From Bacteriovoracaceae bacterium (GTDB lineage: Bacteria > Bdellovibrionota > Bacteriovoracia > Bacteriovoracales > Bacteriovoracaceae): 64,000 nt of DNA. Location of the stretch: the NCBI GenBank assembly GCA_017858255.1, contig JAFMBV010000007.1, positions 1-64,000 on the forward strand. Reading direction: 5' to 3'. Position numbers and translations under genes: made by a program. Below are positions 1-64,000 of this stretch, piece after piece. The number at the start of each line of letters is the position of its first letter. Within the stretch, counting starts at the first letter, position 1. The notes under the pieces were generated by a model. It worked only from the letters and a program-made list of their open reading frames with translations, ran no database searches and was not told the origin of the DNA.

Positions 1-100
1 CCATGTTATCCTCGCTCTTCTAAAAAAACGCTTTCCCAAGGTAAGTGATAACAGCTTAAAAGACCGCTACCGTGTTCTTCTGGCATGGTGTGGTGGGTAA
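1..100 (+). CDS. 3' end of an unidentified protein
   Basis: The frame starting at base 2 is open from the window edge and reads 32 residues to a TAA at 98-100. The visible tail is basic and hydrophobic and ends in Leu-Leu-Ala-Trp-Cys-Gly-Gly. It lies 73 bases upstream of queE on the same strand, so it may be the previous gene of that transcription unit. The fragment is too short to assign to a family, and chance read-through of an open frame cannot be excluded. Confidence 0.35.
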   Translation, partial: HVILALLKKRFPKVSDNSLKDRYRVLLAWCGG

Positions 101-173
101 AAGGTTTAAGGGAACCCTATAATTGGTTTCAAGGGACTAGGAACTTTCCCGAGAGCATGTTATAACCCGTGTC

Positions 174-875
174 ATGAACACCCCACTGTCTATAAATTCT
201 ATTTATCGCGCAACGGAAGGAGAAGGCCAGAATTTAGGCCAGACTCAGGTCTTTGTACGCTTTCAAGGCTGTGCGATAGGCTGCGTGAATTGTGACTCCA
301 AAGATACTTGGGACTTTCCTCTGACTGGAACAATGGCCATGGGCGAGGTTCTCGCTGCCGTTATAAAACAAGACATTGGTAACTCCAAAAGAGTCAGCAT
401 TACTGGTGGTGACCCCCTTCATCCAAAAAATACTCCTAGCGTTCTTGAACTTGTAAAAGAACTTAAGGGGCGAGGTTATTGGATTAATATTGAAGCAGCA
501 GGAACAAGAATCGTTCCTGAAATTTTTGATCTCGTTAATTTTATATCTTTTGATTTTAAAACGCCCTCAACTCATGTGCGTCCAAACCGAGATCTATTTA
601 AAAAATTGCATGAGCAGTATCTTGGTAAATTCCAAATAAAAGCAGTCATAGAAACTAGAGAGGACTTTGAAGCCACTTACAATTTTAGAGATGAGTTATT
701 TCCTGAAGGTCATAACTTCTCTTGGTTTCTTACTCCGAGTTATAATTTAGGCGAAGATTTTCCCTTGGAACGTTTTCAGAACGTGATTGAGTGGAATGAA
801 GAAGTTGGTGGACCCTTTCGAGTGGTTGGTCAGCAGCATAAATGGCTCTTTGGACCCGATAAAAAACAGGTTTAA
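174..875 (+). CDS. queE: 7-carboxy-7-deazaguanine synthase (radical SAM)
   Basis: QueE converts 6-carboxy-tetrahydropterin to 7-carboxy-7-deazaguanine, a step towards queuosine in tRNA. The 233-residue protein has the family opening YRATEGEGQNLG (11-22), then the radical SAM cysteines Cys33, Cys37 and Cys40 in a C-x3-C-x2-C arrangement typical of QueE. It also has the SAM-binding ITGGDP motif near residue 77. Length is in the usual range for the family. The chosen ATG has no clear ribosome binding site, but no better start precedes the conserved region. No other queuosine gene is visible in the window. The stop overlaps by four bases with the convergent gene at 872-1108. Confidence 0.93.
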   Translation: MNTPLSINSIYRATEGEGQNLGQTQVFVRFQGCAIGCVNCDSKDTWDFPLTGTMAMGEVLAAVIKQDIGNSKRVSITGGDPLHPKNTPSVLELVKELKGRGYWINIEAAGTRIVPEIFDLVNFISFDFKTPSTHVRPNRDLFKKLHEQYLGKFQIKAVIETREDFEATYNFRDELFPEGHNFSWFLTPSYNLGEDFPLERFQNVIEWNEEVGGPFRVVGQQHKWLFGPDKKQV

Positions 876-1108
876 GAATTATCTTTTATGTAGTCATTAG
901 GATCTTTAAACTTCTTTTTAATTCTTGGACCGATCTGGTCTCTCTCTTCTTTTCTCTTTTTCTTTTCAGTAAAAAATCGTAGAAGAAATAATGCGGCGAA
1001 ACCGAGAGGGGAAAGTGCTGCTATAGTAACGGCGATAGGGGATTCTCTATCAAATAGGAGAAAGTAGATACCGCAGGCGACGGTTGCGATAAAAATAAAG
1101 GCCTGCAT
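872..1108 (-). CDS. small membrane protein, unknown function
   Basis: A 78-residue protein with two hydrophobic stretches (about residues 3-18 and 26-45) followed by a strongly basic tail rich in Lys, Arg and Glu. It is probably an inner-membrane protein with two helices and a cytoplasmic C-terminus. Its ATG shares one base with the stop of the upstream gene (TAATG), so translation is probably coupled to the 157-residue protein at 1108-1581. Its own stop overlaps the end of queE on the other strand. I recognise no family. Coupling and composition support a real gene. Confidence 0.6.
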   Translation of the reverse strand: MQAFIFIATVACGIYFLLFDRESPIAVTIAALSPLGFAALFLLRFFTEKKKRKEERDQIGPRIKKKFKDPNDYIKDNS

Positions 1109-1581
1109 TAGAATAGCTTGTCTTTGTTAATTACTTTATCAAGGAAATCATTCGATTCATTAACTTCATTAACTTCATTTAACTGATCATTAACAGTCAA
1201 TTCATGCGATGGATTGTTTCCGGATTGAGAGCTTGCTTCAACCTCGCGGACTTCGAGCATTTCTTGGCCATATTCATCAAGTGTAGTCAAAGAGACTAGG
1301 CAGTAATTTAGCTCGTTGGCCTCCTTAAGTTCTTGATCGGAATTTGTTTGTGCTACTACGACGAGTCGGTGATCTGCAGGAAGTTTCTTGAGGGCAACTT
1401 TAATAAGCCCCTTAACCTTGCTGACTGATGGTGTACAAAAAACTGCATATCGCTTTTGATTATTAGGATTATAGGCAATAAAGTTCCAGAGTGTGGATTT
1501 ACCTTCAGACATAGTGACATCAAAGTCAAAGGCCTTAAAGGTAAGTGTACAAGTTGTTATAAACTTTCGATTCATTGTCAT
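1108..1581 (-). CDS. hypothetical protein with acidic Asn/Glu-rich tail
   Basis: A 157-residue soluble protein of unknown function. The first 105 residues look like a compact alpha/beta domain (strand-like LVVVAQ and YCLVSL segments). The last 50 residues are acidic and low in complexity, with repeats of Asn-Glu-Val/Ser. An AAGGA sequence lies about nine bases before the ATG at 1581. The first gene of a two-gene unit with the small membrane protein, it is read from the short gap after the sdh operon terminator. An ORF on the opposite strand (1456-1701) is a shadow. Confidence 0.6.
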   Translation of the reverse strand: MTMNRKFITTCTLTFKAFDFDVTMSEGKSTLWNFIAYNPNNQKRYAVFCTPSVSKVKGLIKVALKKLPADHRLVVVAQTNSDQELKEANELNYCLVSLTTLDEYGQEMLEVREVEASSQSGNNPSHELTVNDQLNEVNEVNESNDFLDKVINKDKLF

Positions 1582-1670
1582 TGGCTTTTATCCTTGGATG
1601 TAAGCTTAACGGTAATTAAATTAATTTTCATTAGAATAATCTTAAAAACTGGCCTTGATTTAATTTCGGC

Positions 1671-1703
1671 AGAAGAAAACTTAAGTACTTTAGGTATTTA
1701 AGT
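1671..1703 (-). terminator. candidate terminator of the sdh operon
   Basis: Just after the stop of the thioesterase gene on the minus strand there is an inverted repeat. Its outer arms are ACTTAA/TTAAGT and its inner arms TAC/GTA, with one mismatch and a five-base loop. On the minus strand it is followed by TTTTCTTCT. The stem is AT-rich, so it would be only moderately strong. Confidence 0.45.
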
Positions 1704-1710
1704 GGGAATT

Positions 1711-2154
1711 TTAAGGTAAATACTTCTTCAAGTTTTCTTGATCTAAATCGTAGAGATTAAAGGTACCCTGTCCTTTGGCAACAATTGTTGTTTGACTGAG
1801 TATTTCCCCGCTTGTCACGACGAGGCTTTTTCCGACAAAATCTATTTTGGCATTGCCTCTTAATAGATCTCCAACTTTAGCTGGCTGGAGAAAATTAATT
1901 TTAAATTCAACAGTCGAACATAATTTACCAATACTCACGGCCTTCTCTAATGCCGTAATTCCAAGAACAGCATCCATCATACCCGCCAAAACACCACCAT
2001 GAGAAATACCGGGACGGCTTGTATGTTGCTCTTGAACTTCTAAGTCATATTCTAAATGACCACTTTCATTCACTCTTAAATCAAGGCCTAAGGTGCGGTC
2101 AAACTCACACATATTCTTAAAGAGGCTTAAAAGTTCTTGAGAGGTTAGATTCAT
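1711..2154 (-). CDS. PaaI-like hotdog-fold thioesterase
   Basis: A 147-residue single hotdog-domain protein, presumably hydrolysing an acyl-CoA or similar thioester in the cytoplasm. The region around residues 50-62 (GISHGGVLAGMMD) is the PaaI-type catalytic stretch, with His followed by two Gly and an Asp in the central helix. The later segment VEFKINFLQPAKVGDLL is the usual strand pair of the family. The start overlaps the end of the SprT-like gene by four bases (ATGA), so it is the last gene of the sdhCAB transcription unit. The substrate cannot be inferred from sequence. Confidence 0.85.
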   Translation of the reverse strand: MNLTSQELLSLFKNMCEFDRTLGLDLRVNESGHLEYDLEVQEQHTSRPGISHGGVLAGMMDAVLGITALEKAVSIGKLCSTVEFKINFLQPAKVGDLLRGNAKIDFVGKSLVVTSGEILSQTTIVAKGQGTFNLYDLDQENLKKYLP

Positions 2155-3263
2155 GAAGACTCCAGAAGTTTGCCTTTATTTCCTTGAGATACACCGGGGC
2201 GTAACTTTATATTGCGCCCATCATTTTTTCCCTTTGCCATCGCCCCTTGATCTAGTGTTGCAGATGAAGATTGCTGGCGAGAAAGTCTCGGAAAGGCCAA
2301 GCGGACTCGTTCTTTTAGTTGATTTTCGAGGACCATCAGGTCCTTTCCTTGGGGTGAGGACTGTAATCCCTGACGCTCTAGGCGCAACTTTTCACTAAGG
2401 CCTTGGGCCAAGCCGAGTAGATAGCTATTTTTCTTCTTAAGGCCTTTAAATTGATTCTTCTTTTTAGCGATATCCCAAAGCCGTTCAAATTCCAAAGCAA
2501 TATGCTTTGCCATATAGTCGGCAATTTCTACATTTAAGCGACTTCCCACCACGTCGATGCTGACGCCCTCGCGGTTGCGATTAAGGACAGGTTGGACGTG
2601 AAAATATTGGAGAATGTCGTATAGACCATTAATTGTAGCATTCAGTCTTTTTGCACGATAAGCGGATAGAACGACAGTTTCACTGAGTTCGTCTTCACTA
2701 CAATTTAAATTTTTCAGATTATATTTGATAAGGTAACTGTTGGCCCTTATCGTCGCGGCTTCTGCTTCATGTGGGTTTTCACTTTGAGAGAGTGCCATTA
2801 ACTTCTCGATTTTACTTTTGATTTTCTCAAACTCTGGATTGTTTGGTGATGCCAAATTTTCTTCTTCTAGAATAGAGTAAGCACGACTTACATCTTCTCC
2901 CCAGCGAAAGTTTTTGCAAGTATTTTTAAACTCCTCACCATGTGGAAGAAGGCCATGAAAGTGTTCGCCATGGAGGAGAAATGTATAAAGGTGCGCAAGT
3001 TCATGGCGTAAGATATTTTCAATAACATCATCTTTTGCCAAATACATGAGTTTCTTATGAAGCCCAATTTGATAACTGCCAGAGTGAAAGTAACCAAGAT
3101 TTTTTGGATCTTCAAAAACAACAAAGTGAAGAGGGTACAGGAAGCCTCGCCAGACAAAGCGGCTCTTACGAACATCAAGACCCATTTCATTTTTCATGAT
3201 GAAATGGGTCTTGGCCTTTATTTTAACTAAAAAACTTTGAATGGTTTTTGAATAAACCAGCAT
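2151..3263 (-). CDS. SprT-like zinc metalloprotease domain plus DUF2786
   Basis: A 370-residue cytoplasmic protein with two recognisable parts. Residues about 1-130 hold a zinc-peptidase-like region with HELAH (87-91) and a downstream HGEEF (108-112), matching the HExxH plus third His layout of SprT-type domains. Residues about 145-185 match DUF2786 (KIEKLMALSQSENPHEAEAA and onwards). The C-terminus is basic, glutamine-rich and probably disordered. It starts only five bases after the sdhB stop and overlaps the thioesterase gene. No catalytic role in the TCA cycle is expected, so its presence in this operon is unexplained. The start is chosen for the tight spacing; the ribosome site is weak. 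Confidence 0.75.
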   Translation of the reverse strand: MLVYSKTIQSFLVKIKAKTHFIMKNEMGLDVRKSRFVWRGFLYPLHFVVFEDPKNLGYFHSGSYQIGLHKKLMYLAKDDVIENILRHELAHLYTFLLHGEHFHGLLPHGEEFKNTCKNFRWGEDVSRAYSILEEENLASPNNPEFEKIKSKIEKLMALSQSENPHEAEAATIRANSYLIKYNLKNLNCSEDELSETVVLSAYRAKRLNATINGLYDILQYFHVQPVLNRNREGVSIDVVGSRLNVEIADYMAKHIALEFERLWDIAKKKNQFKGLKKKNSYLLGLAQGLSEKLRLERQGLQSSPQGKDLMVLENQLKERVRLAFPRLSRQQSSSATLDQGAMAKGKNDGRNIKLRPGVSQGNKGKLLESS

Positions 3264-3268
3264 GGTCT

Positions 3269-4039
3269 CTATGACTTAGAAACCACAGCAGACTTAAAAT
3301 ACTCTCTATTCATACGGGCAATATTGGAGATATCAATTCCTTTTGGACATGATGCCTCACACTCTGCTTCGTTAGTACAGTTTCCAAAACCAAGCTCATC
3401 CATTTTCTCGACCATGGCCTGAGCACGCTTATCTGACTCAAGTTTACCTTGAGGAAGAAGGGCCAGTTGTGAAATTTTAGCGGAGACAAAGAGCATGGCC
3501 GAAGCGTTTTTACAGCTAGCAACGCAGGCGGCACAGCCAATACAGGCAGCAGCATCCATCGCCAAATCGGCATCTTCTTTTGGAACGAGAATCTCGTTGG
3601 CATCCTGGGCATTACCTGTGTTCACGTTAACGTAACCACCTGCCATAATGATTTCATCAAAAGCAGAGCGATCAACCATAAGGTCTTTCACAACAGGAAA
3701 AGCACGGGCGCGCCATGGTTCAATTACAACGGTGTCACCATCGTTGAATTTTCTCATATGAAGCTGACAGGTTGTTGTTTCACTTTCAGGTCCATGGGCC
3801 TGGCCGTTAATCATTAGAGAGCACATGCCACAGATACCTTCACGACAATCATGATCAAAGGCGACTGGATCTTGGTTTTCAACAACAAGCTTCTCATTAA
3901 GCTGGTCCATCATTTCTAGGAATGAGGAATCTGTTGATACTCCTTCAAGGGTATAATCAACCATTTGGCCTTTGTCTTTGCCATCTTTTTGGCGCCAGAC
4001 TTTAAGGTTCAGAGTCAATTGTTTTTCTTCTGAGCTCAT
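3269..4039 (-). CDS. sdhB: succinate dehydrogenase/fumarate reductase iron-sulfur subunit
   Basis: The 256-residue electron-transfer subunit passes electrons from SdhA to quinone. Three cluster motifs are visible: Cys65, Cys70, Cys73 and Cys91 for the [2Fe-2S] cluster; Cys166, Cys169, Cys172 and Cys176 for the [4Fe-4S] cluster region; and Cys221, Cys227 and Cys231 for the [3Fe-4S] region with the CPKGID signature. Length fits the long type-B form found with a single cytochrome b subunit. It lies 12 bases after sdhA and is followed five bases later by the SprT-like gene. Direction of reaction (succinate oxidation or fumarate reduction) cannot be decided from sequence, but nearby sucCD favours the oxidative cycle. 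Confidence 0.95.
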
Positions 4040-4051
4040 TTAGTATTCCTC

Positions 4052-5977
4052 CTATTTGTACGATCTCTGAGTAAGAGGGACGTTATCAAATGATAATTCT
4101 TCAATGTTACGGATAGGCGTTTGCTCATCACCAGAAAATTCCCATGCGGCAACGTGAGCATAATTGTCATCATCACGGAGTGCTTCATTTTCTTCAGTTT
4201 GAGACTCTTCACGAAAGTGACCACCACAAGATTCATTTCTCTCAAGAGCATCGCGTGCCATAAGCTCGCCAAGTTCTAGGAAGTCAGCCACTCTGTTTGC
4301 TTTTTCAAGCTCTACGTTGAGACCAACATCTGTTCCTGTCACTTTTACGTCTTTCCAAAATTCTTTTCTTAGGTCAGAGATTTCGCTAATCGCTTTTTCT
4401 AGTCTTTCTTTATTTCGGCTCATTCCTACGCGTTCCCACATAATGTTTCCGAGGTCTCTGTGGAATGAATCTACTGAGCGTGTACCTTTTACATTTAAAA
4501 GACGGCTAAAACGATCCTTTGATTCTTTTAGACACTTATCAAACTCAGGGTGATCATCTCCAACCTTGTCAGTCATAAGGTTTTCAGTAACCAAGTAATT
4601 TCCTAGAGTGTATGGAATAACAAAGTATCCATCAGCGAGACCTTGCATGAGAGCAGAGGCACCGAGACGGTTTGCACCGTGATCAGAGAAGTTGGCTTCA
4701 CCAAGAGCAAAGGTTCCTGGAACAGTTGTTTGAAGATTATAATCAACCCAAAGGCCACCCATCGTGTAGTGAACGGCCGGGAAAATTCTCATTGGCGTTT
4801 TGTACGGGTCCTCATCGGTAATACGGTTGTACATTGTGAAAAGGTTACCGTAGCGATCCCTAACGGCATCTTCACCGTCTCTCTTTATAGCATCAGCAAA
4901 GTCGAGGTATACTGCAACTCCTGTTTTACCAACTCCACGACCTTCATCAACAGACTCTTTTGCTCTTCTTGAAGCAACGTCACGAGGCACGAGGTTCCCA
5001 AAAGAAGGATAAATTCTTTCAAGATAATAATCTCTCTCTTCTTCTGGAATATCATTAGGAGCGCGTTTATCACCTTGTTTCTTTGGTACCCAAACACGGC
5101 CATCATTTCTAAGAGACTCTGACATGAGAGTTAGCTTAGATTGATTCTCACCGTGAACGGGAATACAAGTCGGGTGAATTTGGGTGAAGCAAGGATTGGC
5201 AAAGTTCGCGCCTTTCTTGTAGGCCTTCCATGCAGCAGAACCGTTTGAAGTCATCGCATTAGTAGAAAGGAAGTAAACGTTTCCATAACCACCTGTGCAA
5301 AGTAAGACAGCATCAGCGGCCCACTTTTCAAATTCACCAGTCACAATATTTCTGGTAATAATTCCACGAGTTTTACCATCTACTACAACAAGGTCAACCA
5401 TTTCACGTCTTGTGTGAATTTTCACTTTGCCTTTAGCGGCTTCTTTCATCATGGCAGAATAAGCACCTAGAAGAAGCTGCTGGCCTGTTTGACCTCGAGC
5501 GTAGAATGTTCTTGAAACTTGAGCTCCACCAAATGAACGGTTAGAAAGAGTTCCACCATATTCACGAGCGAAGGGCACTCCTTGAGCAGCACATTGATCA
5601 ATAATGCCGTTAGCTACTTGAGCTAGACGATAAACATTAGATTCACGAGCTCGGTAGTCACCACCTTTTACCGTGTCGTAAAAGAGACGCCATACGGAAT
5701 CACCATCATTTGGATAGTTCTTAGCAGCGTTGATACCACCTTGGGCAGCAATAGAGTGAGCTCTCCTCGGAGAGTCTTGAATACAGAAGGCATCAACGTT
5801 ATAGCCGAGTTCTGAAAGAGTTGCTGATGCAGAGGCACCCGCAAGACCAGTTCCCACAACGATCACCTTAAATTTTCTTTTGTTAGAAGGGTTAACGAGC
5901 TTCATTTTGAAGCGGTGGTTATCCCATTTTTCTGTGACTTTTCCCTCAGGGACTTTTCCATCGAGTTTTTTAGTCAT
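4052..5977 (-). CDS. sdhA: succinate dehydrogenase/fumarate reductase flavoprotein subunit
   Basis: A 641-residue flavoprotein that oxidises succinate to fumarate. An N-terminal dinucleotide-binding segment ([17 protein letters not shown], about 38-54) is followed by AHSIAAQGG, where His74 is the expected covalent FAD attachment site. Downstream are the substrate region around [12 protein letters not shown], the RDVASRRA arginine stretch and HYTMGG. The open frame extends 28 codons upstream of this start, but that extension overlaps sdhC. The ATG at 5977 has AAGGAG nine bases before it and shares one base with the sdhC stop (TAATG), so it is chosen. Gene order is sdhC-sdhA-sdhB. Confidence 0.96.
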
Positions 5978-6651
5978 TATTGAACTCCTTGTAAGAAACA
6001 GTAGATAGGCAATGACGAGAAACCACCAAAGATCGTAATTGCATAAATCGTCGAAAGGCACCTTAGGACGGTCGTGTATTTAGGGTGGTTAAAACCTAAT
6101 GATTGAAAGGCACTCCAAAAGCCATGGCTGATATGAACCCCAATAAAGGCCATCGATACAATGTAGCCAAAAGCAAAGGCTTTATTTTGAAACTCTTCAA
6201 TTATTAGCCTGTAGAGGTCTCTCATTTCAACGTCACCATAAGTAACCGAGTAATGTGCTCCGAATTTGAAGTGAATTATATGAAGAACGATAAAAATACC
6301 AATAACAATACCTGTGATAGGCATTGTTGAAGAAGCGAAAGTTGAGCCTCTTCCAGTAGGTTGCTTCATGTAGTAACCAACTGGTCTTGCTTTTTTATTC
6401 TCAATAGTGAGGACCATGGCCAGGCCGAGGTGAAGCAAGAAGATGCCCATAAGAACCGCTTCCGCCACATAAATAAGGGGGGTAGAGGTTAGCTTGTAGG
6501 CATAAGTATTAAAGGCTTCAGGACTCACAAAGATGAGAAAGTTACCAATCAAATGAGTAAGAAGGAAGCCACACAGTAGGAGGCCAGTTAATCCCATCAG
6601 CTGCTTCTTTATAACCGAAGAAGTGAGGACTTTTAAAAATCGTTCAAACAT
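5977..6651 (-). CDS. sdhC: succinate dehydrogenase cytochrome b558-type subunit
   Basis: A 224-residue membrane anchor with five hydrophobic helices, the length and layout of the single, fused type-B cytochrome b subunit that replaces separate SdhC and SdhD. Histidines within or near the helices (THLIGN, LLHLGL, LHIIHF, VHISHG) are candidates for binding two haems. It anchors SdhAB to the inner membrane and passes electrons to quinone. The ATG at 6651 follows AAGGAG at ten bases; a longer frame upstream is not supported. It is the first gene of the operon. Confidence 0.9.
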
Positions 6652-6708
6652 GGCGGATGCACTCCTTAAAAAAAGTGAATAAGAAATATTAAAATTTTTG
6701 AATTCGTC

Positions 6709-6714
6709 ATTATA
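6709..6714 (-). promoter_or_regulatory. candidate -10 element for sdhCAB
   Basis: A perfect TATAAT on the minus strand sits about 58 bases upstream of the sdhC start. The hexamer at the 17-base spacing is poor (TCTTCA), so the match rests mostly on the -10 box. The same 258-base gap must also hold the promoter of the divergent LysR gene, and the LysR product could regulate from here. Confidence 0.35.
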
Positions 6715-6909
6715 GTAACTTATGTAGGGCATGAAGATAAGGAATTTTATCGGTCTTTTTGAGACACCGTGCGCTTGTTTAACAAAAAATCACATTATCA
6801 AATTAAGGCTAATTTACCCCTTAATAACTTTTATCGATTGAAGACTTTGCTGCTTGCCCTTTATTCCTTAAACTATTGATGAATCTTAAAACTTCTAGAG
6901 GATCCTAAT

Positions 6910-7770
6910 ATGGCCATGCTGCCCAATGCTAATGACCTTCACTTTTTCTTGGAAATAGCCCAAACGGGTAACCTTTCTCGCGCGGCAGAGCGCTTAGGGG
7001 TGAGTCAACCGGCCTTGAGCCAGGCGATGAAAAGGTTAGAGACCAGTTTTGAAAATCAACTCTTACTGCGCTCCAAGTCAGGAGTCGTCTTGACTAAGGC
7101 GGGGGAAAAGTTGAGCTATAAGGCACGCATGTTGTTAGAAGCTTGGCAGGAAATTAAGGATGATGCACTTAAAGATGAAGATCAGGTGAGGGGGGTCTAT
7201 GGAATTGGCCTCCATTCTTCAGTTGCACTTTATACTCTGCCCTATTTTGGCGCGGAAATTTTAAATGACTTCCCCAATCTGGAACTTAAATTAGAGCATG
7301 ATCTATCGAGAAAAATTACAGAGAAAATTATCTCTTTTAAACTCGACTTTGGGATTGTCGTTAATCCCGTAAGCCACCCTGATCTAGTTATAAAAGAACT
7401 CTTCAATGACGAAGTATCCTTTTATAAATCAAAGAAAATTAAAAAGGAAAATGAGGGCGTTTTAATTTCTGAACCTGACCTAAGTCAGACGCAAGAGCTT
7501 CTCAACCAACTACAAAAGAAAAAAATTACATTTGAACGTATGGTGACTTCTTCAAACCTTGAAGTGATTAAAGCGATGGTTGTTAGTGGAGCTGGGGTTG
7601 GAATAGTTCCTGGTCGCGTTATGGGGGCAGATTCTAAAAAAGTTGAAAAACTCACTAAGTTACCAACTTTTAAGGATAGAATTTGTCTTGTTTACCGTCA
7701 TGATGTTCAAAAATCTCTTGCTGCTCGCAGTCTAAGCCAATTCATCATTAAGAAACTTGGAAATGTATGA
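6910..7770 (+). CDS. LysR-family transcriptional regulator
   Basis: A 286-residue regulator. The first 65 residues form the winged helix-turn-helix of the family (FFLEIAQTGNLSRAAERLG, then SQPALSQAMKRLE), and the remainder is the two-lobed periplasmic-binding-protein-like effector domain. It is divergent from the sdhCAB operon, which makes that operon a natural target, but it also overlaps the following unknown gene by four bases (ATGA) and may act with it. The ligand is not predictable. An in-frame ATG two codons downstream is an alternative start. Confidence 0.9.
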   Translation: MAMLPNANDLHFFLEIAQTGNLSRAAERLGVSQPALSQAMKRLETSFENQLLLRSKSGVVLTKAGEKLSYKARMLLEAWQEIKDDALKDEDQVRGVYGIGLHSSVALYTLPYFGAEILNDFPNLELKLEHDLSRKITEKIISFKLDFGIVVNPVSHPDLVIKELFNDEVSFYKSKKIKKENEGVLISEPDLSQTQELLNQLQKKKITFERMVTSSNLEVIKAMVVSGAGVGIVPGRVMGADSKKVEKLTKLPTFKDRICLVYRHDVQKSLAARSLSQFIIKKLGNV

Positions 7771-9047
7771 AGACCTATCTTGAATTAGAGTTTGTGAACT
7801 CTCTCAAGGGAGAACAGGACAATACTCCTTTCAAACTAAGATGGGCCGTTCTTGATAAGTCATATGCAACTTTATGGCTGAGAAGTCTTTTTCAGTCCTT
7901 TAAAAAGAAAGAGCCTGCCTATTTTAGATTCACTGGTTTTAAAAACTCCCCAAAGGACATGAGCTTCTTATCAAAAAAACTTAACAAGGCCATCGATATC
8001 ATTAATCAAGATGGTCTTTACCGGATAGAAGAACGGGCGCAAGGTACTTTCTCCCAAGACTTTGCAAACGTCATTCATCATCATTTTGAAGTGCTTTTTG
8101 GAGATGCAAAAAATTTTTCAGACCTTTATAAAAACTCTAGTCCCGTGGGACAGGGGGCAATATCTGACCTCAATCATTGTATTCACGATATGGAAGCTCT
8201 TACCCGCTCACAGGAATTTACAACCTCTACTCAAGGAATTGTTTTAGAAATATTAGATCGGAAGCAGTATTGGTTAACAGACGATGTCCTAAAGGACTTT
8301 ACGTTTGATATAGAATTTGGGGACTTGCTGCTACATTACGGACTGGTTGGGAAAACCTGGTGGGAAGTCTTTCTTGATAAAGACGAAGATATCTTTCCTG
8401 AGGCAATAAGACCCTTAGATGTATTAGGTGGCGAGTTTGATATTCAGTTTTCCAATAAATTGGTTTCACCGTCCTTAGTTCGTGAGTTCTATGAGTTTTT
8501 AAAATCACATGGTCAAGATCCATCTGATCCTAAGCTTGCTCTCGGCTTTTTACCTTTGGCCAAGTTGGAAATGCCAGATGGCCTGTCCAAGGATGAAATA
8601 AGTAAAAAGATTGGGGAGCGATCGGGCATAAAAGGGATGAGAATTTATGAGGAAGGCCGTGAATGGATAAATGTAGATCTTAGCGAATCTGCCACGATTA
8701 ATGATGGCTTCTTTCACGTCAATTCATTGATTGTGTTAAGGGGAAATGATTCAATTCCAATACGACCTGTACCCATTCAAGCTTTCTATATTAGTGGAGA
8801 GGGACCTCGAACTGTCTTGGCTGAATCGTTGTTCTCTGGTCCTTATATTGATGGTGGCCACAGTATTTCTCTCATTGTTCCCAAAGATGGGCAAAGTGTT
8901 ATTTTAAAATGCGGCTCTGCCCCAAGAGGGTTAAATGCCAGTAATGACATCTTAATTAGTCCCGGGGAAAGCGTTCATTTGAGTTTCAATAATCACGGAA
9001 GCTATAATGTTATCAAATTCCCTAAGTCCAAAGCGGAAAACTCTTAG
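7767..9047 (+). CDS. hypothetical protein, translationally coupled to LysR
   Basis: A 426-residue soluble protein with no signal peptide or membrane helix, and no family that I recognise. It overlaps the LysR gene by four bases, so the two are co-expressed. The N-terminal half is rich in charged and aromatic residues. The C-terminal 110 residues (from about 310) have an alternating beta pattern with many Gly and Pro that could be a beta-sandwich or cupin-like fold, but without a clear metal site. A role linked to the regulator is inferred only from the coupling. Confidence 0.7.
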   Translation: MKTYLELEFVNSLKGEQDNTPFKLRWAVLDKSYATLWLRSLFQSFKKKEPAYFRFTGFKNSPKDMSFLSKKLNKAIDIINQDGLYRIEERAQGTFSQDFANVIHHHFEVLFGDAKNFSDLYKNSSPVGQGAISDLNHCIHDMEALTRSQEFTTSTQGIVLEILDRKQYWLTDDVLKDFTFDIEFGDLLLHYGLVGKTWWEVFLDKDEDIFPEAIRPLDVLGGEFDIQFSNKLVSPSLVREFYEFLKSHGQDPSDPKLALGFLPLAKLEMPDGLSKDEISKKIGERSGIKGMRIYEEGREWINVDLSESATINDGFFHVNSLIVLRGNDSIPIRPVPIQAFYISGEGPRTVLAESLFSGPYIDGGHSISLIVPKDGQSVILKCGSAPRGLNASNDILISPGESVHLSFNNHGSYNVIKFPKSKAENS

Positions 9048-9139
9048 ACGATGAAGTATTTTTTGACTGGTCTTTTCTGGTGGTATTCTCCAGTATTACC
9101 TTAGGAAATTATACGTCTAGGTACCATCAGGAGGTCCTC

Positions 9140-9370
9140 ATGAAAAAATTATTATTCTTATTACTAAGTTTATTGTTGACAGGAAATATTCTTGCTCACT
9201 GTGGCTCATGCGGAGTCGGTGGAAGTGCTGATGACCACAAAGAAGAAGAAAGTAAAGATCATCATGAAAAAGACGAGCGCTTTGAAGAAGCACAGAAAAG
9301 AAAAGACGCAATGATGAATGATGAAGATAATGATTCAGAAGACGAAGGTGATCAAGACTCTGATGATTAA
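9140..9370 (+). CDS. small exported acidic, His/Cys-containing protein
   Basis: A 76-residue protein with a signal peptide of about 19 residues (MKKLLFLLLSLLLTGNILA) whose predicted cleavage exposes His-Cys-Gly-Ser-Cys-Gly at the new N-terminus. The rest is almost entirely Asp, Glu, Lys and His and ends in a run of acidic residues. The ATG at 9140 follows AGGAGG at the right distance; a longer open frame upstream has no such site. The composition suggests metal binding in the periplasm, which is inference. It sits just upstream of a persulfide-dioxygenase-like gene. Confidence 0.75.
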   Translation: MKKLLFLLLSLLLTGNILAHCGSCGVGGSADDHKEEESKDHHEKDERFEEAQKRKDAMMNDEDNDSEDEGDQDSDD

Positions 9371-9515
9371 TTGTTCTTAGTCATAAAAAAAATAGAAAGG
9401 GAGTCTTTGTTAAGCGTTACACGAAGGTTTCCTTTCTTGAATTGAAAAGCTGATGTTTATCATTGGCAATATTTAAATATTATAGAAATATAAAGCTTAG
9501 AAACTAGGACGAGTA

Positions 9516-10388
9516 ATGACAGTATCAGAGAGTTTTAAAATTCAAGAGTTTTTTGATACTGAGACATTTACTCTTACTTATGTGGTGTGGGATGAATTAA
9601 CTAAAGACTCTGTGATCATTGATTCTGTCTTGGATTATGATCATTCCTCTGGGAATTATTCAACAAAGCAAGCAGATAAACTACTCGTTTTCGTTAAAGA
9701 AAAAGAACTTAACGTCCATTACCTAATTGAGACTCATGCTCATGCTGATCATTTAACTGCCTCTGTTTACTTAAAAGAAAAACTACCCCATGCCAAAGTA
9801 GGGATAGGTAAAAATATAACTTTAGTTCAAGAAGTTTTTAAAGGTGTTTTCAACCTCGATATAAAAGCAGATGGTTCTCAGTTTGATCATTTATTTGAGG
9901 AAGATGAAATAGTTCATGCTGGAAGCCTTTCTTTTAAAGTACTCTTCACTCCAGGCCATACTCCTGCTTGTACAAGTCTACTCTTTGATGGAGTCGTCTT
10001 TACCGGTGATGCTCTCTTTATGCCAGATTATGGAACTGGTCGCTGTGATTTTCCTAAGGGAAGTGCAGAGGACCTCTATGCATCTATTAGTGAAAAACTT
10101 TACTCCTTACCAGATGATACGGCCTTTTTTACAGGACATGATTATCAACCCGGTGGACGGGAGTTGCAATTTAGGTCGACTATTGGAACCTCAAAGAAGG
10201 AAAATATTCGCCTTAAGCAAAATACAAGTCGAGAAGATTTTATAAAATTCCGTAGCGAAAGAGATGCTACTTTGAGTGCTCCTCATCTTCTACTTCCAAG
10301 CATACAAGTCAATATCGATGCAGGTCATTTACCAAAAGCTGATAATAATGGCGTTCGTTACTTAAGAATTCCTTTAACAAAAAAATAG
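9516..10388 (+). CDS. MBL-fold persulfide dioxygenase-like protein
   Basis: A 290-residue metallo-beta-lactamase fold protein of the ETHE1/Blh group, which oxidises glutathione persulfide to sulfite with a mononuclear iron. The metal motif THAHADHL places His74, His76, Asp78 and His79. FTPGHTPAC and FTGDALFMPDYGTGRCDF are typical of the persulfide dioxygenase branch rather than of glyoxalase II, which needs a second metal site. GHDY lies further on. It is a single gene with its own short upstream region. The TauE/SafE exporter and SulP protein several kilobases away could handle sulfite or sulfate, though they are not in the same operon. Confidence 0.82.
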   Translation: MTVSESFKIQEFFDTETFTLTYVVWDELTKDSVIIDSVLDYDHSSGNYSTKQADKLLVFVKEKELNVHYLIETHAHADHLTASVYLKEKLPHAKVGIGKNITLVQEVFKGVFNLDIKADGSQFDHLFEEDEIVHAGSLSFKVLFTPGHTPACTSLLFDGVVFTGDALFMPDYGTGRCDFPKGSAEDLYASISEKLYSLPDDTAFFTGHDYQPGGRELQFRSTIGTSKKENIRLKQNTSREDFIKFRSERDATLSAPHLLLPSIQVNIDAGHLPKADNNGVRYLRIPLTKK

Positions 10389-10432
10389 AATTGATATTTA
10401 ATGAATGGCCAGGCTTTGTATAGAACACTAAT

Positions 10433-11314
10433 TCATACTAAGTTCTTGAGGTGTTGTTTAAAACGATCTTCTTTGAATGTCTTTTTGTAGTAGTAAATAA
10501 GCGGCAGACTAAACTTCTTTGAACGATGTAGCACATGAAGTTTTCCAGACTTAATTTCTTTTTCAATTGAGTGGAGAGGCAATAGGGCAAAACCAAGCCC
10601 CTCCAAGACAAGTTTCTTAATAATAAAAATATCATCTATTTCGGCGATTCTTAATGGAACAACACTTTTAGGATTAAAGAAATTATATAAGAGGAAGTGA
10701 AGGTCAGAGTCTGTTGTATAGTTAATAAATCTTTTTCGGTGGACATTCTTAGGAAAGCTCCCTTCTGCTAGTTGTTTTTTAAAACCCTTACTGCATACAA
10801 AAATATGATCCTCAGTTTTAAGGGTAAACCTTACTGCCTGGTTTTTTGGAAGAAGGTTATTATTAAGAGAGAGGATCATATCAATCTCGCCATCTTCATA
10901 GGCCTTCTTTAAATAAGAATTTTCCCCTTGGATGAGCCGGACTGTATAATTGATATCTTCCACATAGGGATAAGTAAGGTGATAACGCTCTTCTTCTGGA
11001 ATCCCTGGAGCTACACCAATGCGTAAAAATTTAACATTAGTCTTCTTGTGATTGACGATGCTTTCAAAAATTTCTTCAGTAGAATAGAAGAATGGATTTA
11101 TTTCATTATAAACTTGCTCTCCATACGTACTTAAGATGAGGTTCTTTCCACTTCGTTCAAATAACTCTACACCGAGCCTTCCTTCTAAAATTTTAATTTG
11201 TTCAGATATTGAACTACTCGATACATTAGTTTTAGTTGATGCCTTAACAATTGAGCCTTCAGAGGCGACAACCCAAAAATAGTAAATATGTTTAAAATTT
11301 AGTGTATTGAGCAT
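10433..11314 (-). CDS. LysR-family regulator, divergent from the dab operon
   Basis: A 293-residue regulator with an N-terminal winged helix-turn-helix (FKHIYYFWVVASEGSIVKA, then SSSSISEQIKILEGRLG) and an effector-binding domain. The opening tyrosine/tryptophan-rich helix resembles the NhaR-like branch. It is read away from the gene set 11592-17968, so the 277-base gap between them probably contains its own promoter and its operator for the dabAB-SulP operon. LysR proteins commonly control inorganic carbon uptake genes in other bacteria; here that link is inferred from position only. Confidence 0.88.
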   Translation of the reverse strand: MLNTLNFKHIYYFWVVASEGSIVKASTKTNVSSSSISEQIKILEGRLGVELFERSGKNLILSTYGEQVYNEINPFFYSTEEIFESIVNHKKTNVKFLRIGVAPGIPEEERYHLTYPYVEDINYTVRLIQGENSYLKKAYEDGEIDMILSLNNNLLPKNQAVRFTLKTEDHIFVCSKGFKKQLAEGSFPKNVHRKRFINYTTDSDLHFLLYNFFNPKSVVPLRIAEIDDIFIIKKLVLEGLGFALLPLHSIEKEIKSGKLHVLHRSKKFSLPLIYYYKKTFKEDRFKQHLKNLV

Positions 11315-11591
11315 AATAAATCACTAAGTTAAGGTGAATTGAAACGCATATTGATAATCAACATTAGGTTATTCTTCTCTTTTAAAGATGACAAATATTC
11401 AAAGAACAAAAGAAAGTGATTGGTAGCTCCCAGTGCAAGTGTATTGATACGGTTAGCCTTATTTTTAATGTGATTTCAGTGACTTATGGTGACTTCGTAA
11501 AGGGGAGGGGTAAATAACGTGCTGTTTTTTATGATCTATATGATTCGGAAAAACAGAATTCATACTTCTTTTAATAATGATTTAGATAATC

Positions 11592-11942
11592 ATGTTTCTC
11601 CCTTATTATATAAAGACTGTGAAAAAGAAACTATTACCTCTTCTATTCAACATTATTCTCGCCCTGAACGCTTGGTCAGGCATGACTTGGTCTTACGCGA
11701 CCGAAAGTGAATTAGAGGTCTGCACGGAACTAGAGGTAATTGAAAAATTTAAAAATGAAATTCCCCTAAGACTTAATCCCCATAACAAAGTTGGCAAATA
11801 CTTAGGGATTGAGAGCTTCTTGCTCAATGGTCTTAAATTACTATCTTCCCCACAACACGTACGCCTAATAGATCATGAAAAAGGTGTGCAAAGTTATCAC
11901 TTTACCTTCCTTAAAACAGGGCCTCCTTCCTTACTCGCTTGA
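11592..11942 (+). CDS. small exported protein upstream of dabA
   Basis: A 116-residue protein with a basic N-terminus and hydrophobic stretch (KTVKKKLLPLLFNIILALNA) ending near WSYA, which reads as a signal peptide. The mature part has no motif I recognise. No good ribosome binding site precedes the ATG at 11592. An overlapping frame beginning at 11519 has no signal peptide and a less protein-like composition, so it was left out. The gene is 69 bases before dabA on the same strand and may be the leader gene of that operon. Confidence 0.5.
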   Translation: MFLPYYIKTVKKKLLPLLFNIILALNAWSGMTWSYATESELEVCTELEVIEKFKNEIPLRLNPHNKVGKYLGIESFLLNGLKLLSSPQHVRLIDHEKGVQSYHFTFLKTGPPSLLA

Positions 11943-12011
11943 TATTGTCTGACTTCCTTAGAGGGTAGTTAGTTTGATGTTCATTTATGGCCTAGAGTAA
12001 GGACGAATTTA

Positions 12012-14744
12012 ATGATGTTAAGAGAAGCTGATGAGGAAAACCTCGGACATAACTTAGTCGAAGAAAATGAGTTCGAAGAAGCACTTCATTGGTGTAGTGA
12101 GTTGCTTTTAAAACAGGGTCCTCTCGAGTACTTCGTCCATCACAATACTCTTCACGCCTTTGAGAGTGAGTCCTTCTTTGAAGGGTTGCGCCTCGCTGAA
12201 AACCTCTATCAAGCTGACACCAGAATGCCTCTTGGTTGGTATCAGGATCAACATAAAAGTGGAAGAATTAATCAAGAAGACTTAGAGGAGAGTATCTTCA
12301 AGGTTTTGGGAAACAATTTTCCTTTCAAAATGTTTATCAATTTTAATGAGGACGTTACCGTTGATAAAAACCCTCTACGAGATGAATTCTTGCAAAGGCA
12401 GAATCTTTTAAAAAGTGAGGGTTATAAGGATTACTTTCAGGTCACAAGCTTTTGGGATCACTGTGAAGATGAGTTAGTTAAGGAAGAGATCAAAACAAAA
12501 ATAACCCATGCAAAATCAAAATTCTTATCGGCTTTTTTCGATAAGGGGACAAGCTATTGGGCGATGGAAGAGCGAGAGAAGGGGCTCAAATATAGCTTTG
12601 GACAATTCTTGGCCTATCTTCCTAATAATGAATATAACAACTTACTTAACAAATCTTTTCTTGAGCTGAGTAAGAATGACTCCATTATTGAGGGATTAAA
12701 ACACTTCTTTGAGTCTCTTAATATTCCTAAAAAGTACTATAAAAACTATCTGTTCACTTTACTTCATCAATCAAAAGGGTGGAGCGCTCTTGTTTACTCT
12801 TTGGCCGAAAATCCAGATTTTAATCCAACAAAGATCAAAGTCGCCATCGATGATTATATACTCTTGGTACTCACCTTTGAATTGGCGACTTATCAATATT
12901 TAAGTAAGAAAAATCTCCTCTCAAGTGTTTTTTATGAATCTAAACTTCGAGAAGAAAAAGATGAGACCTATGTTAAAGCTCTTTATGATTATTTGATAAA
13001 AGAAAAAATGTCAGATTTGGAAGTTCAGGAACTTTTTATAAAGGAACATCACTCTCTTTTAAAGATTCAAGAATACAATCTGTTTAGGGTATGGCAGGAG
13101 GCCTATGAATTAAATTTAATTAAAAGACTTCTTCAATGTCACAAAAAATGTAGTGAAGAAGTGTCCTCAGAAAGGCCTTGGCTTCAAGTTGTGACTTGTA
13201 TAGACGACCGAGAAGAGTCTACTAGGAGGTATTATGAGGAGTTTTCTACTGGAGTTGAAACTTTTGGTTATGCCGGTCATTTCGGTCTGAATATGAAGTA
13301 TCGATCCATAAAAGACGCCCACTTTAGGGCACTTTGTCCTTTGGGAGCGACGGCCGAAAATTATGTATTTGAAGAGGTCCTTCCTGATCAAAATTTTGAT
13401 TTAAAGTCGATTGCAAAACTCAAGAAGTTCTTACTCCATAGTGCGCATTTTCCTTTAATGGGGAGTTTGCTCTCCTTCATATTAGGTCCCATTACCTTGA
13501 TGCTCTTTCTTTTTGAAACTCTTGCCCCAAAAAATGTCCATCGTTTGAGAAAGTTTCTCAAGGGCCTAATGTTTCCTGCTGTGAAAACGCGCCTAAATTT
13601 TTTGGACGCTGAAGATCGTGCTTTCCATGGCTTTTCCTATGACCAGCTTGCAAATGCTGGGGCCAGCCTTCTTAAAACCACGGGTCTAATAAATAACCTG
13701 GCCCCTTTGGTCTTTCTTTGTGGGCATGGTTCTAAAAGTATGAACAATCCCCATGGGGCAGCTTATAATTGTGGAGCCTGTGCTGGCGGGAAGGGGGCAC
13801 CAAATGCTCGTCTAATGGCACAGGTTTTAAATGATTCCCAAATTAGAATGAGATTACGTCAGATGAATATTGTTATTCCTGATGATACCTTATTTGTGGG
13901 GGGCTATCACTGCACATCAACTGACAAAATTTTAGTACTTTCTGAAGAAGGAATAGAGGGTCAACAATTACTGCGCTTAAATGAGGTAAATAATTTTGTT
14001 GAAAAATTAGATGCTAAGGAGCGAATGAGAAAGTTTGAGAATGTCCCTTTAAACGTAAATGAAGATGTGGCCTTAATGATGGCACAGAATCGCTCCTATG
14101 ACTTTTCTCAACCAAGGCCAGAATATGGACACAATACAAATGCTTTTTGCTTAGTTGGCAAACGCTCACGTAATAAAAAGATGTTTCTCGATAGAAGGGC
14201 CTTTCTTGTTTCCTATGATGATAAATTGGATAAAGATAATTCAATTATAAATTCTCTTTTGGGCGCTGTGATTCCGGTTTGTGCAGGAATCAATTTGGAA
14301 TACTATTTTAGCTACGTCGACCCGGAGAGGTTTGGTGCTGGAGTAAAACAAGCTCACAATGTTACCTCCTTAATGGGGGTTATGAATGGCTACCGCAGTG
14401 ATCTTCGCCTTGGACTTCCTTGGCAAATGGTGGAAATACATGAACCATCAAGAATTATTTTCATTATTGAATGCTCTATAGAGTCTTTTGAAAAAGTTCT
14501 TAATCAAAATCACCATGTTAAAAACCTAGTGGTTAATGAATGGGTCCTTATCTTTTTAAATCCCAAAGAAGGCGAATATTTTCGTTATTCAAGTGCGGGA
14601 GCTGATTCTTGGGACGATAGAATTGAAAAGGTAAATATTCCTGTACGAAAGTCTTCTCATGATTGTTTTGAAGGAGAGCGAGAGCTTGTTCCACTGGCCT
14701 TAATCGACGATTTGATTTTGAAAGGGGGGAAAGAAAATGAATAG
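12012..14744 (+). CDS. dabA: DabA, inorganic carbon accumulation subunit (DUF2309)
   Basis: A 910-residue cytoplasmic protein of the DUF2309 family. In the characterised DAB system DabA is a beta-carbonic-anhydrase-like zinc protein that works with the membrane protein DabB to trap CO2 as bicarbonate, driven by an ion gradient. The zinc ligands expected from that system are all present: Cys396 and Asp398 in CIDDREE, His572 in LCGHG and Cys587 in YNCGACAGG. The His-Cys spacing of 15 matches what I recall of the studied DabA. AAGGA precedes the ATG; an in-frame second ATG follows at once. It overlaps dabB by eight bases. Confidence 0.93.
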   Translation: MMLREADEENLGHNLVEENEFEEALHWCSELLLKQGPLEYFVHHNTLHAFESESFFEGLRLAENLYQADTRMPLGWYQDQHKSGRINQEDLEESIFKVLGNNFPFKMFINFNEDVTVDKNPLRDEFLQRQNLLKSEGYKDYFQVTSFWDHCEDELVKEEIKTKITHAKSKFLSAFFDKGTSYWAMEEREKGLKYSFGQFLAYLPNNEYNNLLNKSFLELSKNDSIIEGLKHFFESLNIPKKYYKNYLFTLLHQSKGWSALVYSLAENPDFNPTKIKVAIDDYILLVLTFELATYQYLSKKNLLSSVFYESKLREEKDETYVKALYDYLIKEKMSDLEVQELFIKEHHSLLKIQEYNLFRVWQEAYELNLIKRLLQCHKKCSEEVSSERPWLQVVTCIDDREESTRRYYEEFSTGVETFGYAGHFGLNMKYRSIKDAHFRALCPLGATAENYVFEEVLPDQNFDLKSIAKLKKFLLHSAHFPLMGSLLSFILGPITLMLFLFETLAPKNVHRLRKFLKGLMFPAVKTRLNFLDAEDRAFHGFSYDQLANAGASLLKTTGLINNLAPLVFLCGHGSKSMNNPHGAAYNCGACAGGKGAPNARLMAQVLNDSQIRMRLRQMNIVIPDDTLFVGGYHCTSTDKILVLSEEGIEGQQLLRLNEVNNFVEKLDAKERMRKFENVPLNVNEDVALMMAQNRSYDFSQPRPEYGHNTNAFCLVGKRSRNKKMFLDRRAFLVSYDDKLDKDNSIINSLLGAVIPVCAGINLEYYFSYVDPERFGAGVKQAHNVTSLMGVMNGYRSDLRLGLPWQMVEIHEPSRIIFIIECSIESFEKVLNQNHHVKNLVVNEWVLIFLNPKEGEYFRYSSAGADSWDDRIEKVNIPVRKSSHDCFEGERELVPLALIDDLILKGGKENE

Positions 14745-16488
14745 TTTTTCTCAATACTTCCTTTTTCCTGCACTCCTAACCTTAGTTTGGCAAGGCCTGA
14801 CCTATCCTTTTAGCGGTTTAAGACTCACGGAAAAATGGGTCAAATCTTTCTTTCAGTTCTTGGGAGGGCTGAGTTTGTTAATGGGAGGACTTTGTTTCTT
14901 TGGTCAGATTCGTGGCGAAATTCAGGTATTTGATATAATACCGCTACAATTTGATCAGGTGAGGGGAGTGATTTACTTCTTCTCTAGTTTACTGTTTGCG
15001 ATAACGGCTCATTTTTCGGCCAATTACATTCATAAAGAGGAAGGTTTTTATAAATTCTTTTTAAATTTAAATATTTTTTGGATCGGTTTATTTCTTTTTA
15101 TTTTTTCCAATGACACCATGGTTTTATTTGCTGGTTGGGAGTTAATTGGTGTTAGCTCAATTTTTCTAATCGCTTACTATAATCATAGAAGCTCCCCTTT
15201 ATTCAGCGCACTTTTTGTTGTCTCTTTTTATAAGTTTGCCGATATTATTTTGATTACCAGCCTCTTACTACTGAAACACAATAATATTTTGATAGACCAT
15301 CAAAATTATTTGCCTTTCGTGTATTTAGGTATTGTTATTGCTGGACTAATCAAAAGTGGCTCATTCCCATTTACCCCTTGGCTACCCCGTGCCATGGAGG
15401 GACCAACAACTTCTAGTGCAATGTACTATGGAGCATTATCTGTAAATATTGGTGTTTTATTAATTTACTTTAATTTGGAGAATGTCTTAATTTATGACCT
15501 TTCTCGATGGGCCCTCATTGGACTTGGTGGTTTAACAATTCTCTTTTCTGGCCTGCAAGCAAGAGTTCAAACAGATGCTAAAACTTTACTAGTCTATTCT
15601 GTCTCCATGCAAATTGGTTTTGTTCTTCTAGAATTAGGTCTTGGATATAAGAACTTTGCTCTTGTTCATCTTTTTATGAGCAGCTTTTATAAGGTATATC
15701 AATTTATTAAGAGTCCCTCTCTTTTACAGTCCTTTCATTCAATGGTTGGGGAAAACCAAAGCCCCTTTAAAAGAGATGGTGTGCATTTTGAAAGCTTACT
15801 GTCTCCTAAAGTTCGTAAGGGTTTATATTTCATGAATCTAAATCACTTCTATCTCCATGCTCTCTATGAAAAGTTGGGTTTTGCAGCTTCGAAAATGAGT
15901 TTTTTTGCTGAGAGTCTATTCTACCCATTAATCAACAAAGGTTCTAAGGTCTCTTTTTGGTCTCTTATGTGGGTTGTTTATTACCTAATTATTACATTCT
16001 TTATTAATCAGGGTGCCATAGAGATTGATAGTCACTATTTCGATACCATTCCATTTTTCATTCTCTTAGTCTCACTATCGATGATTTTTCAAAAAAATAT
16101 TAATGCCTTTGTGGCCTTAATGATGATCTATAAAATTTTAGAGAGTTTTATTGTTCATGGCGTTCACTCCCATGAACCTTTCAAAGTTCTTGGAGTCATC
16201 ATTTTGGCGTTTTTTATCTTTTCTTTATTGGTCTTTAAAAGGATGAATCCCTTGAAGAAGTCTTTGAAGGCCGTTTTGTCTGCATTTATTTTATTTCTAA
16301 TGTTATATTTTACTAACTTCCCCTTTTTACTGCAGAGTTTAGTAAATGAGCACATTATAGAAGCATTCTTAGAGCAAGAAAATCTCCATGATCTTCTCTT
16401 TTATTGCTTGGCAAATACATTTTTTAATATTGGTTTATACCACTTTATTTTTCATGAGCTTTATCTCAAGGAGACAATGTATGAGTAA
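14737..16488 (+). CDS. dabB: DabB, NuoL/MrpA-like membrane subunit of the DAB carbon pump
   Basis: A 583-residue polytopic membrane protein of the proton-antiporter-like (NADH dehydrogenase subunit 5) family. Conserved features include FAGWELIGVSSIFLI, an interior KFADI segment and IKSGSFPFTPWLPRAMEGPT, the signature loop of NuoL/MrpA proteins with its buried lysine. Overlap with dabA at one end and with the SulP gene at the other shows a tight operon, and this context marks it as DabB rather than a complex I subunit (no other nuo gene is visible). It is expected to couple ion flow to CO2 hydration by DabA. Confidence 0.9.
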   Translation: MNSFSQYFLFPALLTLVWQGLTYPFSGLRLTEKWVKSFFQFLGGLSLLMGGLCFFGQIRGEIQVFDIIPLQFDQVRGVIYFFSSLLFAITAHFSANYIHKEEGFYKFFLNLNIFWIGLFLFIFSNDTMVLFAGWELIGVSSIFLIAYYNHRSSPLFSALFVVSFYKFADIILITSLLLLKHNNILIDHQNYLPFVYLGIVIAGLIKSGSFPFTPWLPRAMEGPTTSSAMYYGALSVNIGVLLIYFNLENVLIYDLSRWALIGLGGLTILFSGLQARVQTDAKTLLVYSVSMQIGFVLLELGLGYKNFALVHLFMSSFYKVYQFIKSPSLLQSFHSMVGENQSPFKRDGVHFESLLSPKVRKGLYFMNLNHFYLHALYEKLGFAASKMSFFAESLFYPLINKGSKVSFWSLMWVVYYLIITFFINQGAIEIDSHYFDTIPFFILLVSLSMIFQKNINAFVALMMIYKILESFIVHGVHSHEPFKVLGVIILAFFIFSLLVFKRMNPLKKSLKAVLSAFILFLMLYFTNFPFLLQSLVNEHIIEAFLEQENLHDLLFYCLANTFFNIGLYHFIFHELYLKETMYE

Positions 16489-17968
16489 TCATTGGCGGGA
16501 TGATATCGTTGCTGGTTTCATTGTATTTCTAATCGCTCTGCCATTGTCTATAGGGATCGCAATAGCTGCCGGTGCACCTGCTTCCTCGGGCATTTTATCT
16601 GCGATCATTGGCGGTATTCTTGGGACCTTTATTACTGGTACCCATATTTCGATTACTGGTCCGGCCGCTGGCCTTATTGTGGTGATTGGCGGGTCAATCG
16701 TTAGTCTGAGTGATGGTGGTGATATGCTTTTGGGTTTTAAAAGGACCCTTGCCGCAATCATTATTTCTGGTGCGCTTCAAGTGCTCCTTGGTCTATTTCG
16801 TTTAGGAAAACTTACATTTCTAGCACCATTATCTGTTGTTCACGGTATGTTGGCCGCCATTGGTACCATCATTATGATTAAACAGGTTTCGGTTATATTA
16901 GGGGCACAAAGTAGTGCGAAATCAATTCCCGGTTTAGTCATGGAGTTTCCTAACTTAGTCATGGGGTTGGACTTACCAATATTTCTCATCGGCTTTCTCT
17001 GCATGTTAATTCTTATCCTTTGGAAGTATCTTCCCGCTTCTATAGGGAAGATTATTCCAGGGCCACTTGCTGCAGTTATTATAGGATTGGCCCTAAGTTA
17101 TGTTTTAGAAATTGAATATCCTCATAATGTTAATTGGTTTAATTTTGAGTTTCATCTTGGGCCTGAGTTTTTGGTTCATGTTCCATCTTTAATCAAAGAT
17201 TTGTTGATTCTTCCAAAATTTGATATTGCTTTTACAGGGCGTAGTCTTTTTAGCGTAATGACAATCTTTCTTGTCGGAAGCTTAGAGTCTCTTTTGAGTG
17301 CTTACGCCGTAGATAAACTTGATCCTTATAAAAGAAAATCTGATTTAGACTTTGATATTATTGGAAAGGGTATTACTAATATGTGTTGTGGTGCTCTAGG
17401 AGCTTACCCAGTTATTACTGAGATAGTTAGAAGTTCTGCTAACATTACTAATGGCGCCAAAACAAAATGGGCAAACTTCTTTCATGGTCTTTTTATCCTA
17501 GTCTTTGTGGCCCTTTTTCCAGTGGTCATAAACCATATTCCACTTTCTTCACTTGCGGCCATACTCTTTCTGGTTGGTCTCAATCTTGCTCATCCAAGAC
17601 ACTTTGTAGCGGTTTGGAATCAGGGTAAAGAGCAATTCCTTTTCTTTAGCTTAACTCTTGTGGTCACCTTAGTTGAAGATCTACTCGTTGGTATTGCTGT
17701 AGGGATTTTAGCAAAGACAATTCACCATTTGATAAAAGGAGTGAGGCTTAAAGATTTTTTCTCACCAAATGTAAACTTTAGGGTTGAGGGGGATGATTTT
17801 GTGTTAAGTTTTCAGGGACCGGTTGTGTTTCTAGGTTATCTCAAAATTAAAGGTTTACTTGATCAAATTGGGGATGGCCAAAGTTTGAAGATTGAAACAA
17901 ATGACAACTTTGTTGATTTTACGATTCTAGAATTATTAAAAGACTTCATTGACCAAAAAAAGGCCTGA
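16481..17968 (+). CDS. SulP-family anion transporter (bicarbonate or sulfate) with shortened STAS region
   Basis: A 495-residue membrane protein of the SulP (SLC26) family, with the N-terminal DDIVAGFIVFLIALPLSIGIAIA motif region and about 10-14 hydrophobic segments. After the last helix only about 70 residues remain. They resemble the first part of a STAS domain (a VDFTILELL segment) but stop before the usual end, so the domain is truncated or minimal. The ATG at 16481 has AAGGAG upstream and overlaps the dabB stop by eight bases. Co-translation with dabAB favours bicarbonate transport; sulfate is the alternative. Confidence 0.88.
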   Translation: MSNHWRDDIVAGFIVFLIALPLSIGIAIAAGAPASSGILSAIIGGILGTFITGTHISITGPAAGLIVVIGGSIVSLSDGGDMLLGFKRTLAAIIISGALQVLLGLFRLGKLTFLAPLSVVHGMLAAIGTIIMIKQVSVILGAQSSAKSIPGLVMEFPNLVMGLDLPIFLIGFLCMLILILWKYLPASIGKIIPGPLAAVIIGLALSYVLEIEYPHNVNWFNFEFHLGPEFLVHVPSLIKDLLILPKFDIAFTGRSLFSVMTIFLVGSLESLLSAYAVDKLDPYKRKSDLDFDIIGKGITNMCCGALGAYPVITEIVRSSANITNGAKTKWANFFHGLFILVFVALFPVVINHIPLSSLAAILFLVGLNLAHPRHFVAVWNQGKEQFLFFSLTLVVTLVEDLLVGIAVGILAKTIHHLIKGVRLKDFFSPNVNFRVEGDDFVLSFQGPVVFLGYLKIKGLLDQIGDGQSLKIETNDNFVDFTILELLKDFIDQKKA

Positions 17969-17975
17969 AAAAAGA

Positions 17976-18728
17976 TTAAAGAAAAATATGGGAGTTTTTA
18001 TAAAGAATGAAGGCTCCCATAAAAATAAGAAAGATTCCAAAAGATTTCTTAAGAATTGTTTGTGAAATAAAACTTACCAATTGACTCCCGATTAGAATAC
18101 CAACAATTGAACAGCCACTAAATTTAAAGAGAAAAGGCCAATCAACCGTAATCATTCCAAGGTAACCACTAAAACCGCTGAATGAGTTAAGGGCGATAAT
18201 AAAGAGAGATGTTCCTACTGCCGTTCTCATTGTAAGTCCTGTTAGTAAAACCAAAGCAGGGACAATCAGAAAGCCGCCGCCAACTCCAACAAGACCCGTG
18301 ACGATTCCCACACCAATCGCTTCTATTACAAGTAGGGGAATATTCATTTTTTTGACTTCTTCTTGTCCTTCTGGGGCTTCTTTTCTTCCCCTAATCATAA
18401 AATAAGAGGCCATCAGCATAATGACAGCAAAGAGAACAAGCTGAACTTCACCAGACAGGAATTTACTTATTTTAGCGCCAACAAATGTTCCAACCATGGC
18501 CACTGGTCCAAAGATCGCCGCGACTTTTAAGTTCACATTACCCGCACGAAAATGGCTGACAACACCGACGAGACTAGTGAGGCCTACTATTGCAAGACTT
18601 AAGGCAATGGATTCTTTAGGCTCCATTTTGAGGACGTAAACCAAAATCGGTACAGTTAAGATGGAACCGCCGCCACCCATAATGCCTAAACTAAAACCAA
18701 TAAGTGTTGCGAGTAGGTAACCGATCAT
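17976..18728 (-). CDS. TauE/SafE-family membrane exporter
   Basis: A 250-residue inner-membrane protein with about eight helices in two related halves. Each half opens with a glycine-rich motif ([15 protein letters not shown] and [15 protein letters not shown]), the hallmark of the TauE/SafE family (sulfite, sulfoacetate or other organic anion export). It is convergent with the SulP gene, the two stops being only seven bases apart with no hairpin between them. With the persulfide dioxygenase at 9516, export of sulfite is a reasonable guess, but the family is broad. Confidence 0.88.
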
Positions 18729-18753
18729 GATGTTTCCGCCTAAATATTTTTAA

Positions 18754-19326
18754 TCAGAGATTTGTACATTTTTTTAATTTTTGTTCAAAGAAGATTTCTA
18801 CATGTGACCAGGTTTTTCCCTCGTGAAGTGCAAGGCAGGCTTCATTAATTGATTTAAGAGGTCCTTCAAGTTGAAAGTCGAGGAGATCGATATGTCCGCG
18901 GGCCTTGAGCATTCCTTTTTCAAATTGATAGGACATGGGAGTTTTCTTTTTCTTGTTATTTAAAACAATACTTATATTAAGGGTATTCTTTTTGACCTCA
19001 ACAATTGAGGCCTTAATCATGGGGCTCTTCATCTTATTAAAAAATGATTTAAGGATGTTTTGATCTCTGGCCGGATTTTTTGTCGAAAGAGTCTCTGGAT
19101 TGATTGTAATACTCTGTTCTTTTAGAAGGTCTTCGAGGTTCTTGGCCTTCGATTTTCCCGTGTGTTGCAAACTCTTGAAGCGTCCGCCAACACCGACCTT
19201 TAAGGGCGTTTTGAATGCCATCCAACTAACTTGGGGTTTTCCATCTAGCTCCCAACAACCAAATGTCGAAAGAGGGAGGGTAAGGAAGGAGATGAGGATA
19301 ATTAAGTGTTCTTTTTTCATCCTCAT
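18754..19326 (-). CDS. exported YceI-like protein
   Basis: A 190-residue protein with a signal peptide (residues about 1-22). The mature part resembles the YceI lipocalin-like family in layout: VSWMAFKT near the start, VGGRFKSLQHTG, and a SINEAC region towards the end. A cysteine right after the hydrophobic stretch (STFGC) could be a lipid attachment site. YceI proteins bind polyisoprenoids or amphiphiles in the periplasm. The match is by pattern only. It is the upstream neighbour of the TauE gene on the same strand, 25 bases away. Confidence 0.6.
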   Translation of the reverse strand: MRMKKEHLIILISFLTLPLSTFGCWELDGKPQVSWMAFKTPLKVGVGGRFKSLQHTGKSKAKNLEDLLKEQSITINPETLSTKNPARDQNILKSFFNKMKSPMIKASIVEVKKNTLNISIVLNNKKKKTPMSYQFEKGMLKARGHIDLLDFQLEGPLKSINEACLALHEGKTWSHVEIFFEQKLKKCTNL

Positions 19327-19383
19327 AACTTACGGCAGTGCTAATTTCTTGCCAAGGTGCTTTGCTTAAGAGAGGTTGTGAGA

Positions 19384-19656
19384 ATGAGTGGTTATAAGCA
19401 AATGTCAGAATATCCTGTTGAACATTTTGTTCCCTTAGAAGGGGAAGGCAATGAATACTTATTGGGGCGGCTTACTCTTAATAAGGCGCATGACGGCTTA
19501 AGTATGGAAATTGATATTGTTCAAAAGGAAGGACGAAAAATCTATTATTCAGTTGACCGTCTTTATCGGATAGATTCAGATGATGAGGCCATTGACCTCG
19601 GTGTACAGAAACTTGCTGATTTCTTAAAAGGTTTATCTCAAAAACATTCAAAATAA
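19384..19656 (+). CDS. small hypothetical protein
   Basis: A 90-residue soluble protein of unknown function, probably a single alpha/beta domain (LLGRLTLNKA, LSMEIDIVQKEGRKIYYSVDR), ending in a basic helix. The start at 19384 is chosen because GAGAGG precedes it; the frame opens nine codons earlier. It is divergent from the YceI-like gene. I know no family for it. Confidence 0.6.
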   Translation: MSGYKQMSEYPVEHFVPLEGEGNEYLLGRLTLNKAHDGLSMEIDIVQKEGRKIYYSVDRLYRIDSDDEAIDLGVQKLADFLKGLSQKHSK

Positions 19657-19755
19657 TGACGTGATACGCCCGGAGTCAGTCGTTTATTTGACGGCGAGTG
19701 GTTTCGTGACTCATATACTTTCGGCTACTTAAGTGACTTTTTGTTAATCCAAAAG

Positions 19756-19772
19756 TTGGCACGGCTCTTGCT
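19756..19772 (+). promoter_or_regulatory. sigma-54 (-24/-12) promoter
   Basis: TTGGCACGGCTCTTGCT is a full match to the sigma-54 consensus TTGGCAC-N5-TTGCW, with the GG and GC dinucleotides 12 bases apart. The predicted transcription start is near 19783. No protein gene follows on this strand; instead a short structured RNA ends at a strong terminator about 90 bases on. Upstream, GAGTCA (19673-19678) and TGACTC (19707-19712) form an inverted repeat that could bind an enhancer-binding protein. Confidence 0.85.
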
Positions 19773-19782
19773 AATAGAATAC

Positions 19783-19875
19783 ATGTGTGTGTGTAGGAGC
19801 TACGAAAAAAGGATTTTTTCCAACTCCATTTAAATGTCTCTCGAAAAGCCCAGTTGGAAACAACTGGGCTTTTTG
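19783..19875 (+). ncRNA. sigma-54-driven small RNA with three GGA hairpins (candidate CsrA/RsmA antagonist)
   Basis: The transcript predicted between the sigma-54 promoter and the terminator is about 93 bases. It can fold into three stem-loops. The first (19793-19803) has GTAG/CTAC arms around GAG, so GGA lies at 19796-19798. The second (19804-19820) has a seven-pair GAAAAAA/TTTTTTC stem with a loop of exactly GGA (19811-19813). The third (19844-19873) is the terminator, with GGA at 19856-19858 at the loop. Repeated GGA in hairpin loops is the signature of CsrB/RsmY-type RNAs that sequester CsrA. A second fold is possible: 19817-19824 is fully complementary to 19853-19860. A 16-codon open frame begins at 19783, judged fortuitous. 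Function is inference. Confidence 0.65.
19844..19875. terminator. intrinsic terminator, bidirectional
   Basis: Thirteen-base perfect arms AAAAGCCCAGTTG and CAACTGGGCTTTT enclose a GAAA tetraloop, followed on the plus strand by a T run. It ends the small RNA on the plus strand. Its A-rich left flank also makes it usable on the minus strand for the gene at 19896-20342. Confidence 0.88.
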
Positions 19876-19895
19876 CATTTAAGCTAAGAAAAATT

Positions 19896-20342
19896 TTAGA
19901 GTAGTGCTATACCGAGAAGAAGAGTTCCGATACCCGAACTAATTAAGAACCAAACTGCCATTCCCTTTAAATTCGCCATAAGAACAAGACCTGATAGTAG
20001 GACTAGGAAGAACGCCGAACCAAAAATGATTTGTAGCGTCTTAACGAACTTGGGTCCGTGACCAAAATGGAGTTCCTGTAGGATCTTAATCCAATTAGGA
20101 TTTACTTTGATGAACTTCATGCCTTCTGGACTATTGTGAACTTCGTAGTGTACCCGCGTGCTAGGACGTAGGACAACGTAGTTACCCTTGTCCTTAACGT
20201 ACTCAAAGCTGTAATCAATGCTGTTGCTCGAGAGAACCTTTTTTAGATCAGTTATGTCTTTCGTGAAGGCGTCTTTAGATACGAAGACTTCTGTTTTGGT
20301 CGTCTCGCCTTTACAGCCTAATAAGTAGAGAGTGCCTGACAA
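19896..20342 (-). CDS. PepSY-associated-type membrane protein; 5' end irregular
   Basis: As annotated from a TTG at 20342 the protein has 148 residues. A periplasmic segment is followed by a helix pair near the end, with ILQELHFGHGPKFVKTLQIIFG and FFLVLLSGLVLM resembling PepSY-associated transmembrane proteins. That family also has an N-terminal helix, and one is encoded just upstream in the same frame (HLILVGLFFPLLIIIPLSG), with no ATG, GTG or TTG inside it. The nearest ATG (20415-20417) is followed directly by TAG and then this helix. The real start may therefore be a non-standard codon, or codon 2 has become a stop, or the sequence has an error. It may be a pseudogene. Confidence 0.6.
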   Translation of the reverse strand: MSGTLYLLGCKGETTKTEVFVSKDAFTKDITDLKKVLSSNSIDYSFEYVKDKGNYVVLRPSTRVHYEVHNSPEGMKFIKVNPNWIKILQELHFGHGPKFVKTLQIIFGSAFFLVLLSGLVLMANLKGMAVWFLISSGIGTLLLGIALL

Positions 20343-20440
20343 GGGGATGATAATTAAAAGGGGAAAGAAGAGCCCAACGAGTATGAGGTGGACTTTTAAC
20401 CAATGCTTTCTCTACATAGAGGCCTTAAATATTGGGTTTC

Positions 20441-21004
20441 CTAGGAGCAAGTGCTTAGTAAGTAATCTCTTAGTCCCTCAAGGTCAACCCTTACAGGGCC
20501 TAAAGCTTCGGGGTTTTCTTGCTCGTAAAGAAATTGGGCCTTGGCCAGCATCTGATTAAGTGCGTCTAAATTCAGGTCATCATTTTCAAGAGGTTCACTG
20601 CCTTCTTCTTTAAAGTTAAGTGGGCACCAATCCCGAAGGACTTTTTCATTTTGGTGATAACTTAATGCCATTCCTTGGGTTCGACAAAGACTGGGTCTTA
20701 CCTCATATATGGTGCATTCTCCCTGACGCAAGAAGGCACATGCCTTGTCCCCCTGAGAACCACTTGCTGGGCGAGAGGGGAGCGCCTGACTTCTCTTCCA
20801 ATTCTCTTTTTCTTCCGGAGAGAGGTCAAAAAACCAGTCAGTAATAATTGAGGCTTCCCAGGCAAAGACATTGAGGCCACTTATGCAGCAGCTACTACAG
20901 CCACGTCCACAATCCATATTCTCTTTGTACTTATTAAAAAAGCGCTCAAATTCTTTTTCTGCCTTTTCTTGCAAGGGGCGTAAATCACTCATGAGTTTCT
21001 CCAT
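20441..21004 (-). CDS. YkgJ-family cysteine cluster protein
   Basis: A 187-residue protein with Cys32, Cys36, Cys39 and Cys40 (CGRGCSSCC) and later ECTIYEVRPSLCR, the layout of the YkgJ/UPF0153 family thought to bind zinc or iron. The N-terminal helix and the acidic C-terminus are unremarkable. Its start overlaps the end of the arginase-family gene by 20 bases, so the pair are co-expressed. Biochemical function is not established for the family. Confidence 0.82.
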   Translation of the reverse strand: MEKLMSDLRPLQEKAEKEFERFFNKYKENMDCGRGCSSCCISGLNVFAWEASIITDWFFDLSPEEKENWKRSQALPSRPASGSQGDKACAFLRQGECTIYEVRPSLCRTQGMALSYHQNEKVLRDWCPLNFKEEGSEPLENDDLNLDALNQMLAKAQFLYEQENPEALGPVRVDLEGLRDYLLSTCS

Positions 21005-21887
21005 AGAAAAACTTGTACATTTGACCAGCTAAGTAACGGGCACAACTTTGAGGGAGCCCATCATATATAGGGTTGAATTCATAAAGACCCATAACTTGAG
21101 GTCTCGTACTATTTGACCAAAACGCCTGGCACCTTTTTAGTATGACCTCGAAGTGCTCTTGGGATAGGCCATAGTGATTGGGAGCGGATACTGCAGGCAT
21201 GAAAGAGGCATCGAGACCATCACAATCGACGCTTAGGATGAGCAACCTGTCTTGATTCGCTTTAAGTATCTTTGTTAAGTCTTGGTCGAGTTCAGCAGGA
21301 GGCTTGGGAGGGAGAACCTCCATGGTACCCATGCCCTCGTAGTTTTCGGGTCCATTGGCAAAACTATGAATGCCAATTTGGTAGAGCTTAAGGTCACTTG
21401 AATTTTGAATTTGGCGAAACGGAGTACCCGAGTGAACAACTTCGTCAGGGCGAGTGTCTAAGTGGGCATCGATATTTAGAATAAGCAGTGGGCCAAAAGT
21501 TTTTGCGAGAGTACTGGCCAGTGGATAGATATGATCATGCCCACCACCAAGGTGGAGAATCTTTTGAGCATGATCATCAATGTTGATCAGTGTTTCAAAA
21601 TTTTGACACTCATCTTTTTGGATTTTTTCAAATTGATTAGGATCATTATTTCTCGGATTAAACTCCTGATAGTCATAAGTACTTTCATCATTTGGGGCAA
21701 CAAGGGATTGAAAGGACGCCATCAAAGCGGCTGGACCATGCTTGGCTCCACGCTTACCACCATTTCTTATGACCCCAAGATCACAAGGGCTCCCGAGAAT
21801 CAAAAGAGGACTATTTGTGGACTGAAGGCCCTTTAACTTTTTTGAGGGTCTCTCTTTCAGGTTGTCTTCCCAATCGTTCTGTCCCAT
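20985..21887 (-). CDS. arginase/agmatinase/formimidoylglutamase family hydrolase
   Basis: A 300-residue binuclear manganese ureohydrolase. The metal ligands are in place: His117 in GGGHD, Asp140, His142 and Asp144 in NIDAHLD, and Asp221 and Asp223 in SVDCDGLDASFMPAVSAP. The HSGTPFRQ segment after the second motif is reminiscent of formimidoylglutamase (HutG), which would release glutamate and formamide, but no other hut gene is near. Arginase and agmatinase remain possible. It begins the short operon with the YkgJ-like gene and is divergent from the GYF_2 gene. Confidence 0.85.
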   Translation of the reverse strand: MGQNDWEDNLKERPSKKLKGLQSTNSPLLILGSPCDLGVIRNGGKRGAKHGPAALMASFQSLVAPNDESTYDYQEFNPRNNDPNQFEKIQKDECQNFETLINIDDHAQKILHLGGGHDHIYPLASTLAKTFGPLLILNIDAHLDTRPDEVVHSGTPFRQIQNSSDLKLYQIGIHSFANGPENYEGMGTMEVLPPKPPAELDQDLTKILKANQDRLLILSVDCDGLDASFMPAVSAPNHYGLSQEHFEVILKRCQAFWSNSTRPQVMGLYEFNPIYDGLPQSCARYLAGQMYKFFYGETHE

Positions 21888-21972
21888 TTCTTTCTACCTC
21901 TATTTTAGGTCTTCCAATATTCACTTAGTTAACTTGTATGGATGCTGTGCCCAGTATAACATTATAAGAAGC

Positions 21973-23712
21973 ATGACAGAAAAACATTGGTTTATATTCC
22001 GGGGTGATCATCATCTCGGACCTTTCACTTTTGAAGAGATTCTTGACAAGGTCAAGCTGGCCGAAATTGATGATGATGAACTAACGTGGTGCGAAGGAAA
22101 TCAGGACTGGTTGCCAGTTAATGAGCAGCCCGCAATAAAAAGGGCATTGCAGACAGAAGAGTCTCATCAGCATGACTTGGAAAAAAGCCAGAAGTTAAGG
22201 CAGGCGGCGCTTGAGTCAAAGCTACAAGAGCAGCTGGTTGCTCAACAGCATGCCCAAGAAGAAATCAAAAAAGAAGAAATCAAAAAAGAAGAAATTAAAA
22301 AAGAAGAGGCGAGGCGATTACAAGAGCTGGCCTTGCAAAAACAGAAAGAGCAACTCCCGCCAGAACTACCCCCAAAAAATACTGATCCAAATTTTGCAGA
22401 AGATGGTCCACCACCACTTCCTCCCTTGCCGATAGATGACCAGAGTTTCCAAGATGAAGTTGAGTCTAATTTAGAAGAGGGTATTGAAGACGAGAGCGCA
22501 CCATCTGCTCTTACTGAAATGATGATGGAAAATGCAAACCTAGGAGAAGACCTTCAGGTTTTTACCTTTGTTGAAAATTCTAATGCCGATGTTAATACTA
22601 ATAAAGACACTGAAGAAGATAAAACCGGCGAGTTCACTGTCTCCACCGATACACAAGAGCAAGGTTTAAGTGGACTCAGACTCTACGGAGCAGTTGCCCT
22701 AACACTCATTGGTTTAGGCCTCTTTGTTTATCTCATCATGCAAACCATTACGGATAAAAGGCAACTCTATAATGTTGCTGGTCGTGATAAAGACGCTCTT
22801 TATAATGTGATGAAAAGACCATTCAAAGGGGTGCCCATTCATCGCATGAGACCCACAAAGGATTTAAACTCTTTATGGTTGGCCACAAACTTTCCTGATG
22901 AAGCCGTTCTTTATATGACTTTGAAAATTGTGCCTGGCCGTTTTATAGGAAACGGTCTGGTAGAGGTTCAAGCGCAAGCGCAATTGAAAGGAGGAGCAGC
23001 TCTTTTTGACGAACTAGAAGTCTTAAAAGGGGATACGCTTCATATCGGAGAGTATAGCTATGAGATAAAAGGCAAGAGGGTTGGTCTTAAAGGAAAACTA
23101 AGTGAGGCCTTAGGTCAGAAGTCTCTTTTAAAAGATGTCCAGTTTATAAGAAAAAAGGACCAAGAATTCGTTTTAAAAGGAAAGCTTTTATTGTCTCCCT
23201 ATGGTCAAGATAAGTTTGAAGCAAAACTAGTTGAACATCAGCAGTACATTCAAAAAACTGTGATTAGGCCGCTAAAAGATCGTCTGGAACGCTATAAAAC
23301 TTTTATGGGTCTTCTTGATCGAATGGGCAGACTTTATCAAAACACCATGGGAAGAATCACCAAAGGTAAATCTATATACCTCTTTGAAAATCGCTACAAC
23401 GAAGAGGTTGGTCCATTCCTAAGAGATCTTATCATTGACAATAATCGCCTACAGCTTTCGCTTCTCAACCTCGAGCCTGACGATTCAAAGGCCTATGGGG
23501 AACTCATGAACTATGGGAAGGATATTGGTATTGTGGCCTCAGAGATGGTGACGAAAACACGTAAGTATAGAACCTTAGGAAAGAAGCGTACTTTGTGGTT
23601 ACTCGATTACTTCTCTAAAAAAGTCGAAGATCTGCGCTTGCAGGGAATGAGGGTCCGTCAAAAAATTAATAATGATCTGGCCCCTTTTGTTGAGTCTGAA
23701 AAATCACCTTAA
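21973..23712 (+). CDS. GYF_2-domain membrane protein with Lys/Glu repeat
   Basis: A 579-residue protein. Residues about 5-50 form a GYF_2 domain (HWFIFRGDHHLGPFTFEEIL and a later TWCEGNQDWLPV). A Lys/Glu coiled-coil stretch with a triplicated EEIKK segment (about 97-111) and a proline-rich acidic linker follow, then one membrane helix near residues 237-255 (AVALTLIGLGLFVYLIM). The last 300 residues would then be periplasmic and have no family I know. The start at 21973 is chosen because the domain begins directly after it; 37 upstream codons overlap the divergent gene. GYF_2 domains bind proline-rich peptides, so an adaptor role at the membrane is possible. Confidence 0.8.
   Translation: MTEKHWFIFRGDHHLGPFTFEEILDKVKLAEIDDDELTWCEGNQDWLPVNEQPAIKRALQTEESHQHDLEKSQKLRQAALESKLQEQLVAQQHAQEEIKKEEIKKEEIKKEEARRLQELALQKQKEQLPPELPPKNTDPNFAEDGPPPLPPLPIDDQSFQDEVESNLEEGIEDESAPSALTEMMMENANLGEDLQVFTFVENSNADVNTNKDTEEDKTGEFTVSTDTQEQGLSGLRLYGAVALTLIGLGLFVYLIMQTITDKRQLYNVAGRDKDALYNVMKRPFKGVPIHRMRPTKDLNSLWLATNFPDEAVLYMTLKIVPGRFIGNGLVEVQAQAQLKGGAALFDELEVLKGDTLHIGEYSYEIKGKRVGLKGKLSEALGQKSLLKDVQFIRKKDQEFVLKGKLLLSPYGQDKFEAKLVEHQQYIQKTVIRPLKDRLERYKTFMGLLDRMGRLYQNTMGRITKGKSIYLFENRYNEEVGPFLRDLIIDNNRLQLSLLNLEPDDSKAYGELMNYGKDIGIVASEMVTKTRKYRTLGKKRTLWLLDYFSKKVEDLRLQGMRVRQKINNDLAPFVESEKSP
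22261..22305 (+). repeat. three tandem copies of a 15-base coding repeat
   Basis: The unit GAAATCAAAAAAGAA occurs three times in a row, with one substitution in the third copy, inside the coiled-coil part of the GYF_2 protein. Each copy encodes Glu-Ile-Lys-Lys-Glu. The near-identity at DNA level points to recent slippage, so copy number may differ between strains. Confidence 0.85.
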
Positions 23713-24611
23713 TCAATTTTGTAAGCTAGTTCTTCTTTTGCTTGAAATTTTTCCTTCGCTGCAAAGCGGCCGGGCTTTATTTCCTCAATGCTTGATCCCC
23801 AGTATTCAGGGTCATGTTCAAAGATAACTTTAAGGTTTCTCTCTTTGATAAATGTTAAAAAAGACAGTTTATCTTCAGTTGTGATGCCAGGGCTAATATC
23901 GTAGCCCATTACCCAGGGGATGTGGATATGATTGCCAGTGGGGATAAGGTCGGCGAGGTAGATGAATTGTGATGTATAAGGATGCATGAGCCATGGAGTG
24001 TGACCAAAGCTGCACTTAAAACGGAGAGTTTCTTCGCCAAGTGAAAAAAGCTCACCTTCCTCACCACTATAAAGGTGAAGGAGATTATTATCCTTATAGT
24101 AATTTAAAATGGGATCGAAGTTATGTGTATGAAAACTTCCCTGATCCCTTGCTGTCGCTTTGTGGGCATAGCTGAGATGACTTTCATGGACATGACAGCG
24201 TGCTTTCGGAAAGGTTGCTTGCCAGTTGTCCTGCTCATCCTTGAAGCCTATTCCACCAACATGATCAAAGTGTAGATGGGAAATCACGAGGTCAGTGATA
24301 TCTGCACAGGTGATACCAAAAACATTTAAAGCCTGCTCAAGAGGAGAGTTCTCACTTCTGACGTCAAAATTAATATTAAATTTGTCGTCATGATAATCAC
24401 CGATACCCGTGTCTACGACTACAGTTCTGTCGGGAGTTTTGATGAGCCATAGACGAAGTGCAAGTTCTACTCGGTTGAGCTCATCTGCAGGGTGAACTTT
24501 ATTCCATAATGGTTTTGGGATAATGCCATACATTGCGCCGCCATCAAGTTTAAAACGCGCTGGCTCAATAACGGCATACTCGATATTTTTGGGTGAATTG
24601 GTGCTTGGCAT
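23709..24611 (-). CDS. MBL-fold hydrolase, lactonase-like
   Basis: A 300-residue metallo-beta-lactamase fold protein. The zinc motif SHLHFDHVGG gives His112, His114, Asp116 and His117, and later FGHTPW and FEHDPEYW supply further histidines. The layout is similar to the acyl-homoserine lactonase/quorum-quenching and MBL-hydrolase group, though the substrate is open. The ATG at 24611 has AAGGAT upstream and is preferred over one eleven codons earlier. Its stop overlaps that of the GYF_2 gene (four bases, convergent). Confidence 0.82.
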   Translation of the reverse strand: MPSTNSPKNIEYAVIEPARFKLDGGAMYGIIPKPLWNKVHPADELNRVELALRLWLIKTPDRTVVVDTGIGDYHDDKFNINFDVRSENSPLEQALNVFGITCADITDLVISHLHFDHVGGIGFKDEQDNWQATFPKARCHVHESHLSYAHKATARDQGSFHTHNFDPILNYYKDNNLLHLYSGEEGELFSLGEETLRFKCSFGHTPWLMHPYTSQFIYLADLIPTGNHIHIPWVMGYDISPGITTEDKLSFLTFIKERNLKVIFEHDPEYWGSSIEEIKPGRFAAKEKFQAKEELAYKID

Positions 24612-24776
24612 AGTTATCCTTGAAAAACTGATTAAACAAATCATGTAAAGTATAAGTCAAAAGACTAAGAAAATTAAAGAAAATCAAACCTTTGTAGTGC
24701 AATGCTCCTAGAGTAAAGCAGGTCTAGCCACTATTATGAGGTCAAATTTTGATTCTATTACTTATGAGGTGATCAA

Positions 24777-24782
24777 TATAAT
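24777..24782 (+). promoter_or_regulatory. candidate -10 element for sucCD-ndk
   Basis: A perfect TATAAT lies 39 bases before the sucC start. The -35 position holds only a weak match, so the site is tentative. The rest of the 209-base gap is AT-rich without an obvious hairpin. Confidence 0.4.
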
Positions 24783-24820
24783 TTTGATACCTTAGAACTC
24801 ATATTTTAGGAGTCTCACTT

Positions 24821-25996
24821 ATGAATGTTCATGAATACCAAGCTAAAGGACTGATGCGAGAATTTAACATCAGCACTTTAAGAGGCAAGGTGGCAAAGTC
24901 AGTTGATGAAGCTGTTAAGGCCGCAGAAGAACTCGGTGGAAAGATATGGGTTGTAAAGGCACAGATCCATGCCGGTGGTCGAGGTAAAGCAGGTGGAGTT
25001 AAACTTGCAAAAACTCTTGATGAAGTCCGCGCTCATGCAGATGACATTCTCGGAAAAACTCTCGTGACTCATCAAACTGGACCCGAAGGGAAGAAGGTTC
25101 TCACTCTTCTTATTGAGGAAGGTTGTGAAATTGAGCATGAGTACTATGCTGGTCTTGTTCTTGATAGAGGAACTGGTCGCATCACTTTCATGGCCTCAAG
25201 TGAAGGTGGCGTTGAAATTGAAAAAGTTGCCGAAGAAACTCCAGAGAAAATTATAAAAGTTTCTGTTGATCCAGCGACTGGCTTCACTCCTTTTATAGGC
25301 CGTAAACTTGCTTATGGAATTGGTATAAAAGATAAAGAGCTTGTTAAAAAAACATCGAAGTTTTTCCATGGTTTATACAATCTCTACATTCAAAAAGATT
25401 GTTCAATCGCTGAGATTAACCCTCTTGTTCTTACAAAGAGTGGCGATATTATCGCGTTGGATGGAAAGTTAAACTTTGATGACAACGCACTCTTTCGTCA
25501 TCCGGAAATTGAAGAGCTAAGAGATCCTACTGAGGAATCAGCTAAGGAACTTGAGGCCGCACAATTTGGTCTTTCTTATATTGAGTTAGAAGGTAATATC
25601 GGCTGCCTTGTAAATGGTGCCGGTCTTGCGATGGGAACTCTTGATATTATTTCTCTCTTTGGTGGTAAACCTGCTAACTTCCTTGACGTAGGGGGCGGCG
25701 CGACTAAAGAAACTGTTGAGAAAGCTTTTACTATCATCCTTCAGGATGACAATGTACGCGCGATTCTTGTAAATATTTTTGGTGGAATCATGAAGTGTGA
25801 CATTATTGCAGAGGGTGTTGTCGCTGCGGCAAAATCTCTTTCTTTAAAAGTTCCACTCGTTGTTCGCCTTGAGGGAACTAACGTTGCCCTTGGTAAGAAA
25901 ATTCTTAATGAATCAGACCTCGACATAATAGCTGCTGATGATCTTGCAGATGCGGCTAAAAAAGTTGTTGATGCTGCCAATAAAGGAGGCGAGTAA
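24821..25996 (+). CDS. sucC: succinyl-CoA synthetase beta subunit
   Basis: A 391-residue ATP-grasp protein that, with SucD, makes succinate and a nucleoside triphosphate from succinyl-CoA. It opens with [12 protein letters not shown], the family signature. The nucleotide-binding stretch is [19 protein letters not shown], and near the C-terminus are FLDVGGGAT and [10 protein letters not shown], which bind the phosphohistidine loop. TAGGAG lies before the start. The stop shares one base with sucD (TAATG). It is followed by ndk, which can balance the GTP or ATP produced. Confidence 0.96.
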
Positions 25997-26868
25997 TGGC
26001 CATTTTGGTAGGTAGAGATACTAAACTTATTACTGTTGGATACACGGGGAAGCAGGGAACATTTCACTCGCTTCAATCTCGTGATTACGGAACAAACTTT
26101 GTTGGTGGTGTAACTCCTGGAAAGGGAGGCATGGTCCACGAAGGTTTTCCTGTCTTTAATACAGTTGTTGAAGCAGTGGAGAAAACAGAGGCCAATGCGG
26201 CCATGATTTTCGTTCCACCTCCATTCGCAGCTGACTCAATCTTAGAGTGTATTGATGCTGAGATACCTCTTGTCATTGCTATTACAGAAGGTATTCCAAT
26301 TACTGACATGGTTAAGGTAAAGGCTGCACTTAGAGGTTCTAAAACTCGTCTTATCGGTCCTAACTGTCCAGGTATTATCACTCCAGGAGAGTGTAAAATC
26401 GGGATTATGCCAGGACATATTCATATGCCGGGTAAGGTAGGGGTTATTTCTCGTTCAGGGACTCTTACTTATGAAGCTGTTTATCAGCTAACTCAAAGAG
26501 AAATTGGTCAGTCCACATGTGTGGGAATTGGTGGAGATCCAGTTAATGGAACTAACTTCATCGATATGCTTGAGCTCTTTGAAAAAGATCCTGATACTGA
26601 AGCCGTAATTATGATTGGTGAAATTGGTGGATCTGCTGAAACAGATGCTGCTCGTTGGATTAAAAAGAATATGACAAAGCCAGTTGTGAGCTTTATCGCT
26701 GGCGCTTCAGCGCCTCCAGGTAAAAGAATGGGCCATGCAGGAGCTATTATCTCTGGTGGAGATGACACAGCAGAAGCAAAGTTCAAAATTCTTGAAGAGT
26801 GTGGGGTAACTATCGCTCGTTCACCTGCTGAGCTTGGTGCCAAAGTTGAAGAAGTATTAAAAAAATAA
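25996..26868 (+). CDS. sucD: succinyl-CoA synthetase alpha subunit
   Basis: A 290-residue subunit with a CoA-binding Rossmann domain (TGKQGTFHS near residue 17) and the active phosphohistidine His247 in [11 protein letters not shown]. The GPNCPGII motif sits near residue 121. It is translationally coupled to sucC. With the sdhCAB operon at the other side of the window this supports an oxidative citric acid cycle. Confidence 0.96.
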
Positions 26869-26893
26869 TAGATACAGTTGTAAGGAGTTAAAA

Positions 26894-27316
26894 ATGGAAA
26901 AGACATTTTCAATCATTAAGCCAAATGCCGTTTTAGATAACAATATTGGGAATATTATTGGTCGCTTTGAAAAAGAGGGGCTAAGAATTGCTGCTGCAAA
27001 ATTAACAACTCTTTCAAAAGAGAAAGCAGAAGGTTTCTACATTGAGCACAAAGAAAGACCATTCTTTGGAGAGCTCGTGTCTTTTATGACTTCTGGACCC
27101 GTTCTTCTAATGGTTCTTGAAGGCGAAAATGCGGTTGATAAAAATCGTGAAATCATGGGAGCAACAAATCCTGCTGATGCCGCTGAAGGAACAATTCGTA
27201 AGCTTTATGCCAAGTCTGTTGGTGAAAATGCTGCTCACGGGTCTGATTCTCAAGCAAGTGCTGAGAGAGAAATTAACTATTTCTTTGAGCCTTCAGATGT
27301 AATGGATCGTTTCTAA
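26894..27316 (+). CDS. ndk: nucleoside diphosphate kinase
   Basis: A 140-residue kinase that exchanges gamma-phosphates among nucleotides. The active-site His115 is in NAAHGSDS, and the family N-terminus [12 protein letters not shown] is present. AAGGAG precedes the ATG, 25 bases after sucD, and a strong terminator follows, so it closes the sucCD operon. The pairing is sensible because succinyl-CoA synthetase yields GTP or ATP. Confidence 0.96.
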
Positions 27317-27342
27317 TTTTTAAAAAATGACTTTTAAAAAAG

Positions 27343-27367
27343 AAAGCCCGCTTTTGCGGGCTTTTTT
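27343..27367. terminator. bidirectional intrinsic terminator
   Basis: Arms AAAGCCCGC and GCGGGCTTT surround a TTTT loop, with a T run after it on the plus strand and an A-rich run before it that becomes a T tract on the minus strand. It ends the sucCD-ndk transcript and, from the other side, the giant gene at 27366-33371, whose stop codon touches it. Confidence 0.92.
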
Positions 27368-30300
27368 AATTCTCTCTCTTGACAAAAAACTTACGACGAT
27401 AACGCTGGGAAATAATTTTAAAGATATTAAAATTTCTATTTTGATTAACCTGTTCTAAATCTTTTGAAGCGCCATTTTTGTAAAGTTCTTGGGATTTTTG
27501 GTCAATACTATTGATAGCGACTTCTACATCACCTTCACTTGCAAGACCGCGAGCTACCAATGCGCTTTTTGGACCATCATCTTCTAAGAGAAAATCAAAG
27601 TCTCCATTAACTTTACCCTTCTTAAAATCGAGAGTTTGCTTAAAGGCTTTGGTATTGTTATTTCCTGCGATCCTTTCTTGCGAACCATTACTATCTTTAA
27701 CCGCCGCACTTACCTTACTTGAATAATCACTTAGATCAGGAAGTCCTGCACCTTCTTCAAGATATTTACCGGCAAGTTTGCGAATAGATTTAGCACCGAA
27801 GTTAATGGGCTCCATTCCTAACTTTCCAGAATCAGCATTAAATTTTGAAATAGCGTCTATTCCTGCTTTCGCTTGACCTTCACTTAGTTTTAAGGTGTCT
27901 CTTCTGAAGTCCCTCATACTTTTCTTACCGGCCGCAAACTGATTAAAGCCATTTACGAGTTTTGCAGCTCCAGTGCTGGCGTTAAGTGATTTTACTGTCG
28001 ACTTTTGGCTGCTGATATCAGCTGATGTTCCTGATAGATTAAAGTTCAGTCCAACGCTTGCACAGCTATTGGAATCACTACAATTACATTTAAAATCAGG
28101 CCGGCCATCACTACCAATACAAGATTGAGAAGCATTTGATTCTAGTCCAGCTACTGAGTTTGGTGTTTCAGAACCATTATTAATAAGATTAAGGGACTGA
28201 CCATTCATAAGGGGGTCAGAATTTATTTGTGTCGTTACACCTGCGACAGAAGGAGGTAGTGGAGGTGGATTAGGATTAACACCGCCTTCAGTGTGGTATT
28301 TATCAAACTCATTTAGAAGGTTTTGCAACTCACCGGCCTTTGATCGGTGATCTTTTGCAGCACTTGAGGCCATACCATTAAGAGAGGCCGACATTGCTAG
28401 CATTATGCCACCTGCTGCTAAGTTTGCTCCAGCTAGTCCAGCATTACATGGCATAGGGAAACTTGATGCCATTGCTAGTTCAGCTCCGGCAACGGCCGCT
28501 GAAACCCCACCAACTCCCATAATTATTTTATAATTTCCGGCCTTCTCGTCATAGGCCTTTGCCATTTCCTGGTAACCAAGAATGGCAAATTCAAATGAAA
28601 GTCTTTGATATTCGTAGGTGTTACGATCCATTTGAGCGACTTTCATCTCATATTCATTTTGCAGCATTTCCATTCTTTGCTGTACTTGTTTTGAGTGATC
28701 GACTTCATTATATAAAGCATACATACTACCGAGAGCTAAAATTCCACTAGAAGCACAAACATCAGCTCCTGTCGTGATCCCTAGCAGCCCCGTAATAAGT
28801 CCTGCCGCTGCACCAATACCTGCGGCCATCGCACCTTTCTTGGCCGCTGACTCCAACTTCTTGCCATCATTTGCTAAATCTTCTTCTAAGGTACTTCCAG
28901 TTTCAGCGACTTCTTGGAGGTTTTCCATACAAGCGTCTTTCTCTGGTGATTGCGGCTGCATATGACAGTCCATAAACAGTCTCATCATGTCTTCTTCTGC
29001 GGCCGCACTTAAACAACTTCCTGTCTGACAGTTAAAGTTTTCTCCACTAGGGCAGTTTGTTTGCTCCGAACAAACAGTTGTTCCAACCATATATTCGGCC
29101 TCGCCCTCGCAGCGCTTTTGGTCCATTGTGTTTTTACCAACACATTTTTGAATCTCAGAAACGTAAGCATTTACCTGATCTTTACAAACCTGTTTTTCAG
29201 AATCAGAGTTTTTGGCCGCACATTCCCCCATGGCCGTTTTGTAGCGGTTATAATCTGTTCTTAACTTGTCCTGACAAGAAGTATTGCCGCCACAAGAGGT
29301 ATACTTATTAACAAAGTCATAGGCATTACTTTTACAAGTGGATACCGCAGCAGGGGAGGGCTCACTCTCACAACTAGCAACTGCTGCTTGAAACTCATCT
29401 TTATCTTTTGTAAGTTGGTCTTTACAAGCCTGATCAGTACAAGCTCGAAATTGTGTCACAAATGCATCAAGGTTTGATTCACAATTGACCTGAAGAGTAG
29501 GGTTACTTTCCTCTTTACATTTATTTAATTCAGCTTGATAAGCTTGACGGTCACTTTCAATTTTCTCTTTACACGCAAGATCGTTGCCACAATTTTCATA
29601 CTCAGTGATGTATTGATTGAGGTTACTAAGGCAGCTTTGCTTTTCTGCCTGTGGTAGGTTGTTACAGCGTGATTCCTCGGCCAAGTAGGAATCCTTATCA
29701 GCAACTAACTTGTCTTTACAGGCCTGGTTGTTTCCACAGGCCGCATAGCTGGCCGTAAACTTTGAAAGACGCTCTTTACAAGCATTCATTTCATTACTAC
29801 CTAAACTATTACAGCGATTAACCTCTGCTTGATACTGGGCGCGCTCTGACTCGAGCTGATCTTTACATGTTTGGTTATCCCCACAACCCTGAAAGGCCTC
29901 AACGTACCTATCAAGTTGGGACAAGCATTCTGTTTTTTCGTTACCAGCAAGTTGGTTACAACGATTGGCCTCTGCTTGATATTCATCTTTTTCAGCGAGA
30001 AGCTGGTCTTTACAAGATTGATTAGTGCCACACAGTTCATAGTTCGCCAAAAACGTATTCAAGTTATTCTCACAAGAGTCTCTCTCGGGACCATTCATGG
30101 CGTAACACTTGTTGAGCTCTTGTTGGTAAAGGTCTCTATCGGCCATTAATTGGTCTTGGCAGGAAATACTATTTCCACAGGCCTCTATGTCGGCCACAAA
30201 CTTATTGAGTCGTTCAATACAAATAGACTTTTCTTCTGATGGTTTTGAGTTACAGCGAGCAAGCTCTGCTTCATAACTATCTTTTTGAGCAAATAGTCGT

Positions 30301-33300
30301 TCAATACATGCCTGATCTTCTCCACAAGCATCAAGTTTAGCGAGAAACTTATCTAAATCTTGAAAACATATTTCCTTTTCTGCGGCAGGTTTGGCGTCAC
30401 ATTTCGCAACAGCAGCAAGGTACTCTTCTTTTTCCTGACGAAGGTTATTCTTGCATACTTGGTCTGTACCACAGGCCTTTACTTTAGCGACATATTCGTT
30501 GAGATCATTAAGGCACTTACTTTTCTCTGCCTCAGGCTTAGCATTACAGGACGCAACTTGCGACTCATAGTCTGCCTTATCTCTTCTTAAATCAGCAATA
30601 CATTGCATGTCCTCACCGCAAGCTTCGTAGCTTGCCATATAATCAGAAAGATTGGTGTGGCACTTGTCTTTATCACTGCCTGCAGGCATTGCCTCACAGC
30701 GATTATGCTCTGTTAAGTACTGGTCTCGATCTTGTCTTAAGGAGGCCTTGCAAGATTCATTGTTGCCACAGGCATCGTAGCGAGTAATAAAACTATCAAG
30801 CCTTTGTTGACAGGACTGGGCCTCTGAAGTTGGACTAAGTGTTTTACAGCGTGCCTCTTCCGCTAAGTATTCATCACGGTCTCTTTTAAGGTTATTTTTA
30901 CAAGTAATATTCGCGCCACATGATTCGTAGGCCGTCACAAATTTATTTAAATTTGATAGACATGTTTCTTTTCCTGGAGATGCTTTGGCCTCACATAAGA
31001 CCTTTTGAGCTTGAAAGTCTTCTTTGTCTGCCATGAGCTGGTTTTTACAAGACTGGTCCGCTCCACAGGCATCAAAGGCCGCGACAAATTGGTCGAGTTG
31101 AGAAAAACAAGTACCTCTTTCTTGTGAGGGTTTTGATTCACAACTTGCGACTTCCGCTTCATAAAGCGAGCGACTCTCTTCTAATTGGGAGAGGCAAGTT
31201 TGGTTGCCGTTACATGCCTTCACCTTATTAACGTATTGATTAAGTGACTCCAAACACCTGCCTTGTTCTGATACTGGCTTTGATTCACAGCGGGCCACTT
31301 CCGCTTGGTATTCAGCCTGTTGCGTTTGAAGTTGGTCTTTACAGGCCTGATTTGAACCACAGGCTTCATACTCAGAAAGAAAAGAGTCAAGGTTGGTTAA
31401 ACAGGTATTCTTCTCTGCAGGAGGTAAGGCCTCACAACGTGTCCTTTCTGTTTCTAAGGCGTCTTTGTCTGCCATGAGCTTATCAATGCAGGCCTGATCT
31501 CCATTACAAGCATTTACGCTTGCAGTAAAATTTTCTAAACGAGAGAGACATGCTTGTCTCTCTGTTGGGTTTGAAATGGCCTCACAACGAGACATTTCTG
31601 CTGCATATGAAGCTTGTTTGTCTCTAAGTTTTCCTTCACAGCTAGTATCCCCGTTACAGGCCTTAAACTCTGTTAAAAATTGATTGAGATTATTGAGGCA
31701 GGTTGTCTTATTAGCACCAGAGAGTGCATTACAACGATTCTCTTCAGAACGAATAAGGTCACTGTCGGCCATGAGCTTATCGACACAAACCTGATCACTA
31801 CCACAATCTTCTATTCTGGCCGTAAAGTAGTCTAGGTTCTGTAAGCACTCTGTTTTTTCAGTTCCAATTTTTGTAAGGCATCTATTAAATTCTGCCTGGT
31901 ATTGAGTTCTTTGCGTGTTAAGTTTAGTCTCACAACTTTGATTACCATTACAGGCCTCATACTTTGAGACATAGTCATTTAAGCGCGTGAGACAACTGGT
32001 ACTTTCTGTGGAATTAGCAAGGCCCTGACAGCGAGACTTTTCAAAATTATATTGATCTCTTTTCGCAATAAGAGCATTTTCACAGGACACGCTTGAATTA
32101 CAGTCTTTGTACTTTTGGGTAAAACTATCGAGACGGCCTAAACAAGCTGCTTGATCTGCAGAGCTACTTATCGCCATACATTTGTTAAATTCAGTGCTGT
32201 ATTCGTCACGGTTTGAAACAAGCTTATCTTTACACGTTTGATTGCTACCGCAAGCAGTAAAGGCGGCTACATAATCATTAAGACGTGTAAGGCAGTCCGT
32301 TTTAGATTGGCCACTTAACGATTCACAATGGTTTAGCTCATTATTATATTCATCTCTTTCTGCTAATTTTTGACTCTTACAACCCTGATCTCCACCACAG
32401 GCGAGGTAACCATCTAGAAAACTCTCTAATCGGTTATTACAATCAATTTTCTCTTGTCCACTTCTGGCGTCACACTTATTTTTTTCACTTTGATAAAGGC
32501 TCTTGTCTGCCATGAGCTGGTCTTTACAGGCTTGAGTACTACAAGCATTAAAAGTATTAGTAAACTCAGTCAGACGATTAAGGCATAGAGATTTATTTGG
32601 TTCTGGCATGGCGATACATGCTGACTCTTCTTGCTCGTAAGCTGTTCTTTGATCAAGAAGGACTTGCTCACAAGTTTGATTGCCATTACAGGCCTCAATT
32701 TCTGAAATATATTTATTCAGATTGTTCTGACACTCTTGATTTTTAGGTGACGCGTATGACTCACATTTTGAAAGTTCATTTTTATATGCAATTCTTTGAG
32801 CATCAAGTTTTTCTTCACAAATACTGTCGCTAGAGCAGGCCTCAAAGCGAGTGACATATTTTTCAAGATTATTGAGACAATCACTTTTAAAAGGTTCACT
32901 TTTAGTATTACAGTTATTTTTTTCTGTTGAGTATAGATTTTGTTGTTGTTCTAACTTTAAGCGACATGTATTAGTTGTACAGGCCATATACCTATCGACA
33001 TATGTATTGACTCGATTTAAGCAGTTAACATCTCCATTACACTCACGCGATTGAGTGGTGTAATTTTGTAAGTTGCTATCGAGGTCGGATTTACATTTTT
33101 GACGGTCTTCAAAAACTGGGTTTTCATTACACTTAAGTGTTCCTCCAGTAAGCCAGCTTTGTTCTTTATCACCAAAGCAAAAATCATATGAACAGTTCCA
33201 AGTTCCGCTACAAGAACTGGACTCAGCATTAAATGGACTTGTGGCAGGATAATCACAAGCGGACCATGCACTGAGAGGTGCCAGGAAGATTACGAAGATC

Positions 33301-33371
33301 ATAAGTTTGAGTGTGTTCAAACAAACGGACTTGTAACCAGAGTTGTTTATCTTAATAGCAATAGCATTCAT
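27366..33371 (-). CDS. giant exported cysteine-repeat protein (2001 residues)
   Basis: The signal peptide ends near residue 38 (FVIFLAPLSAWSA). Residues about 110-1410 are made of about 26 repeats of roughly 49 residues with the spacing C-x5-C-x17-C-x10-C-x13, each like ACGxNQxCKDQL followed by a charged helix and a shorter second helix. The four cysteines per unit could staple helical hairpins into a long rod through disulfides. Next come a Cys-rich linker, two hydrophobic Ala/Gly-rich segments (about 1510-1560 and 1620-1680), a proline linker (NPPPLPP) and a C-terminal region of some 300 residues. AAGGA lies eight bases before the ATG. I know no named family. Periplasmic or surface location is inferred from the signal peptide and cysteines. 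Confidence 0.85.
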   Translation of the reverse strand: MNAIAIKINNSGYKSVCLNTLKLMIFVIFLAPLSAWSACDYPATSPFNAESSSCSGTWNCSYDFCFGDKEQSWLTGGTLKCNENPVFEDRQKCKSDLDSNLQNYTTQSRECNGDVNCLNRVNTYVDRYMACTTNTCRLKLEQQQNLYSTEKNNCNTKSEPFKSDCLNNLEKYVTRFEACSSDSICEEKLDAQRIAYKNELSKCESYASPKNQECQNNLNKYISEIEACNGNQTCEQVLLDQRTAYEQEESACIAMPEPNKSLCLNRLTEFTNTFNACSTQACKDQLMADKSLYQSEKNKCDARSGQEKIDCNNRLESFLDGYLACGGDQGCKSQKLAERDEYNNELNHCESLSGQSKTDCLTRLNDYVAAFTACGSNQTCKDKLVSNRDEYSTEFNKCMAISSSADQAACLGRLDSFTQKYKDCNSSVSCENALIAKRDQYNFEKSRCQGLANSTESTSCLTRLNDYVSKYEACNGNQSCETKLNTQRTQYQAEFNRCLTKIGTEKTECLQNLDYFTARIEDCGSDQVCVDKLMADSDLIRSEENRCNALSGANKTTCLNNLNQFLTEFKACNGDTSCEGKLRDKQASYAAEMSRCEAISNPTERQACLSRLENFTASVNACNGDQACIDKLMADKDALETERTRCEALPPAEKNTCLTNLDSFLSEYEACGSNQACKDQLQTQQAEYQAEVARCESKPVSEQGRCLESLNQYVNKVKACNGNQTCLSQLEESRSLYEAEVASCESKPSQERGTCFSQLDQFVAAFDACGADQSCKNQLMADKEDFQAQKVLCEAKASPGKETCLSNLNKFVTAYESCGANITCKNNLKRDRDEYLAEEARCKTLSPTSEAQSCQQRLDSFITRYDACGNNESCKASLRQDRDQYLTEHNRCEAMPAGSDKDKCHTNLSDYMASYEACGEDMQCIADLRRDKADYESQVASCNAKPEAEKSKCLNDLNEYVAKVKACGTDQVCKNNLRQEKEEYLAAVAKCDAKPAAEKEICFQDLDKFLAKLDACGEDQACIERLFAQKDSYEAELARCNSKPSEEKSICIERLNKFVADIEACGNSISCQDQLMADRDLYQQELNKCYAMNGPERDSCENNLNTFLANYELCGTNQSCKDQLLAEKDEYQAEANRCNQLAGNEKTECLSQLDRYVEAFQGCGDNQTCKDQLESERAQYQAEVNRCNSLGSNEMNACKERLSKFTASYAACGNNQACKDKLVADKDSYLAEESRCNNLPQAEKQSCLSNLNQYITEYENCGNDLACKEKIESDRQAYQAELNKCKEESNPTLQVNCESNLDAFVTQFRACTDQACKDQLTKDKDEFQAAVASCESEPSPAAVSTCKSNAYDFVNKYTSCGGNTSCQDKLRTDYNRYKTAMGECAAKNSDSEKQVCKDQVNAYVSEIQKCVGKNTMDQKRCEGEAEYMVGTTVCSEQTNCPSGENFNCQTGSCLSAAAEEDMMRLFMDCHMQPQSPEKDACMENLQEVAETGSTLEEDLANDGKKLESAAKKGAMAAGIGAAAGLITGLLGITTGADVCASSGILALGSMYALYNEVDHSKQVQQRMEMLQNEYEMKVAQMDRNTYEYQRLSFEFAILGYQEMAKAYDEKAGNYKIIMGVGGVSAAVAGAELAMASSFPMPCNAGLAGANLAAGGIMLAMSASLNGMASSAAKDHRSKAGELQNLLNEFDKYHTEGGVNPNPPPLPPSVAGVTTQINSDPLMNGQSLNLINNGSETPNSVAGLESNASQSCIGSDGRPDFKCNCSDSNSCASVGLNFNLSGTSADISSQKSTVKSLNASTGAAKLVNGFNQFAAGKKSMRDFRRDTLKLSEGQAKAGIDAISKFNADSGKLGMEPINFGAKSIRKLAGKYLEEGAGLPDLSDYSSKVSAAVKDSNGSQERIAGNNNTKAFKQTLDFKKGKVNGDFDFLLEDDGPKSALVARGLASEGDVEVAINSIDQKSQELYKNGASKDLEQVNQNRNFNIFKIISQRYRRKFFVKREN
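29144..33044 (-). repeat. about 26 protein repeats of 49 residues
   Basis: The coding repeats are about 147 bases each. They are conserved at the protein level (cysteine spacing, Asn/Gly-Asn-Gln turn, Lys-Asp-Gln-Leu) but well diverged in DNA, so this is an old expansion and not a recent slippage. A few units lose a residue in the first turn (for example those reading ACSTQACKDQL and ACTDQACKDQL). Confidence 0.85.
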
Positions 33372-33592
33372 GATTTTGTCCTTAAAGGTCCTATTCTATT
33401 TTAGTGTTCTCCGCGAACTTTTGAGTTGGCGAAGTCTCTAAGTATTGTTTTATCAAGGGTTTAGAGCTTTTCTTTCCTCTATAAGGGCAAATTTAACTGC
33501 CCAAAATATGAGACTGTACCGTCGGTAGCAGTCCGTATTAAAATAGTTTTAAGGGGTTGGCCCTTGTTACGCTTTAGACTTATCGGAAATCT

Positions 33593-34198
33593 ATGGAATT
33601 AGTTGAGCAAAAAGGTTGCATAGAGAAACTGTTCTTTTTGATGCTCATTCTTGTGATTTCAAGCTCTTGTGTTTTAAGCCCTGATGAATATGACACCTCT
33701 AGTGATGATGGAACTTACACAGGCAATATGGTGGTCTATGGTGGTCCTGGTACGGACGCTAGTTTTGTTGCTCGAACCTGTCCAAATGTGGCGGCATCGT
33801 TGGTTGTGAGTAATGGTCTTGTTACTTTAACTACCAATGACACTTATCCAAACTATGGACATGCTCCAGGAGTTATTACAAACCACGTGGTGAGTAGTAG
33901 TTCATACTCTAATAATAAGTTTCAATTGGAAGTTGGTTGGACGATTGAGGAAACTGATACTCAATTAGAAGATTTAATGAACTTGAAAGTTTGTGAGGCA
34001 GTACCGCCTTCAACTCCTGGAAACACGAGTACCGGTGATCGTGGTCTCCTGCAGGATTTTGCTTTTATAGTGGGGGAACCAGGTTTTGTAGGAGAGTTTG
34101 GCCAGGGCACTGCTCGCGGTAGTTTATGGTACGGTGTTCGTTGTACCGATGGGCGCTTTCTTCCCATCTGTCTCTACTTTATGCAACTCTCTAAATAA
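33593..34198 (+). CDS. lipoprotein of unknown function
   Basis: A 201-residue protein with a hydrophobic N-terminal segment and a lipobox-like ISSSC, giving Cys26 as the lipid-bearing residue. The mature part is rich in Ser, Thr and Gly and has a beta-type pattern with four further cysteines that could pair. It is divergent from the giant repeat gene, with 221 bases between them, so shared control is possible. No family recognised. Confidence 0.7.
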   Translation: MELVEQKGCIEKLFFLMLILVISSSCVLSPDEYDTSSDDGTYTGNMVVYGGPGTDASFVARTCPNVAASLVVSNGLVTLTTNDTYPNYGHAPGVITNHVVSSSSYSNNKFQLEVGWTIEETDTQLEDLMNLKVCEAVPPSTPGNTSTGDRGLLQDFAFIVGEPGFVGEFGQGTARGSLWYGVRCTDGRFLPICLYFMQLSK

Positions 34199-34233
34199 GA
34201 AATTGGTCCGCTGTAGCTATTAAGAAGATGGCG

Positions 34234-36357
34234 TTAGAAGTTATAAATGTATTCTACAGTGGTATTGTCGTTATCTTCCCACTGACCAAAATTAGAAGTG
34301 CTTTCGCCTCCATAACTTTCTAGTTTTAGACGCCACTGACTTGAGCCAGTATTGTAGTTGGCGGCCATGATCTGAGCGGAGCCTTTATTTTCTAAATCAA
34401 AGTGAAAGTCATAGTTAAAAGAGAGGTCATCATTAACATTAAAAATGAAAGTACCGACCCAACTATTTTGATAAAAACGAGAACCGATAGAACTTAAGGC
34501 GTAAAAGGGTTTTGACTGAGCACTCCTAAGATTCTCTCTTCCATGTTCAATTACGATATCAATTGAGTTAAGACCAAGGTTCTTAGGCCAAGTGTCTAAA
34601 ACATAGCGAAAGCCAATCATCATTGCTGTAAAGGAGTCATCTCTACCTTCTTGGGCATTTTGATTGAGGATTTCACCATGAAGCTCAAGTCCTCCAAAAG
34701 TTGTAGAGAAGCCTGCACTAAAAAAGGTAATAGGGACATGCTCTTGGACCAAAGTAAAACTAGGAACATTGTTGCTAACGACAATGTCATTTCTAATGAC
34801 GGGATTGTTATTGGGACCATTGAATAAACTAAACTGCCAGTCTGTACCCCATTTTGTTCCTTCAAGGCGTAGGAACACTTGCTTACTTTTGGGTGAAAAC
34901 CCTGAGGGAAATTCCTGTTCTAAATTAAAGTTTATATCGGAGTATAATGTAGTCCAGCGACTATTTTGAGTTGGGGCCTTGCTGGGAACAATCGCTGGTA
35001 ATAACATTCCTGTTAGTGTCCACCCATTCATATAATAGTCTACACTGACAAGAAAACTGCCTAAAAATAGGGGAGTGGTAGGGACAACGGCATCTACAGG
35101 AGTGAAGCTATCACTCGGTGAAAAAATTATTCCTTTGCCAGTCTTTATAACCTTTTTACCAAACTGAATATCAAACTTTCTAGTGGTATAGGTGTAGTAA
35201 AATTCATTTAAATGGAGGTAGTTCTTCTTGTTTGATTGAAGGTCTAAGATATCCCCAAAATCATTAAAGACTTCTTTTCGATTAGAGCCTTCTAACCAAG
35301 CATTAAAAGTAAGGGATTCAACGTCATTAATTTTCACTTTGTTTCCAAAGTTTACTCTGAGGTCTTGATGAAAACTTTGGTTGTCTACGTCACCCGCAAG
35401 CTTTTGAGGTTCACTACTATAGAATGTTGACTTTAAAAAGAGTGAAATATCGAGGGCCTCAAGAATATTACTTTCTTTTTCTTTAGCAACCCTAGGAAGA
35501 GGGCGTGTCTTAAATTGATCCAACCTAACACCAATATTATCTCTAAGCTTAAGCTTTTCATTTAAAGACTTCGTGTCGACTTCTTCACCAAAAATATCGG
35601 CAGCTTCTGATTGTCCACTTGATGATTTGTCTCCAAAGATATCTTCAGCAGAGCTTACGGTACTTGTTGTGCCTATAGAGTCTCCAAAAATAGCAGCAGC
35701 TTCGGCCAAGGTCGTGTCTGAACTTAGTGACGGGGCTATTATTTTAGAGGCTTTTTTATCGCTGGAAGACTTCTTAGCGGTAGCGTCTTTTATCAAATAT
35801 ACCGGTCTGTTAGAGTCTTTTCGGACGGCCAGTAATTCAATCTCTTTTTTTCCAATGCTCAAGGATTTCTTACCCTTTACTCCTGTACGTTCAAACTTCA
35901 CCATTTGACTCTTATCTTCTGGCTTAAAATAAAAACGATTTTTCTTTAAGACAGCGTCAAATTCATTGGCACTATAGTAAGTGCCATAATTCTTTCCGGA
36001 GATGAAAACCTCTGGCACTCCAGAACCCTCATAACGATAGCGCACCACTCCTCTTACTAAGCGGATGAGATAGCGATTCTCATTTTGAAGATAGATAAAG
36101 TTAACTTTTGAATTAGGACCTAGTGTAAGTTTAGAGCGAAAGCCTATTTTTAAAACAACCTGGGAACGGTCTTTTGTTAAAAGAGTTTGACGATCTAAAA
36201 TACGATCTCCTCTCTTTAGGTATTGGATAGATCGACTGGTAGCACCAAAACTTACAACATTACCTTTGCTATTTAGAACCTTTCCTATACGAACTCTTGG
36301 GCTTCTTCTTAAAAAGTCTTGGGCATGGACACTAAATTGGGTGGAGCAAATCATCAA
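34234..36357 (-). CDS. FecR-domain protein with C-terminal beta-barrel-like region
   Basis: As called from a TTG at 36357, 707 residues. Residues about 20-160 resemble a FecR domain (KVLNSKGNVVSFG, QVVLKIGFRSKLTLGPNSKV, RLVRGVVRYR). A Ser/Ala-rich linker carries three variants of Ala-Glu/Ala-Asp-Ile-Phe-Gly (about 218-255). The last 400 residues have alternating aromatic beta strands ending in Tyr-Asn-Phe, typical of an outer-membrane barrel. The likely signal peptide (LNTLRTILVLMMICS, then SVHAQ) begins upstream of any ATG/GTG/TTG in this frame, so the true start is uncertain or a frameshift lies near 36395-36415. It sits downstream of the LolA-like gene. Confidence 0.72.
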   Translation of the reverse strand: MMICSTQFSVHAQDFLRRSPRVRIGKVLNSKGNVVSFGATSRSIQYLKRGDRILDRQTLLTKDRSQVVLKIGFRSKLTLGPNSKVNFIYLQNENRYLIRLVRGVVRYRYEGSGVPEVFISGKNYGTYYSANEFDAVLKKNRFYFKPEDKSQMVKFERTGVKGKKSLSIGKKEIELLAVRKDSNRPVYLIKDATAKKSSSDKKASKIIAPSLSSDTTLAEAAAIFGDSIGTTSTVSSAEDIFGDKSSSGQSEAADIFGEEVDTKSLNEKLKLRDNIGVRLDQFKTRPLPRVAKEKESNILEALDISLFLKSTFYSSEPQKLAGDVDNQSFHQDLRVNFGNKVKINDVESLTFNAWLEGSNRKEVFNDFGDILDLQSNKKNYLHLNEFYYTYTTRKFDIQFGKKVIKTGKGIIFSPSDSFTPVDAVVPTTPLFLGSFLVSVDYYMNGWTLTGMLLPAIVPSKAPTQNSRWTTLYSDINFNLEQEFPSGFSPKSKQVFLRLEGTKWGTDWQFSLFNGPNNNPVIRNDIVVSNNVPSFTLVQEHVPITFFSAGFSTTFGGLELHGEILNQNAQEGRDDSFTAMMIGFRYVLDTWPKNLGLNSIDIVIEHGRENLRSAQSKPFYALSSIGSRFYQNSWVGTFIFNVNDDLSFNYDFHFDLENKGSAQIMAANYNTGSSQWRLKLESYGGESTSNFGQWEDNDNTTVEYIYNF

Positions 36358-36474
36358 AACAAGAATTGTTCTTAATGTGTTTAAACTGAACTTCTCTTTA
36401 TGATAGTCATAGCAATAGCGCAGACTATAGAGTGGGGTGTTGAGCAGTGTGATCAGAAATAGCGTCCTTAGCGG

Positions 36475-37266
36475 TTACTTTATATGCATTTCTTTTTGTA
36501 GATACCTTTTAGCGAATACGATTTCATCGATCTTTTCGTTTAACTTACGAGAGGTAATCTTTATGAATGTTTTTTGGACGCCATGGCGGTCCATAATTGC
36601 TAGGTTAGGACGCCAGAGTTTGCCGACTTGGGTCCAGTTAGCATATTCAGCCGTTTTTAATTTCTTTGCTCTTAAATCATAGAAGACGATTTTTAAGGTA
36701 ATGAGATCCTTCTTATCAACAAGAAGCATTCTTTTCGAATATCCAATATTTCGTGACTCTTCTTCGTCTATTGGTTTTGCTTCGATAACATAGCACTTTG
36801 ACTGACCTTTCTGGCAGCTAACTTCTCCCGTACATGTGTATTGGTTTTTTTTCCGATTCTCACCTTCAAGGTCTGCGTAGGTGAAGTCAGTACCCATGAA
36901 GTAGTTCTTTCGACTACCACTTGCAATTCTTTGAAGCTTCTTGAGCTCAGGTACATAGAGCCATTGGTTTTCTTGACCATTATCTTTCCAGCTCAAAAGG
37001 CCGGCACCCTTAATCGTGATAGGTTGATTAAAGTAGAGAACTGACTTTGAGTTCTTATCGTCCTTCTTAATATTGAATCTTTTTAGTTGACGCTTTTCTT
37101 GCTTGTTACTGGATACATCTAAGATAACAATTTCTTGGGATTCTTCCTCGCTCTTTGAGGACTGTCGTACGTCCTGCTCATCCATTATTTTACTGCCGGT
37201 CTTATCGCATTGAGCTTTAGCACTATTAAATACCAATAAGATAATGGTAAAAATAAAAATTTTCAT
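36475..37266 (-). CDS. outer membrane lipoprotein-sorting (LolA-like) protein
   Basis: A 263-residue periplasmic protein with a signal peptide of about 18 residues (MKIFIFTIILLVFNSAKA). The stretch GSRKNYFMGTDFTYADLEGEN is the signature of the LolA-like family annotated as outer membrane lipoprotein-sorting proteins, usually found beside RND/MMPL-type exporters. Here the partner is instead a FecR/barrel protein 117 bases downstream. It may carry a lipid or lipoprotein across the periplasm. Confidence 0.82.
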   Translation of the reverse strand: MKIFIFTIILLVFNSAKAQCDKTGSKIMDEQDVRQSSKSEEESQEIVILDVSSNKQEKRQLKRFNIKKDDKNSKSVLYFNQPITIKGAGLLSWKDNGQENQWLYVPELKKLQRIASGSRKNYFMGTDFTYADLEGENRKKNQYTCTGEVSCQKGQSKCYVIEAKPIDEEESRNIGYSKRMLLVDKKDLITLKIVFYDLRAKKLKTAEYANWTQVGKLWRPNLAIMDRHGVQKTFIKITSRKLNEKIDEIVFAKRYLQKEMHIK

Positions 37267-37667
37267 CGAGGCTCCTAAATATTATTAATCACTTAAATTA
37301 TTACAAAATATCGTGAAAATTCTAGGAGAAAGATTATTTAGTTTCACCTTGGGAACGCTCAGTTTGGTGGTCTTAACAATCGATCCCATTACTTGAGTGA
37401 TTAGGTTTATTTGAGGGATTTAATGCTTTCAGTGTTGAGAAGTTGGAAACCTTCTATCCTAGTATGAAGATGGGTTGTGCCTCTGCGTCTTGTCCGCTGG
37501 TAGCCCCAAAAGATCGCTTACTTTAGGACCTACATTTATTTATATTCAAAAGTGTCTATCTATTTGATTTTCTACATTTTTAACCATTTTCTAGGCTTTA
37601 ACAGACTATTATAGTTGAGTCTTTTGCCAGTTAATCCGAAATAAAGAGAGCAGAAAAAAGGACGATT
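37267..37667. other. 401-base intergenic region between divergent genes
   Basis: No open frame with coding character, no tRNA fold and no strong hairpin were found. A TATTAT (37607-37612) and the AT-rich stretch before it could be part of a promoter for the gene at 37668. The part near 37480-37520 is GC-richer than its surroundings but I see no structure there. Confidence 0.5.
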
Positions 37668-38048
37668 ATGACCCACGAAATTTTTCGCCCAGCGGGAATC
37701 TACATTCTTACCAACTCATTGGATGCCCAGTACCAAAGGATTCCAATTCAGAGTCTTGGGGTTGGTCAAATGAAGTTCGCTTGGGATTCATCAATAGAGG
37801 GAATCGTCTGTGGGCTAGAAGTCCACGGTGAGAAAATTTCTCTCCATCTTTCAATTGAGTCCCTTAACAAAGGTGAGGCGAAAGCTCGCTGGAATAATTT
37901 TGGCTTTAATTTTACTCTTTTTAACTTATGGGTAGCAGGACTTAGCCTCGATGAAAAAGAGCAGGTAATTGATGATGTTCTATCATGGCAACAAGAGGCT
38001 CAAGAACAACTTATCAATCAAGAGTACATAACTAAGAAAGCTGCTTAA
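37668..38048 (+). CDS. hypothetical protein
   Basis: A 126-residue soluble protein with a strong ribosome binding site (AAAAAAGGACGATT before the ATG). It has beta-rich N-terminal and helical C-terminal parts, ending in a Gln/Glu-rich helix. It resembles no family I can name; it lacks the RxxxR and DxSxxG motifs of PilZ, which I checked because of the neighbouring HD-GYP gene. Its stop is two bases from that of the convergent gene. Confidence 0.7.
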   Translation: MTHEIFRPAGIYILTNSLDAQYQRIPIQSLGVGQMKFAWDSSIEGIVCGLEVHGEKISLHLSIESLNKGEAKARWNNFGFNFTLFNLWVAGLSLDEKEQVIDDVLSWQQEAQEQLINQEYITKKAA

Positions 38049-38050
38049 TA

Positions 38051-39382
38051 TTACTCGTCTATCTGATCATTCTTAAGAACATTTTGTAAGGCCTTCATGC
38101 AACGACTGAAGTGTCCCAGCCTATATTCAGGAATCATTTTGTCAAAAATCTCTTGAGGTTTATCCAAATCAAAGTTTTTTTCAAAAACTTGGCTAACAAA
38201 GTCATGAGCGACAATGAAAAGAGAGGATAGGGGCGTAAGCTGATTGTAATCTTTGCCATAGGGGAAGCCACTACCATCAGGACGCTCGTGATGTTGCGAT
38301 ATGATGGTATCCACTTGAGGATATTTTTCGGTAATTTCCTTAACGAGTTCAGCACATTTTAGAGGGTGATCTTTGTAGCGCTTTTGGGCCTTTCGATCAA
38401 AGCTATTCAACTCTTCCATAGAAGTGTAGTTGAGGATGGCCAGGCGAGAATCTACTAAAGTCACATCATGAAAAAGCGAGGCAAATCCCAGTTTCTCTTT
38501 TGATCTTCTAGTGTTCCAACCCATCTCATCACACATGGCGGCAGTTACATAGCAAAGAAGAGTCGCATGATCACTATTATAGCTGCTACTTTTCTCTATA
38601 ATTAAAAGAAGCTTTGATAATGTTTTCTTTTGTTTTGCCTCTGCAATAATTTCTTGAAGGCTTGCTTCAGCAGTTTCAATGACTTCTTCGGTTACACCAA
38701 CTGATTGAACCATCTGCTGCATAAACTGGGTCTTTCGAATTTTCTTTTCAATAGGGGAGAGGCCCTCTTCCAAATTGATGAGAGGCTTTTGGTATAAGGA
38801 TAGAGCGAACTTTTCAAAGTCTGTATGCTCAACATAGAAGTACTTCTGTCCTCGTTCCTGATACTTTTCTAAAAAAGAAGAGTTGTACTCCTCTTGTGCA
38901 TGAAGAACCTTTACAAATTTATCATCATTGAGTTTTACGTAAAGTGGGAAGTCCACCTTGCTAAAGCGCCAAAAGAAAAATAAGCGCACTCGACTGTACT
39001 CTATCTCAACAGTGGCTTCTTCCACTGGCCTAAAGAGTTCAAGAGAGAGAAGTTGCTCTTTAAAATTAGAGAACTGACTCTCTTCATCTTTATAAAGGAG
39101 ATCGACTCCTGGTGGAGCCGATTCCACCTCGTCAGAGGTATAAGTCACGAAAGGAACGGTATATTGATTTTGTTTAAAGTGTTGGAAGACTTCCATAAAA
39201 GAGCCCGTCTTTAGATCTAGGCTCGAAATGACTAGCTGAAAATAGGGGTCACTCTCGAATAGGGCAATCGCTAAGTGAGGCTTAGTAACTTCAACAGCAT
39301 CAATCTCACCTAATCTCTCCTCTAGGGTTGCGATCAGGTATTGGCGAAAACGGTCATTGTCATCAAGAATTAAAACCTTCAT
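38051..39382 (-). CDS. HD-GYP-type protein with pseudo-receiver domain
   Basis: A 443-residue protein. Residues 1-120 look like a receiver domain with Asp7 and Asp8, but the phospho-acceptor position is Ser54 (VISSLDL), so it is probably not phosphorylated. A middle domain (about 140-190, DFPLYVKLNDDKFVKVL) resembles the one in the 351-residue protein at 45355. The C-terminal HD-GYP domain keeps His305-Asp306 (LFHDV) and HHERPDGSGFP (364-374), with Phe in place of Tyr in the GYP motif. HD-GYP domains hydrolyse cyclic-di-GMP; here activity is plausible but not certain. Confidence 0.85.
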   Translation of the reverse strand: MKVLILDDNDRFRQYLIATLEERLGEIDAVEVTKPHLAIALFESDPYFQLVISSLDLKTGSFMEVFQHFKQNQYTVPFVTYTSDEVESAPPGVDLLYKDEESQFSNFKEQLLSLELFRPVEEATVEIEYSRVRLFFFWRFSKVDFPLYVKLNDDKFVKVLHAQEEYNSSFLEKYQERGQKYFYVEHTDFEKFALSLYQKPLINLEEGLSPIEKKIRKTQFMQQMVQSVGVTEEVIETAEASLQEIIAEAKQKKTLSKLLLIIEKSSSYNSDHATLLCYVTAAMCDEMGWNTRRSKEKLGFASLFHDVTLVDSRLAILNYTSMEELNSFDRKAQKRYKDHPLKCAELVKEITEKYPQVDTIISQHHERPDGSGFPYGKDYNQLTPLSSLFIVAHDFVSQVFEKNFDLDKPQEIFDKMIPEYRLGHFSRCMKALQNVLKNDQIDE

Positions 39383-39529
39383 AGAATCTTAATTGTAGCC
39401 TAAAGCTCTAAAGAGTTCTCCTCTTTTTAGGGGTTTATCTATGCCGGATAAATTGAATGCCATGTAAATAGTACAGCCTCCATTGAGAATGATTGTGCGC
39501 TGCGATAATCTGACCATGGTATTGATTAA

Positions 39530-39544
39530 GAGAACTGTGTTCTC
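39530..39544. promoter_or_regulatory. perfect palindrome upstream of carD
   Basis: GAGAAC-TGT-GTTCTC is an uninterrupted six-base inverted repeat with a three-base spacer, located 58 bases before the carD start. A TTGAGA (39483-39488) and GATAAT (39504-39509) lie upstream with a 15-base spacer, so the palindrome would sit just after the promoter, as an operator or 5' hairpin. Its regulator is unknown. Confidence 0.5.
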
Positions 39545-39602
39545 GTTCTTAGGCAGGAAATCTAAGAAGTAGCTGTGAGCTACAAATTTTGATGGAGGAA
39601 TC

Positions 39603-40094
39603 ATGTTTCAAATCGGCGATTATGCAGTATGTCCTGGGCACGGAGTTGGTCAAGTAGTCGACTTCGAAGACAGGGAGATGGATGGAATAACCACCAATTT
39701 CTACATTGTAAAAGTTATAGCTAATGGAATGAAAGTGATGGTTCCTACGAACTCAGAAAATGGGATTCGTGGGTTAGTTTCTGAGAATGAGGTTGATGGC
39801 GTTTTTGATGTTCTCAAAGATCACGACGTTGAAGTCGACAACTCTACTTGGAATAGACGTCACCGTGAATATATGGAAAAAGTTAAAACAGGTAGTCTTA
39901 TCGAGATAGCGGAGGTTCTTCGCGCCTTGTTCTTACTTAAGCAAAAGAAGAATCTTAGCTTTGGTGAAAAGAAAATGCTCGATCAGTGTAAAGACTTAAT
40001 TGCTCAGGAAGTATCTATCTCGGGTGGTTTTGAAGCTTTAAAAATTAAAAATGATATTGATAGCTGCTTTCCAGCATCAGTTTCAGCAAGCTAA
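39603..40094 (+). CDS. carD: CarD/CdnL-family transcriptional regulator
   Basis: A 163-residue protein with the RNA-polymerase interacting domain (MFQIGDYAVCPGHGVGQVVD; VMVPTNSENGIRGLVS) and a helical C-terminal domain (STWNRRHREYMEKVKTG) that contacts the upstream edge of the promoter bubble. CarD proteins stabilise open complexes, often at rRNA promoters. The ATG has GGAGG six bases before it. The gene is convergent with lysA. Confidence 0.92.
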   Translation: MFQIGDYAVCPGHGVGQVVDFEDREMDGITTNFYIVKVIANGMKVMVPTNSENGIRGLVSENEVDGVFDVLKDHDVEVDNSTWNRRHREYMEKVKTGSLIEIAEVLRALFLLKQKKNLSFGEKKMLDQCKDLIAQEVSISGGFEALKIKNDIDSCFPASVSAS

Positions 40095-40096
40095 AT

Positions 40097-40117
40097 GAGG
40101 GCCATTTACTGGCCCTC
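40097..40117. terminator. hairpin between convergent carD and lysA
   Basis: GAGGGCCA and TGGCCCTC form an eight-pair stem with a five-base loop that contains the lysA stop codon. No strong U tract follows on either strand, so termination would be weak or factor-assisted. Confidence 0.5.
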
Positions 40118-41350
40118 CCAATTTCCTTCTAAATCCACAACAATTTCCATAGGAAGACGTCGCATATTGTAAGTACTTGCCATGGAGAATCCATAGGCTC
40201 CGGTGTCAGCAACTCCTAGGAAGTCACCTTTTTCTAGTGGAGTTAACTTCCTTTGATGGGCGAAGCAGTCAGCAGTCTCACAAATTGGCCCGACGACATC
40301 CACCATTTGCTCCTTACCCTCTCTTTTTATTCCAGGCATAAGCTCATGGTAGGCTTCATAAAGAGAAGTTCGAACAAAATCATTCATACCACCATCAACA
40401 ATGATAAATTGATGTGAGTCAGAAAACTTCTTTCTAATCACCTTCGTAACAAGCATTCCAGCGCGTGCAGAGATAACTCTTCCGGGTTCAAATACGATTC
40501 TTTGAGGAAGTTCTTCCATTTCTTTTTCAAGAACATCCTTAATCATCGCCATATATTGCTTGGGTGTCGTTAAAACCTCTTTGTCCTGAGGAGAGTAATC
40601 AACCCCAAGACCACCACCAACGTCGAGAAACTCTAGTGGATGACCAATGATTTTTGAGAGCTTGGAGGACAAAGAGGAAGCCGCTTTTAGGGCATCAACT
40701 GTCGCTTCCATGCAGGTGAGCTGGCTACCAATATGAACACTTATGCCAACAAAGTTGAGATATGGACTATCTTTATATTTTTCTGCAGAGACTAGAATAT
40801 CCTCTTCAAGAATTCCGAACTTATGAGTTTTGTAGCCTGTTGAAATATGCTTATGCGTGCGTGCATTGACTCTGGGGTTCAGACGAAAGGCTATACGAGC
40901 GACCCTTTTTGCCTTCTTAGCTTGGGTAATAATATCGTCGAGCTCTTCGGTTGATTCAACATTAAAAGAGTAGATACCTTGCTCGCCGGTCATTAGGGCC
41001 TCAAGAATTTCATCATCTCTTTTTCCTACCCCGGAAAAGACGATCTTAGAGGGGTCAATTCCCGCGCTGAGCGCTTGGCGTAACTCACCAACACTCACAA
41101 TATCAGCACCTGCACCTTCTTTTGCCAAAGTTTTTAAAAGGCTTAAATTTGGGTTTGATTTGAGGGCAAAACAAACAAGGGGAGCAGGGAGGTCATTTTG
41201 CAAAGCCTGATGATAAAACTCTTGATAGTTATTTAATAGCTGACGACTAGAGTATAGATAGAAGGGCGTCGGGACTTTCTTGGCGAAGGTCTCCAGTTCT
41301 ATATTGTCAAAGATTAGGGTATTGTTTTTGTAAGTCCAAGGTGTTGTCAT
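40106..41350 (-). CDS. lysA: diaminopimelate decarboxylase
   Basis: A 414-residue PLP enzyme that makes lysine from meso-diaminopimelate. Lys64 in CFALKSNPNLS is the PLP-binding residue; HIGSQ, EPGRVISARAGM and GPICETADCFA are the expected binding motifs. Length fits the family. It is divergent from uvrB with only 51 bases between starts. A lysine gene points to at least some biosynthetic autonomy. Confidence 0.95.
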   Translation of the reverse strand: MTTPWTYKNNTLIFDNIELETFAKKVPTPFYLYSSRQLLNNYQEFYHQALQNDLPAPLVCFALKSNPNLSLLKTLAKEGAGADIVSVGELRQALSAGIDPSKIVFSGVGKRDDEILEALMTGEQGIYSFNVESTEELDDIITQAKKAKRVARIAFRLNPRVNARTHKHISTGYKTHKFGILEEDILVSAEKYKDSPYLNFVGISVHIGSQLTCMEATVDALKAASSLSSKLSKIIGHPLEFLDVGGGLGVDYSPQDKEVLTTPKQYMAMIKDVLEKEMEELPQRIVFEPGRVISARAGMLVTKVIRKKFSDSHQFIIVDGGMNDFVRTSLYEAYHELMPGIKREGKEQMVDVVGPICETADCFAHQRKLTPLEKGDFLGVADTGAYGFSMASTYNMRRLPMEIVVDLEGNWEGQ

Positions 41351-41401
41351 GGGACTATTGTAATAGAGATATAGTTTCTTAAAAAGAAGAAAGGTTAAGA
41401 T

Positions 41402-43408
41402 TTGTCGAAGAATTTATCATCCCCATTTGAGTTGGTTTCAAAGTTTAGTCCTGCCGGGGACCAGCCACGGGCGATTGAGACCCTCATCAGTCGTTATGAA
41501 AGTGGTGAGAAGCAGCAAACTCTTCTTGGGGTTACTGGCTCTGGCAAAACCTTCGCTATGGCCCATATCATTAAAAACCTCGGTAAAAAAACACTCATCC
41601 TTGCTCACAATAAAACACTAGCGGCTCAGCTGTATTCTGAGTTTAAAGACTTCTTTCCAAATAATGCTGTTGAATATTTTGTTTCTTACTATGATTATTA
41701 CCAACCTGAGGCCTACGTGCCGGGCAGTGATACTTATATTGAGAAAGATGCAGCTGTTAACGATGAAATTGATAAGCTTCGCCACTCGGCAACGAGGTCT
41801 TTATTAGAAAGAGACGATGTTATTGTCGTTAGTTCAGTAAGTTGTATTTATGGTATCGGCTCTCCTGATGAATATGGAAAGCAAAGAATGACTCTCTTTA
41901 GTGGTGATACCTTAGATAGAGATGACTTTCTTAAATCTTTAGTAGCGATACAGTATGAGAGAAATGATGTGGACTTCTCCCGTGGCTGTTTTCGGGTTAG
42001 GGGGGACATTGTTGAGGTTTTCCCGAGCTATGAAGATAGCGATGTCATTCGTTTGGAATTCTTTGATGATGAGATTGATCAAATATCAGTAGTTGATCCT
42101 CTAAGAGGGAAGGTTCTGAGTGTTTTACCCAAAGTGACGATCTACCCAAAGTCCCACTATGTTGTTAGTGAAGACCGACTTACCCACGCTGTCGAGACGA
42201 TTAAGTTGGAACTTCGTGAACAGCTTCAGTACTTAGAAAAAGAAGGCAAGCTTGTGGAAAGGCAACGCTTGGAACAAAGAACACTTTTTGATCTTGAAAT
42301 GCTTGAAGAGATGGGTTTTTGTCAGGGGATCGAAAATTACTCCCGTCACCTCACTGGGGCACAGGCCGGGGATCCCCCTCCAACTTTAATAGATTTCTTT
42401 TTCAACGATTTTCTCCTGATCATTGATGAATCTCATATAACAGTTTCTCAAGTTGGCGGAATGTATCGTGGAGACAGGAGTCGTAAAGAAAATCTCGTTA
42501 ACTTTGGATTTCGGTTGCCCTCTGCTTTAGACAATCGCCCTTTAAAGTTTAAAGAATTTGAACAAAAGCAGGATAAAGTTCTCTATGTATCGGCCACTCC
42601 TGGAAATTACGAATTGGAGGCCACTAAAGGCGAATATGTTGAGCAAATAATTCGGCCAACAGGGCTTCTTGATCCGGTTATTGAAGTAAGAGATGCAAAG
42701 AATCAGGTAGATGACATTCTGGTTGAAGCGAAAAAAGTTATTGAGAGAGGATTTAGGGTTCTTATTACAACCTTAACAAAGAAGCTCGCAGAAGAGCTTA
42801 CCAGCTATTTCCAAAGTATTGGAATGCGCATTCGTTATCTGCATAGTGATATTCAAACGATAGAGAGAATGGAGATCCTTCGAGATTTAAGACTTGGGGA
42901 GTTCGATATCCTCGTAGGTATTAACCTTCTAAGAGAAGGACTTGATTTGCCTGAAGTGTCCTTAGTGGGAATACTTGATGCAGATAAGGAGGGCTTTTTA
43001 AGAAGTGAAAGGTCCCTCATTCAAACCATTGGCCGTGCGGCCCGAAACTCAGAAGGAAAAGTTCTTCTCTATGCTTACAAGATGACAAAAAGTATGGGAA
43101 AGGCAATTAGTGAAACGGAGAGGCGTCGGAAAATTCAAAAGGAATACAATGAAATACATGGCATCATTCCTACGACCATCATTAAGGGCGTTAGTGGTGG
43201 AGTAATCGAAACCTTAAGAGGGGCTCGAGGCTCACGGAAGAAGAAGGGCAAGGTTCAAAAGGTTACACTTTCGCCCCAAGCAATTGATGAAAAAATTGCT
43301 GAACTTAAAAAGGAAATGAAACTTTTGGCCAAAGAACTCAAGTTTGAAGAGGCCGCTCAGATTAGGGATGAGATCAAACAGCTGACAGAGGCACGTTTGA
43401 TATTCTAA
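41402..43408 (+). CDS. uvrB: excinuclease ABC subunit B
   Basis: A 668-residue helicase-like damage recognition subunit of nucleotide excision repair. The Walker A motif GVTGSGKT is at 43-50, the beta-hairpin region [21 protein letters not shown] follows near residue 92, the DESH box lies further on, and a UVR motif ([18 protein letters not shown]) ends the protein. The start is a TTG with AAAGG upstream. No SOS-type palindrome is visible in the 51-base gap to lysA. Confidence 0.97.
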
Positions 43409-43465
43409 TTGGCAACTTTTGCCACTTAACCCTAAGCCAATTTCACGATTAGGTAAAATAATCCT

Positions 43466-43831
43466 ATGGCAAAGATGTTTCTCTTATTTTGTTTCACATT
43501 GTTTCACTCGGGTAATATCTCTTCTTATGAGAGGCCCGACGCTTTTATTGTAAAGGTCTATGATGAAAGGGTGAGAGTATTAAGTCCGAAAAGCTACGAT
43601 AAGCGATTAGCTGTTATTATTGAAAATAAAACGTTGTCCTTATTAAAGGGAAAAATCCAAACTCATCTAGGTGAGGATTTAACGTTTATTTCAGTAGGCC
43701 CTGGAAAGTCTCAATCGATAAATGTAAAGAGAATCAAAACAGACAGGTTATTCTTTATTCCTCTGTCTCCACCCTTACAAAAGGTGGAACTAAAAATTGG
43801 AAATAAACCATATGAGATTCCTCCGCGCTAA
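43466..43831 (+). CDS. small exported protein of unknown function
   Basis: A 121-residue protein with a short signal peptide (MAKMFLLFCFTLFHSG) and a mostly beta mature domain (residues 25-121). No motif recognised. Its end overlaps the start of the metallophosphoesterase gene in another frame by about 35 bases, so the pair is probably co-expressed. Confidence 0.6.
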   Translation: MAKMFLLFCFTLFHSGNISSYERPDAFIVKVYDERVRVLSPKSYDKRLAVIIENKTLSLLKGKIQTHLGEDLTFISVGPGKSQSINVKRIKTDRLFFIPLSPPLQKVELKIGNKPYEIPPR

Positions 43832-44939
43832 TAAAGCGAAAAAAACTATTCTTGTAATTTCTGATATCCATTTAGGAGCGGGGACTTATGTTAAGGGAGT
43901 CAAGAATATCTTAGAAGATTTTCATTATGACGAAGAGATGGTGGACTTCTTAAGTTATTATTCAAAGGGTGATTATGAAAAGAGGGAAGTCGAACTCATT
44001 ATAAATGGAGACCTCTTCGATCTATTAGCTGTTCCTTATGTTGAGTTTTTTGATGATGAGTTTTGGAGTGAAGAAGCTGCACTTGAAAAATTAAAGATGA
44101 TTGTTGAAGCGCATCCTGAGGTTATGAACGCTTTCGGTGAATTCTTAACAAAGAAGAATAAGAAGATAATTTTCATCATTGGTAATCATGATGGAGAGCT
44201 TGTTTTAAAAAAACTCCAAGAGTATCTTTTAGAGCAATTTTCAGAAAGTATTCGAGACAAATTTATTATTAAAGTCGAAAAAACGGGTGAGTATAGCCCG
44301 CATGAAGGTATTCTTCTTAAGCATGGTCATGAATATGAAATTGCTCATCAGTTTGACACCGAGAGTTCTGTGGCCACAGATGAAGATGGACGGCGCTACT
44401 TTATACCACCTTGGGGTTCATATTATGTTACCCGAGTGATTAACAAGTTTAAAGAAGAGCGAGGGCATATTAATGCTGTACGTCCCATTAAGAAAGCGAT
44501 GATCAATGGTCTGATTTACGACGGTCTCTTTACTATTCGATTTCTTTTAGCAAATGCCTTCTATTTTATGATGGTGCGTTTTATTTACTTTTTTAAACAA
44601 GGGAAAAATTTTAAAGAAGTTATAAACCATTCTTTAGGAGAGCTTGAGCTTTTTGGAGATTATGAAGAACTTACGAAAGATATTTTTGAAAAACGAGAAG
44701 ACATACACTGCCTAATCGTTGGCCACACTCATGAACCTATCCACCGAACCTTTGTTGATGGCAATACTTTTATTAACACAGGTACATGGACTGATATGTA
44801 TCATCTCGATTGGGGTAAGAATAGACTCGCTCCGCAGCTTACCTATGCCCAGTTGAATTTCTATGACAAAGAAGAGAGACCTGAGATTTCTTTAAGATCC
44901 TGGCATGGTGTGAATAACCTGCCCTTCTCTGAATACTGA
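43797..44939 (+). CDS. calcineurin-like metallophosphoesterase, UDP-diacylglucosamine hydrolase-like
   Basis: A 380-residue dinuclear metal phosphoesterase. Motifs in order are ISDIHLG (Asp23, His25), INGDLFD, IGNHDGE, KHGHE and GHTHEP, the full set for this fold. The protein is longer than LpxH and has two helical inserts, so the substrate may differ from UDP-2,3-diacylglucosamine. The start is a TTG at 43797 because AGGTGGA lies eight bases before it; the ATG at 43812 is the alternative and has no such site. Confidence 0.85.
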   Translation: MEINHMRFLRANKAKKTILVISDIHLGAGTYVKGVKNILEDFHYDEEMVDFLSYYSKGDYEKREVELIINGDLFDLLAVPYVEFFDDEFWSEEAALEKLKMIVEAHPEVMNAFGEFLTKKNKKIIFIIGNHDGELVLKKLQEYLLEQFSESIRDKFIIKVEKTGEYSPHEGILLKHGHEYEIAHQFDTESSVATDEDGRRYFIPPWGSYYVTRVINKFKEERGHINAVRPIKKAMINGLIYDGLFTIRFLLANAFYFMMVRFIYFFKQGKNFKEVINHSLGELELFGDYEELTKDIFEKREDIHCLIVGHTHEPIHRTFVDGNTFINTGTWTDMYHLDWGKNRLAPQLTYAQLNFYDKEERPEISLRSWHGVNNLPFSEY

Positions 44940-45335
44940 TTATTGGCCAAAAACTTTGCCAATCTTCTCCATTAAAATATTATTTGAAAATGGCCTTACC
45001 ACGACATTGTTGACACCGCTCTTTACCGCGATGACAACATTTTGCTGAGCAGCTTCACCAATGATCATGAGAAATTTAGTTTCTTTTAGACTTTGGTCTT
45101 CGCGTACCTTTTTTAAAAGCGCTAGGCCATCAAGTTTGGGAAGCTCCCAATCTGAGATGATTAGTCCAATTGGACCATCTTCTTTATGTGCCTCAACTTT
45201 TTCCAACGCTTTTTCTCCATCTGCGGCTTCAATAACATTCTTAAAACCTACATCAGATAACATTTTTTTCATTATCTGACGATTACCGGGAGATGCGTCC
45301 GCTAAAAGAATTTTCATACTTGCTTTTAAGGCCAT
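44940..45335 (-). CDS. CheY-like single-domain response regulator, divergent
   Basis: A 131-residue receiver domain. The phospho-acceptor Asp is in ISDWELPKLDG. Two other conserved positions differ from CheY: one of the paired N-terminal acids is Ala (LADAS), and the Lys of the usual KPF is Arg (VVRPF); the switch Thr also appears to be replaced (MIIGEA). So phosphorylation may be weak or the domain may act in a different way. It is the third gene of a leftward operon behind the HD-GYP protein (19-base gap). Confidence 0.82.
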   Translation of the reverse strand: MALKASMKILLADASPGNRQIMKKMLSDVGFKNVIEAADGEKALEKVEAHKEDGPIGLIISDWELPKLDGLALLKKVREDQSLKETKFLMIIGEAAQQNVVIAVKSGVNNVVVRPFSNNILMEKIGKVFGQ

Positions 45336-45354
45336 ATATTTTCTACCTTCTTAC

Positions 45355-46410
45355 TTAAGCTGCCTTGGATTCTACTGTGCTAACGGAGCTATTTGTATCT
45401 AATAAGTATATCAAACTTTCATAAATAGTATCACCAAACTCTAACTCAAGACCCGGGCTTAGGGTCTTATTTTTAAGATTTGTGATAACAACATTCAGTG
45501 CCACCGGAGTTCCTGTTATCTTGCCACTTGTGTACTCCATAATATGGGCAGAGGCACCAAGCACCAGGGCAAGTGGTTCTATAAATTGTCCTTGTTTATA
45601 TTCTGGGTAACCACCTCCATCAAAACGTTCATGATGTTGATAAAGGACTCTGTTAGCCCTTTCGCTAATGATTAGTCCGGATTTTCTAATAAGGTGTTGA
45701 GAGAGACCAGGGTGTTTACGATAGTCTCGTTTTTCTCTGTCATTCATCTCAAGTTGAGGCTTTTGAGAAAATAGTAGGTCCATTTGTGTATGACCAATAT
45801 GAGATAAAAAGCCGGCACAAATAAGGTCACCGACTGCCTGTGGATCGTTCATGCCAGTGCTATTCGCTAAATGAAAGGCAATGGCCACAATCCGATTGAT
45901 ATAATTGTCTTTGATGAGAAGTTTCTCTGCGAGTGAACTGGCAAGGCTAACTGTGTGAGAAACTGTATAGCTTAACGTCATGGCCTCTTCTCTGGCCTCT
46001 CTAATTAAGGGCATATAGTCATTATTCTTCGTGGCCAGTTCAAGTTGTTCTCGAAAGTGAAACTTCTTCTTTTCCTTTTGCTTCTCTCTTTTTTCTACAC
46101 GGTCCCTGCGCCTTTTAATGAACTCATGCTCAGGAATCTCTTGGAGATCCTCAATATCTTCTTTTAAAATCTTTCGATCTGTAAGGAATGTTTTCTCTTG
46201 GTTCTTGTTGATAGCGACTTTGCCACCTTTATTGAGAATGAACTCTAGAAAATTGAGTTTTTCTTGAGTTAAAGGGGAGTTCGCATGAAGGTATATAGAA
46301 AAAGTTTCATTTTGTGGGTTATGAACATAAAGATGAAAAGGAAAGGTTACATTAACTTCCGCCTTTAAATGATCTAGATCAATGGTAAAAAAGTTGGATT
46401 GTTCTTCCAT
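45355..46410 (-). CDS. degenerate HD-GYP protein
   Basis: A 351-residue protein. Residues about 15-85 form a domain like that in the 38051-39382 protein (VTFPFHLYVHNPQNETFSIYL). A basic helical linker (100-118) follows, then an HD-GYP domain. Its GYP part is intact (YQHHERFDGGGYP, 257-269), but the catalytic HD pair reads Ser203-His204 (FLSHIGH), so metal binding and c-di-GMP hydrolysis are doubtful and a binding role is more likely. Its ATG directly follows the TAG of the large upstream gene, so the two are coupled. Confidence 0.83.
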   Translation of the reverse strand: MEEQSNFFTIDLDHLKAEVNVTFPFHLYVHNPQNETFSIYLHANSPLTQEKLNFLEFILNKGGKVAINKNQEKTFLTDRKILKEDIEDLQEIPEHEFIKRRRDRVEKREKQKEKKKFHFREQLELATKNNDYMPLIREAREEAMTLSYTVSHTVSLASSLAEKLLIKDNYINRIVAIAFHLANSTGMNDPQAVGDLICAGFLSHIGHTQMDLLFSQKPQLEMNDREKRDYRKHPGLSQHLIRKSGLIISERANRVLYQHHERFDGGGYPEYKQGQFIEPLALVLGASAHIMEYTSGKITGTPVALNVVITNLKNKTLSPGLELEFGDTIYESLIYLLDTNSSVSTVESKAA

Positions 46411-49215
46411 CTAGGATCCTGTTTTCTTAAATAAGCGCCCAAATAAACCTTTGGACTCATTTACTTGTTCTTTTTTCTTGGCCTCGCGTATTTTACCTTC
46501 ACCTTTATTATTATGATATTCCGTAACAAAGATACCTCTCGCCACTTCAAAAACCGCCTCTAGAGCATCCGACTTTTCAGGGTTAAAGCCTGGTTCAGGA
46601 ATAAAAACGGTTAATCCCATAAGGGTTACACCCTCGTAAAAAGGAAAGATGAAAAAGTTCTCTTCTATCTGAAAGGTGTGGTCTTTCCAGTCTGGAGTTT
46701 TAAACTCTCTCCAATCGGCCAACTGTACTTGGTATTTCTCTTCCCATAAGGCCTTAGAAGAGGAAAGTTCTTTTTTATAGTCTTTTAGTTCCGCTTTATA
46801 ATCATCCTCGATCTCCTTTCTCTCTAGTCGGGAGTAGGACTCAAGTTCGGATTCAGGTGGTTTATTTGGCTCATCGCCAACTAATGAATTCAAAAGGCCA
46901 TTGAATAGTGGTTCAGGAAACTCCCCCTGTGCAAAGGAGTAGAAGACCATTTGACCAAGAAATGATTGTTTTATTCGTTCATTGAGAAAGCGACAAAGTT
47001 TTTGAGTGTTCATGTCCTTTTCGAAGTAAAACTCTAGTACTTCGATAGCAATTTCCATACCTAAAGATACAGGCTCAAATACTTGCTCTCCTTCTTCTTC
47101 TGGCACCTCATTTTCTATTTCTTCAAACTCCATCTCCTCAAGGGTACCTTCAATTGTAGAGACTTTTTTCTTATAAGTTTTTGCCTTAATGACATTGTCT
47201 ATTAAGCCATATTGCTTTTTCTTGTTAGAGACTCCATCAATCGAAATGGCCTCAAATTCTTTCTTCAATTGACCATAGTCAATGGTTTGCTCGCCTAGGT
47301 CCTTTTTCTTTTCAATGATGAGTTCATTTTCTTTAGACCTGGGGTCTTCATATTCTTGTTCTTCTTTTGTTTGCTTTTCCCATTTGTCGCCCCAGTCCTG
47401 TGATCCATGCTTAAGACTCTCTTTACTGGAGTAGTGAGTTTGAATCTTGTCGGCCCTCGCATCTGAACGATTGGCCTTTCGGCCTAAATCTTCTTTTTTT
47501 CCGGAGCCTTGGCCCTTGGTGTAACCTTCAGTAGCGTTATCTTGATAATTGCTGCGTCTTTTTCCAAATCCATCTTCTTGAGTAGACTTGGCATTTTTCT
47601 TTCCATAGAGATCTTCATCGTCTTCTAGAAGAAGTTTCTCTTTTTTCTTCTTTTTATTAAAATCATCTTCATATTCTTTGTCTTTGAGAAGTGGGTCCTT
47701 TTCAACTCCATCTTCTTCTAAAAGCAAGGCCTCTTTCTTTTTCTTCTTTTCTAAATGTTCTTGTTCTTTCTTTTCATTGTGATAGAGATCCTCTTCGTCC
47801 TCTAGAGTGATGTCCTTTTTAGCGGCACCTCCTCTTAAATAACCATCAATTTGATCGGTCTTTGCCTCGCCCTTGTTGGGGCCGCCATCTATATTGTTCT
47901 CAACTTTGCGATTATCCTTTTCAGAAGTATCTGAATCTTCTAGCACTAATGCTTTTTTCTTTTTCTTCTCTTCTTCTGCCTGTTCTTCCTCTACCTTTTT
48001 TTCAAGATAATCATCCGAGTCGTCCATTAAGATATCGAGTTTTTTCTTTTTTTCTTTCTGAAATGATTCTTCAGGTGTTTCCTCTTTTTTATTGAGGTAG
48101 TCTTCTTTTTCTTCAACTAATTCCAGAGCTTTTTTCTTTTTCTTCCTGGAGATGACATCGGGACTCTCTTTTTCAGCTTTTTCTTTATAGTCTTCTTCCT
48201 CGACCTCGAGGTCGTTTTTTTTAACTTTGCCTTTGTAGTGGCCACCGAGATCTTCAAGCTCACCTTTTTCTCGCTTTTCTTTTTCAACATCCTCTTCTTG
48301 AAGTTGAATTACAGGGGCTTTCTTTCTCTCATTTAATAACTCTTCTTCAAGCTCTTTTCTTGCTTCTTCAGCGAGGTCAGGACCAAACTCTAATTCGATA
48401 CGCTTTTTTACTTCATCTAGGCCTTCGACGTCGTCTTCGAGAACTTCTTGCATGGCCTTTTTTCGGGCCTCTTCTCTTAGCTCCTCTGCTTTCTTAGCAA
48501 GGTTGCCTTTGTAGTGACCATCTATTGACTCTTCTTGATATTTCTTCTTGGGTTTACCCTCTAGGTCGAGTTCTACCTCTTCTTGTTCTTTTTTCTTACC
48601 CTTGTAGTAACCGTCTATTGATTCTTCCTGATATTTCTTTTTACTTTTCTTTGGGTCATCTATTAAAACTTCTTCCATTTCTTTTCGTTCTTTCTTTTCT
48701 CCATCTGGTGTCTCTTCATCATCCCAAATAACGCCTTTTTCTGTTCTTAATTTTCCGTTTTTATCGTTGTCATCCGCTTTAACATCTTTAGAGAAACGAC
48801 TACTCATTTCTTCTTCTTCGTCTTGAGTGCTTAAGGAACGTATTTGTAGACGAACTTTATAGAGCAAAGTTTTAGGGTTTACTGGCTCAACAATACATTC
48901 TGTAAGGCCTACCTTCATAAACTTATCAAGGGTTTTTCTAGGTATCGCTTTCGGGGAGAGTAATAATGTTTTTGATTGCAGACTTTTAATGTTTCTCTTA
49001 TTGGATTGTAAAAATATTGCGCATTTCTTTGGACTAGAAGTCAGTGTTAGTGATTGGCCAACAGTTGGGAGAAGTTGCGCCATCTCCGCTATTTCATCTA
49101 CTTCAAATACCTCAATCCCTTCAGATTCTGCATTTTCACTAATAATCTCTTTTAACTTTTGCAAAGTTTGAGAGAGGGGTTCTAGAAATATAAGTGGTTT
49201 ATTATTTTGTGCCAT
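46411..49215 (-). CDS. large charged repeat protein, scaffold-like
   Basis: A 934-residue protein. Residues 1-130 may be a receiver-like domain without a clear phospho-acceptor. Residues about 135-660 are extremely rich in Lys, Glu and Asp and repeat two short motifs: variants of Ile-Asp-Gly-x-Tyr-Lys-Gly (about six) and a lysine tract followed by Leu-x-Leu-Glu-Asp-x-Glu-Asp-Leu-Tyr (about six). The last 270 residues look folded (EIAIEVLEFYFEKD; FFIFPFYEGVTLMGLTVFIP) and could be GAF-like. First gene of the operon with a degenerate HD-GYP and a CheY-like protein. I recognise no family; it may be a disordered tether. Confidence 0.8.
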   Translation of the reverse strand: MAQNNKPLIFLEPLSQTLQKLKEIISENAESEGIEVFEVDEIAEMAQLLPTVGQSLTLTSSPKKCAIFLQSNKRNIKSLQSKTLLLSPKAIPRKTLDKFMKVGLTECIVEPVNPKTLLYKVRLQIRSLSTQDEEEEMSSRFSKDVKADDNDKNGKLRTEKGVIWDDEETPDGEKKERKEMEEVLIDDPKKSKKKYQEESIDGYYKGKKKEQEEVELDLEGKPKKKYQEESIDGHYKGNLAKKAEELREEARKKAMQEVLEDDVEGLDEVKKRIELEFGPDLAEEARKELEEELLNERKKAPVIQLQEEDVEKEKREKGELEDLGGHYKGKVKKNDLEVEEEDYKEKAEKESPDVISRKKKKKALELVEEKEDYLNKKEETPEESFQKEKKKKLDILMDDSDDYLEKKVEEEQAEEEKKKKKALVLEDSDTSEKDNRKVENNIDGGPNKGEAKTDQIDGYLRGGAAKKDITLEDEEDLYHNEKKEQEHLEKKKKKEALLLEEDGVEKDPLLKDKEYEDDFNKKKKKEKLLLEDDEDLYGKKNAKSTQEDGFGKRRSNYQDNATEGYTKGQGSGKKEDLGRKANRSDARADKIQTHYSSKESLKHGSQDWGDKWEKQTKEEQEYEDPRSKENELIIEKKKDLGEQTIDYGQLKKEFEAISIDGVSNKKKQYGLIDNVIKAKTYKKKVSTIEGTLEEMEFEEIENEVPEEEGEQVFEPVSLGMEIAIEVLEFYFEKDMNTQKLCRFLNERIKQSFLGQMVFYSFAQGEFPEPLFNGLLNSLVGDEPNKPPESELESYSRLERKEIEDDYKAELKDYKKELSSSKALWEEKYQVQLADWREFKTPDWKDHTFQIEENFFIFPFYEGVTLMGLTVFIPEPGFNPEKSDALEAVFEVARGIFVTEYHNNKGEGKIREAKKKEQVNESKGLFGRLFKKTGS

Positions 49216-49392
49216 TCACAGTATTTATCGGTAAAGGAACGCTCTGAAGTTAGTGTTTAGGTAACATATTTAGAAATTTTTACCTTTATAGTAAGTTTCT
49301 TTCTCATTAGCTTGATAGGTTTGGTCGGGTTATTTTTATTAGAAATAGGGAAAGTTTTTCTAAAGGTCTGAGAAAGAATTCCGAAATTGTTT

Positions 49393-49415
49393 ATGACTGC
49401 CATGTAGGTAGTCAT
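49393..49415. promoter_or_regulatory. imperfect palindrome upstream of flagellin promoter
   Basis: ATGACT (49393-49398) and AGTCAT (49410-49415) form an inverted repeat with two further pairs inside (CC/GG at 49400-49401 and 49407-49408). It lies directly upstream of the -35-like element of the putative flagellar promoter, as an activator or repressor site might. Confidence 0.45.
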
Positions 49416-49422
49416 GGAAATT

Positions 49423-49449
49423 TAAACCATAGTTTCTGAGAGCAGTAAG
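49423..49449 (+). promoter_or_regulatory. candidate sigma-28 flagellar promoter
   Basis: TAAA, a 15-base spacer and GCAGTAAG resemble the sigma-28 consensus TAAA-N15-GCCGATAA, matching the first box fully and five of eight in the second. It lies 68 bases before the flagellin start, so the leader would be about 60 bases. Confidence 0.5.
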
Positions 49450-49477
49450 CTCATTTTTCCTCACGGTTAGGGATCAA

Positions 49478-49511
49478 GCACCAAGGATGTGGCGCCAAGA
49501 AAACAAGGAGG
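49478..49511 (+). promoter_or_regulatory. two CsrA-type sites in the flagellin leader
   Basis: CAAGGATGT (49482-49490) matches the CsrA consensus core. It can form a hairpin with GC-A-CCA and TGG-C-GC arms (one mismatch) that presents AGGATG as a hexaloop. A second ACAAGGAGG (49503-49511) covers the ribosome binding site of the flagellin gene. A pair of sites with one on the Shine-Dalgarno is the arrangement known for repression of flagellin translation by CsrA in Bacillus subtilis. Confidence 0.6.
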
Positions 49512-49516
49512 ATCTA

Positions 49517-50350
49517 ATGGGTTTACGTATTAACACAAACGTAACGTCACTCTCTGCACAGAGAACACTCGGCGTTAACAACGATGCACAAGCTAAGTCT
49601 TTAGGTAAATTGTCATCAGGGACAAGAATTGTCCGATCTGCTGACGATGCTGCTGGATTTGCTATCAGTGAGAAGTTGAAAGCACAAATAAGAGGTCAGA
49701 ATCAAGCAGAAAGAAATGCGAATGATGGTATTTCAATGATTCAGACAGCTGAAGGTGGTCTCAGCGAAATTGGTAACATTCTCATTCGTATGCGCGAACT
49801 TGGTGTTCAGGCTTCCTCAGATACTGTAGGTAACCAAGAAAGAGCATTTACTGATCTTGAGTACCAAAACCTCAAGCAGGAAATTGAGCGTATCTCTCAG
49901 GTGACTGAGTTTAACGGAAAGAAATTGCTTGATGGATCTGGCGATACTTACGATTTTCAAATCGGTATCAACAATGATGACTTTCAAGATAGAATTAAAT
50001 TTAATACAGAAATGCTAAATAGTTCTTCTGCTAACCTCGGTGTTGAGTCTTTGGCAATTGGTACCAAAGAAGATGCACAAGGTACGCTTGCTTCTCTAGA
50101 TTCTGCTATCACACAGGTATCAGGTCAAAGAGCAGAGTTAGGAGCGAAGCAAAACAGACTATCTTCTACTGTACAAAACCTGCAATCAAGTTCTGAGAAC
50201 TTAAACGCTGCGAATTCACGTATCCGCGATACTGATTACGCTGCTGAAACAGCAATGAATGCTAGACTTAACATTCTTAATGCTGCTGGTACTTCAGTTC
50301 TTGCACAATCAAATGCTCAAGGTCAAAACGCTCTTAAGCTTATTGGTTAA
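49517..50350 (+). CDS. flagellin
   Basis: A 277-residue flagellin made only of the conserved terminal D0/D1 domains (GLRINTNVTSLSAQRTLG at the start; RDTDYAAETAMNARLNILNAAG towards the end), with a very short central part and no hypervariable D2/D3 region. The frame opens ten codons earlier, but the ATG at 49517 follows AAGGAGG at six bases and gives the standard N-terminus. It stands alone between a terminator and the charged-repeat operon; other flagellar genes are outside the window. Flagellum-based swimming would coexist with the gliding-type cluster that follows. Confidence 0.95.
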   Translation: MGLRINTNVTSLSAQRTLGVNNDAQAKSLGKLSSGTRIVRSADDAAGFAISEKLKAQIRGQNQAERNANDGISMIQTAEGGLSEIGNILIRMRELGVQASSDTVGNQERAFTDLEYQNLKQEIERISQVTEFNGKKLLDGSGDTYDFQIGINNDDFQDRIKFNTEMLNSSSANLGVESLAIGTKEDAQGTLASLDSAITQVSGQRAELGAKQNRLSSTVQNLQSSSENLNAANSRIRDTDYAAETAMNARLNILNAAGTSVLAQSNAQGQNALKLIG

Positions 50351-50390
50351 TTCCAAAGCTTAAGTGGCTCTCTAGAGTTATTAAATTTGA

Positions 50391-50420
50391 AAACCCCCAG
50401 AATTGGGGGTTTCTTTTTTT
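50391..50420 (+). terminator. intrinsic terminator after flagellin
   Basis: AAACCCCCA and TGGGGGTTT form a nine-pair stem with a GAAT loop, followed by a T-rich tail. It ends the single-gene flagellin transcript. Confidence 0.92.
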
Positions 50421-50520
50421 CTTCTCTATCCAAAATATTGTATCTAGTAAGGCAAGCGGTTAACATAGTCCATAACATCTTTTTTGGGAGAGAGGGGTCT
50501 TAGACTTACTTCTTAATGTT

Positions 50521-52302
50521 ATGAAAAAAATCTTCTATGCTGATTTAAGAACTCTCGCCCTTCTCAGGTTTTCTCTTGGGCTTCTTTTATTCTTTGATTT
50601 TCTTAGAAGGGTTCAGTTTGCTGAAGTCTTCTACTCTGATGCTGGAATCTTACGACGTTCAGTTCTTTTGGCGAAATTTCATAATATTTGGAAGCCCAGT
50701 TTACTTTTTCTCAATGGAACACCCACCTATGCCGTCATTCTTTTAGTGATTGGTATGGTTGCCTCATTATTTTATGCTTTTGGGGTTAGAACACGAGTTA
50801 TGAATATCATAATATGGGTCATCTTGATCAGTTTTCACGAAAGGTTTTCACTTTCTCTCAATGCAGGGGATATCCTTCTCACTTTGTTGGTTTTTTGGAG
50901 CTTCTTTCTTCCTATGAATGCCATTGCTTCTTGGGATAGCGCTTGGGTAAAAAGGGACAAAAATTTTCCTGTAGACTATAAAGTTAGTAGTGTTTTTACT
51001 TTTAGTTGGATAGCTCAAATACTTTTTATGTATCTGTTCACTTTTTCCTATAAGTGGCACCCCGATTGGTTTCGAGAAGGAACAAGTCTCTATTACGCAC
51101 TAAATTTGGATACCTTTACAACAGGCTTTGGTCGGTGGCTTTTAAATTTTCCAGGCCTTCTAAAGTTATTATCCATTTCCACTTTATGGCTCGAAGGACT
51201 TGGGCCACTAACTCTTTTGATTCCATGGAGAGTTGGACTTTTCCGAATACTAGCAATGGGTGCATTTTGGGGCCTTCACCTTGGTATTGCCAGCACAATG
51301 ACAATTGGTACCTTTGCCCCTTGTTGTTTACTACTGTGGCTATTTGTTCTACCAAGTGAATTTTGGGATTGGGGTCAAAGACTTTTAAAGAGAGTTATTC
51401 CAAGTGATTCTTATCAGATCTACTACGACAAAGACTGTGGTTTTTGCAAGCGAATGGTTTTTGTTATTGACGCTTGGTTTTGCCTACAAAATATCCAAAT
51501 TAAATCGTCAGAAGAGGATGCTTCTCTTCACAAGAAAATGATTAAAAAGAACTCTTGGGCCGGTAGAAACTCTAAAGGTGAAATATTCTATAGATGGGAT
51601 AACTTTATTAACATCCTAAGATATTCCCCTTTAGTTGCTGTGGTATTTTTCATAAAGTTAATTCCTAAAAGTATGGGGAACTTTCTCTATAATACTGTTG
51701 CTAGTAACCGGCCATTCTTCACTCGTTCAATGAATCGATTGGGATATTCTTCAATCAATATTTTTCCAGGAAAATTTCTTCAATTTATTGGTGTGCTTTT
51801 AATAACCTTGGCCTTGGCCTTTAATCTCGATGGGATTTCTAAGGGGAAAATCATTGATATTAAAGGTAATGTTAAACATTTGGCCCTTCTTATTAGGCTT
51901 AATCAAAAGTGGGATATGTTCGCACCTTACCCCGCCCGATCTGAGGGGTGGTTAGTGATAGAAGGTCATCTGGTTAATGGTAAGACATGGGATCCTTGGC
52001 GTAATAAGGAAGTCGACTTCACGAAACCTCTAGATATGGCAAAAGAGTATAAAAATAATGTTTGGAGAAAGGTTATTGGTCGCTTGCGTCAAGATAATTA
52101 CAAAGATTATCGTCTTTATTTTGGGAAATACATTTGCCGACAGTGGAACAATAAAAGACCCAGAGGCGGGGAACGCCTACAGTCATTTCAAATTTACTTC
52201 CTAAGTGACCTTACACCAAGGCCTGGCGAGGAATCAAAACCTATTCAAAAGAATAAATTATGGGATCACAGCTGTTTTAAGAAAACGAGTTGGCCTGAAT
52301 AA
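50521..52302 (+). CDS. HTTM-domain membrane protein with DCC thioredoxin-like domain
   Basis: A 593-residue protein. The first 285 residues have several membrane helices resembling the HTTM domain related to vitamin K-dependent gamma-carboxylase (LRTLALLRFSLGLLLFFD near the start; ERFSLSLNAGDILL near 107). Residues about 297-400 carry a DCC-type thioredoxin-like domain with Cys306 and Cys309 in YYDKDCGFCKRM. The last 180 residues have another membrane stretch and a domain with Trp/Pro-rich sequence (WDMFAPYPARSEGW). HTTM plus DCC in one chain suggests linked redox and membrane chemistry, but the reaction is unknown. It precedes the motility cluster by 184 bases. Confidence 0.78.
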   Translation: MKKIFYADLRTLALLRFSLGLLLFFDFLRRVQFAEVFYSDAGILRRSVLLAKFHNIWKPSLLFLNGTPTYAVILLVIGMVASLFYAFGVRTRVMNIIIWVILISFHERFSLSLNAGDILLTLLVFWSFFLPMNAIASWDSAWVKRDKNFPVDYKVSSVFTFSWIAQILFMYLFTFSYKWHPDWFREGTSLYYALNLDTFTTGFGRWLLNFPGLLKLLSISTLWLEGLGPLTLLIPWRVGLFRILAMGAFWGLHLGIASTMTIGTFAPCCLLLWLFVLPSEFWDWGQRLLKRVIPSDSYQIYYDKDCGFCKRMVFVIDAWFCLQNIQIKSSEEDASLHKKMIKKNSWAGRNSKGEIFYRWDNFINILRYSPLVAVVFFIKLIPKSMGNFLYNTVASNRPFFTRSMNRLGYSSINIFPGKFLQFIGVLLITLALAFNLDGISKGKIIDIKGNVKHLALLIRLNQKWDMFAPYPARSEGWLVIEGHLVNGKTWDPWRNKEVDFTKPLDMAKEYKNNVWRKVIGRLRQDNYKDYRLYFGKYICRQWNNKRPRGGERLQSFQIYFLSDLTPRPGEESKPIQKNKLWDHSCFKKTSWPE

Positions 52303-52486
52303 AAAATCATATGACAATGATCTAAATCACTAAAGTTTCTGGCTTATTGTTCCATTTATCTAGTTAATCTTACTTTTTCAAACTTTCTTGCACATTTGCG
52401 GCACTTTGATTGACAGAGAGCAACGGTCTTTGGAAACTGTTTTGGTCATTTATTATTTCGTTGAATTATCTTAAGGAGGAGGGTTC

Positions 52487-53191
52487 ATGAGTTTATTAGA
52501 ACAGTTTCAGGCCGGTGGTTTTTTCATGTATTTCATCGCGCTCTTTGGTTTACTTACCGTTGCGTTTATCATTGAACGTTTTGTTGCCCTTTACGCCACT
52601 TTTAAAGAGGCACCCAAAGATTTTAGAAAGAATATTTTGGGCTTTATTGCTCAGGGTAACTTTAAAGCAGCTCAGGACTACATTGATATGAGTGCTGGTA
52701 ACACAAGTTTAGGAAAAATTACTTCCGTAGCTTGTAAGATGAGAAAGTCTGGTGCTGGTGATGAAGCTCTTCAAGCTCGCATGGATGAGCAGTTATCAAA
52801 AGAGATTTCTTCATACGACAAGAGAACTGGCTTTCTTGCTATGTTCGGTAACGTTTCAACTCTATTTGGATTACTTGGAACGGTTACAGGTTTGATTAGT
52901 TCTTTTGCTGGGGTTGCAGCAGCGTCTCCTGTTGAAAGAGCAAATCTTCTATCACAAGGTATTTCAGAAGCATTGAACTCTACGGCCTTTGGTCTTGTTG
53001 CCGCAATTCCTGCCCTAGTTGCTTTTGCAATCTATCAAAACAGAACAGAGAAGATTGTTGGTTCTTTAACTGAGCAATCAAGTGAAATTTATCACGATTT
53101 TCTTTTTTATACAGAAAGTCATGAATCTGAAGAGAAAGCGGTTCCAGTTGCAGCCTCTCAAGTAGCTTCAGAAGTAATGGCCAGAAACTAA
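52487..53191 (+). CDS. TolQ/ExbB/MotA-family motor protein (AglR-like)
   Basis: A 234-residue inner-membrane protein with three helices: FFMYFIALFGLLTVAFIIERF near the N-terminus, then GFLAMFGNVSTLFGLLGTVTGLISSFAGV and AFGLVAAIPALVAFAIYQ, the proton-channel subunit family. Together with two TolR-like proteins directly after it this gives the three-part set seen in the AglRQS motor of Myxococcus. AAGGAGGAGG precedes the ATG. It is the first gene of a ten-gene cluster. A TolQ or ExbB role elsewhere is the alternative. Confidence 0.9.
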   Translation: MSLLEQFQAGGFFMYFIALFGLLTVAFIIERFVALYATFKEAPKDFRKNILGFIAQGNFKAAQDYIDMSAGNTSLGKITSVACKMRKSGAGDEALQARMDEQLSKEISSYDKRTGFLAMFGNVSTLFGLLGTVTGLISSFAGVAAASPVERANLLSQGISEALNSTAFGLVAAIPALVAFAIYQNRTEKIVGSLTEQSSEIYHDFLFYTESHESEEKAVPVAASQVASEVMARN

Positions 53192-53231
53192 CACCTTTAT
53201 AAAAGTTAGAACCTAAGGAACGGGGTCTTTT

Positions 53232-53714
53232 ATGCGTAAAAAAACAGGACTAGGGAAAAAGAAAGAGCTAGATGCTCAATTGAACCTCACTCCTTTTATA
53301 GATCTACTTTCTACTTGTGTGTGCTTCCTTCTTATCACTGCTGTTTGGATTGAAATCGGAACAGTTGAGGTAAAGCAAAGCCATGGCACATCGGCCAACC
53401 AAGAGAAAAAAGAGACTTTTGATCTTGATCTTGTTTTTAAAGACCCTACAGAGATGAGTTTAAACCTTAAGAAGAATGGCAAACGTGTCCAGTCCCTTAA
53501 GGTTAAAGCTGAAAACTTTGAGGATATGTTAGTTCAGTTGAATCAAACAATCATTGGTCAGGTTCTGACCTTTAAAAAGAAGAGTATTGAAATTGCCACG
53601 GCCACTGTAACTCCCAGGAGTTCAGTGAATTATGGTAGTTTAATTTCCACTCTTGATGTCCTCCGTAAAAACCGGATCGTTAATATTGGTGTATTAACGG
53701 CTGGAGGTAATTAA
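53232..53714 (+). CDS. TolR/ExbD-family motor protein 1
   Basis: A 160-residue protein with one N-terminal helix (FIDLLSTCVCFLLITAVWI) and a periplasmic domain. Asp24 in LNLTPFIDLLS is the conserved proton-binding residue of the family. It lies 40 bases after the TolQ-like gene and one base before the next TolR-like gene. One of two partners for the channel protein, equivalent to AglS or AglQ. Confidence 0.88.
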   Translation: MRKKTGLGKKKELDAQLNLTPFIDLLSTCVCFLLITAVWIEIGTVEVKQSHGTSANQEKKETFDLDLVFKDPTEMSLNLKKNGKRVQSLKVKAENFEDMLVQLNQTIIGQVLTFKKKSIEIATATVTPRSSVNYGSLISTLDVLRKNRIVNIGVLTAGGN

Positions 53715-53715
53715 T

Positions 53716-54231
53716 ATGATTTTAAATCACAGTATGGTGGCAGCAGATGCCTTTGAAAAACATCTTGTAAATAGAAAGAGAAAGAAGAATTGGACTCTAA
53801 AAGCCGCAGGTTTTACCCTAATGCTTACCTCCATGGTTGATATGTTCAGCATGCTGGTTGTTTTTCTCTTACAAACATTTTCAAGCTCTCCGGAAATTTT
53901 ATTAACAAAGGGTGTGGAACTACCAAACTCCGTTACACCTTCAATGGTTAGAGAGGCTCCTGTATTGGCAATCTCTAGTGATGGAAATATTTATTTGGAC
54001 CAAATGCTTGTTGGTTTAACAAAAGATATTTCTAAAAAACCAAATGAATTACTTAAAAAGTTAAATAAAATTAAATCCTCTTGGTCAAAATCTCACACTT
54101 CTCCTTTCACTGGAGAAATTAATCTTCAAGCCGATCGAGAAATTCAGTCAACGGTCGTCGCCCAAATTATGGGTATTCTCACGAGTAGTCAGTTTCAATC
54201 CATTGAGTTGGCCGTGGTGGGACATAGATAA
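53716..54231 (+). CDS. TolR/ExbD-family motor protein 2
   Basis: A 171-residue protein with a longer cytoplasmic N-terminus, one helix (LMLTSMVDMFSMLVVFLLQ) and a periplasmic domain. Asp42 within the helix is the expected proton carrier. The stop shares one base with the next start (TAATG). Two different TolR paralogues beside one TolQ is a hallmark of Agl-type motors in contrast to plain Tol-Pal or Exb systems. Confidence 0.88.
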   Translation: MILNHSMVAADAFEKHLVNRKRKKNWTLKAAGFTLMLTSMVDMFSMLVVFLLQTFSSSPEILLTKGVELPNSVTPSMVREAPVLAISSDGNIYLDQMLVGLTKDISKKPNELLKKLNKIKSSWSKSHTSPFTGEINLQADREIQSTVVAQIMGILTSSQFQSIELAVVGHR

Positions 54232-57083
54232 TGAAAACTAAAGCCCTAGCGTTTATTCTTTTAGCCCTTCTCTTTATAAAGCTATCCGAAGCTAAGGATG
54301 CTCATTACCTAATTCAGGAGATGGAGGAATTAAGGGACTCGCTTGAGGTTGATGATCCTGCAAGAATTGACCTTACTTTAAGGCTTGCTGACTTATATTT
54401 TGATGTATCAATTAAAGAAGGTGGCGAAGGGGACTTTAAAGTTCTCAAGGCCAATAGAATGAAGGCCCTCTCTCTTTATGAACATAGCCTAAATGGTACC
54501 GATGGTGTTAAGAAAGTTACGGGTTTAACTCGGATGAAAATACAATTTCAAATGGGGAGACTCTTGTCTCGACTCTCTGAGTTTCGTCGAGCAGAAAAAT
54601 TTTATTTAGAAGTTCAGCAAAATCCTAAAGTGCCTAAGAAAATGAAGGAGCAGGCATCATTGGCCCTTGCAGAGTGGTACGAGGAAGATGCTCGCTATGA
54701 AAAATCTAAAAAATACTATGATCAGGCCATTAGTTTGTGCGCTGTACGGTCAAGTTGTAACTACGCCCATTACAGAAAGGGCTGGCTTTACTTTAAAGAT
54801 ACGAAGCTGGACTTAGCTATAAAGGAAATGAAAGCCTCATTATGGGTTTCAGAGAATGAAATAAGAGAGTCTTCGCTACAAGACCTTATCCTTTTTATGT
54901 CTAATGCTAGTACAGACGGACAGAAAGAATTGAAATACGTGTTAGGACTTGCGACTAAGTTAAACCGTCCAAAGCTCGTACAAGGCTTAGTCGAAGCATT
55001 TTATGTTGCAGGGAATAGGCGAGCGGGTTCAAATCTTCTCTCTTATATTAATGAACAAGCACCAACGCTATACTTTGAAACAAGACTTCTTGAAGAGTTC
55101 TATGGTTTCAGAAAATGGGAGAAAGTAGAGAAACTTTTATCCCAAATGAAAAAGAGGGGACCGCAAGATATTCCATCAAAAAAGGAACATGCTTCAGAAG
55201 TCCAAAAGATTTTTCGCCGATACCTAGTCCAAGTTGACAGTGAAGCGAATGTCGCTCCAGACCTAAATGACTTTTTAAAACAATCAATTGATATATATCT
55301 TGGTATTTACCCTAATGACGACCTTAGAAGGAAGCTTCAGCAGGGTTGGCTTAAAGCGGAAGACGATCGTAAAAAGAAAATCGTCCGTCTTGGCAAATGG
55401 ATCGAGGAAGATACGGCCCTTGGCCTGTCAAATAAAGAAATCAGAAAGCTTAGACAAACAAGACTATCGTTGGCCCAAAAAGAAAAGATGTCCGATATTG
55501 TCATTATTGAGTCTATGGCCATTGCTAAGGTATTGGTCGGAACCGTTGAGGCCGATGAATTCCTTTATGTTGCCGCAAGGGAACATTATGGGAAAAAGAG
55601 ATATGAAGAAGCATTGCCACTTTTTAAGGGAATCGTTGATCGCTCCTTAAAGAGAGAAACACTTGGAAAATACGCTCTTCTCTCACAAAATCTTATTCTA
55701 GATATCTTCAACGCCAATGATAATTTTAAGGGCATAATGGGCCAGGTAGCTTTATGGCAGGCGGGAACCAAGAGCTCTGCTAATAAAGAGGTCCTTAAAG
55801 AAAATATAGCAATGGGTAAGCTTCAAATTGATGCTCGATTTGCTCTTGCTGCGAAGATGAAAGAAAGCCCCGATAGTTTGGATGCTTTCTATCGTTTTTG
55901 TTTTGAAGGCGTTTACCCTAAGAAGTCATGCTCAAATGCAAAAGTACTTGCCATTAAATTTGGAGATCAAGAAAAGCTTATTAATTTGTTAGTAAAAGCT
56001 AATGATGAAGTGGCGCTAATGTCTGAATATGAACTTATGGGACGTTATACTGATGCCGCACTTTTACAAGAAAAGCTGAATTTAAAACCTTTAGGATTAA
56101 AAGCTGATTATGAGCTTTTCCTTAACATCGCTCTTCTTTACGAACTTGATAAAAACTTTGAAAATCGTAACCGAATCTTAAAGAAGATGATGGTCAAAAT
56201 GAAGAAAGAGAAATCAATGCCAACTGAAATAGAAGGCGCTCTCTTTCTCACTTTAGACGAAGCTGGTCTAATCGATCAAAGAGCTCTCTTTTATCCCTGG
56301 AGTTTAAAGAGAAAGCTTAGTTTGGCAAAAAGGTTAGAACTTCAAAAGTCGAACAAGGCCAATCTAAAACTTATTATGGGTCAGAGTGTATCTCAGGGGC
56401 CGATATGGAGTCGTAAGGTTCTGGAGAAGTTTGTTAAACCATTTGAAGAAGCAAATAAGATTAAGTTCTATGGGCGCTATAGTAAGTACCGCTTTAAAAA
56501 GAGAACTAAGGCCATGGATGGGTTTGTTAAGCTTTCTAAAAAATATTTAGAGGGTGCTGACCTGGAAACTCGAGCCTATATCCTTCATATGGTGACGCGC
56601 GTTTATAGTAAAATGGTTGAAGACATTCTTGCTACTCCATTACCTCCGGATCTTGATGATGCGACAATGGCACAGGTTCAGTCTCAACTTCAGATGATGT
56701 CAGACCCCTTTGATAAAATAAGAAGTGATTACCAAAGAATATTAGATGCTCAACTTACTGATTTAGCCGGTAGGGATCAGATAGAGCATACAAGGGTTGT
56801 TGCAAATCTTGAAAAAAACCCAGAAGACTATGTTGGACTTATTGAACTTGGGGAAGCACCAAAAGATCGCACATTATCACTTAGCTCTCTAGATGGAATT
56901 GAAGAACTTAAAGTTGCTCTTCTGAAAGATCCAACAAATAGAGATGCAATCCTTGGCCTAAAGGAATTCTTCGAGAAAAAAGAAATTAAACGATTAGCTT
57001 CTTATTATCGAGGACGTCTTGGAACTTCACCCACGACACCTATTAAGAATATTCAGGAAGCCCAAGAGGGAGCTGATAAATGA
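54231..57083 (+). CDS. large exported TPR-repeat protein
   Basis: A 950-residue protein with a signal peptide (MKTKALAFILLALLFIKLSEA) followed by many tetratricopeptide-like helical pairs, for example RIDLTLRLADLYFDVS, RAEKFYLEVQQNPKV and YEKSKKYYDQAISLC. It is probably periplasmic and may bridge motor and envelope parts, as TPR proteins of gliding complexes do. Coupled to the TolR-like gene before it and to the small gene after it (four-base overlap). Individual subunit identity with a named Glt/Agl protein is not claimed. Confidence 0.82.
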   Translation: MKTKALAFILLALLFIKLSEAKDAHYLIQEMEELRDSLEVDDPARIDLTLRLADLYFDVSIKEGGEGDFKVLKANRMKALSLYEHSLNGTDGVKKVTGLTRMKIQFQMGRLLSRLSEFRRAEKFYLEVQQNPKVPKKMKEQASLALAEWYEEDARYEKSKKYYDQAISLCAVRSSCNYAHYRKGWLYFKDTKLDLAIKEMKASLWVSENEIRESSLQDLILFMSNASTDGQKELKYVLGLATKLNRPKLVQGLVEAFYVAGNRRAGSNLLSYINEQAPTLYFETRLLEEFYGFRKWEKVEKLLSQMKKRGPQDIPSKKEHASEVQKIFRRYLVQVDSEANVAPDLNDFLKQSIDIYLGIYPNDDLRRKLQQGWLKAEDDRKKKIVRLGKWIEEDTALGLSNKEIRKLRQTRLSLAQKEKMSDIVIIESMAIAKVLVGTVEADEFLYVAAREHYGKKRYEEALPLFKGIVDRSLKRETLGKYALLSQNLILDIFNANDNFKGIMGQVALWQAGTKSSANKEVLKENIAMGKLQIDARFALAAKMKESPDSLDAFYRFCFEGVYPKKSCSNAKVLAIKFGDQEKLINLLVKANDEVALMSEYELMGRYTDAALLQEKLNLKPLGLKADYELFLNIALLYELDKNFENRNRILKKMMVKMKKEKSMPTEIEGALFLTLDEAGLIDQRALFYPWSLKRKLSLAKRLELQKSNKANLKLIMGQSVSQGPIWSRKVLEKFVKPFEEANKIKFYGRYSKYRFKKRTKAMDGFVKLSKKYLEGADLETRAYILHMVTRVYSKMVEDILATPLPPDLDDATMAQVQSQLQMMSDPFDKIRSDYQRILDAQLTDLAGRDQIEHTRVVANLEKNPEDYVGLIELGEAPKDRTLSLSSLDGIEELKVALLKDPTNRDAILGLKEFFEKKEIKRLASYYRGRLGTSPTTPIKNIQEAQEGADK

Positions 57084-57343
57084 AAAAGTTATTATGGGTT
57101 TGTTTATTGATCTTGCCCCTTACTATATTAGGGGCTGGAGAGAATCAAGGTACGAAATCTAAGGTTAAGTATAAAGCCGCTAGTCGTATTGATTTTGAAT
57201 CTCTACTGATTGAAGGCGAGCGGAAGAAGCCAGAAATGGCCGTTGTTACCGGTAATATTGGTGAAAAAGATTCTGGTTTATTAAAATTTAGAAAAGACTT
57301 TTTAGATGTCATGGCTGACGATTTTGGGGAGGCAGTTGAATGA
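57080..57343 (+). CDS. small exported protein in the motor cluster
   Basis: An 87-residue protein with a signal peptide (MKKLLWVCLLILPLTILGA). The mature part has a motif-like stretch (IDFESLLIEGERKKPEM) that I associate with small partners of AgmX/TonB-like proteins in deltaproteobacterial clusters; this is from memory and unchecked. It overlaps genes on both sides by four bases (ATGA), so expression is tightly linked. It may be a compact periplasmic partner of the next protein. Confidence 0.7.
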   Translation: MKKLLWVCLLILPLTILGAGENQGTKSKVKYKAASRIDFESLLIEGERKKPEMAVVTGNIGEKDSGLLKFRKDFLDVMADDFGEAVE

Positions 57344-58548
57344 TTGCTATTGAAACTGAGCAAGGAGAGCTCATCAAGGTTTTGAAAAATGTTGTTCAAG
57401 GGGACTTTGGTTTTCATGAACAATTTGGCTTTATTAGTCAGGGACGTGCTGAAGAGCGTGTTCAGGCCCGTAAGAGGCAAGGCTTTGATTACACAAAAGA
57501 TTCTTGGCTTTGCAGCTTTGGTCTTAAATCCATGGAAAAGGGGTTCGCGATTGAAAACCCTCAAGGGTGTGATGCACTTCAGACGAAAGAAGGCTGGTTA
57601 CTCGATACACCCAATGGAAAGTTTAAATTGGTTGCTGGAGGTCCGGATTATGTTAATGATCTTTTAATTGATCATGAAGATAATGCCAGCTGGCTAGATC
57701 GTGCTCTTGAATTGACCTTTGTTGCGATATTTCTTATTACGCCTCTTTTGTACTTTCTTCAGGGGACTCCAGTTGAAGAGGAGTTAGAGCCAGAGAAAGA
57801 GTTAGAGTCAATTACTGTTCAAATCATAAAGAAAATTAAAACAGTTAATGTTCAAAGAGACGTTAACCCTAATCTAAAAGTTAAGCCCTTAACAAAAGCA
57901 GAGATTTCTAAAAGAGCTGTGAAAAGAAACTTAGGATTTCTTGGAATGGTAGGTTCAAAAACTCTTAAAGATGCTGTTGGTGGTGTTCCACAAGATCTTA
58001 AACAGGCTACTGCCGGTGCAGGACCTGGTGGTGATGCAGGTAGTGGTGGTGAAGTCTTAACCAACTTAGGTAAAGGCCTTAAGAAGACTACAGTAGGGAA
58101 TACTGGTGTAGCTGGTCTTGGTGGAAAGCTCGTTACTAAAGGTACCTCTGGTGGTGGTAAAGGTGGCTATGGAAATACACTCGTTGCCTCTGGTAGCGGA
58201 ACCGGTATCTCTGCGATTGCCGTCAGTAGTTCTGATATGGTCATTGAAGGCGGGATTAGTCGTTACGCTATTAATGCCACAATTGCTAAATACCTTAATC
58301 AAGTCCGTCGATGTTATGAAACTCAATTAAAGACAAAACCTGAACTTCAAGGTCTTGTAGAGATGAGTTTTGAAATTAATAGTACAGGTAGCTTGAACTT
58401 TTCTCGTGTTAATAGAACCACGTTAAAAGATAAGGCCACTGAACAATGTATTAGTAAGAAAATGATGACTTGGCAGTTTCCTAAACCTAAAGGTGGAGTG
58501 AAAGTGCCAGTTAAATATCCTTTTATGTTAAGACCGGTTGGATCCTAA
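57340..58548 (+). CDS. TonB-like/AgmX C-terminal domain protein (GltG/GltJ-like)
   Basis: A 402-residue protein. A cytoplasmic N-terminal domain (1-120) is followed by one helix (about 124-140, ELTFVAIFLITPLLYFL), a charged periplasmic linker, a Gly-rich region (about 225-285) and a C-terminal AgmX/PglI-type domain (YLNQVRRCYETQLKTKPEL, then VEMSFEINSTG). This layout is that of the envelope-spanning GltG/GltJ proteins of the Myxococcus gliding machine. It would transmit motor force to outer membrane parts. The two cysteines in the C-terminal domain could form a disulfide, as in relatives. Confidence 0.85.
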   Translation: MIAIETEQGELIKVLKNVVQGDFGFHEQFGFISQGRAEERVQARKRQGFDYTKDSWLCSFGLKSMEKGFAIENPQGCDALQTKEGWLLDTPNGKFKLVAGGPDYVNDLLIDHEDNASWLDRALELTFVAIFLITPLLYFLQGTPVEEELEPEKELESITVQIIKKIKTVNVQRDVNPNLKVKPLTKAEISKRAVKRNLGFLGMVGSKTLKDAVGGVPQDLKQATAGAGPGGDAGSGGEVLTNLGKGLKKTTVGNTGVAGLGGKLVTKGTSGGGKGGYGNTLVASGSGTGISAIAVSSSDMVIEGGISRYAINATIAKYLNQVRRCYETQLKTKPELQGLVEMSFEINSTGSLNFSRVNRTTLKDKATEQCISKKMMTWQFPKPKGGVKVPVKYPFMLRPVGS

Positions 58549-58561
58549 TAGAGAGTAGACT

Positions 58562-60613
58562 ATGAAAGTATTGAATTTCTTTTTGCTTATTTCCTTTGTT
58601 GTTGTTCTAAACTCTTGTAATCAAGATCCCTATCCAAATATTGGAGACGGTGAGTTTGTTGATGTACCAAGACAAGAACCTAAACCACCACCGACACCAC
58701 AACAACCCCTGCCAGCACTTGCTATTTCTCTTGAAGATAATTACGAATTTCGTGAAGGTCGATACAGAGAAATCAAAATTAGAGTGGAGGTTGAAGAGCC
58801 GGGCGTTCCAATTGTTAAGGTTAAAGGCCTTCCTCCTGGTGCCACGTTTGATGAACAAACCCTAGTCGTTAAATGGACTCCTGGATTCTTTATGGGGAAT
58901 AACCCTTCAGATCCAACGATTAAAAGTCGCATCTATCCAGTTACTGTTTGGCTTGGAAGTACCGTACTTCCAAAAGAGCAAGTAAGGAAAACTATCAGCT
59001 TAGTCGTTTATGATAGTCCTCGGAATATTAACGTTCAAACTGACCGAAGTAATATAGTGGAAGAGGGAGTTGAATTTAATAAGTTGATTAAACTTGATAA
59101 TCCTGATTATCCGCAAGGACCCTTTAAGTTTCTAACGAAAGATCTACCTGCCAATCTAGAGGTTGAAGAAGTTGATCCCAATACTTTTCGTCTTAAATTT
59201 AAACCAGACTTTTTCCATGTAAGTCTTAAAAAACAGAGTAATGGGCGGCTTGAATACAAAGGGAAGGTTATTGTGGCCAACCCTGCGAACCATATCGTTG
59301 AGCAAGATTATACTATTAGTGTTCGTGATAAGCGTCAGGGAGTTAAACTTGTAGCTCCAAAGACAATGGAACAAGGTTTAGATGCCAGCTTTCAGGTTGC
59401 AGCATATGACTTAAATCGTGAAGTTGCTCCTATGATTAGATTAACTAGCGATAATCCAATCTTTGGTGATTTTAAAGAAACCATTGTTAAGAATCCTACA
59501 TCCTTTTCTTCTGTTTTAAATATTTTCTGGAAGGATATTCCACCAAAGTATAATGGTACGAAGCAAATGATTCGCTTTGAAACATGTGTTTTGAGTTCTT
59601 CAAACTCAATGACTAATTGTGAGAAGGGCCAAACAGAGATTAAGTTAATCGTCAGAGATCGTAATCCTCCTATTATTAATCGTGATGGTTGGAAGGCCGG
59701 GGAATTGGTTTACCTTGGTTTTAATGAATCTCTTCGTCGTAATATCGTTGTTACAGATAGTGAGGATCCAAAATTAACACCGGATATAAAAATCTTCCCA
59801 AAAGAGATGCGCAAATGGGTCAAATGGAACCCTAATAGAAATAGTCTCACTGTCCAGATTGATAAGGCGGGTGTTCACCAGTTTAATATGGTTGCAACCT
59901 CAGCCTATAATATGATGGCTTCAGAAAGCTTTATTGTAGAAGTCTTTCCTGAGACGCGCAAAAGAACCCTTCTTTTTGCAGACTCAACTAGAGACCCAGA
60001 AGTTCTTTTTTACAAAGATACATTCAAGGATTCAATGGACGTAATGAATCCTGCGATTCAAGAAATAAATATTCGAAATGTTGAGGATAGGGATACGTTG
60101 GTTATCACCACAAGTACTCTGCTTGATCCAAGTGTTAAAACTGCAGTTTATGATGCTATTTCCAATATTAAAAATGTTGTTATTGCCACTCCTCTTTATA
60201 GGAACCTTCCAGCAAAATTCTTACTAGAGATGGAAGAACTCTATGACCTTAAACCGGTTGGACGTTATAGTGAGCTTCCAAACCTACCACCGCTCGCTGA
60301 AATGAAAATGGAGACGACAAGTCAGTTTGTAAAATCAAAGCAAGATATCTTCCTCAAGGGGAATACAACTCTGGCCTCATCAGATCCTATTATCTTTAAT
60401 GCTGGTCTCGATGATCCTGCGAAGGTTTGTAAGGGTGTGATTGGCCTTGCCAAAAATGGCATTAATCCCCTCGTTATTGGTTTAAGTTGTAATAAAATTG
60501 GTGGCGGAAAAATCGTCATTCTTGGTGTTGAGTGGGCAGATTTCCTTACTGCTGCTGAAGATAAATCTATTCCAGTTAAGTGGTTTAACTCACTAATTAA
60601 GAAGAAGTTTTGA
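58562..60613 (+). CDS. large lipoprotein with Ig/cadherin-like beta domains
   Basis: A 683-residue lipoprotein. The signal peptide ends at a lipobox (VLNSC), with Cys19 as the lipid site. A proline-rich linker (EPKPPPTPQQPLPAL) leads to several beta-sandwich-type regions (for example VKGLPPGATFDEQTLVVKWTP, typical of putative Ig-like/cadherin-type folds). The C-terminal 200 residues (from about 470) have alternating beta/alpha character. It is probably an outer-membrane-anchored adhesion or structural part of the gliding complex. Confidence 0.75.
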   Translation: MKVLNFFLLISFVVVLNSCNQDPYPNIGDGEFVDVPRQEPKPPPTPQQPLPALAISLEDNYEFREGRYREIKIRVEVEEPGVPIVKVKGLPPGATFDEQTLVVKWTPGFFMGNNPSDPTIKSRIYPVTVWLGSTVLPKEQVRKTISLVVYDSPRNINVQTDRSNIVEEGVEFNKLIKLDNPDYPQGPFKFLTKDLPANLEVEEVDPNTFRLKFKPDFFHVSLKKQSNGRLEYKGKVIVANPANHIVEQDYTISVRDKRQGVKLVAPKTMEQGLDASFQVAAYDLNREVAPMIRLTSDNPIFGDFKETIVKNPTSFSSVLNIFWKDIPPKYNGTKQMIRFETCVLSSSNSMTNCEKGQTEIKLIVRDRNPPIINRDGWKAGELVYLGFNESLRRNIVVTDSEDPKLTPDIKIFPKEMRKWVKWNPNRNSLTVQIDKAGVHQFNMVATSAYNMMASESFIVEVFPETRKRTLLFADSTRDPEVLFYKDTFKDSMDVMNPAIQEINIRNVEDRDTLVITTSTLLDPSVKTAVYDAISNIKNVVIATPLYRNLPAKFLLEMEELYDLKPVGRYSELPNLPPLAEMKMETTSQFVKSKQDIFLKGNTTLASSDPIIFNAGLDDPAKVCKGVIGLAKNGINPLVIGLSCNKIGGGKIVILGVEWADFLTAAEDKSIPVKWFNSLIKKKF

Positions 60614-60621
60614 GGACTTAT

Positions 60622-61305
60622 ATGAAAAAGTTATTAGTTTTAATCTCATTCATTACTTTTGGTTCTTTGTATGCTGAAGAACTTGAAAATAAACTTGATG
60701 ACCTCTTGATTCCTAATGACAAGGTCACTCCAGTTCTTTCAAAAGATGAGCTCTTTATCGTTAACACTAGATACTCGAGTCTAGTTAATCGTCATGAGTT
60801 CTCTCTCCTAGGTGCTCACAACTTTACCTCTGACAGTCACTTAGATGTAAAGCAAACAGCTGTTGCTTATCGTTACCATCTTAATAGTAAATGGTCCTTT
60901 GGTCTTAGGTACAATCGTTATACTAACGATCTTACTGCGGCCGGACAGACCCTTTTTGATAAGGAAAAAATTGTTCCGGATCAAGATTTTGCTTTTAACT
61001 CTCAAGAGATATTTGCAACCTATAACACTATTTACGGCAAGCTGAGATGGTCTTCATCAACAATTGTTTACTTTGACCAATTTGTATCTCTCGGTGGAGG
61101 GCAGATTGAGCTGGCCTCAGGGAAAACAAATCATGGTTTCGTAGATTTAGGACTAGCATTTTGGATCGGAAATCATACAAGTATGCGTGTTGGTATTAAG
61201 AATGAATTCTATAATCAACAACAGATCACTGAAGAACGACTTATGCATAATGCTATGGGATATCTAGAAATTGGCTACCTCTTCGGAGAAGGGGATAGAG
61301 GGTAA
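60622..61305 (+). CDS. outer-membrane beta-barrel protein of the motility cluster
   Basis: A 227-residue protein with a signal peptide (MKKLLVLISFITFGSLYA) and strands rich in alternating polar and aromatic residues through to the C-terminus (MGYLEIGYLFGEG). The ATG at 60622 has GAGGA before it; a TTG four codons earlier overlaps the previous stop and is less likely. In Myxococcus several small barrel proteins (GltA, GltB, GltH) play the outer-membrane role; this is a candidate counterpart. Confidence 0.78.
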   Translation: MKKLLVLISFITFGSLYAEELENKLDDLLIPNDKVTPVLSKDELFIVNTRYSSLVNRHEFSLLGAHNFTSDSHLDVKQTAVAYRYHLNSKWSFGLRYNRYTNDLTAAGQTLFDKEKIVPDQDFAFNSQEIFATYNTIYGKLRWSSSTIVYFDQFVSLGGGQIELASGKTNHGFVDLGLAFWIGNHTSMRVGIKNEFYNQQQITEERLMHNAMGYLEIGYLFGEGDRG

Positions 61306-61307
61306 AG

Positions 61308-62837
61308 ATGAAAAGTTTTATAGTAGCACTTTTCGCACTCTTGAGTGTCCTCAGTTTTGGGGATTCCAGTCTCCTGATGGAGAAGGATGGCGCTGATCTT
61401 GATTTTAGTAAAGACCTAAAGGTACGCAAGCAACTTGAACTTGATGATGCTTTCCTTATACAGCTTTTTAGCCGTTGGAAGGCCCTAGGGGCAGTAGAGC
61501 CTCAAACAAATGAATGGATGCAGAGTATTTTTACCAAAGACTTTTCCAAAGCTCTGGTTGAACTTCCAAAAGTTACTGATGGTAAAATTGAAAGTCTCAA
61601 AAAACCTGCAGAATTATACTTACTTTTTCGTTTGGGATATTTTCAAACCTTTCTCAACGAATGGATTAGTTTTACCGGAAGCTCTGGCTTTTTAAAGTCT
61701 GAGTTGGGGCTTGCGCTGGATCAAGTCGTTGCTCCTCAAAGTTCACTACTTCTTCTTAAAAGCGGTTTTAGTCTAAACCCAACTCTTCGTGATCTTCTTA
61801 AAAATACGGAAAAGGACCTAGAGAGTCGCCTTAACATCTCTCTTCAAGCTTATAAGGCACTTCAATCTGGGGAAGATGCTGTTCAGTGGATTGGTCGCCT
61901 AAATAATAATGATGAGCTTAGATTGCACCTGGCCCATACCGCGCTACTCGCCTATGGCAAGAAGGGCAAGCTTGGAGCATCTGGGAAACTTATAAAGAAG
62001 GTCGTTGAGCCTTGGATTGAAAAGAGTGAGAACTCTGATGAGATTGCACTTTATTTTATGACTTTAGGCCGTCTACTTTATCAGGCCCGTGCCTTCAAAG
62101 AAGCAGGCGAGTATTATAAAAGAATTCCTGAGAGCTCTAAATATTTTCTTCAGGCACGCACAGAATACCTTTGGGTTTTATTGCAGGAGAGAGACTTCTC
62201 TCAGGCAATGGGTGAGTTAGGGACAATGGAACTCGGAGTTTTTGAAAAACGTTTTTATCCAGAAATTTACTTAGTCTCCGCTATCGGTCATACAATGATG
62301 TGCCAATTTACTGATGCAAAAGATTCGATTCATCAATTTGTTAGCGTTAATAAAGGCTGGGCGAAGAAAATATCTTTGGCGATAAAATCAGATAACCCTC
62401 CTACAGTAGAGGAGACTTTTTATTCGCGTAGGATGAGAAATCAGGTATTAAGCTTAAAAAAAGAAATAAGCAGTTTGAAAGAAAAGAAAATTGAAAAGTA
62501 TCATTCTCAGCTTCAGTTTAACTTAAGTTTTGTTAAGAATAGTCTCAAAGAAGAGTCACATCGTCAGTGGATTAATCGTCAAAAAATTCTTGAATCATCT
62601 TTATATAAAATGAAATTTGTACGGATTGAATTACTAAGTCGTATGCGTGCAGTTGCAGAGGGTTTAAAGGATCGAATTCCAGGGCAAGATGTGGTTAGTA
62701 ATTACCAAGCGGCCACAGTAAAAACATCTAAGAATCAATTGGTGTTTCCAAATGATGGCATGTTATGGGGTGATGAACTCTTTAGTATGACTGGCGATGT
62801 TAAAAACCTTTGCATTAAAGGGAAGTTTTATGAATAG
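61308..62837 (+). CDS. exported helical-repeat (TPR-like) protein
   Basis: A 509-residue protein with a signal peptide (MKSFIVALFALLSVLSFG) and an all-helical mature part with TPR-like pairs (AFKEAGEYYKRIPESSKYFLQ; RTEYLWVLLQERDFSQAMG) followed by a long coiled-coil-like region near residues 375-425 with many Lys/Glu. It starts two bases after the barrel gene stop and overlaps the next gene by eight bases. Probably periplasmic. Confidence 0.75.
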   Translation: MKSFIVALFALLSVLSFGDSSLLMEKDGADLDFSKDLKVRKQLELDDAFLIQLFSRWKALGAVEPQTNEWMQSIFTKDFSKALVELPKVTDGKIESLKKPAELYLLFRLGYFQTFLNEWISFTGSSGFLKSELGLALDQVVAPQSSLLLLKSGFSLNPTLRDLLKNTEKDLESRLNISLQAYKALQSGEDAVQWIGRLNNNDELRLHLAHTALLAYGKKGKLGASGKLIKKVVEPWIEKSENSDEIALYFMTLGRLLYQARAFKEAGEYYKRIPESSKYFLQARTEYLWVLLQERDFSQAMGELGTMELGVFEKRFYPEIYLVSAIGHTMMCQFTDAKDSIHQFVSVNKGWAKKISLAIKSDNPPTVEETFYSRRMRNQVLSLKKEISSLKEKKIEKYHSQLQFNLSFVKNSLKEESHRQWINRQKILESSLYKMKFVRIELLSRMRAVAEGLKDRIPGQDVVSNYQAATVKTSKNQLVFPNDGMLWGDELFSMTGDVKNLCIKGKFYE

Positions 62838-63903
62838 ATTCTCAATATTGTTTATCTTGTCCTTCTTGGCCTTTGTTGGAGCTTGTACTGATACTAAGTA
62901 TCTTCAGGAGGAGCAGCCGTTCATCGAACCTATACTACCTGAGCAAGAAATTGACGACAGAATTTATACAATATCTGACTTTATCGTCGATAAAGAAATT
63001 GACGTTATCTTAGTTATTGATAATTCCGGTTCTATGGGCGGGATTCAAAGCAGTGTTGTTAAAAACGCTAAGCTCTTTTTTGAGACCTTTGCTAAGGATC
63101 AGACTGTAGACTGGAAAATCGGTATTGTATCGACTGATAAGAGGGAAGAGCCTTATATCGGGTTTGAAAATAGCTTTGACTCAAGTCTTGTTGACCCTCG
63201 TGATCCAACTAGCTTTGATCGTGTTGTTCAAATGTTCCAAAACGCTGTTGAGAGACTCGGAACATCTGGGGATGCTAGCGAATACACATACTATAATTTA
63301 AAACGCCATCTTGATCGATTCAATAGTCTCGGAGGAAAAGATTCTTTCCAAAGGACTAATGCCCACCTTGTCACGATTATGATTTCTGATGAAGAAGAGC
63401 AGTCTGTGGATGGTTTCGGTGGTGCTTTTGAGGCAAATAGCTTTTTCAGTACAATGCAAAATTATGTAGCTTCCGACAAAGTCGTCAGATTCTACGGGGC
63501 CATTGATCACAAGGATCTAAGTAACTGTAGTGGTTTTGGCGATCCATGGCTTGGTAGTGAGTTTGAAAAGCTGATAAGTATTTCAGGTGGCTTTGTTATT
63601 TCGGCATGTATTAATAATTTTGGTCTTGAGCTTGCCAGAATTGGTGAAGATATTGCTAATTTGATTGAAGCTCCTCGCTTGCTTCTTAAGAGAAGACCAA
63701 AGGTTCCAACTCTTAAAGTTTATTACGAAGATCAGGAGTTGAAGCCTGGCGCTGAAGAGCTTGGCGGCATGTGGTTTTATGAAGAAATAACGAATACTAT
63801 CAATTTCTACAATATCGATTTCGTACAAGACCCAGAGAATGATGAGTTTAGAGTTGAATTTGATGTAGACGATGGAGTTGGTCGCGGACCTTGGACTTAC
63901 TAA
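62830..63903 (+). CDS. von Willebrand A-domain lipoprotein (CglB-like)
   Basis: A 357-residue lipoprotein. Lipobox VGAC puts the lipid on Cys19. The vWA domain begins with IDVILVIDNSGSMGG; Asp64, Ser66 and Ser68 form the MIDAS metal site. Other segments (VDWKIGIVST, LVTIMISDEEEQ) are typical vWA strands. Position at the end of the Agl/Glt-like cluster matches CglB of Myxococcus, the integrin-like adhesin of the focal adhesions. The ATG at 62830 overlaps the preceding stop by eight bases. The domain, lipobox and MIDAS residues are visible; adhesin function is inferred. Confidence 0.85.
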   Translation: MNRFSILFILSFLAFVGACTDTKYLQEEQPFIEPILPEQEIDDRIYTISDFIVDKEIDVILVIDNSGSMGGIQSSVVKNAKLFFETFAKDQTVDWKIGIVSTDKREEPYIGFENSFDSSLVDPRDPTSFDRVVQMFQNAVERLGTSGDASEYTYYNLKRHLDRFNSLGGKDSFQRTNAHLVTIMISDEEEQSVDGFGGAFEANSFFSTMQNYVASDKVVRFYGAIDHKDLSNCSGFGDPWLGSEFEKLISISGGFVISACINNFGLELARIGEDIANLIEAPRLLLKRRPKVPTLKVYYEDQELKPGAEELGGMWFYEEITNTINFYNIDFVQDPENDEFRVEFDVDDGVGRGPWTY

Positions 63904-63982
63904 TATTTGCAGTTTGTTAGCTAAGGTCTATCAAGAGTTGAAGCACATGAAGTTTTACAGCTAATCTTGAGATAGGTTATTT

Positions 63983-64000
63983 ATGAATTCAATAAGCCAG
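63983..64000 (+). CDS. possible start of the next gene (truncated)
   Basis: An ATG at 63983 with AGG seven bases upstream begins Met-Asn-Ser-Ile-Ser-Gln before the window ends. Nothing else can be judged from six codons. Confidence 0.25.

Follow-up and report, generated by a model that had tools for sequence, protein, structure and literature searches.

A predicted sigma-54-dependent small RNA family of the Bacteriovoracales with a candidate antisense seed for a TonB uptake operon

The Qrr small RNAs of Vibrio are about 90-110 nt long, are transcribed from sigma-54 promoters with upstream enhancer sites (for LuxO), carry a conserved unpaired seed and end in an intrinsic terminator. In the Gammaproteobacteria, GlmY/GlmZ and CrcZ are also small RNAs under the control of sigma-54 and an enhancer-binding protein, with GlmY serving as a decoy for RapZ and CrcZ as a decoy for Hfq/Crc, and McaS-like dual small RNAs combine base-pairing, CsrA binding and a link to motility. 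Among predatory bacteria, Bdellovibrio bacteriovorus produces merRNA, an abundant small RNA that is tied to the attack phase and is a c-di-GMP riboswitch RNA (PMC3627812).

Here we describe a locus from a Bacteriovoracaceae bacterium (assembly GCA_017858255.1), located in the first 64,000 nucleotides of contig JAFMBV010000007.1 (hereafter the window), that specifies a predicted small RNA of about 91 nt on the + strand (about 19785-19875; covariance model score 98.9 bits). Like the Qrr RNAs, it combines a comparable size with a sigma-54 promoter, enhancer sites, an unpaired seed and a terminator. It differs from them, however, in being unrelated in sequence and present as a single copy, in coming from a phylum sample that lacks Hfq, in having enhancer sites of the FleQ rather than the LuxO type, and in its proposed target. 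With GlmY/GlmZ and CrcZ it shares control by sigma-54 and an enhancer-binding protein, but no match in sequence or structure; with the McaS-like RNAs it would share an antisense seed, a CsrA site and a link to motility, but it has again no related sequence. Finally, merRNA is likewise a small RNA, from a related predator, but the Rfam riboswitch families gave no match in the window.

A preliminary description of this DNA had proposed that a full sigma-54 consensus faces a region of about 93 bases that holds no protein gene and ends in a strong terminator. This outline was borne out. The promoter (TTGGCAC-N5-TTGCT, TTGGCACGGCTCTTGCT; 19756-19772, + strand) has zero mismatches to the -24/-12 consensus and is the only match in the window with fewer than 2 mismatches. 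Across the 4.08-Mb genome there were 10 perfect matches, compared with 0 for a reversed control pattern. The pattern TGG[C/T]A-N7-TGC was present in all 75 of the 75 intact homologous loci, among them 20/20 mostly divergent loci that had been chosen using an RNA model built without the promoter. The RNA-like stretch begins 12-14 bases 3' of the -12 element and closes with an intrinsic terminator, in an intergenic region (19657-19895) that has no protein gene between 19656 and 19896. We infer where the RNA starts from its distance to the promoter and from the GUGUG conserved at its 5' end, and where it stops from the terminator.

Upstream of the promoter, the GAGTCA/TGACTC inverted repeat highlighted in the preliminary description turned out not to be the conserved element; what is conserved instead is a pair of GTCA-N6-TGAC dyads. 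In the window, both dyads lie on the + strand with one mismatch each: a distal site (TTCAAAATAATGAC, 19647-19660, about -138 from the RNA start), which shares bases with the end of the ORF upstream, and a proximal site (GTCGTTTATTTGAC, 19679-19692, about -106). The dyad recurs in 46 of 69 independent upstream regions, where 0.2 would be expected, and across homologues it is usually tandem, with copies roughly 105 and 137 bp upstream of the RNA and 31-33 bp apart. When 59 genomes were searched for exact tandem dyads, the small RNA locus was recovered in six of them, together with one extra pair, near a contig start in genome G034. The dyad agrees with the FleQ consensus GTCaNTAAAtTGAC (PMC6120874, PMC10723142) in its half-sites and its 14-bp length, each window copy having one half-site mismatch; this consensus has itself been doubted for Pseudomonas fluorescens (PMC6120874). 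Taken together, the promoter and the upstream sites support the assignment of this locus as a putative sigma-54-dependent small RNA, and the conserved tandem dyads fit the earlier suggestion that control runs through an enhancer-binding regulator.

The genome's nine further perfect sigma-54 promoters all lack a tandem GTCA-N6-TGAC pair, and we therefore dismissed the idea that they mark co-regulated genes. Several are the promoters of genes for very short exported proteins (62-219 amino acids; L145, L146, L148; G000:C67, C169) and have no FleQ-type boxes.

Among the sigma-54 activators that were found in the genome and read, only one has the recognition helix RTTLxEKM. This helix is of the FleQ type (MNRTTLIEKMKKKG, compared with RRTTLVEKMRKYG in FleQ), and when its region was compared with the whole PDB, FleQ 8p53 matched best (E 1.4e-8). 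The protein is a REC-AAA+-HTH response regulator (gene at G000:C9), and its REC domain sets it apart from FleQ in architecture. Its gene heads a flagellar operon in which the following genes include, by sequence, flgB, flgC, fliE, fliF and fliG. The helix was found in 124/129 class genomes, and in several of those without the small RNA it is cut short or matches less well. Genomes without the small RNA nevertheless also keep the protein, which counts against its assignment as the activator. From helix similarity only, we infer that it is the putative activator. In this form the link to motility raised in the preliminary description gains substance, both from the FleQ-type box and from the position of the matching regulator at the head of flgB-flgC-fliE-fliF-fliG. 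A second, short enhancer-binding protein, whose AAA+ domain is divergent and which otherwise has only an HTH, is encoded in the flagellar operon immediately ahead of flgB (L172:11622-12608).

Relatives of the RNA were first found by BLAST with 151 bases, and a strict pattern search of the GTDB genome collection returned 58 copies, most of them under the titles Bacteriovoracaceae, Halobacteriovoraceae, Bacteriovorax or Halobacteriovorax, with no clear case from any other group. As that pattern itself demanded the promoter, GTGTGTG and TGTCTCT, which makes it circular as evidence for their conservation, invariance was judged also on loci recovered by BLAST and by a covariance model. The latter, built without the promoter, detected the RNA in 97/129 genomes and 33/48 genera of the class, nearly always as a single copy, and had no match outside the class in a 369-genome sample of the phylum. 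One genome, G078, holds two copies (G078:C1:419900 and G078:C5:41652; L107, L132). There was no Rfam match at gathering score, with the CsrB, RsmY and RsmZ families absent even at E 10, and literature searches on small RNAs of Bacteriovorax and Bacteriovoracaceae found nothing. The predicted RNA is thus a family of the mostly predatory order Bacteriovoracales that is previously undescribed, having no Rfam entry and no paper that we could find. A role in cis on neighbouring genes was dismissed after comparing the neighbourhoods of 75 loci, since the downstream arginase-family gene, kept in 54/75, is convergent, and since the upstream genes vary (no recurring one encoding an enhancer-binding protein).

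The region folds more stably than its shuffled counterparts (z -4.7; 0/200 shuffles as stable), into two predicted stem-loops rather than the three, each exposing a GGA, of the preliminary description. A 5' tail of the (GU)n type (GUGUGUGUGU, 19785-19794), with a predicted unpaired probability of 0.89, is followed by hairpin 1 (19796-19827), in which an outer stem (GGAG at 19796-19799 with CUCC at 19824-19827) and an inner stem (19804-19810 with 19814-19820) carry an apical GGA (19811-19813) within AAGGAU. Next comes a linker, UGUCUCUC (19835-19842; predicted unpaired probability 0.91-0.95), and then the strong intrinsic terminator of the predicted fold, a hairpin and U-run at 19842-19875. Across 70 distinct copies, variation is almost absent from the 5' tail (91-100% identity per column), from the loop A-GGA-(U)U and from the linker (U)GUCUCU(C), whose core GUCUCU reaches 99-100% per column; variants of the linker among loci found with the promoter-free model are ACGUCUCUC, AAGUCUCUC and GUUUCUC. 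Hairpin 1 shows covariation in its inner stem, with 97.1% of cells paired and 33 double changes. None of 500 shuffles was as good, every slid control was worse on pairing, and a count made without gaps, with the GGA as anchor, agreed. The terminator stem drifts freely.

The three GGA motifs fared unevenly. That at 19811-19813 is truly exposed in its loop and is 100% conserved in the 70 distinct homologues. That at 19796-19798 is paired in the outer stem of the predicted fold; its A is kept in 67% of the same homologues, and the outer-stem GGA is lost in 20/75. The third (19856-19858) straddles the terminator tetraloop, in columns where the commonest base is T, and 63/75 homologues have no GGA anywhere in this part; because terminator stem and loop drift freely between species, it is no conserved feature.

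These data bear on the proposal, made in the preliminary description, that the RNA is of the CsrB/RsmY/RsmZ kind and titrates CsrA through several GGA hairpins. The genome does encode CsrA, as that proposal supposed (PF02599, E 1.2e-25; G000:C110:2413-2568), in a flgK-flgL-csrA-fliW block where it lies beside fliW. The invariant AAGGAU loop is close to the known ANGGA(U) site and represents a plausible single CsrA site, if only a predicted one. The leaders of flagellin genes bear CAAGGAGGAU, also a plausible CsrA site, and Hfq (PF17209) is missing from 59/59 genomes of the phylum, in a search whose controls worked (5/14 control genomes positive). However, what the RNA has in common with CsrB, RsmY, RsmZ and RsmX is only a hairpin loop with GGA and the presence of csrA in the genome: it has one conserved GGA where they have several, its promoter is of the sigma-54/FleQ type and not under GacA (there was no match to a GacA/UvrY box near the promoter within 3 mismatches), and its GU tail and UGUCUCUC, which contain no GGA, are equally conserved. 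With only the GGA at 19811-19813 invariant and exposed, the second paired and often lost and the third absent in most homologues, and with no Rfam match, the three-GGA architecture was ruled out, and we consider it unlikely that sequestration of CsrA is what the RNA does. In the same connection, the csrA leader is GGA-rich (L173:2355-2412) and looks like a case of CsrA autoregulation, and of the roughly seven flagellin genes in the genome one lies in the window itself (49487-50350), with the leader ACAAGGAGGATCTAATG.

The linker could in principle be conserved for another reason, since the window copy, like many homologues, has an AUG there and reads on as AUG UCU CUC GAA AAG, which might be taken for the start of a short peptide or leader. 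In other homologues, however, this codon is replaced by ACG, AAG or similar. The third positions of the codons do not vary, the reading frame is lost after some five codons, and no ribosome site precedes the AUG. A short ORF was dismissed on these grounds, and we regard a coding function as extremely improbable. As a separate matter, the linker heptamer occurs together with its complement in an inverted repeat elsewhere in the window (AGAGAGACATGCTTGTCTCTCT, 31541-31562).

Turning to possible targets of the linker, we searched five congeneric genomes for GAGAGACA within 12 bases of an ATG. This gave 107 matches against 80 for a reversed control, so there is little excess genome-wide. Among these ATG-adjacent sites, the only gene to recur between genomes was that of an exported DUF3450 protein (G001, G004 and G006); its ortholog in the window's own genome (G000) bears the sites too, and the fifth congener, G005, has no such site at this gene. 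The DUF3450 gene heads an operon that reads, by Pfam, DUF3450-ExbB-ExbB-ExbD-TonB-TPR. In G000, GAGAGAC lies at -25, -11 and +8 of the first ATG (L306:2223), and G001 has it in nearly the same places; it is found at -9 of the DUF3450 start in G006, and upstream of, near and across the start in G004. It also occurs just upstream of the second gene of the operon (G000, G006) and near the TonB start (G000, G006, G004). A tandem GAGAGAC in G005 (L259) was set aside, as it lies inside a coding frame.

In about 475 nt of leader from the four congeners, GAGAGAC occurs 11 times and is the commonest heptamer, with about 0.03 copies expected from the regional rate; since a genome entered the set only if it had one site or more, some seven of the 11 can be counted as independent. 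Over the full 39 kb of operon regions there are 18 sense and 5 antisense copies (Markov mean 2.8), but several codon-driven heptamers are as enriched over this larger region, making the leader the telling part, and two of the sites, within exbD, are accounted for by conserved codons. Predicted duplexes between linker and leader reach -14.7 to -16.7 kcal/mol, compared with about -10 to -12 for shuffles, and beat 97-99% of these. The unpaired UGUCUCUC thus has the character of the seed of a trans-acting antisense small RNA, and its complementary sites are conserved in four congeners of one genus. In 800 kb of another genus the operon had no ortholog that we could find, and the only matches were distant ExbB/ExbD paralogs. 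The complement of the GU tail, ACACAC, has 0-3 copies in the target operon, with nothing consistent about them. The flagellin leaders examined contain no GAGAGAC, and flagellin mRNAs were ruled out as base-pairing targets on this basis.

A strong stem-loop lies between a beta-helix gene and the DUF3450-TonB operon (L306:2137-2173, and in the same place in L307, L308 and L309). In all four congeners its loop shows GUCUCUC, the same heptamer as the small RNA linker, and it is possibly a cis partner of the GAGAGAC sites or a 3'-UTR mimic of the small RNA. This hairpin allows a different reading of the leader, in which GAGAGAC is a protein site or the cis partner of the upstream stem-loop and the match to the small RNA is secondary. 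However, GAGAGAC sites are also found at internal genes far from the promoter (ExbB, TonB), which favours RNA pairing over a promoter-binding protein. The loop heptamer GUCUCUC also hardly varies, throughout the family, in an RNA that is not linked to the operon, and cis loop and small RNA could share the sites. We therefore judge it improbable that the leader motif exists chiefly for a protein or a cis partner.

Because its (GU)n tail and UGUCUCUC are invariant and single-stranded, and because GAGAGAC is repeated at the starts of the TonB operon, the RNA appears to act mainly by base-pairing there rather than by soaking up CsrA. On balance we think it somewhat more likely than not, arguing from sequence comparison, that this is a trans-acting antisense small RNA, independent of Hfq and driven by a flagellar regulator and sigma-54, that blocks translation of the TonB operon. 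In such a scheme, the enhancer-binding protein with the FleQ-like helix (G000:C9) would bind the tandem GTCA-N6-TGAC dyads and activate sigma-54 RNA polymerase, so that the RNA would be made while the flagellar programme is on. It would fold into the covarying AAGGAU hairpin, the unpaired linker UGUCUCUC and the terminator, and the linker would pair with GAGAGAC(A) at the first start codon, and near internal start codons, of DUF3450-ExbB-ExbB-ExbD-TonB. Such pairing could block ribosome binding and turn translation of the uptake operon off; repression is the likelier sign of regulation, as the sites overlap start codons. In Bdellovibrio, the swimming attack phase and the growth phase run different programmes (PMC3627812), and we speculate that TonB-dependent uptake may be held down during swimming in a predator cycle of this kind. 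If so, the RNA would join a sigma-54 flagellar regulator to the post-transcriptional control of nutrient uptake in organisms free of Hfq, and this link would therefore provide a direct entry both to the switch between attack and growth and to the action of antisense small RNAs without Hfq.

The absence of Hfq from the sampled phylum genomes means that regulation by small RNAs must here do without it. The AAGGAU hairpin is most simply read as a docking site for a protein, for which CsrA, given the lack of Hfq, would be the obvious candidate. The RNA might be dual, with the hairpin binding CsrA as a stabiliser or matchmaker in place of Hfq and UGUCUCUC serving as the antisense seed. In favour of this are the unchanging GGA loop with its covarying stem, the unpaired seed, which is invariant too and has sites to match it, and the lack of Hfq, but the hairpin has no tie to the target sites, and such a dual function seems doubtful to us. 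We are similarly hesitant about its fullest form, in which a single small RNA, made through sigma-54 by the flagellar regulator, would combine a CsrA-docking hairpin with a multi-site seed, and CsrA, as matchmaker, would help to keep TonB uptake off in the attack phase until it is released in prey.
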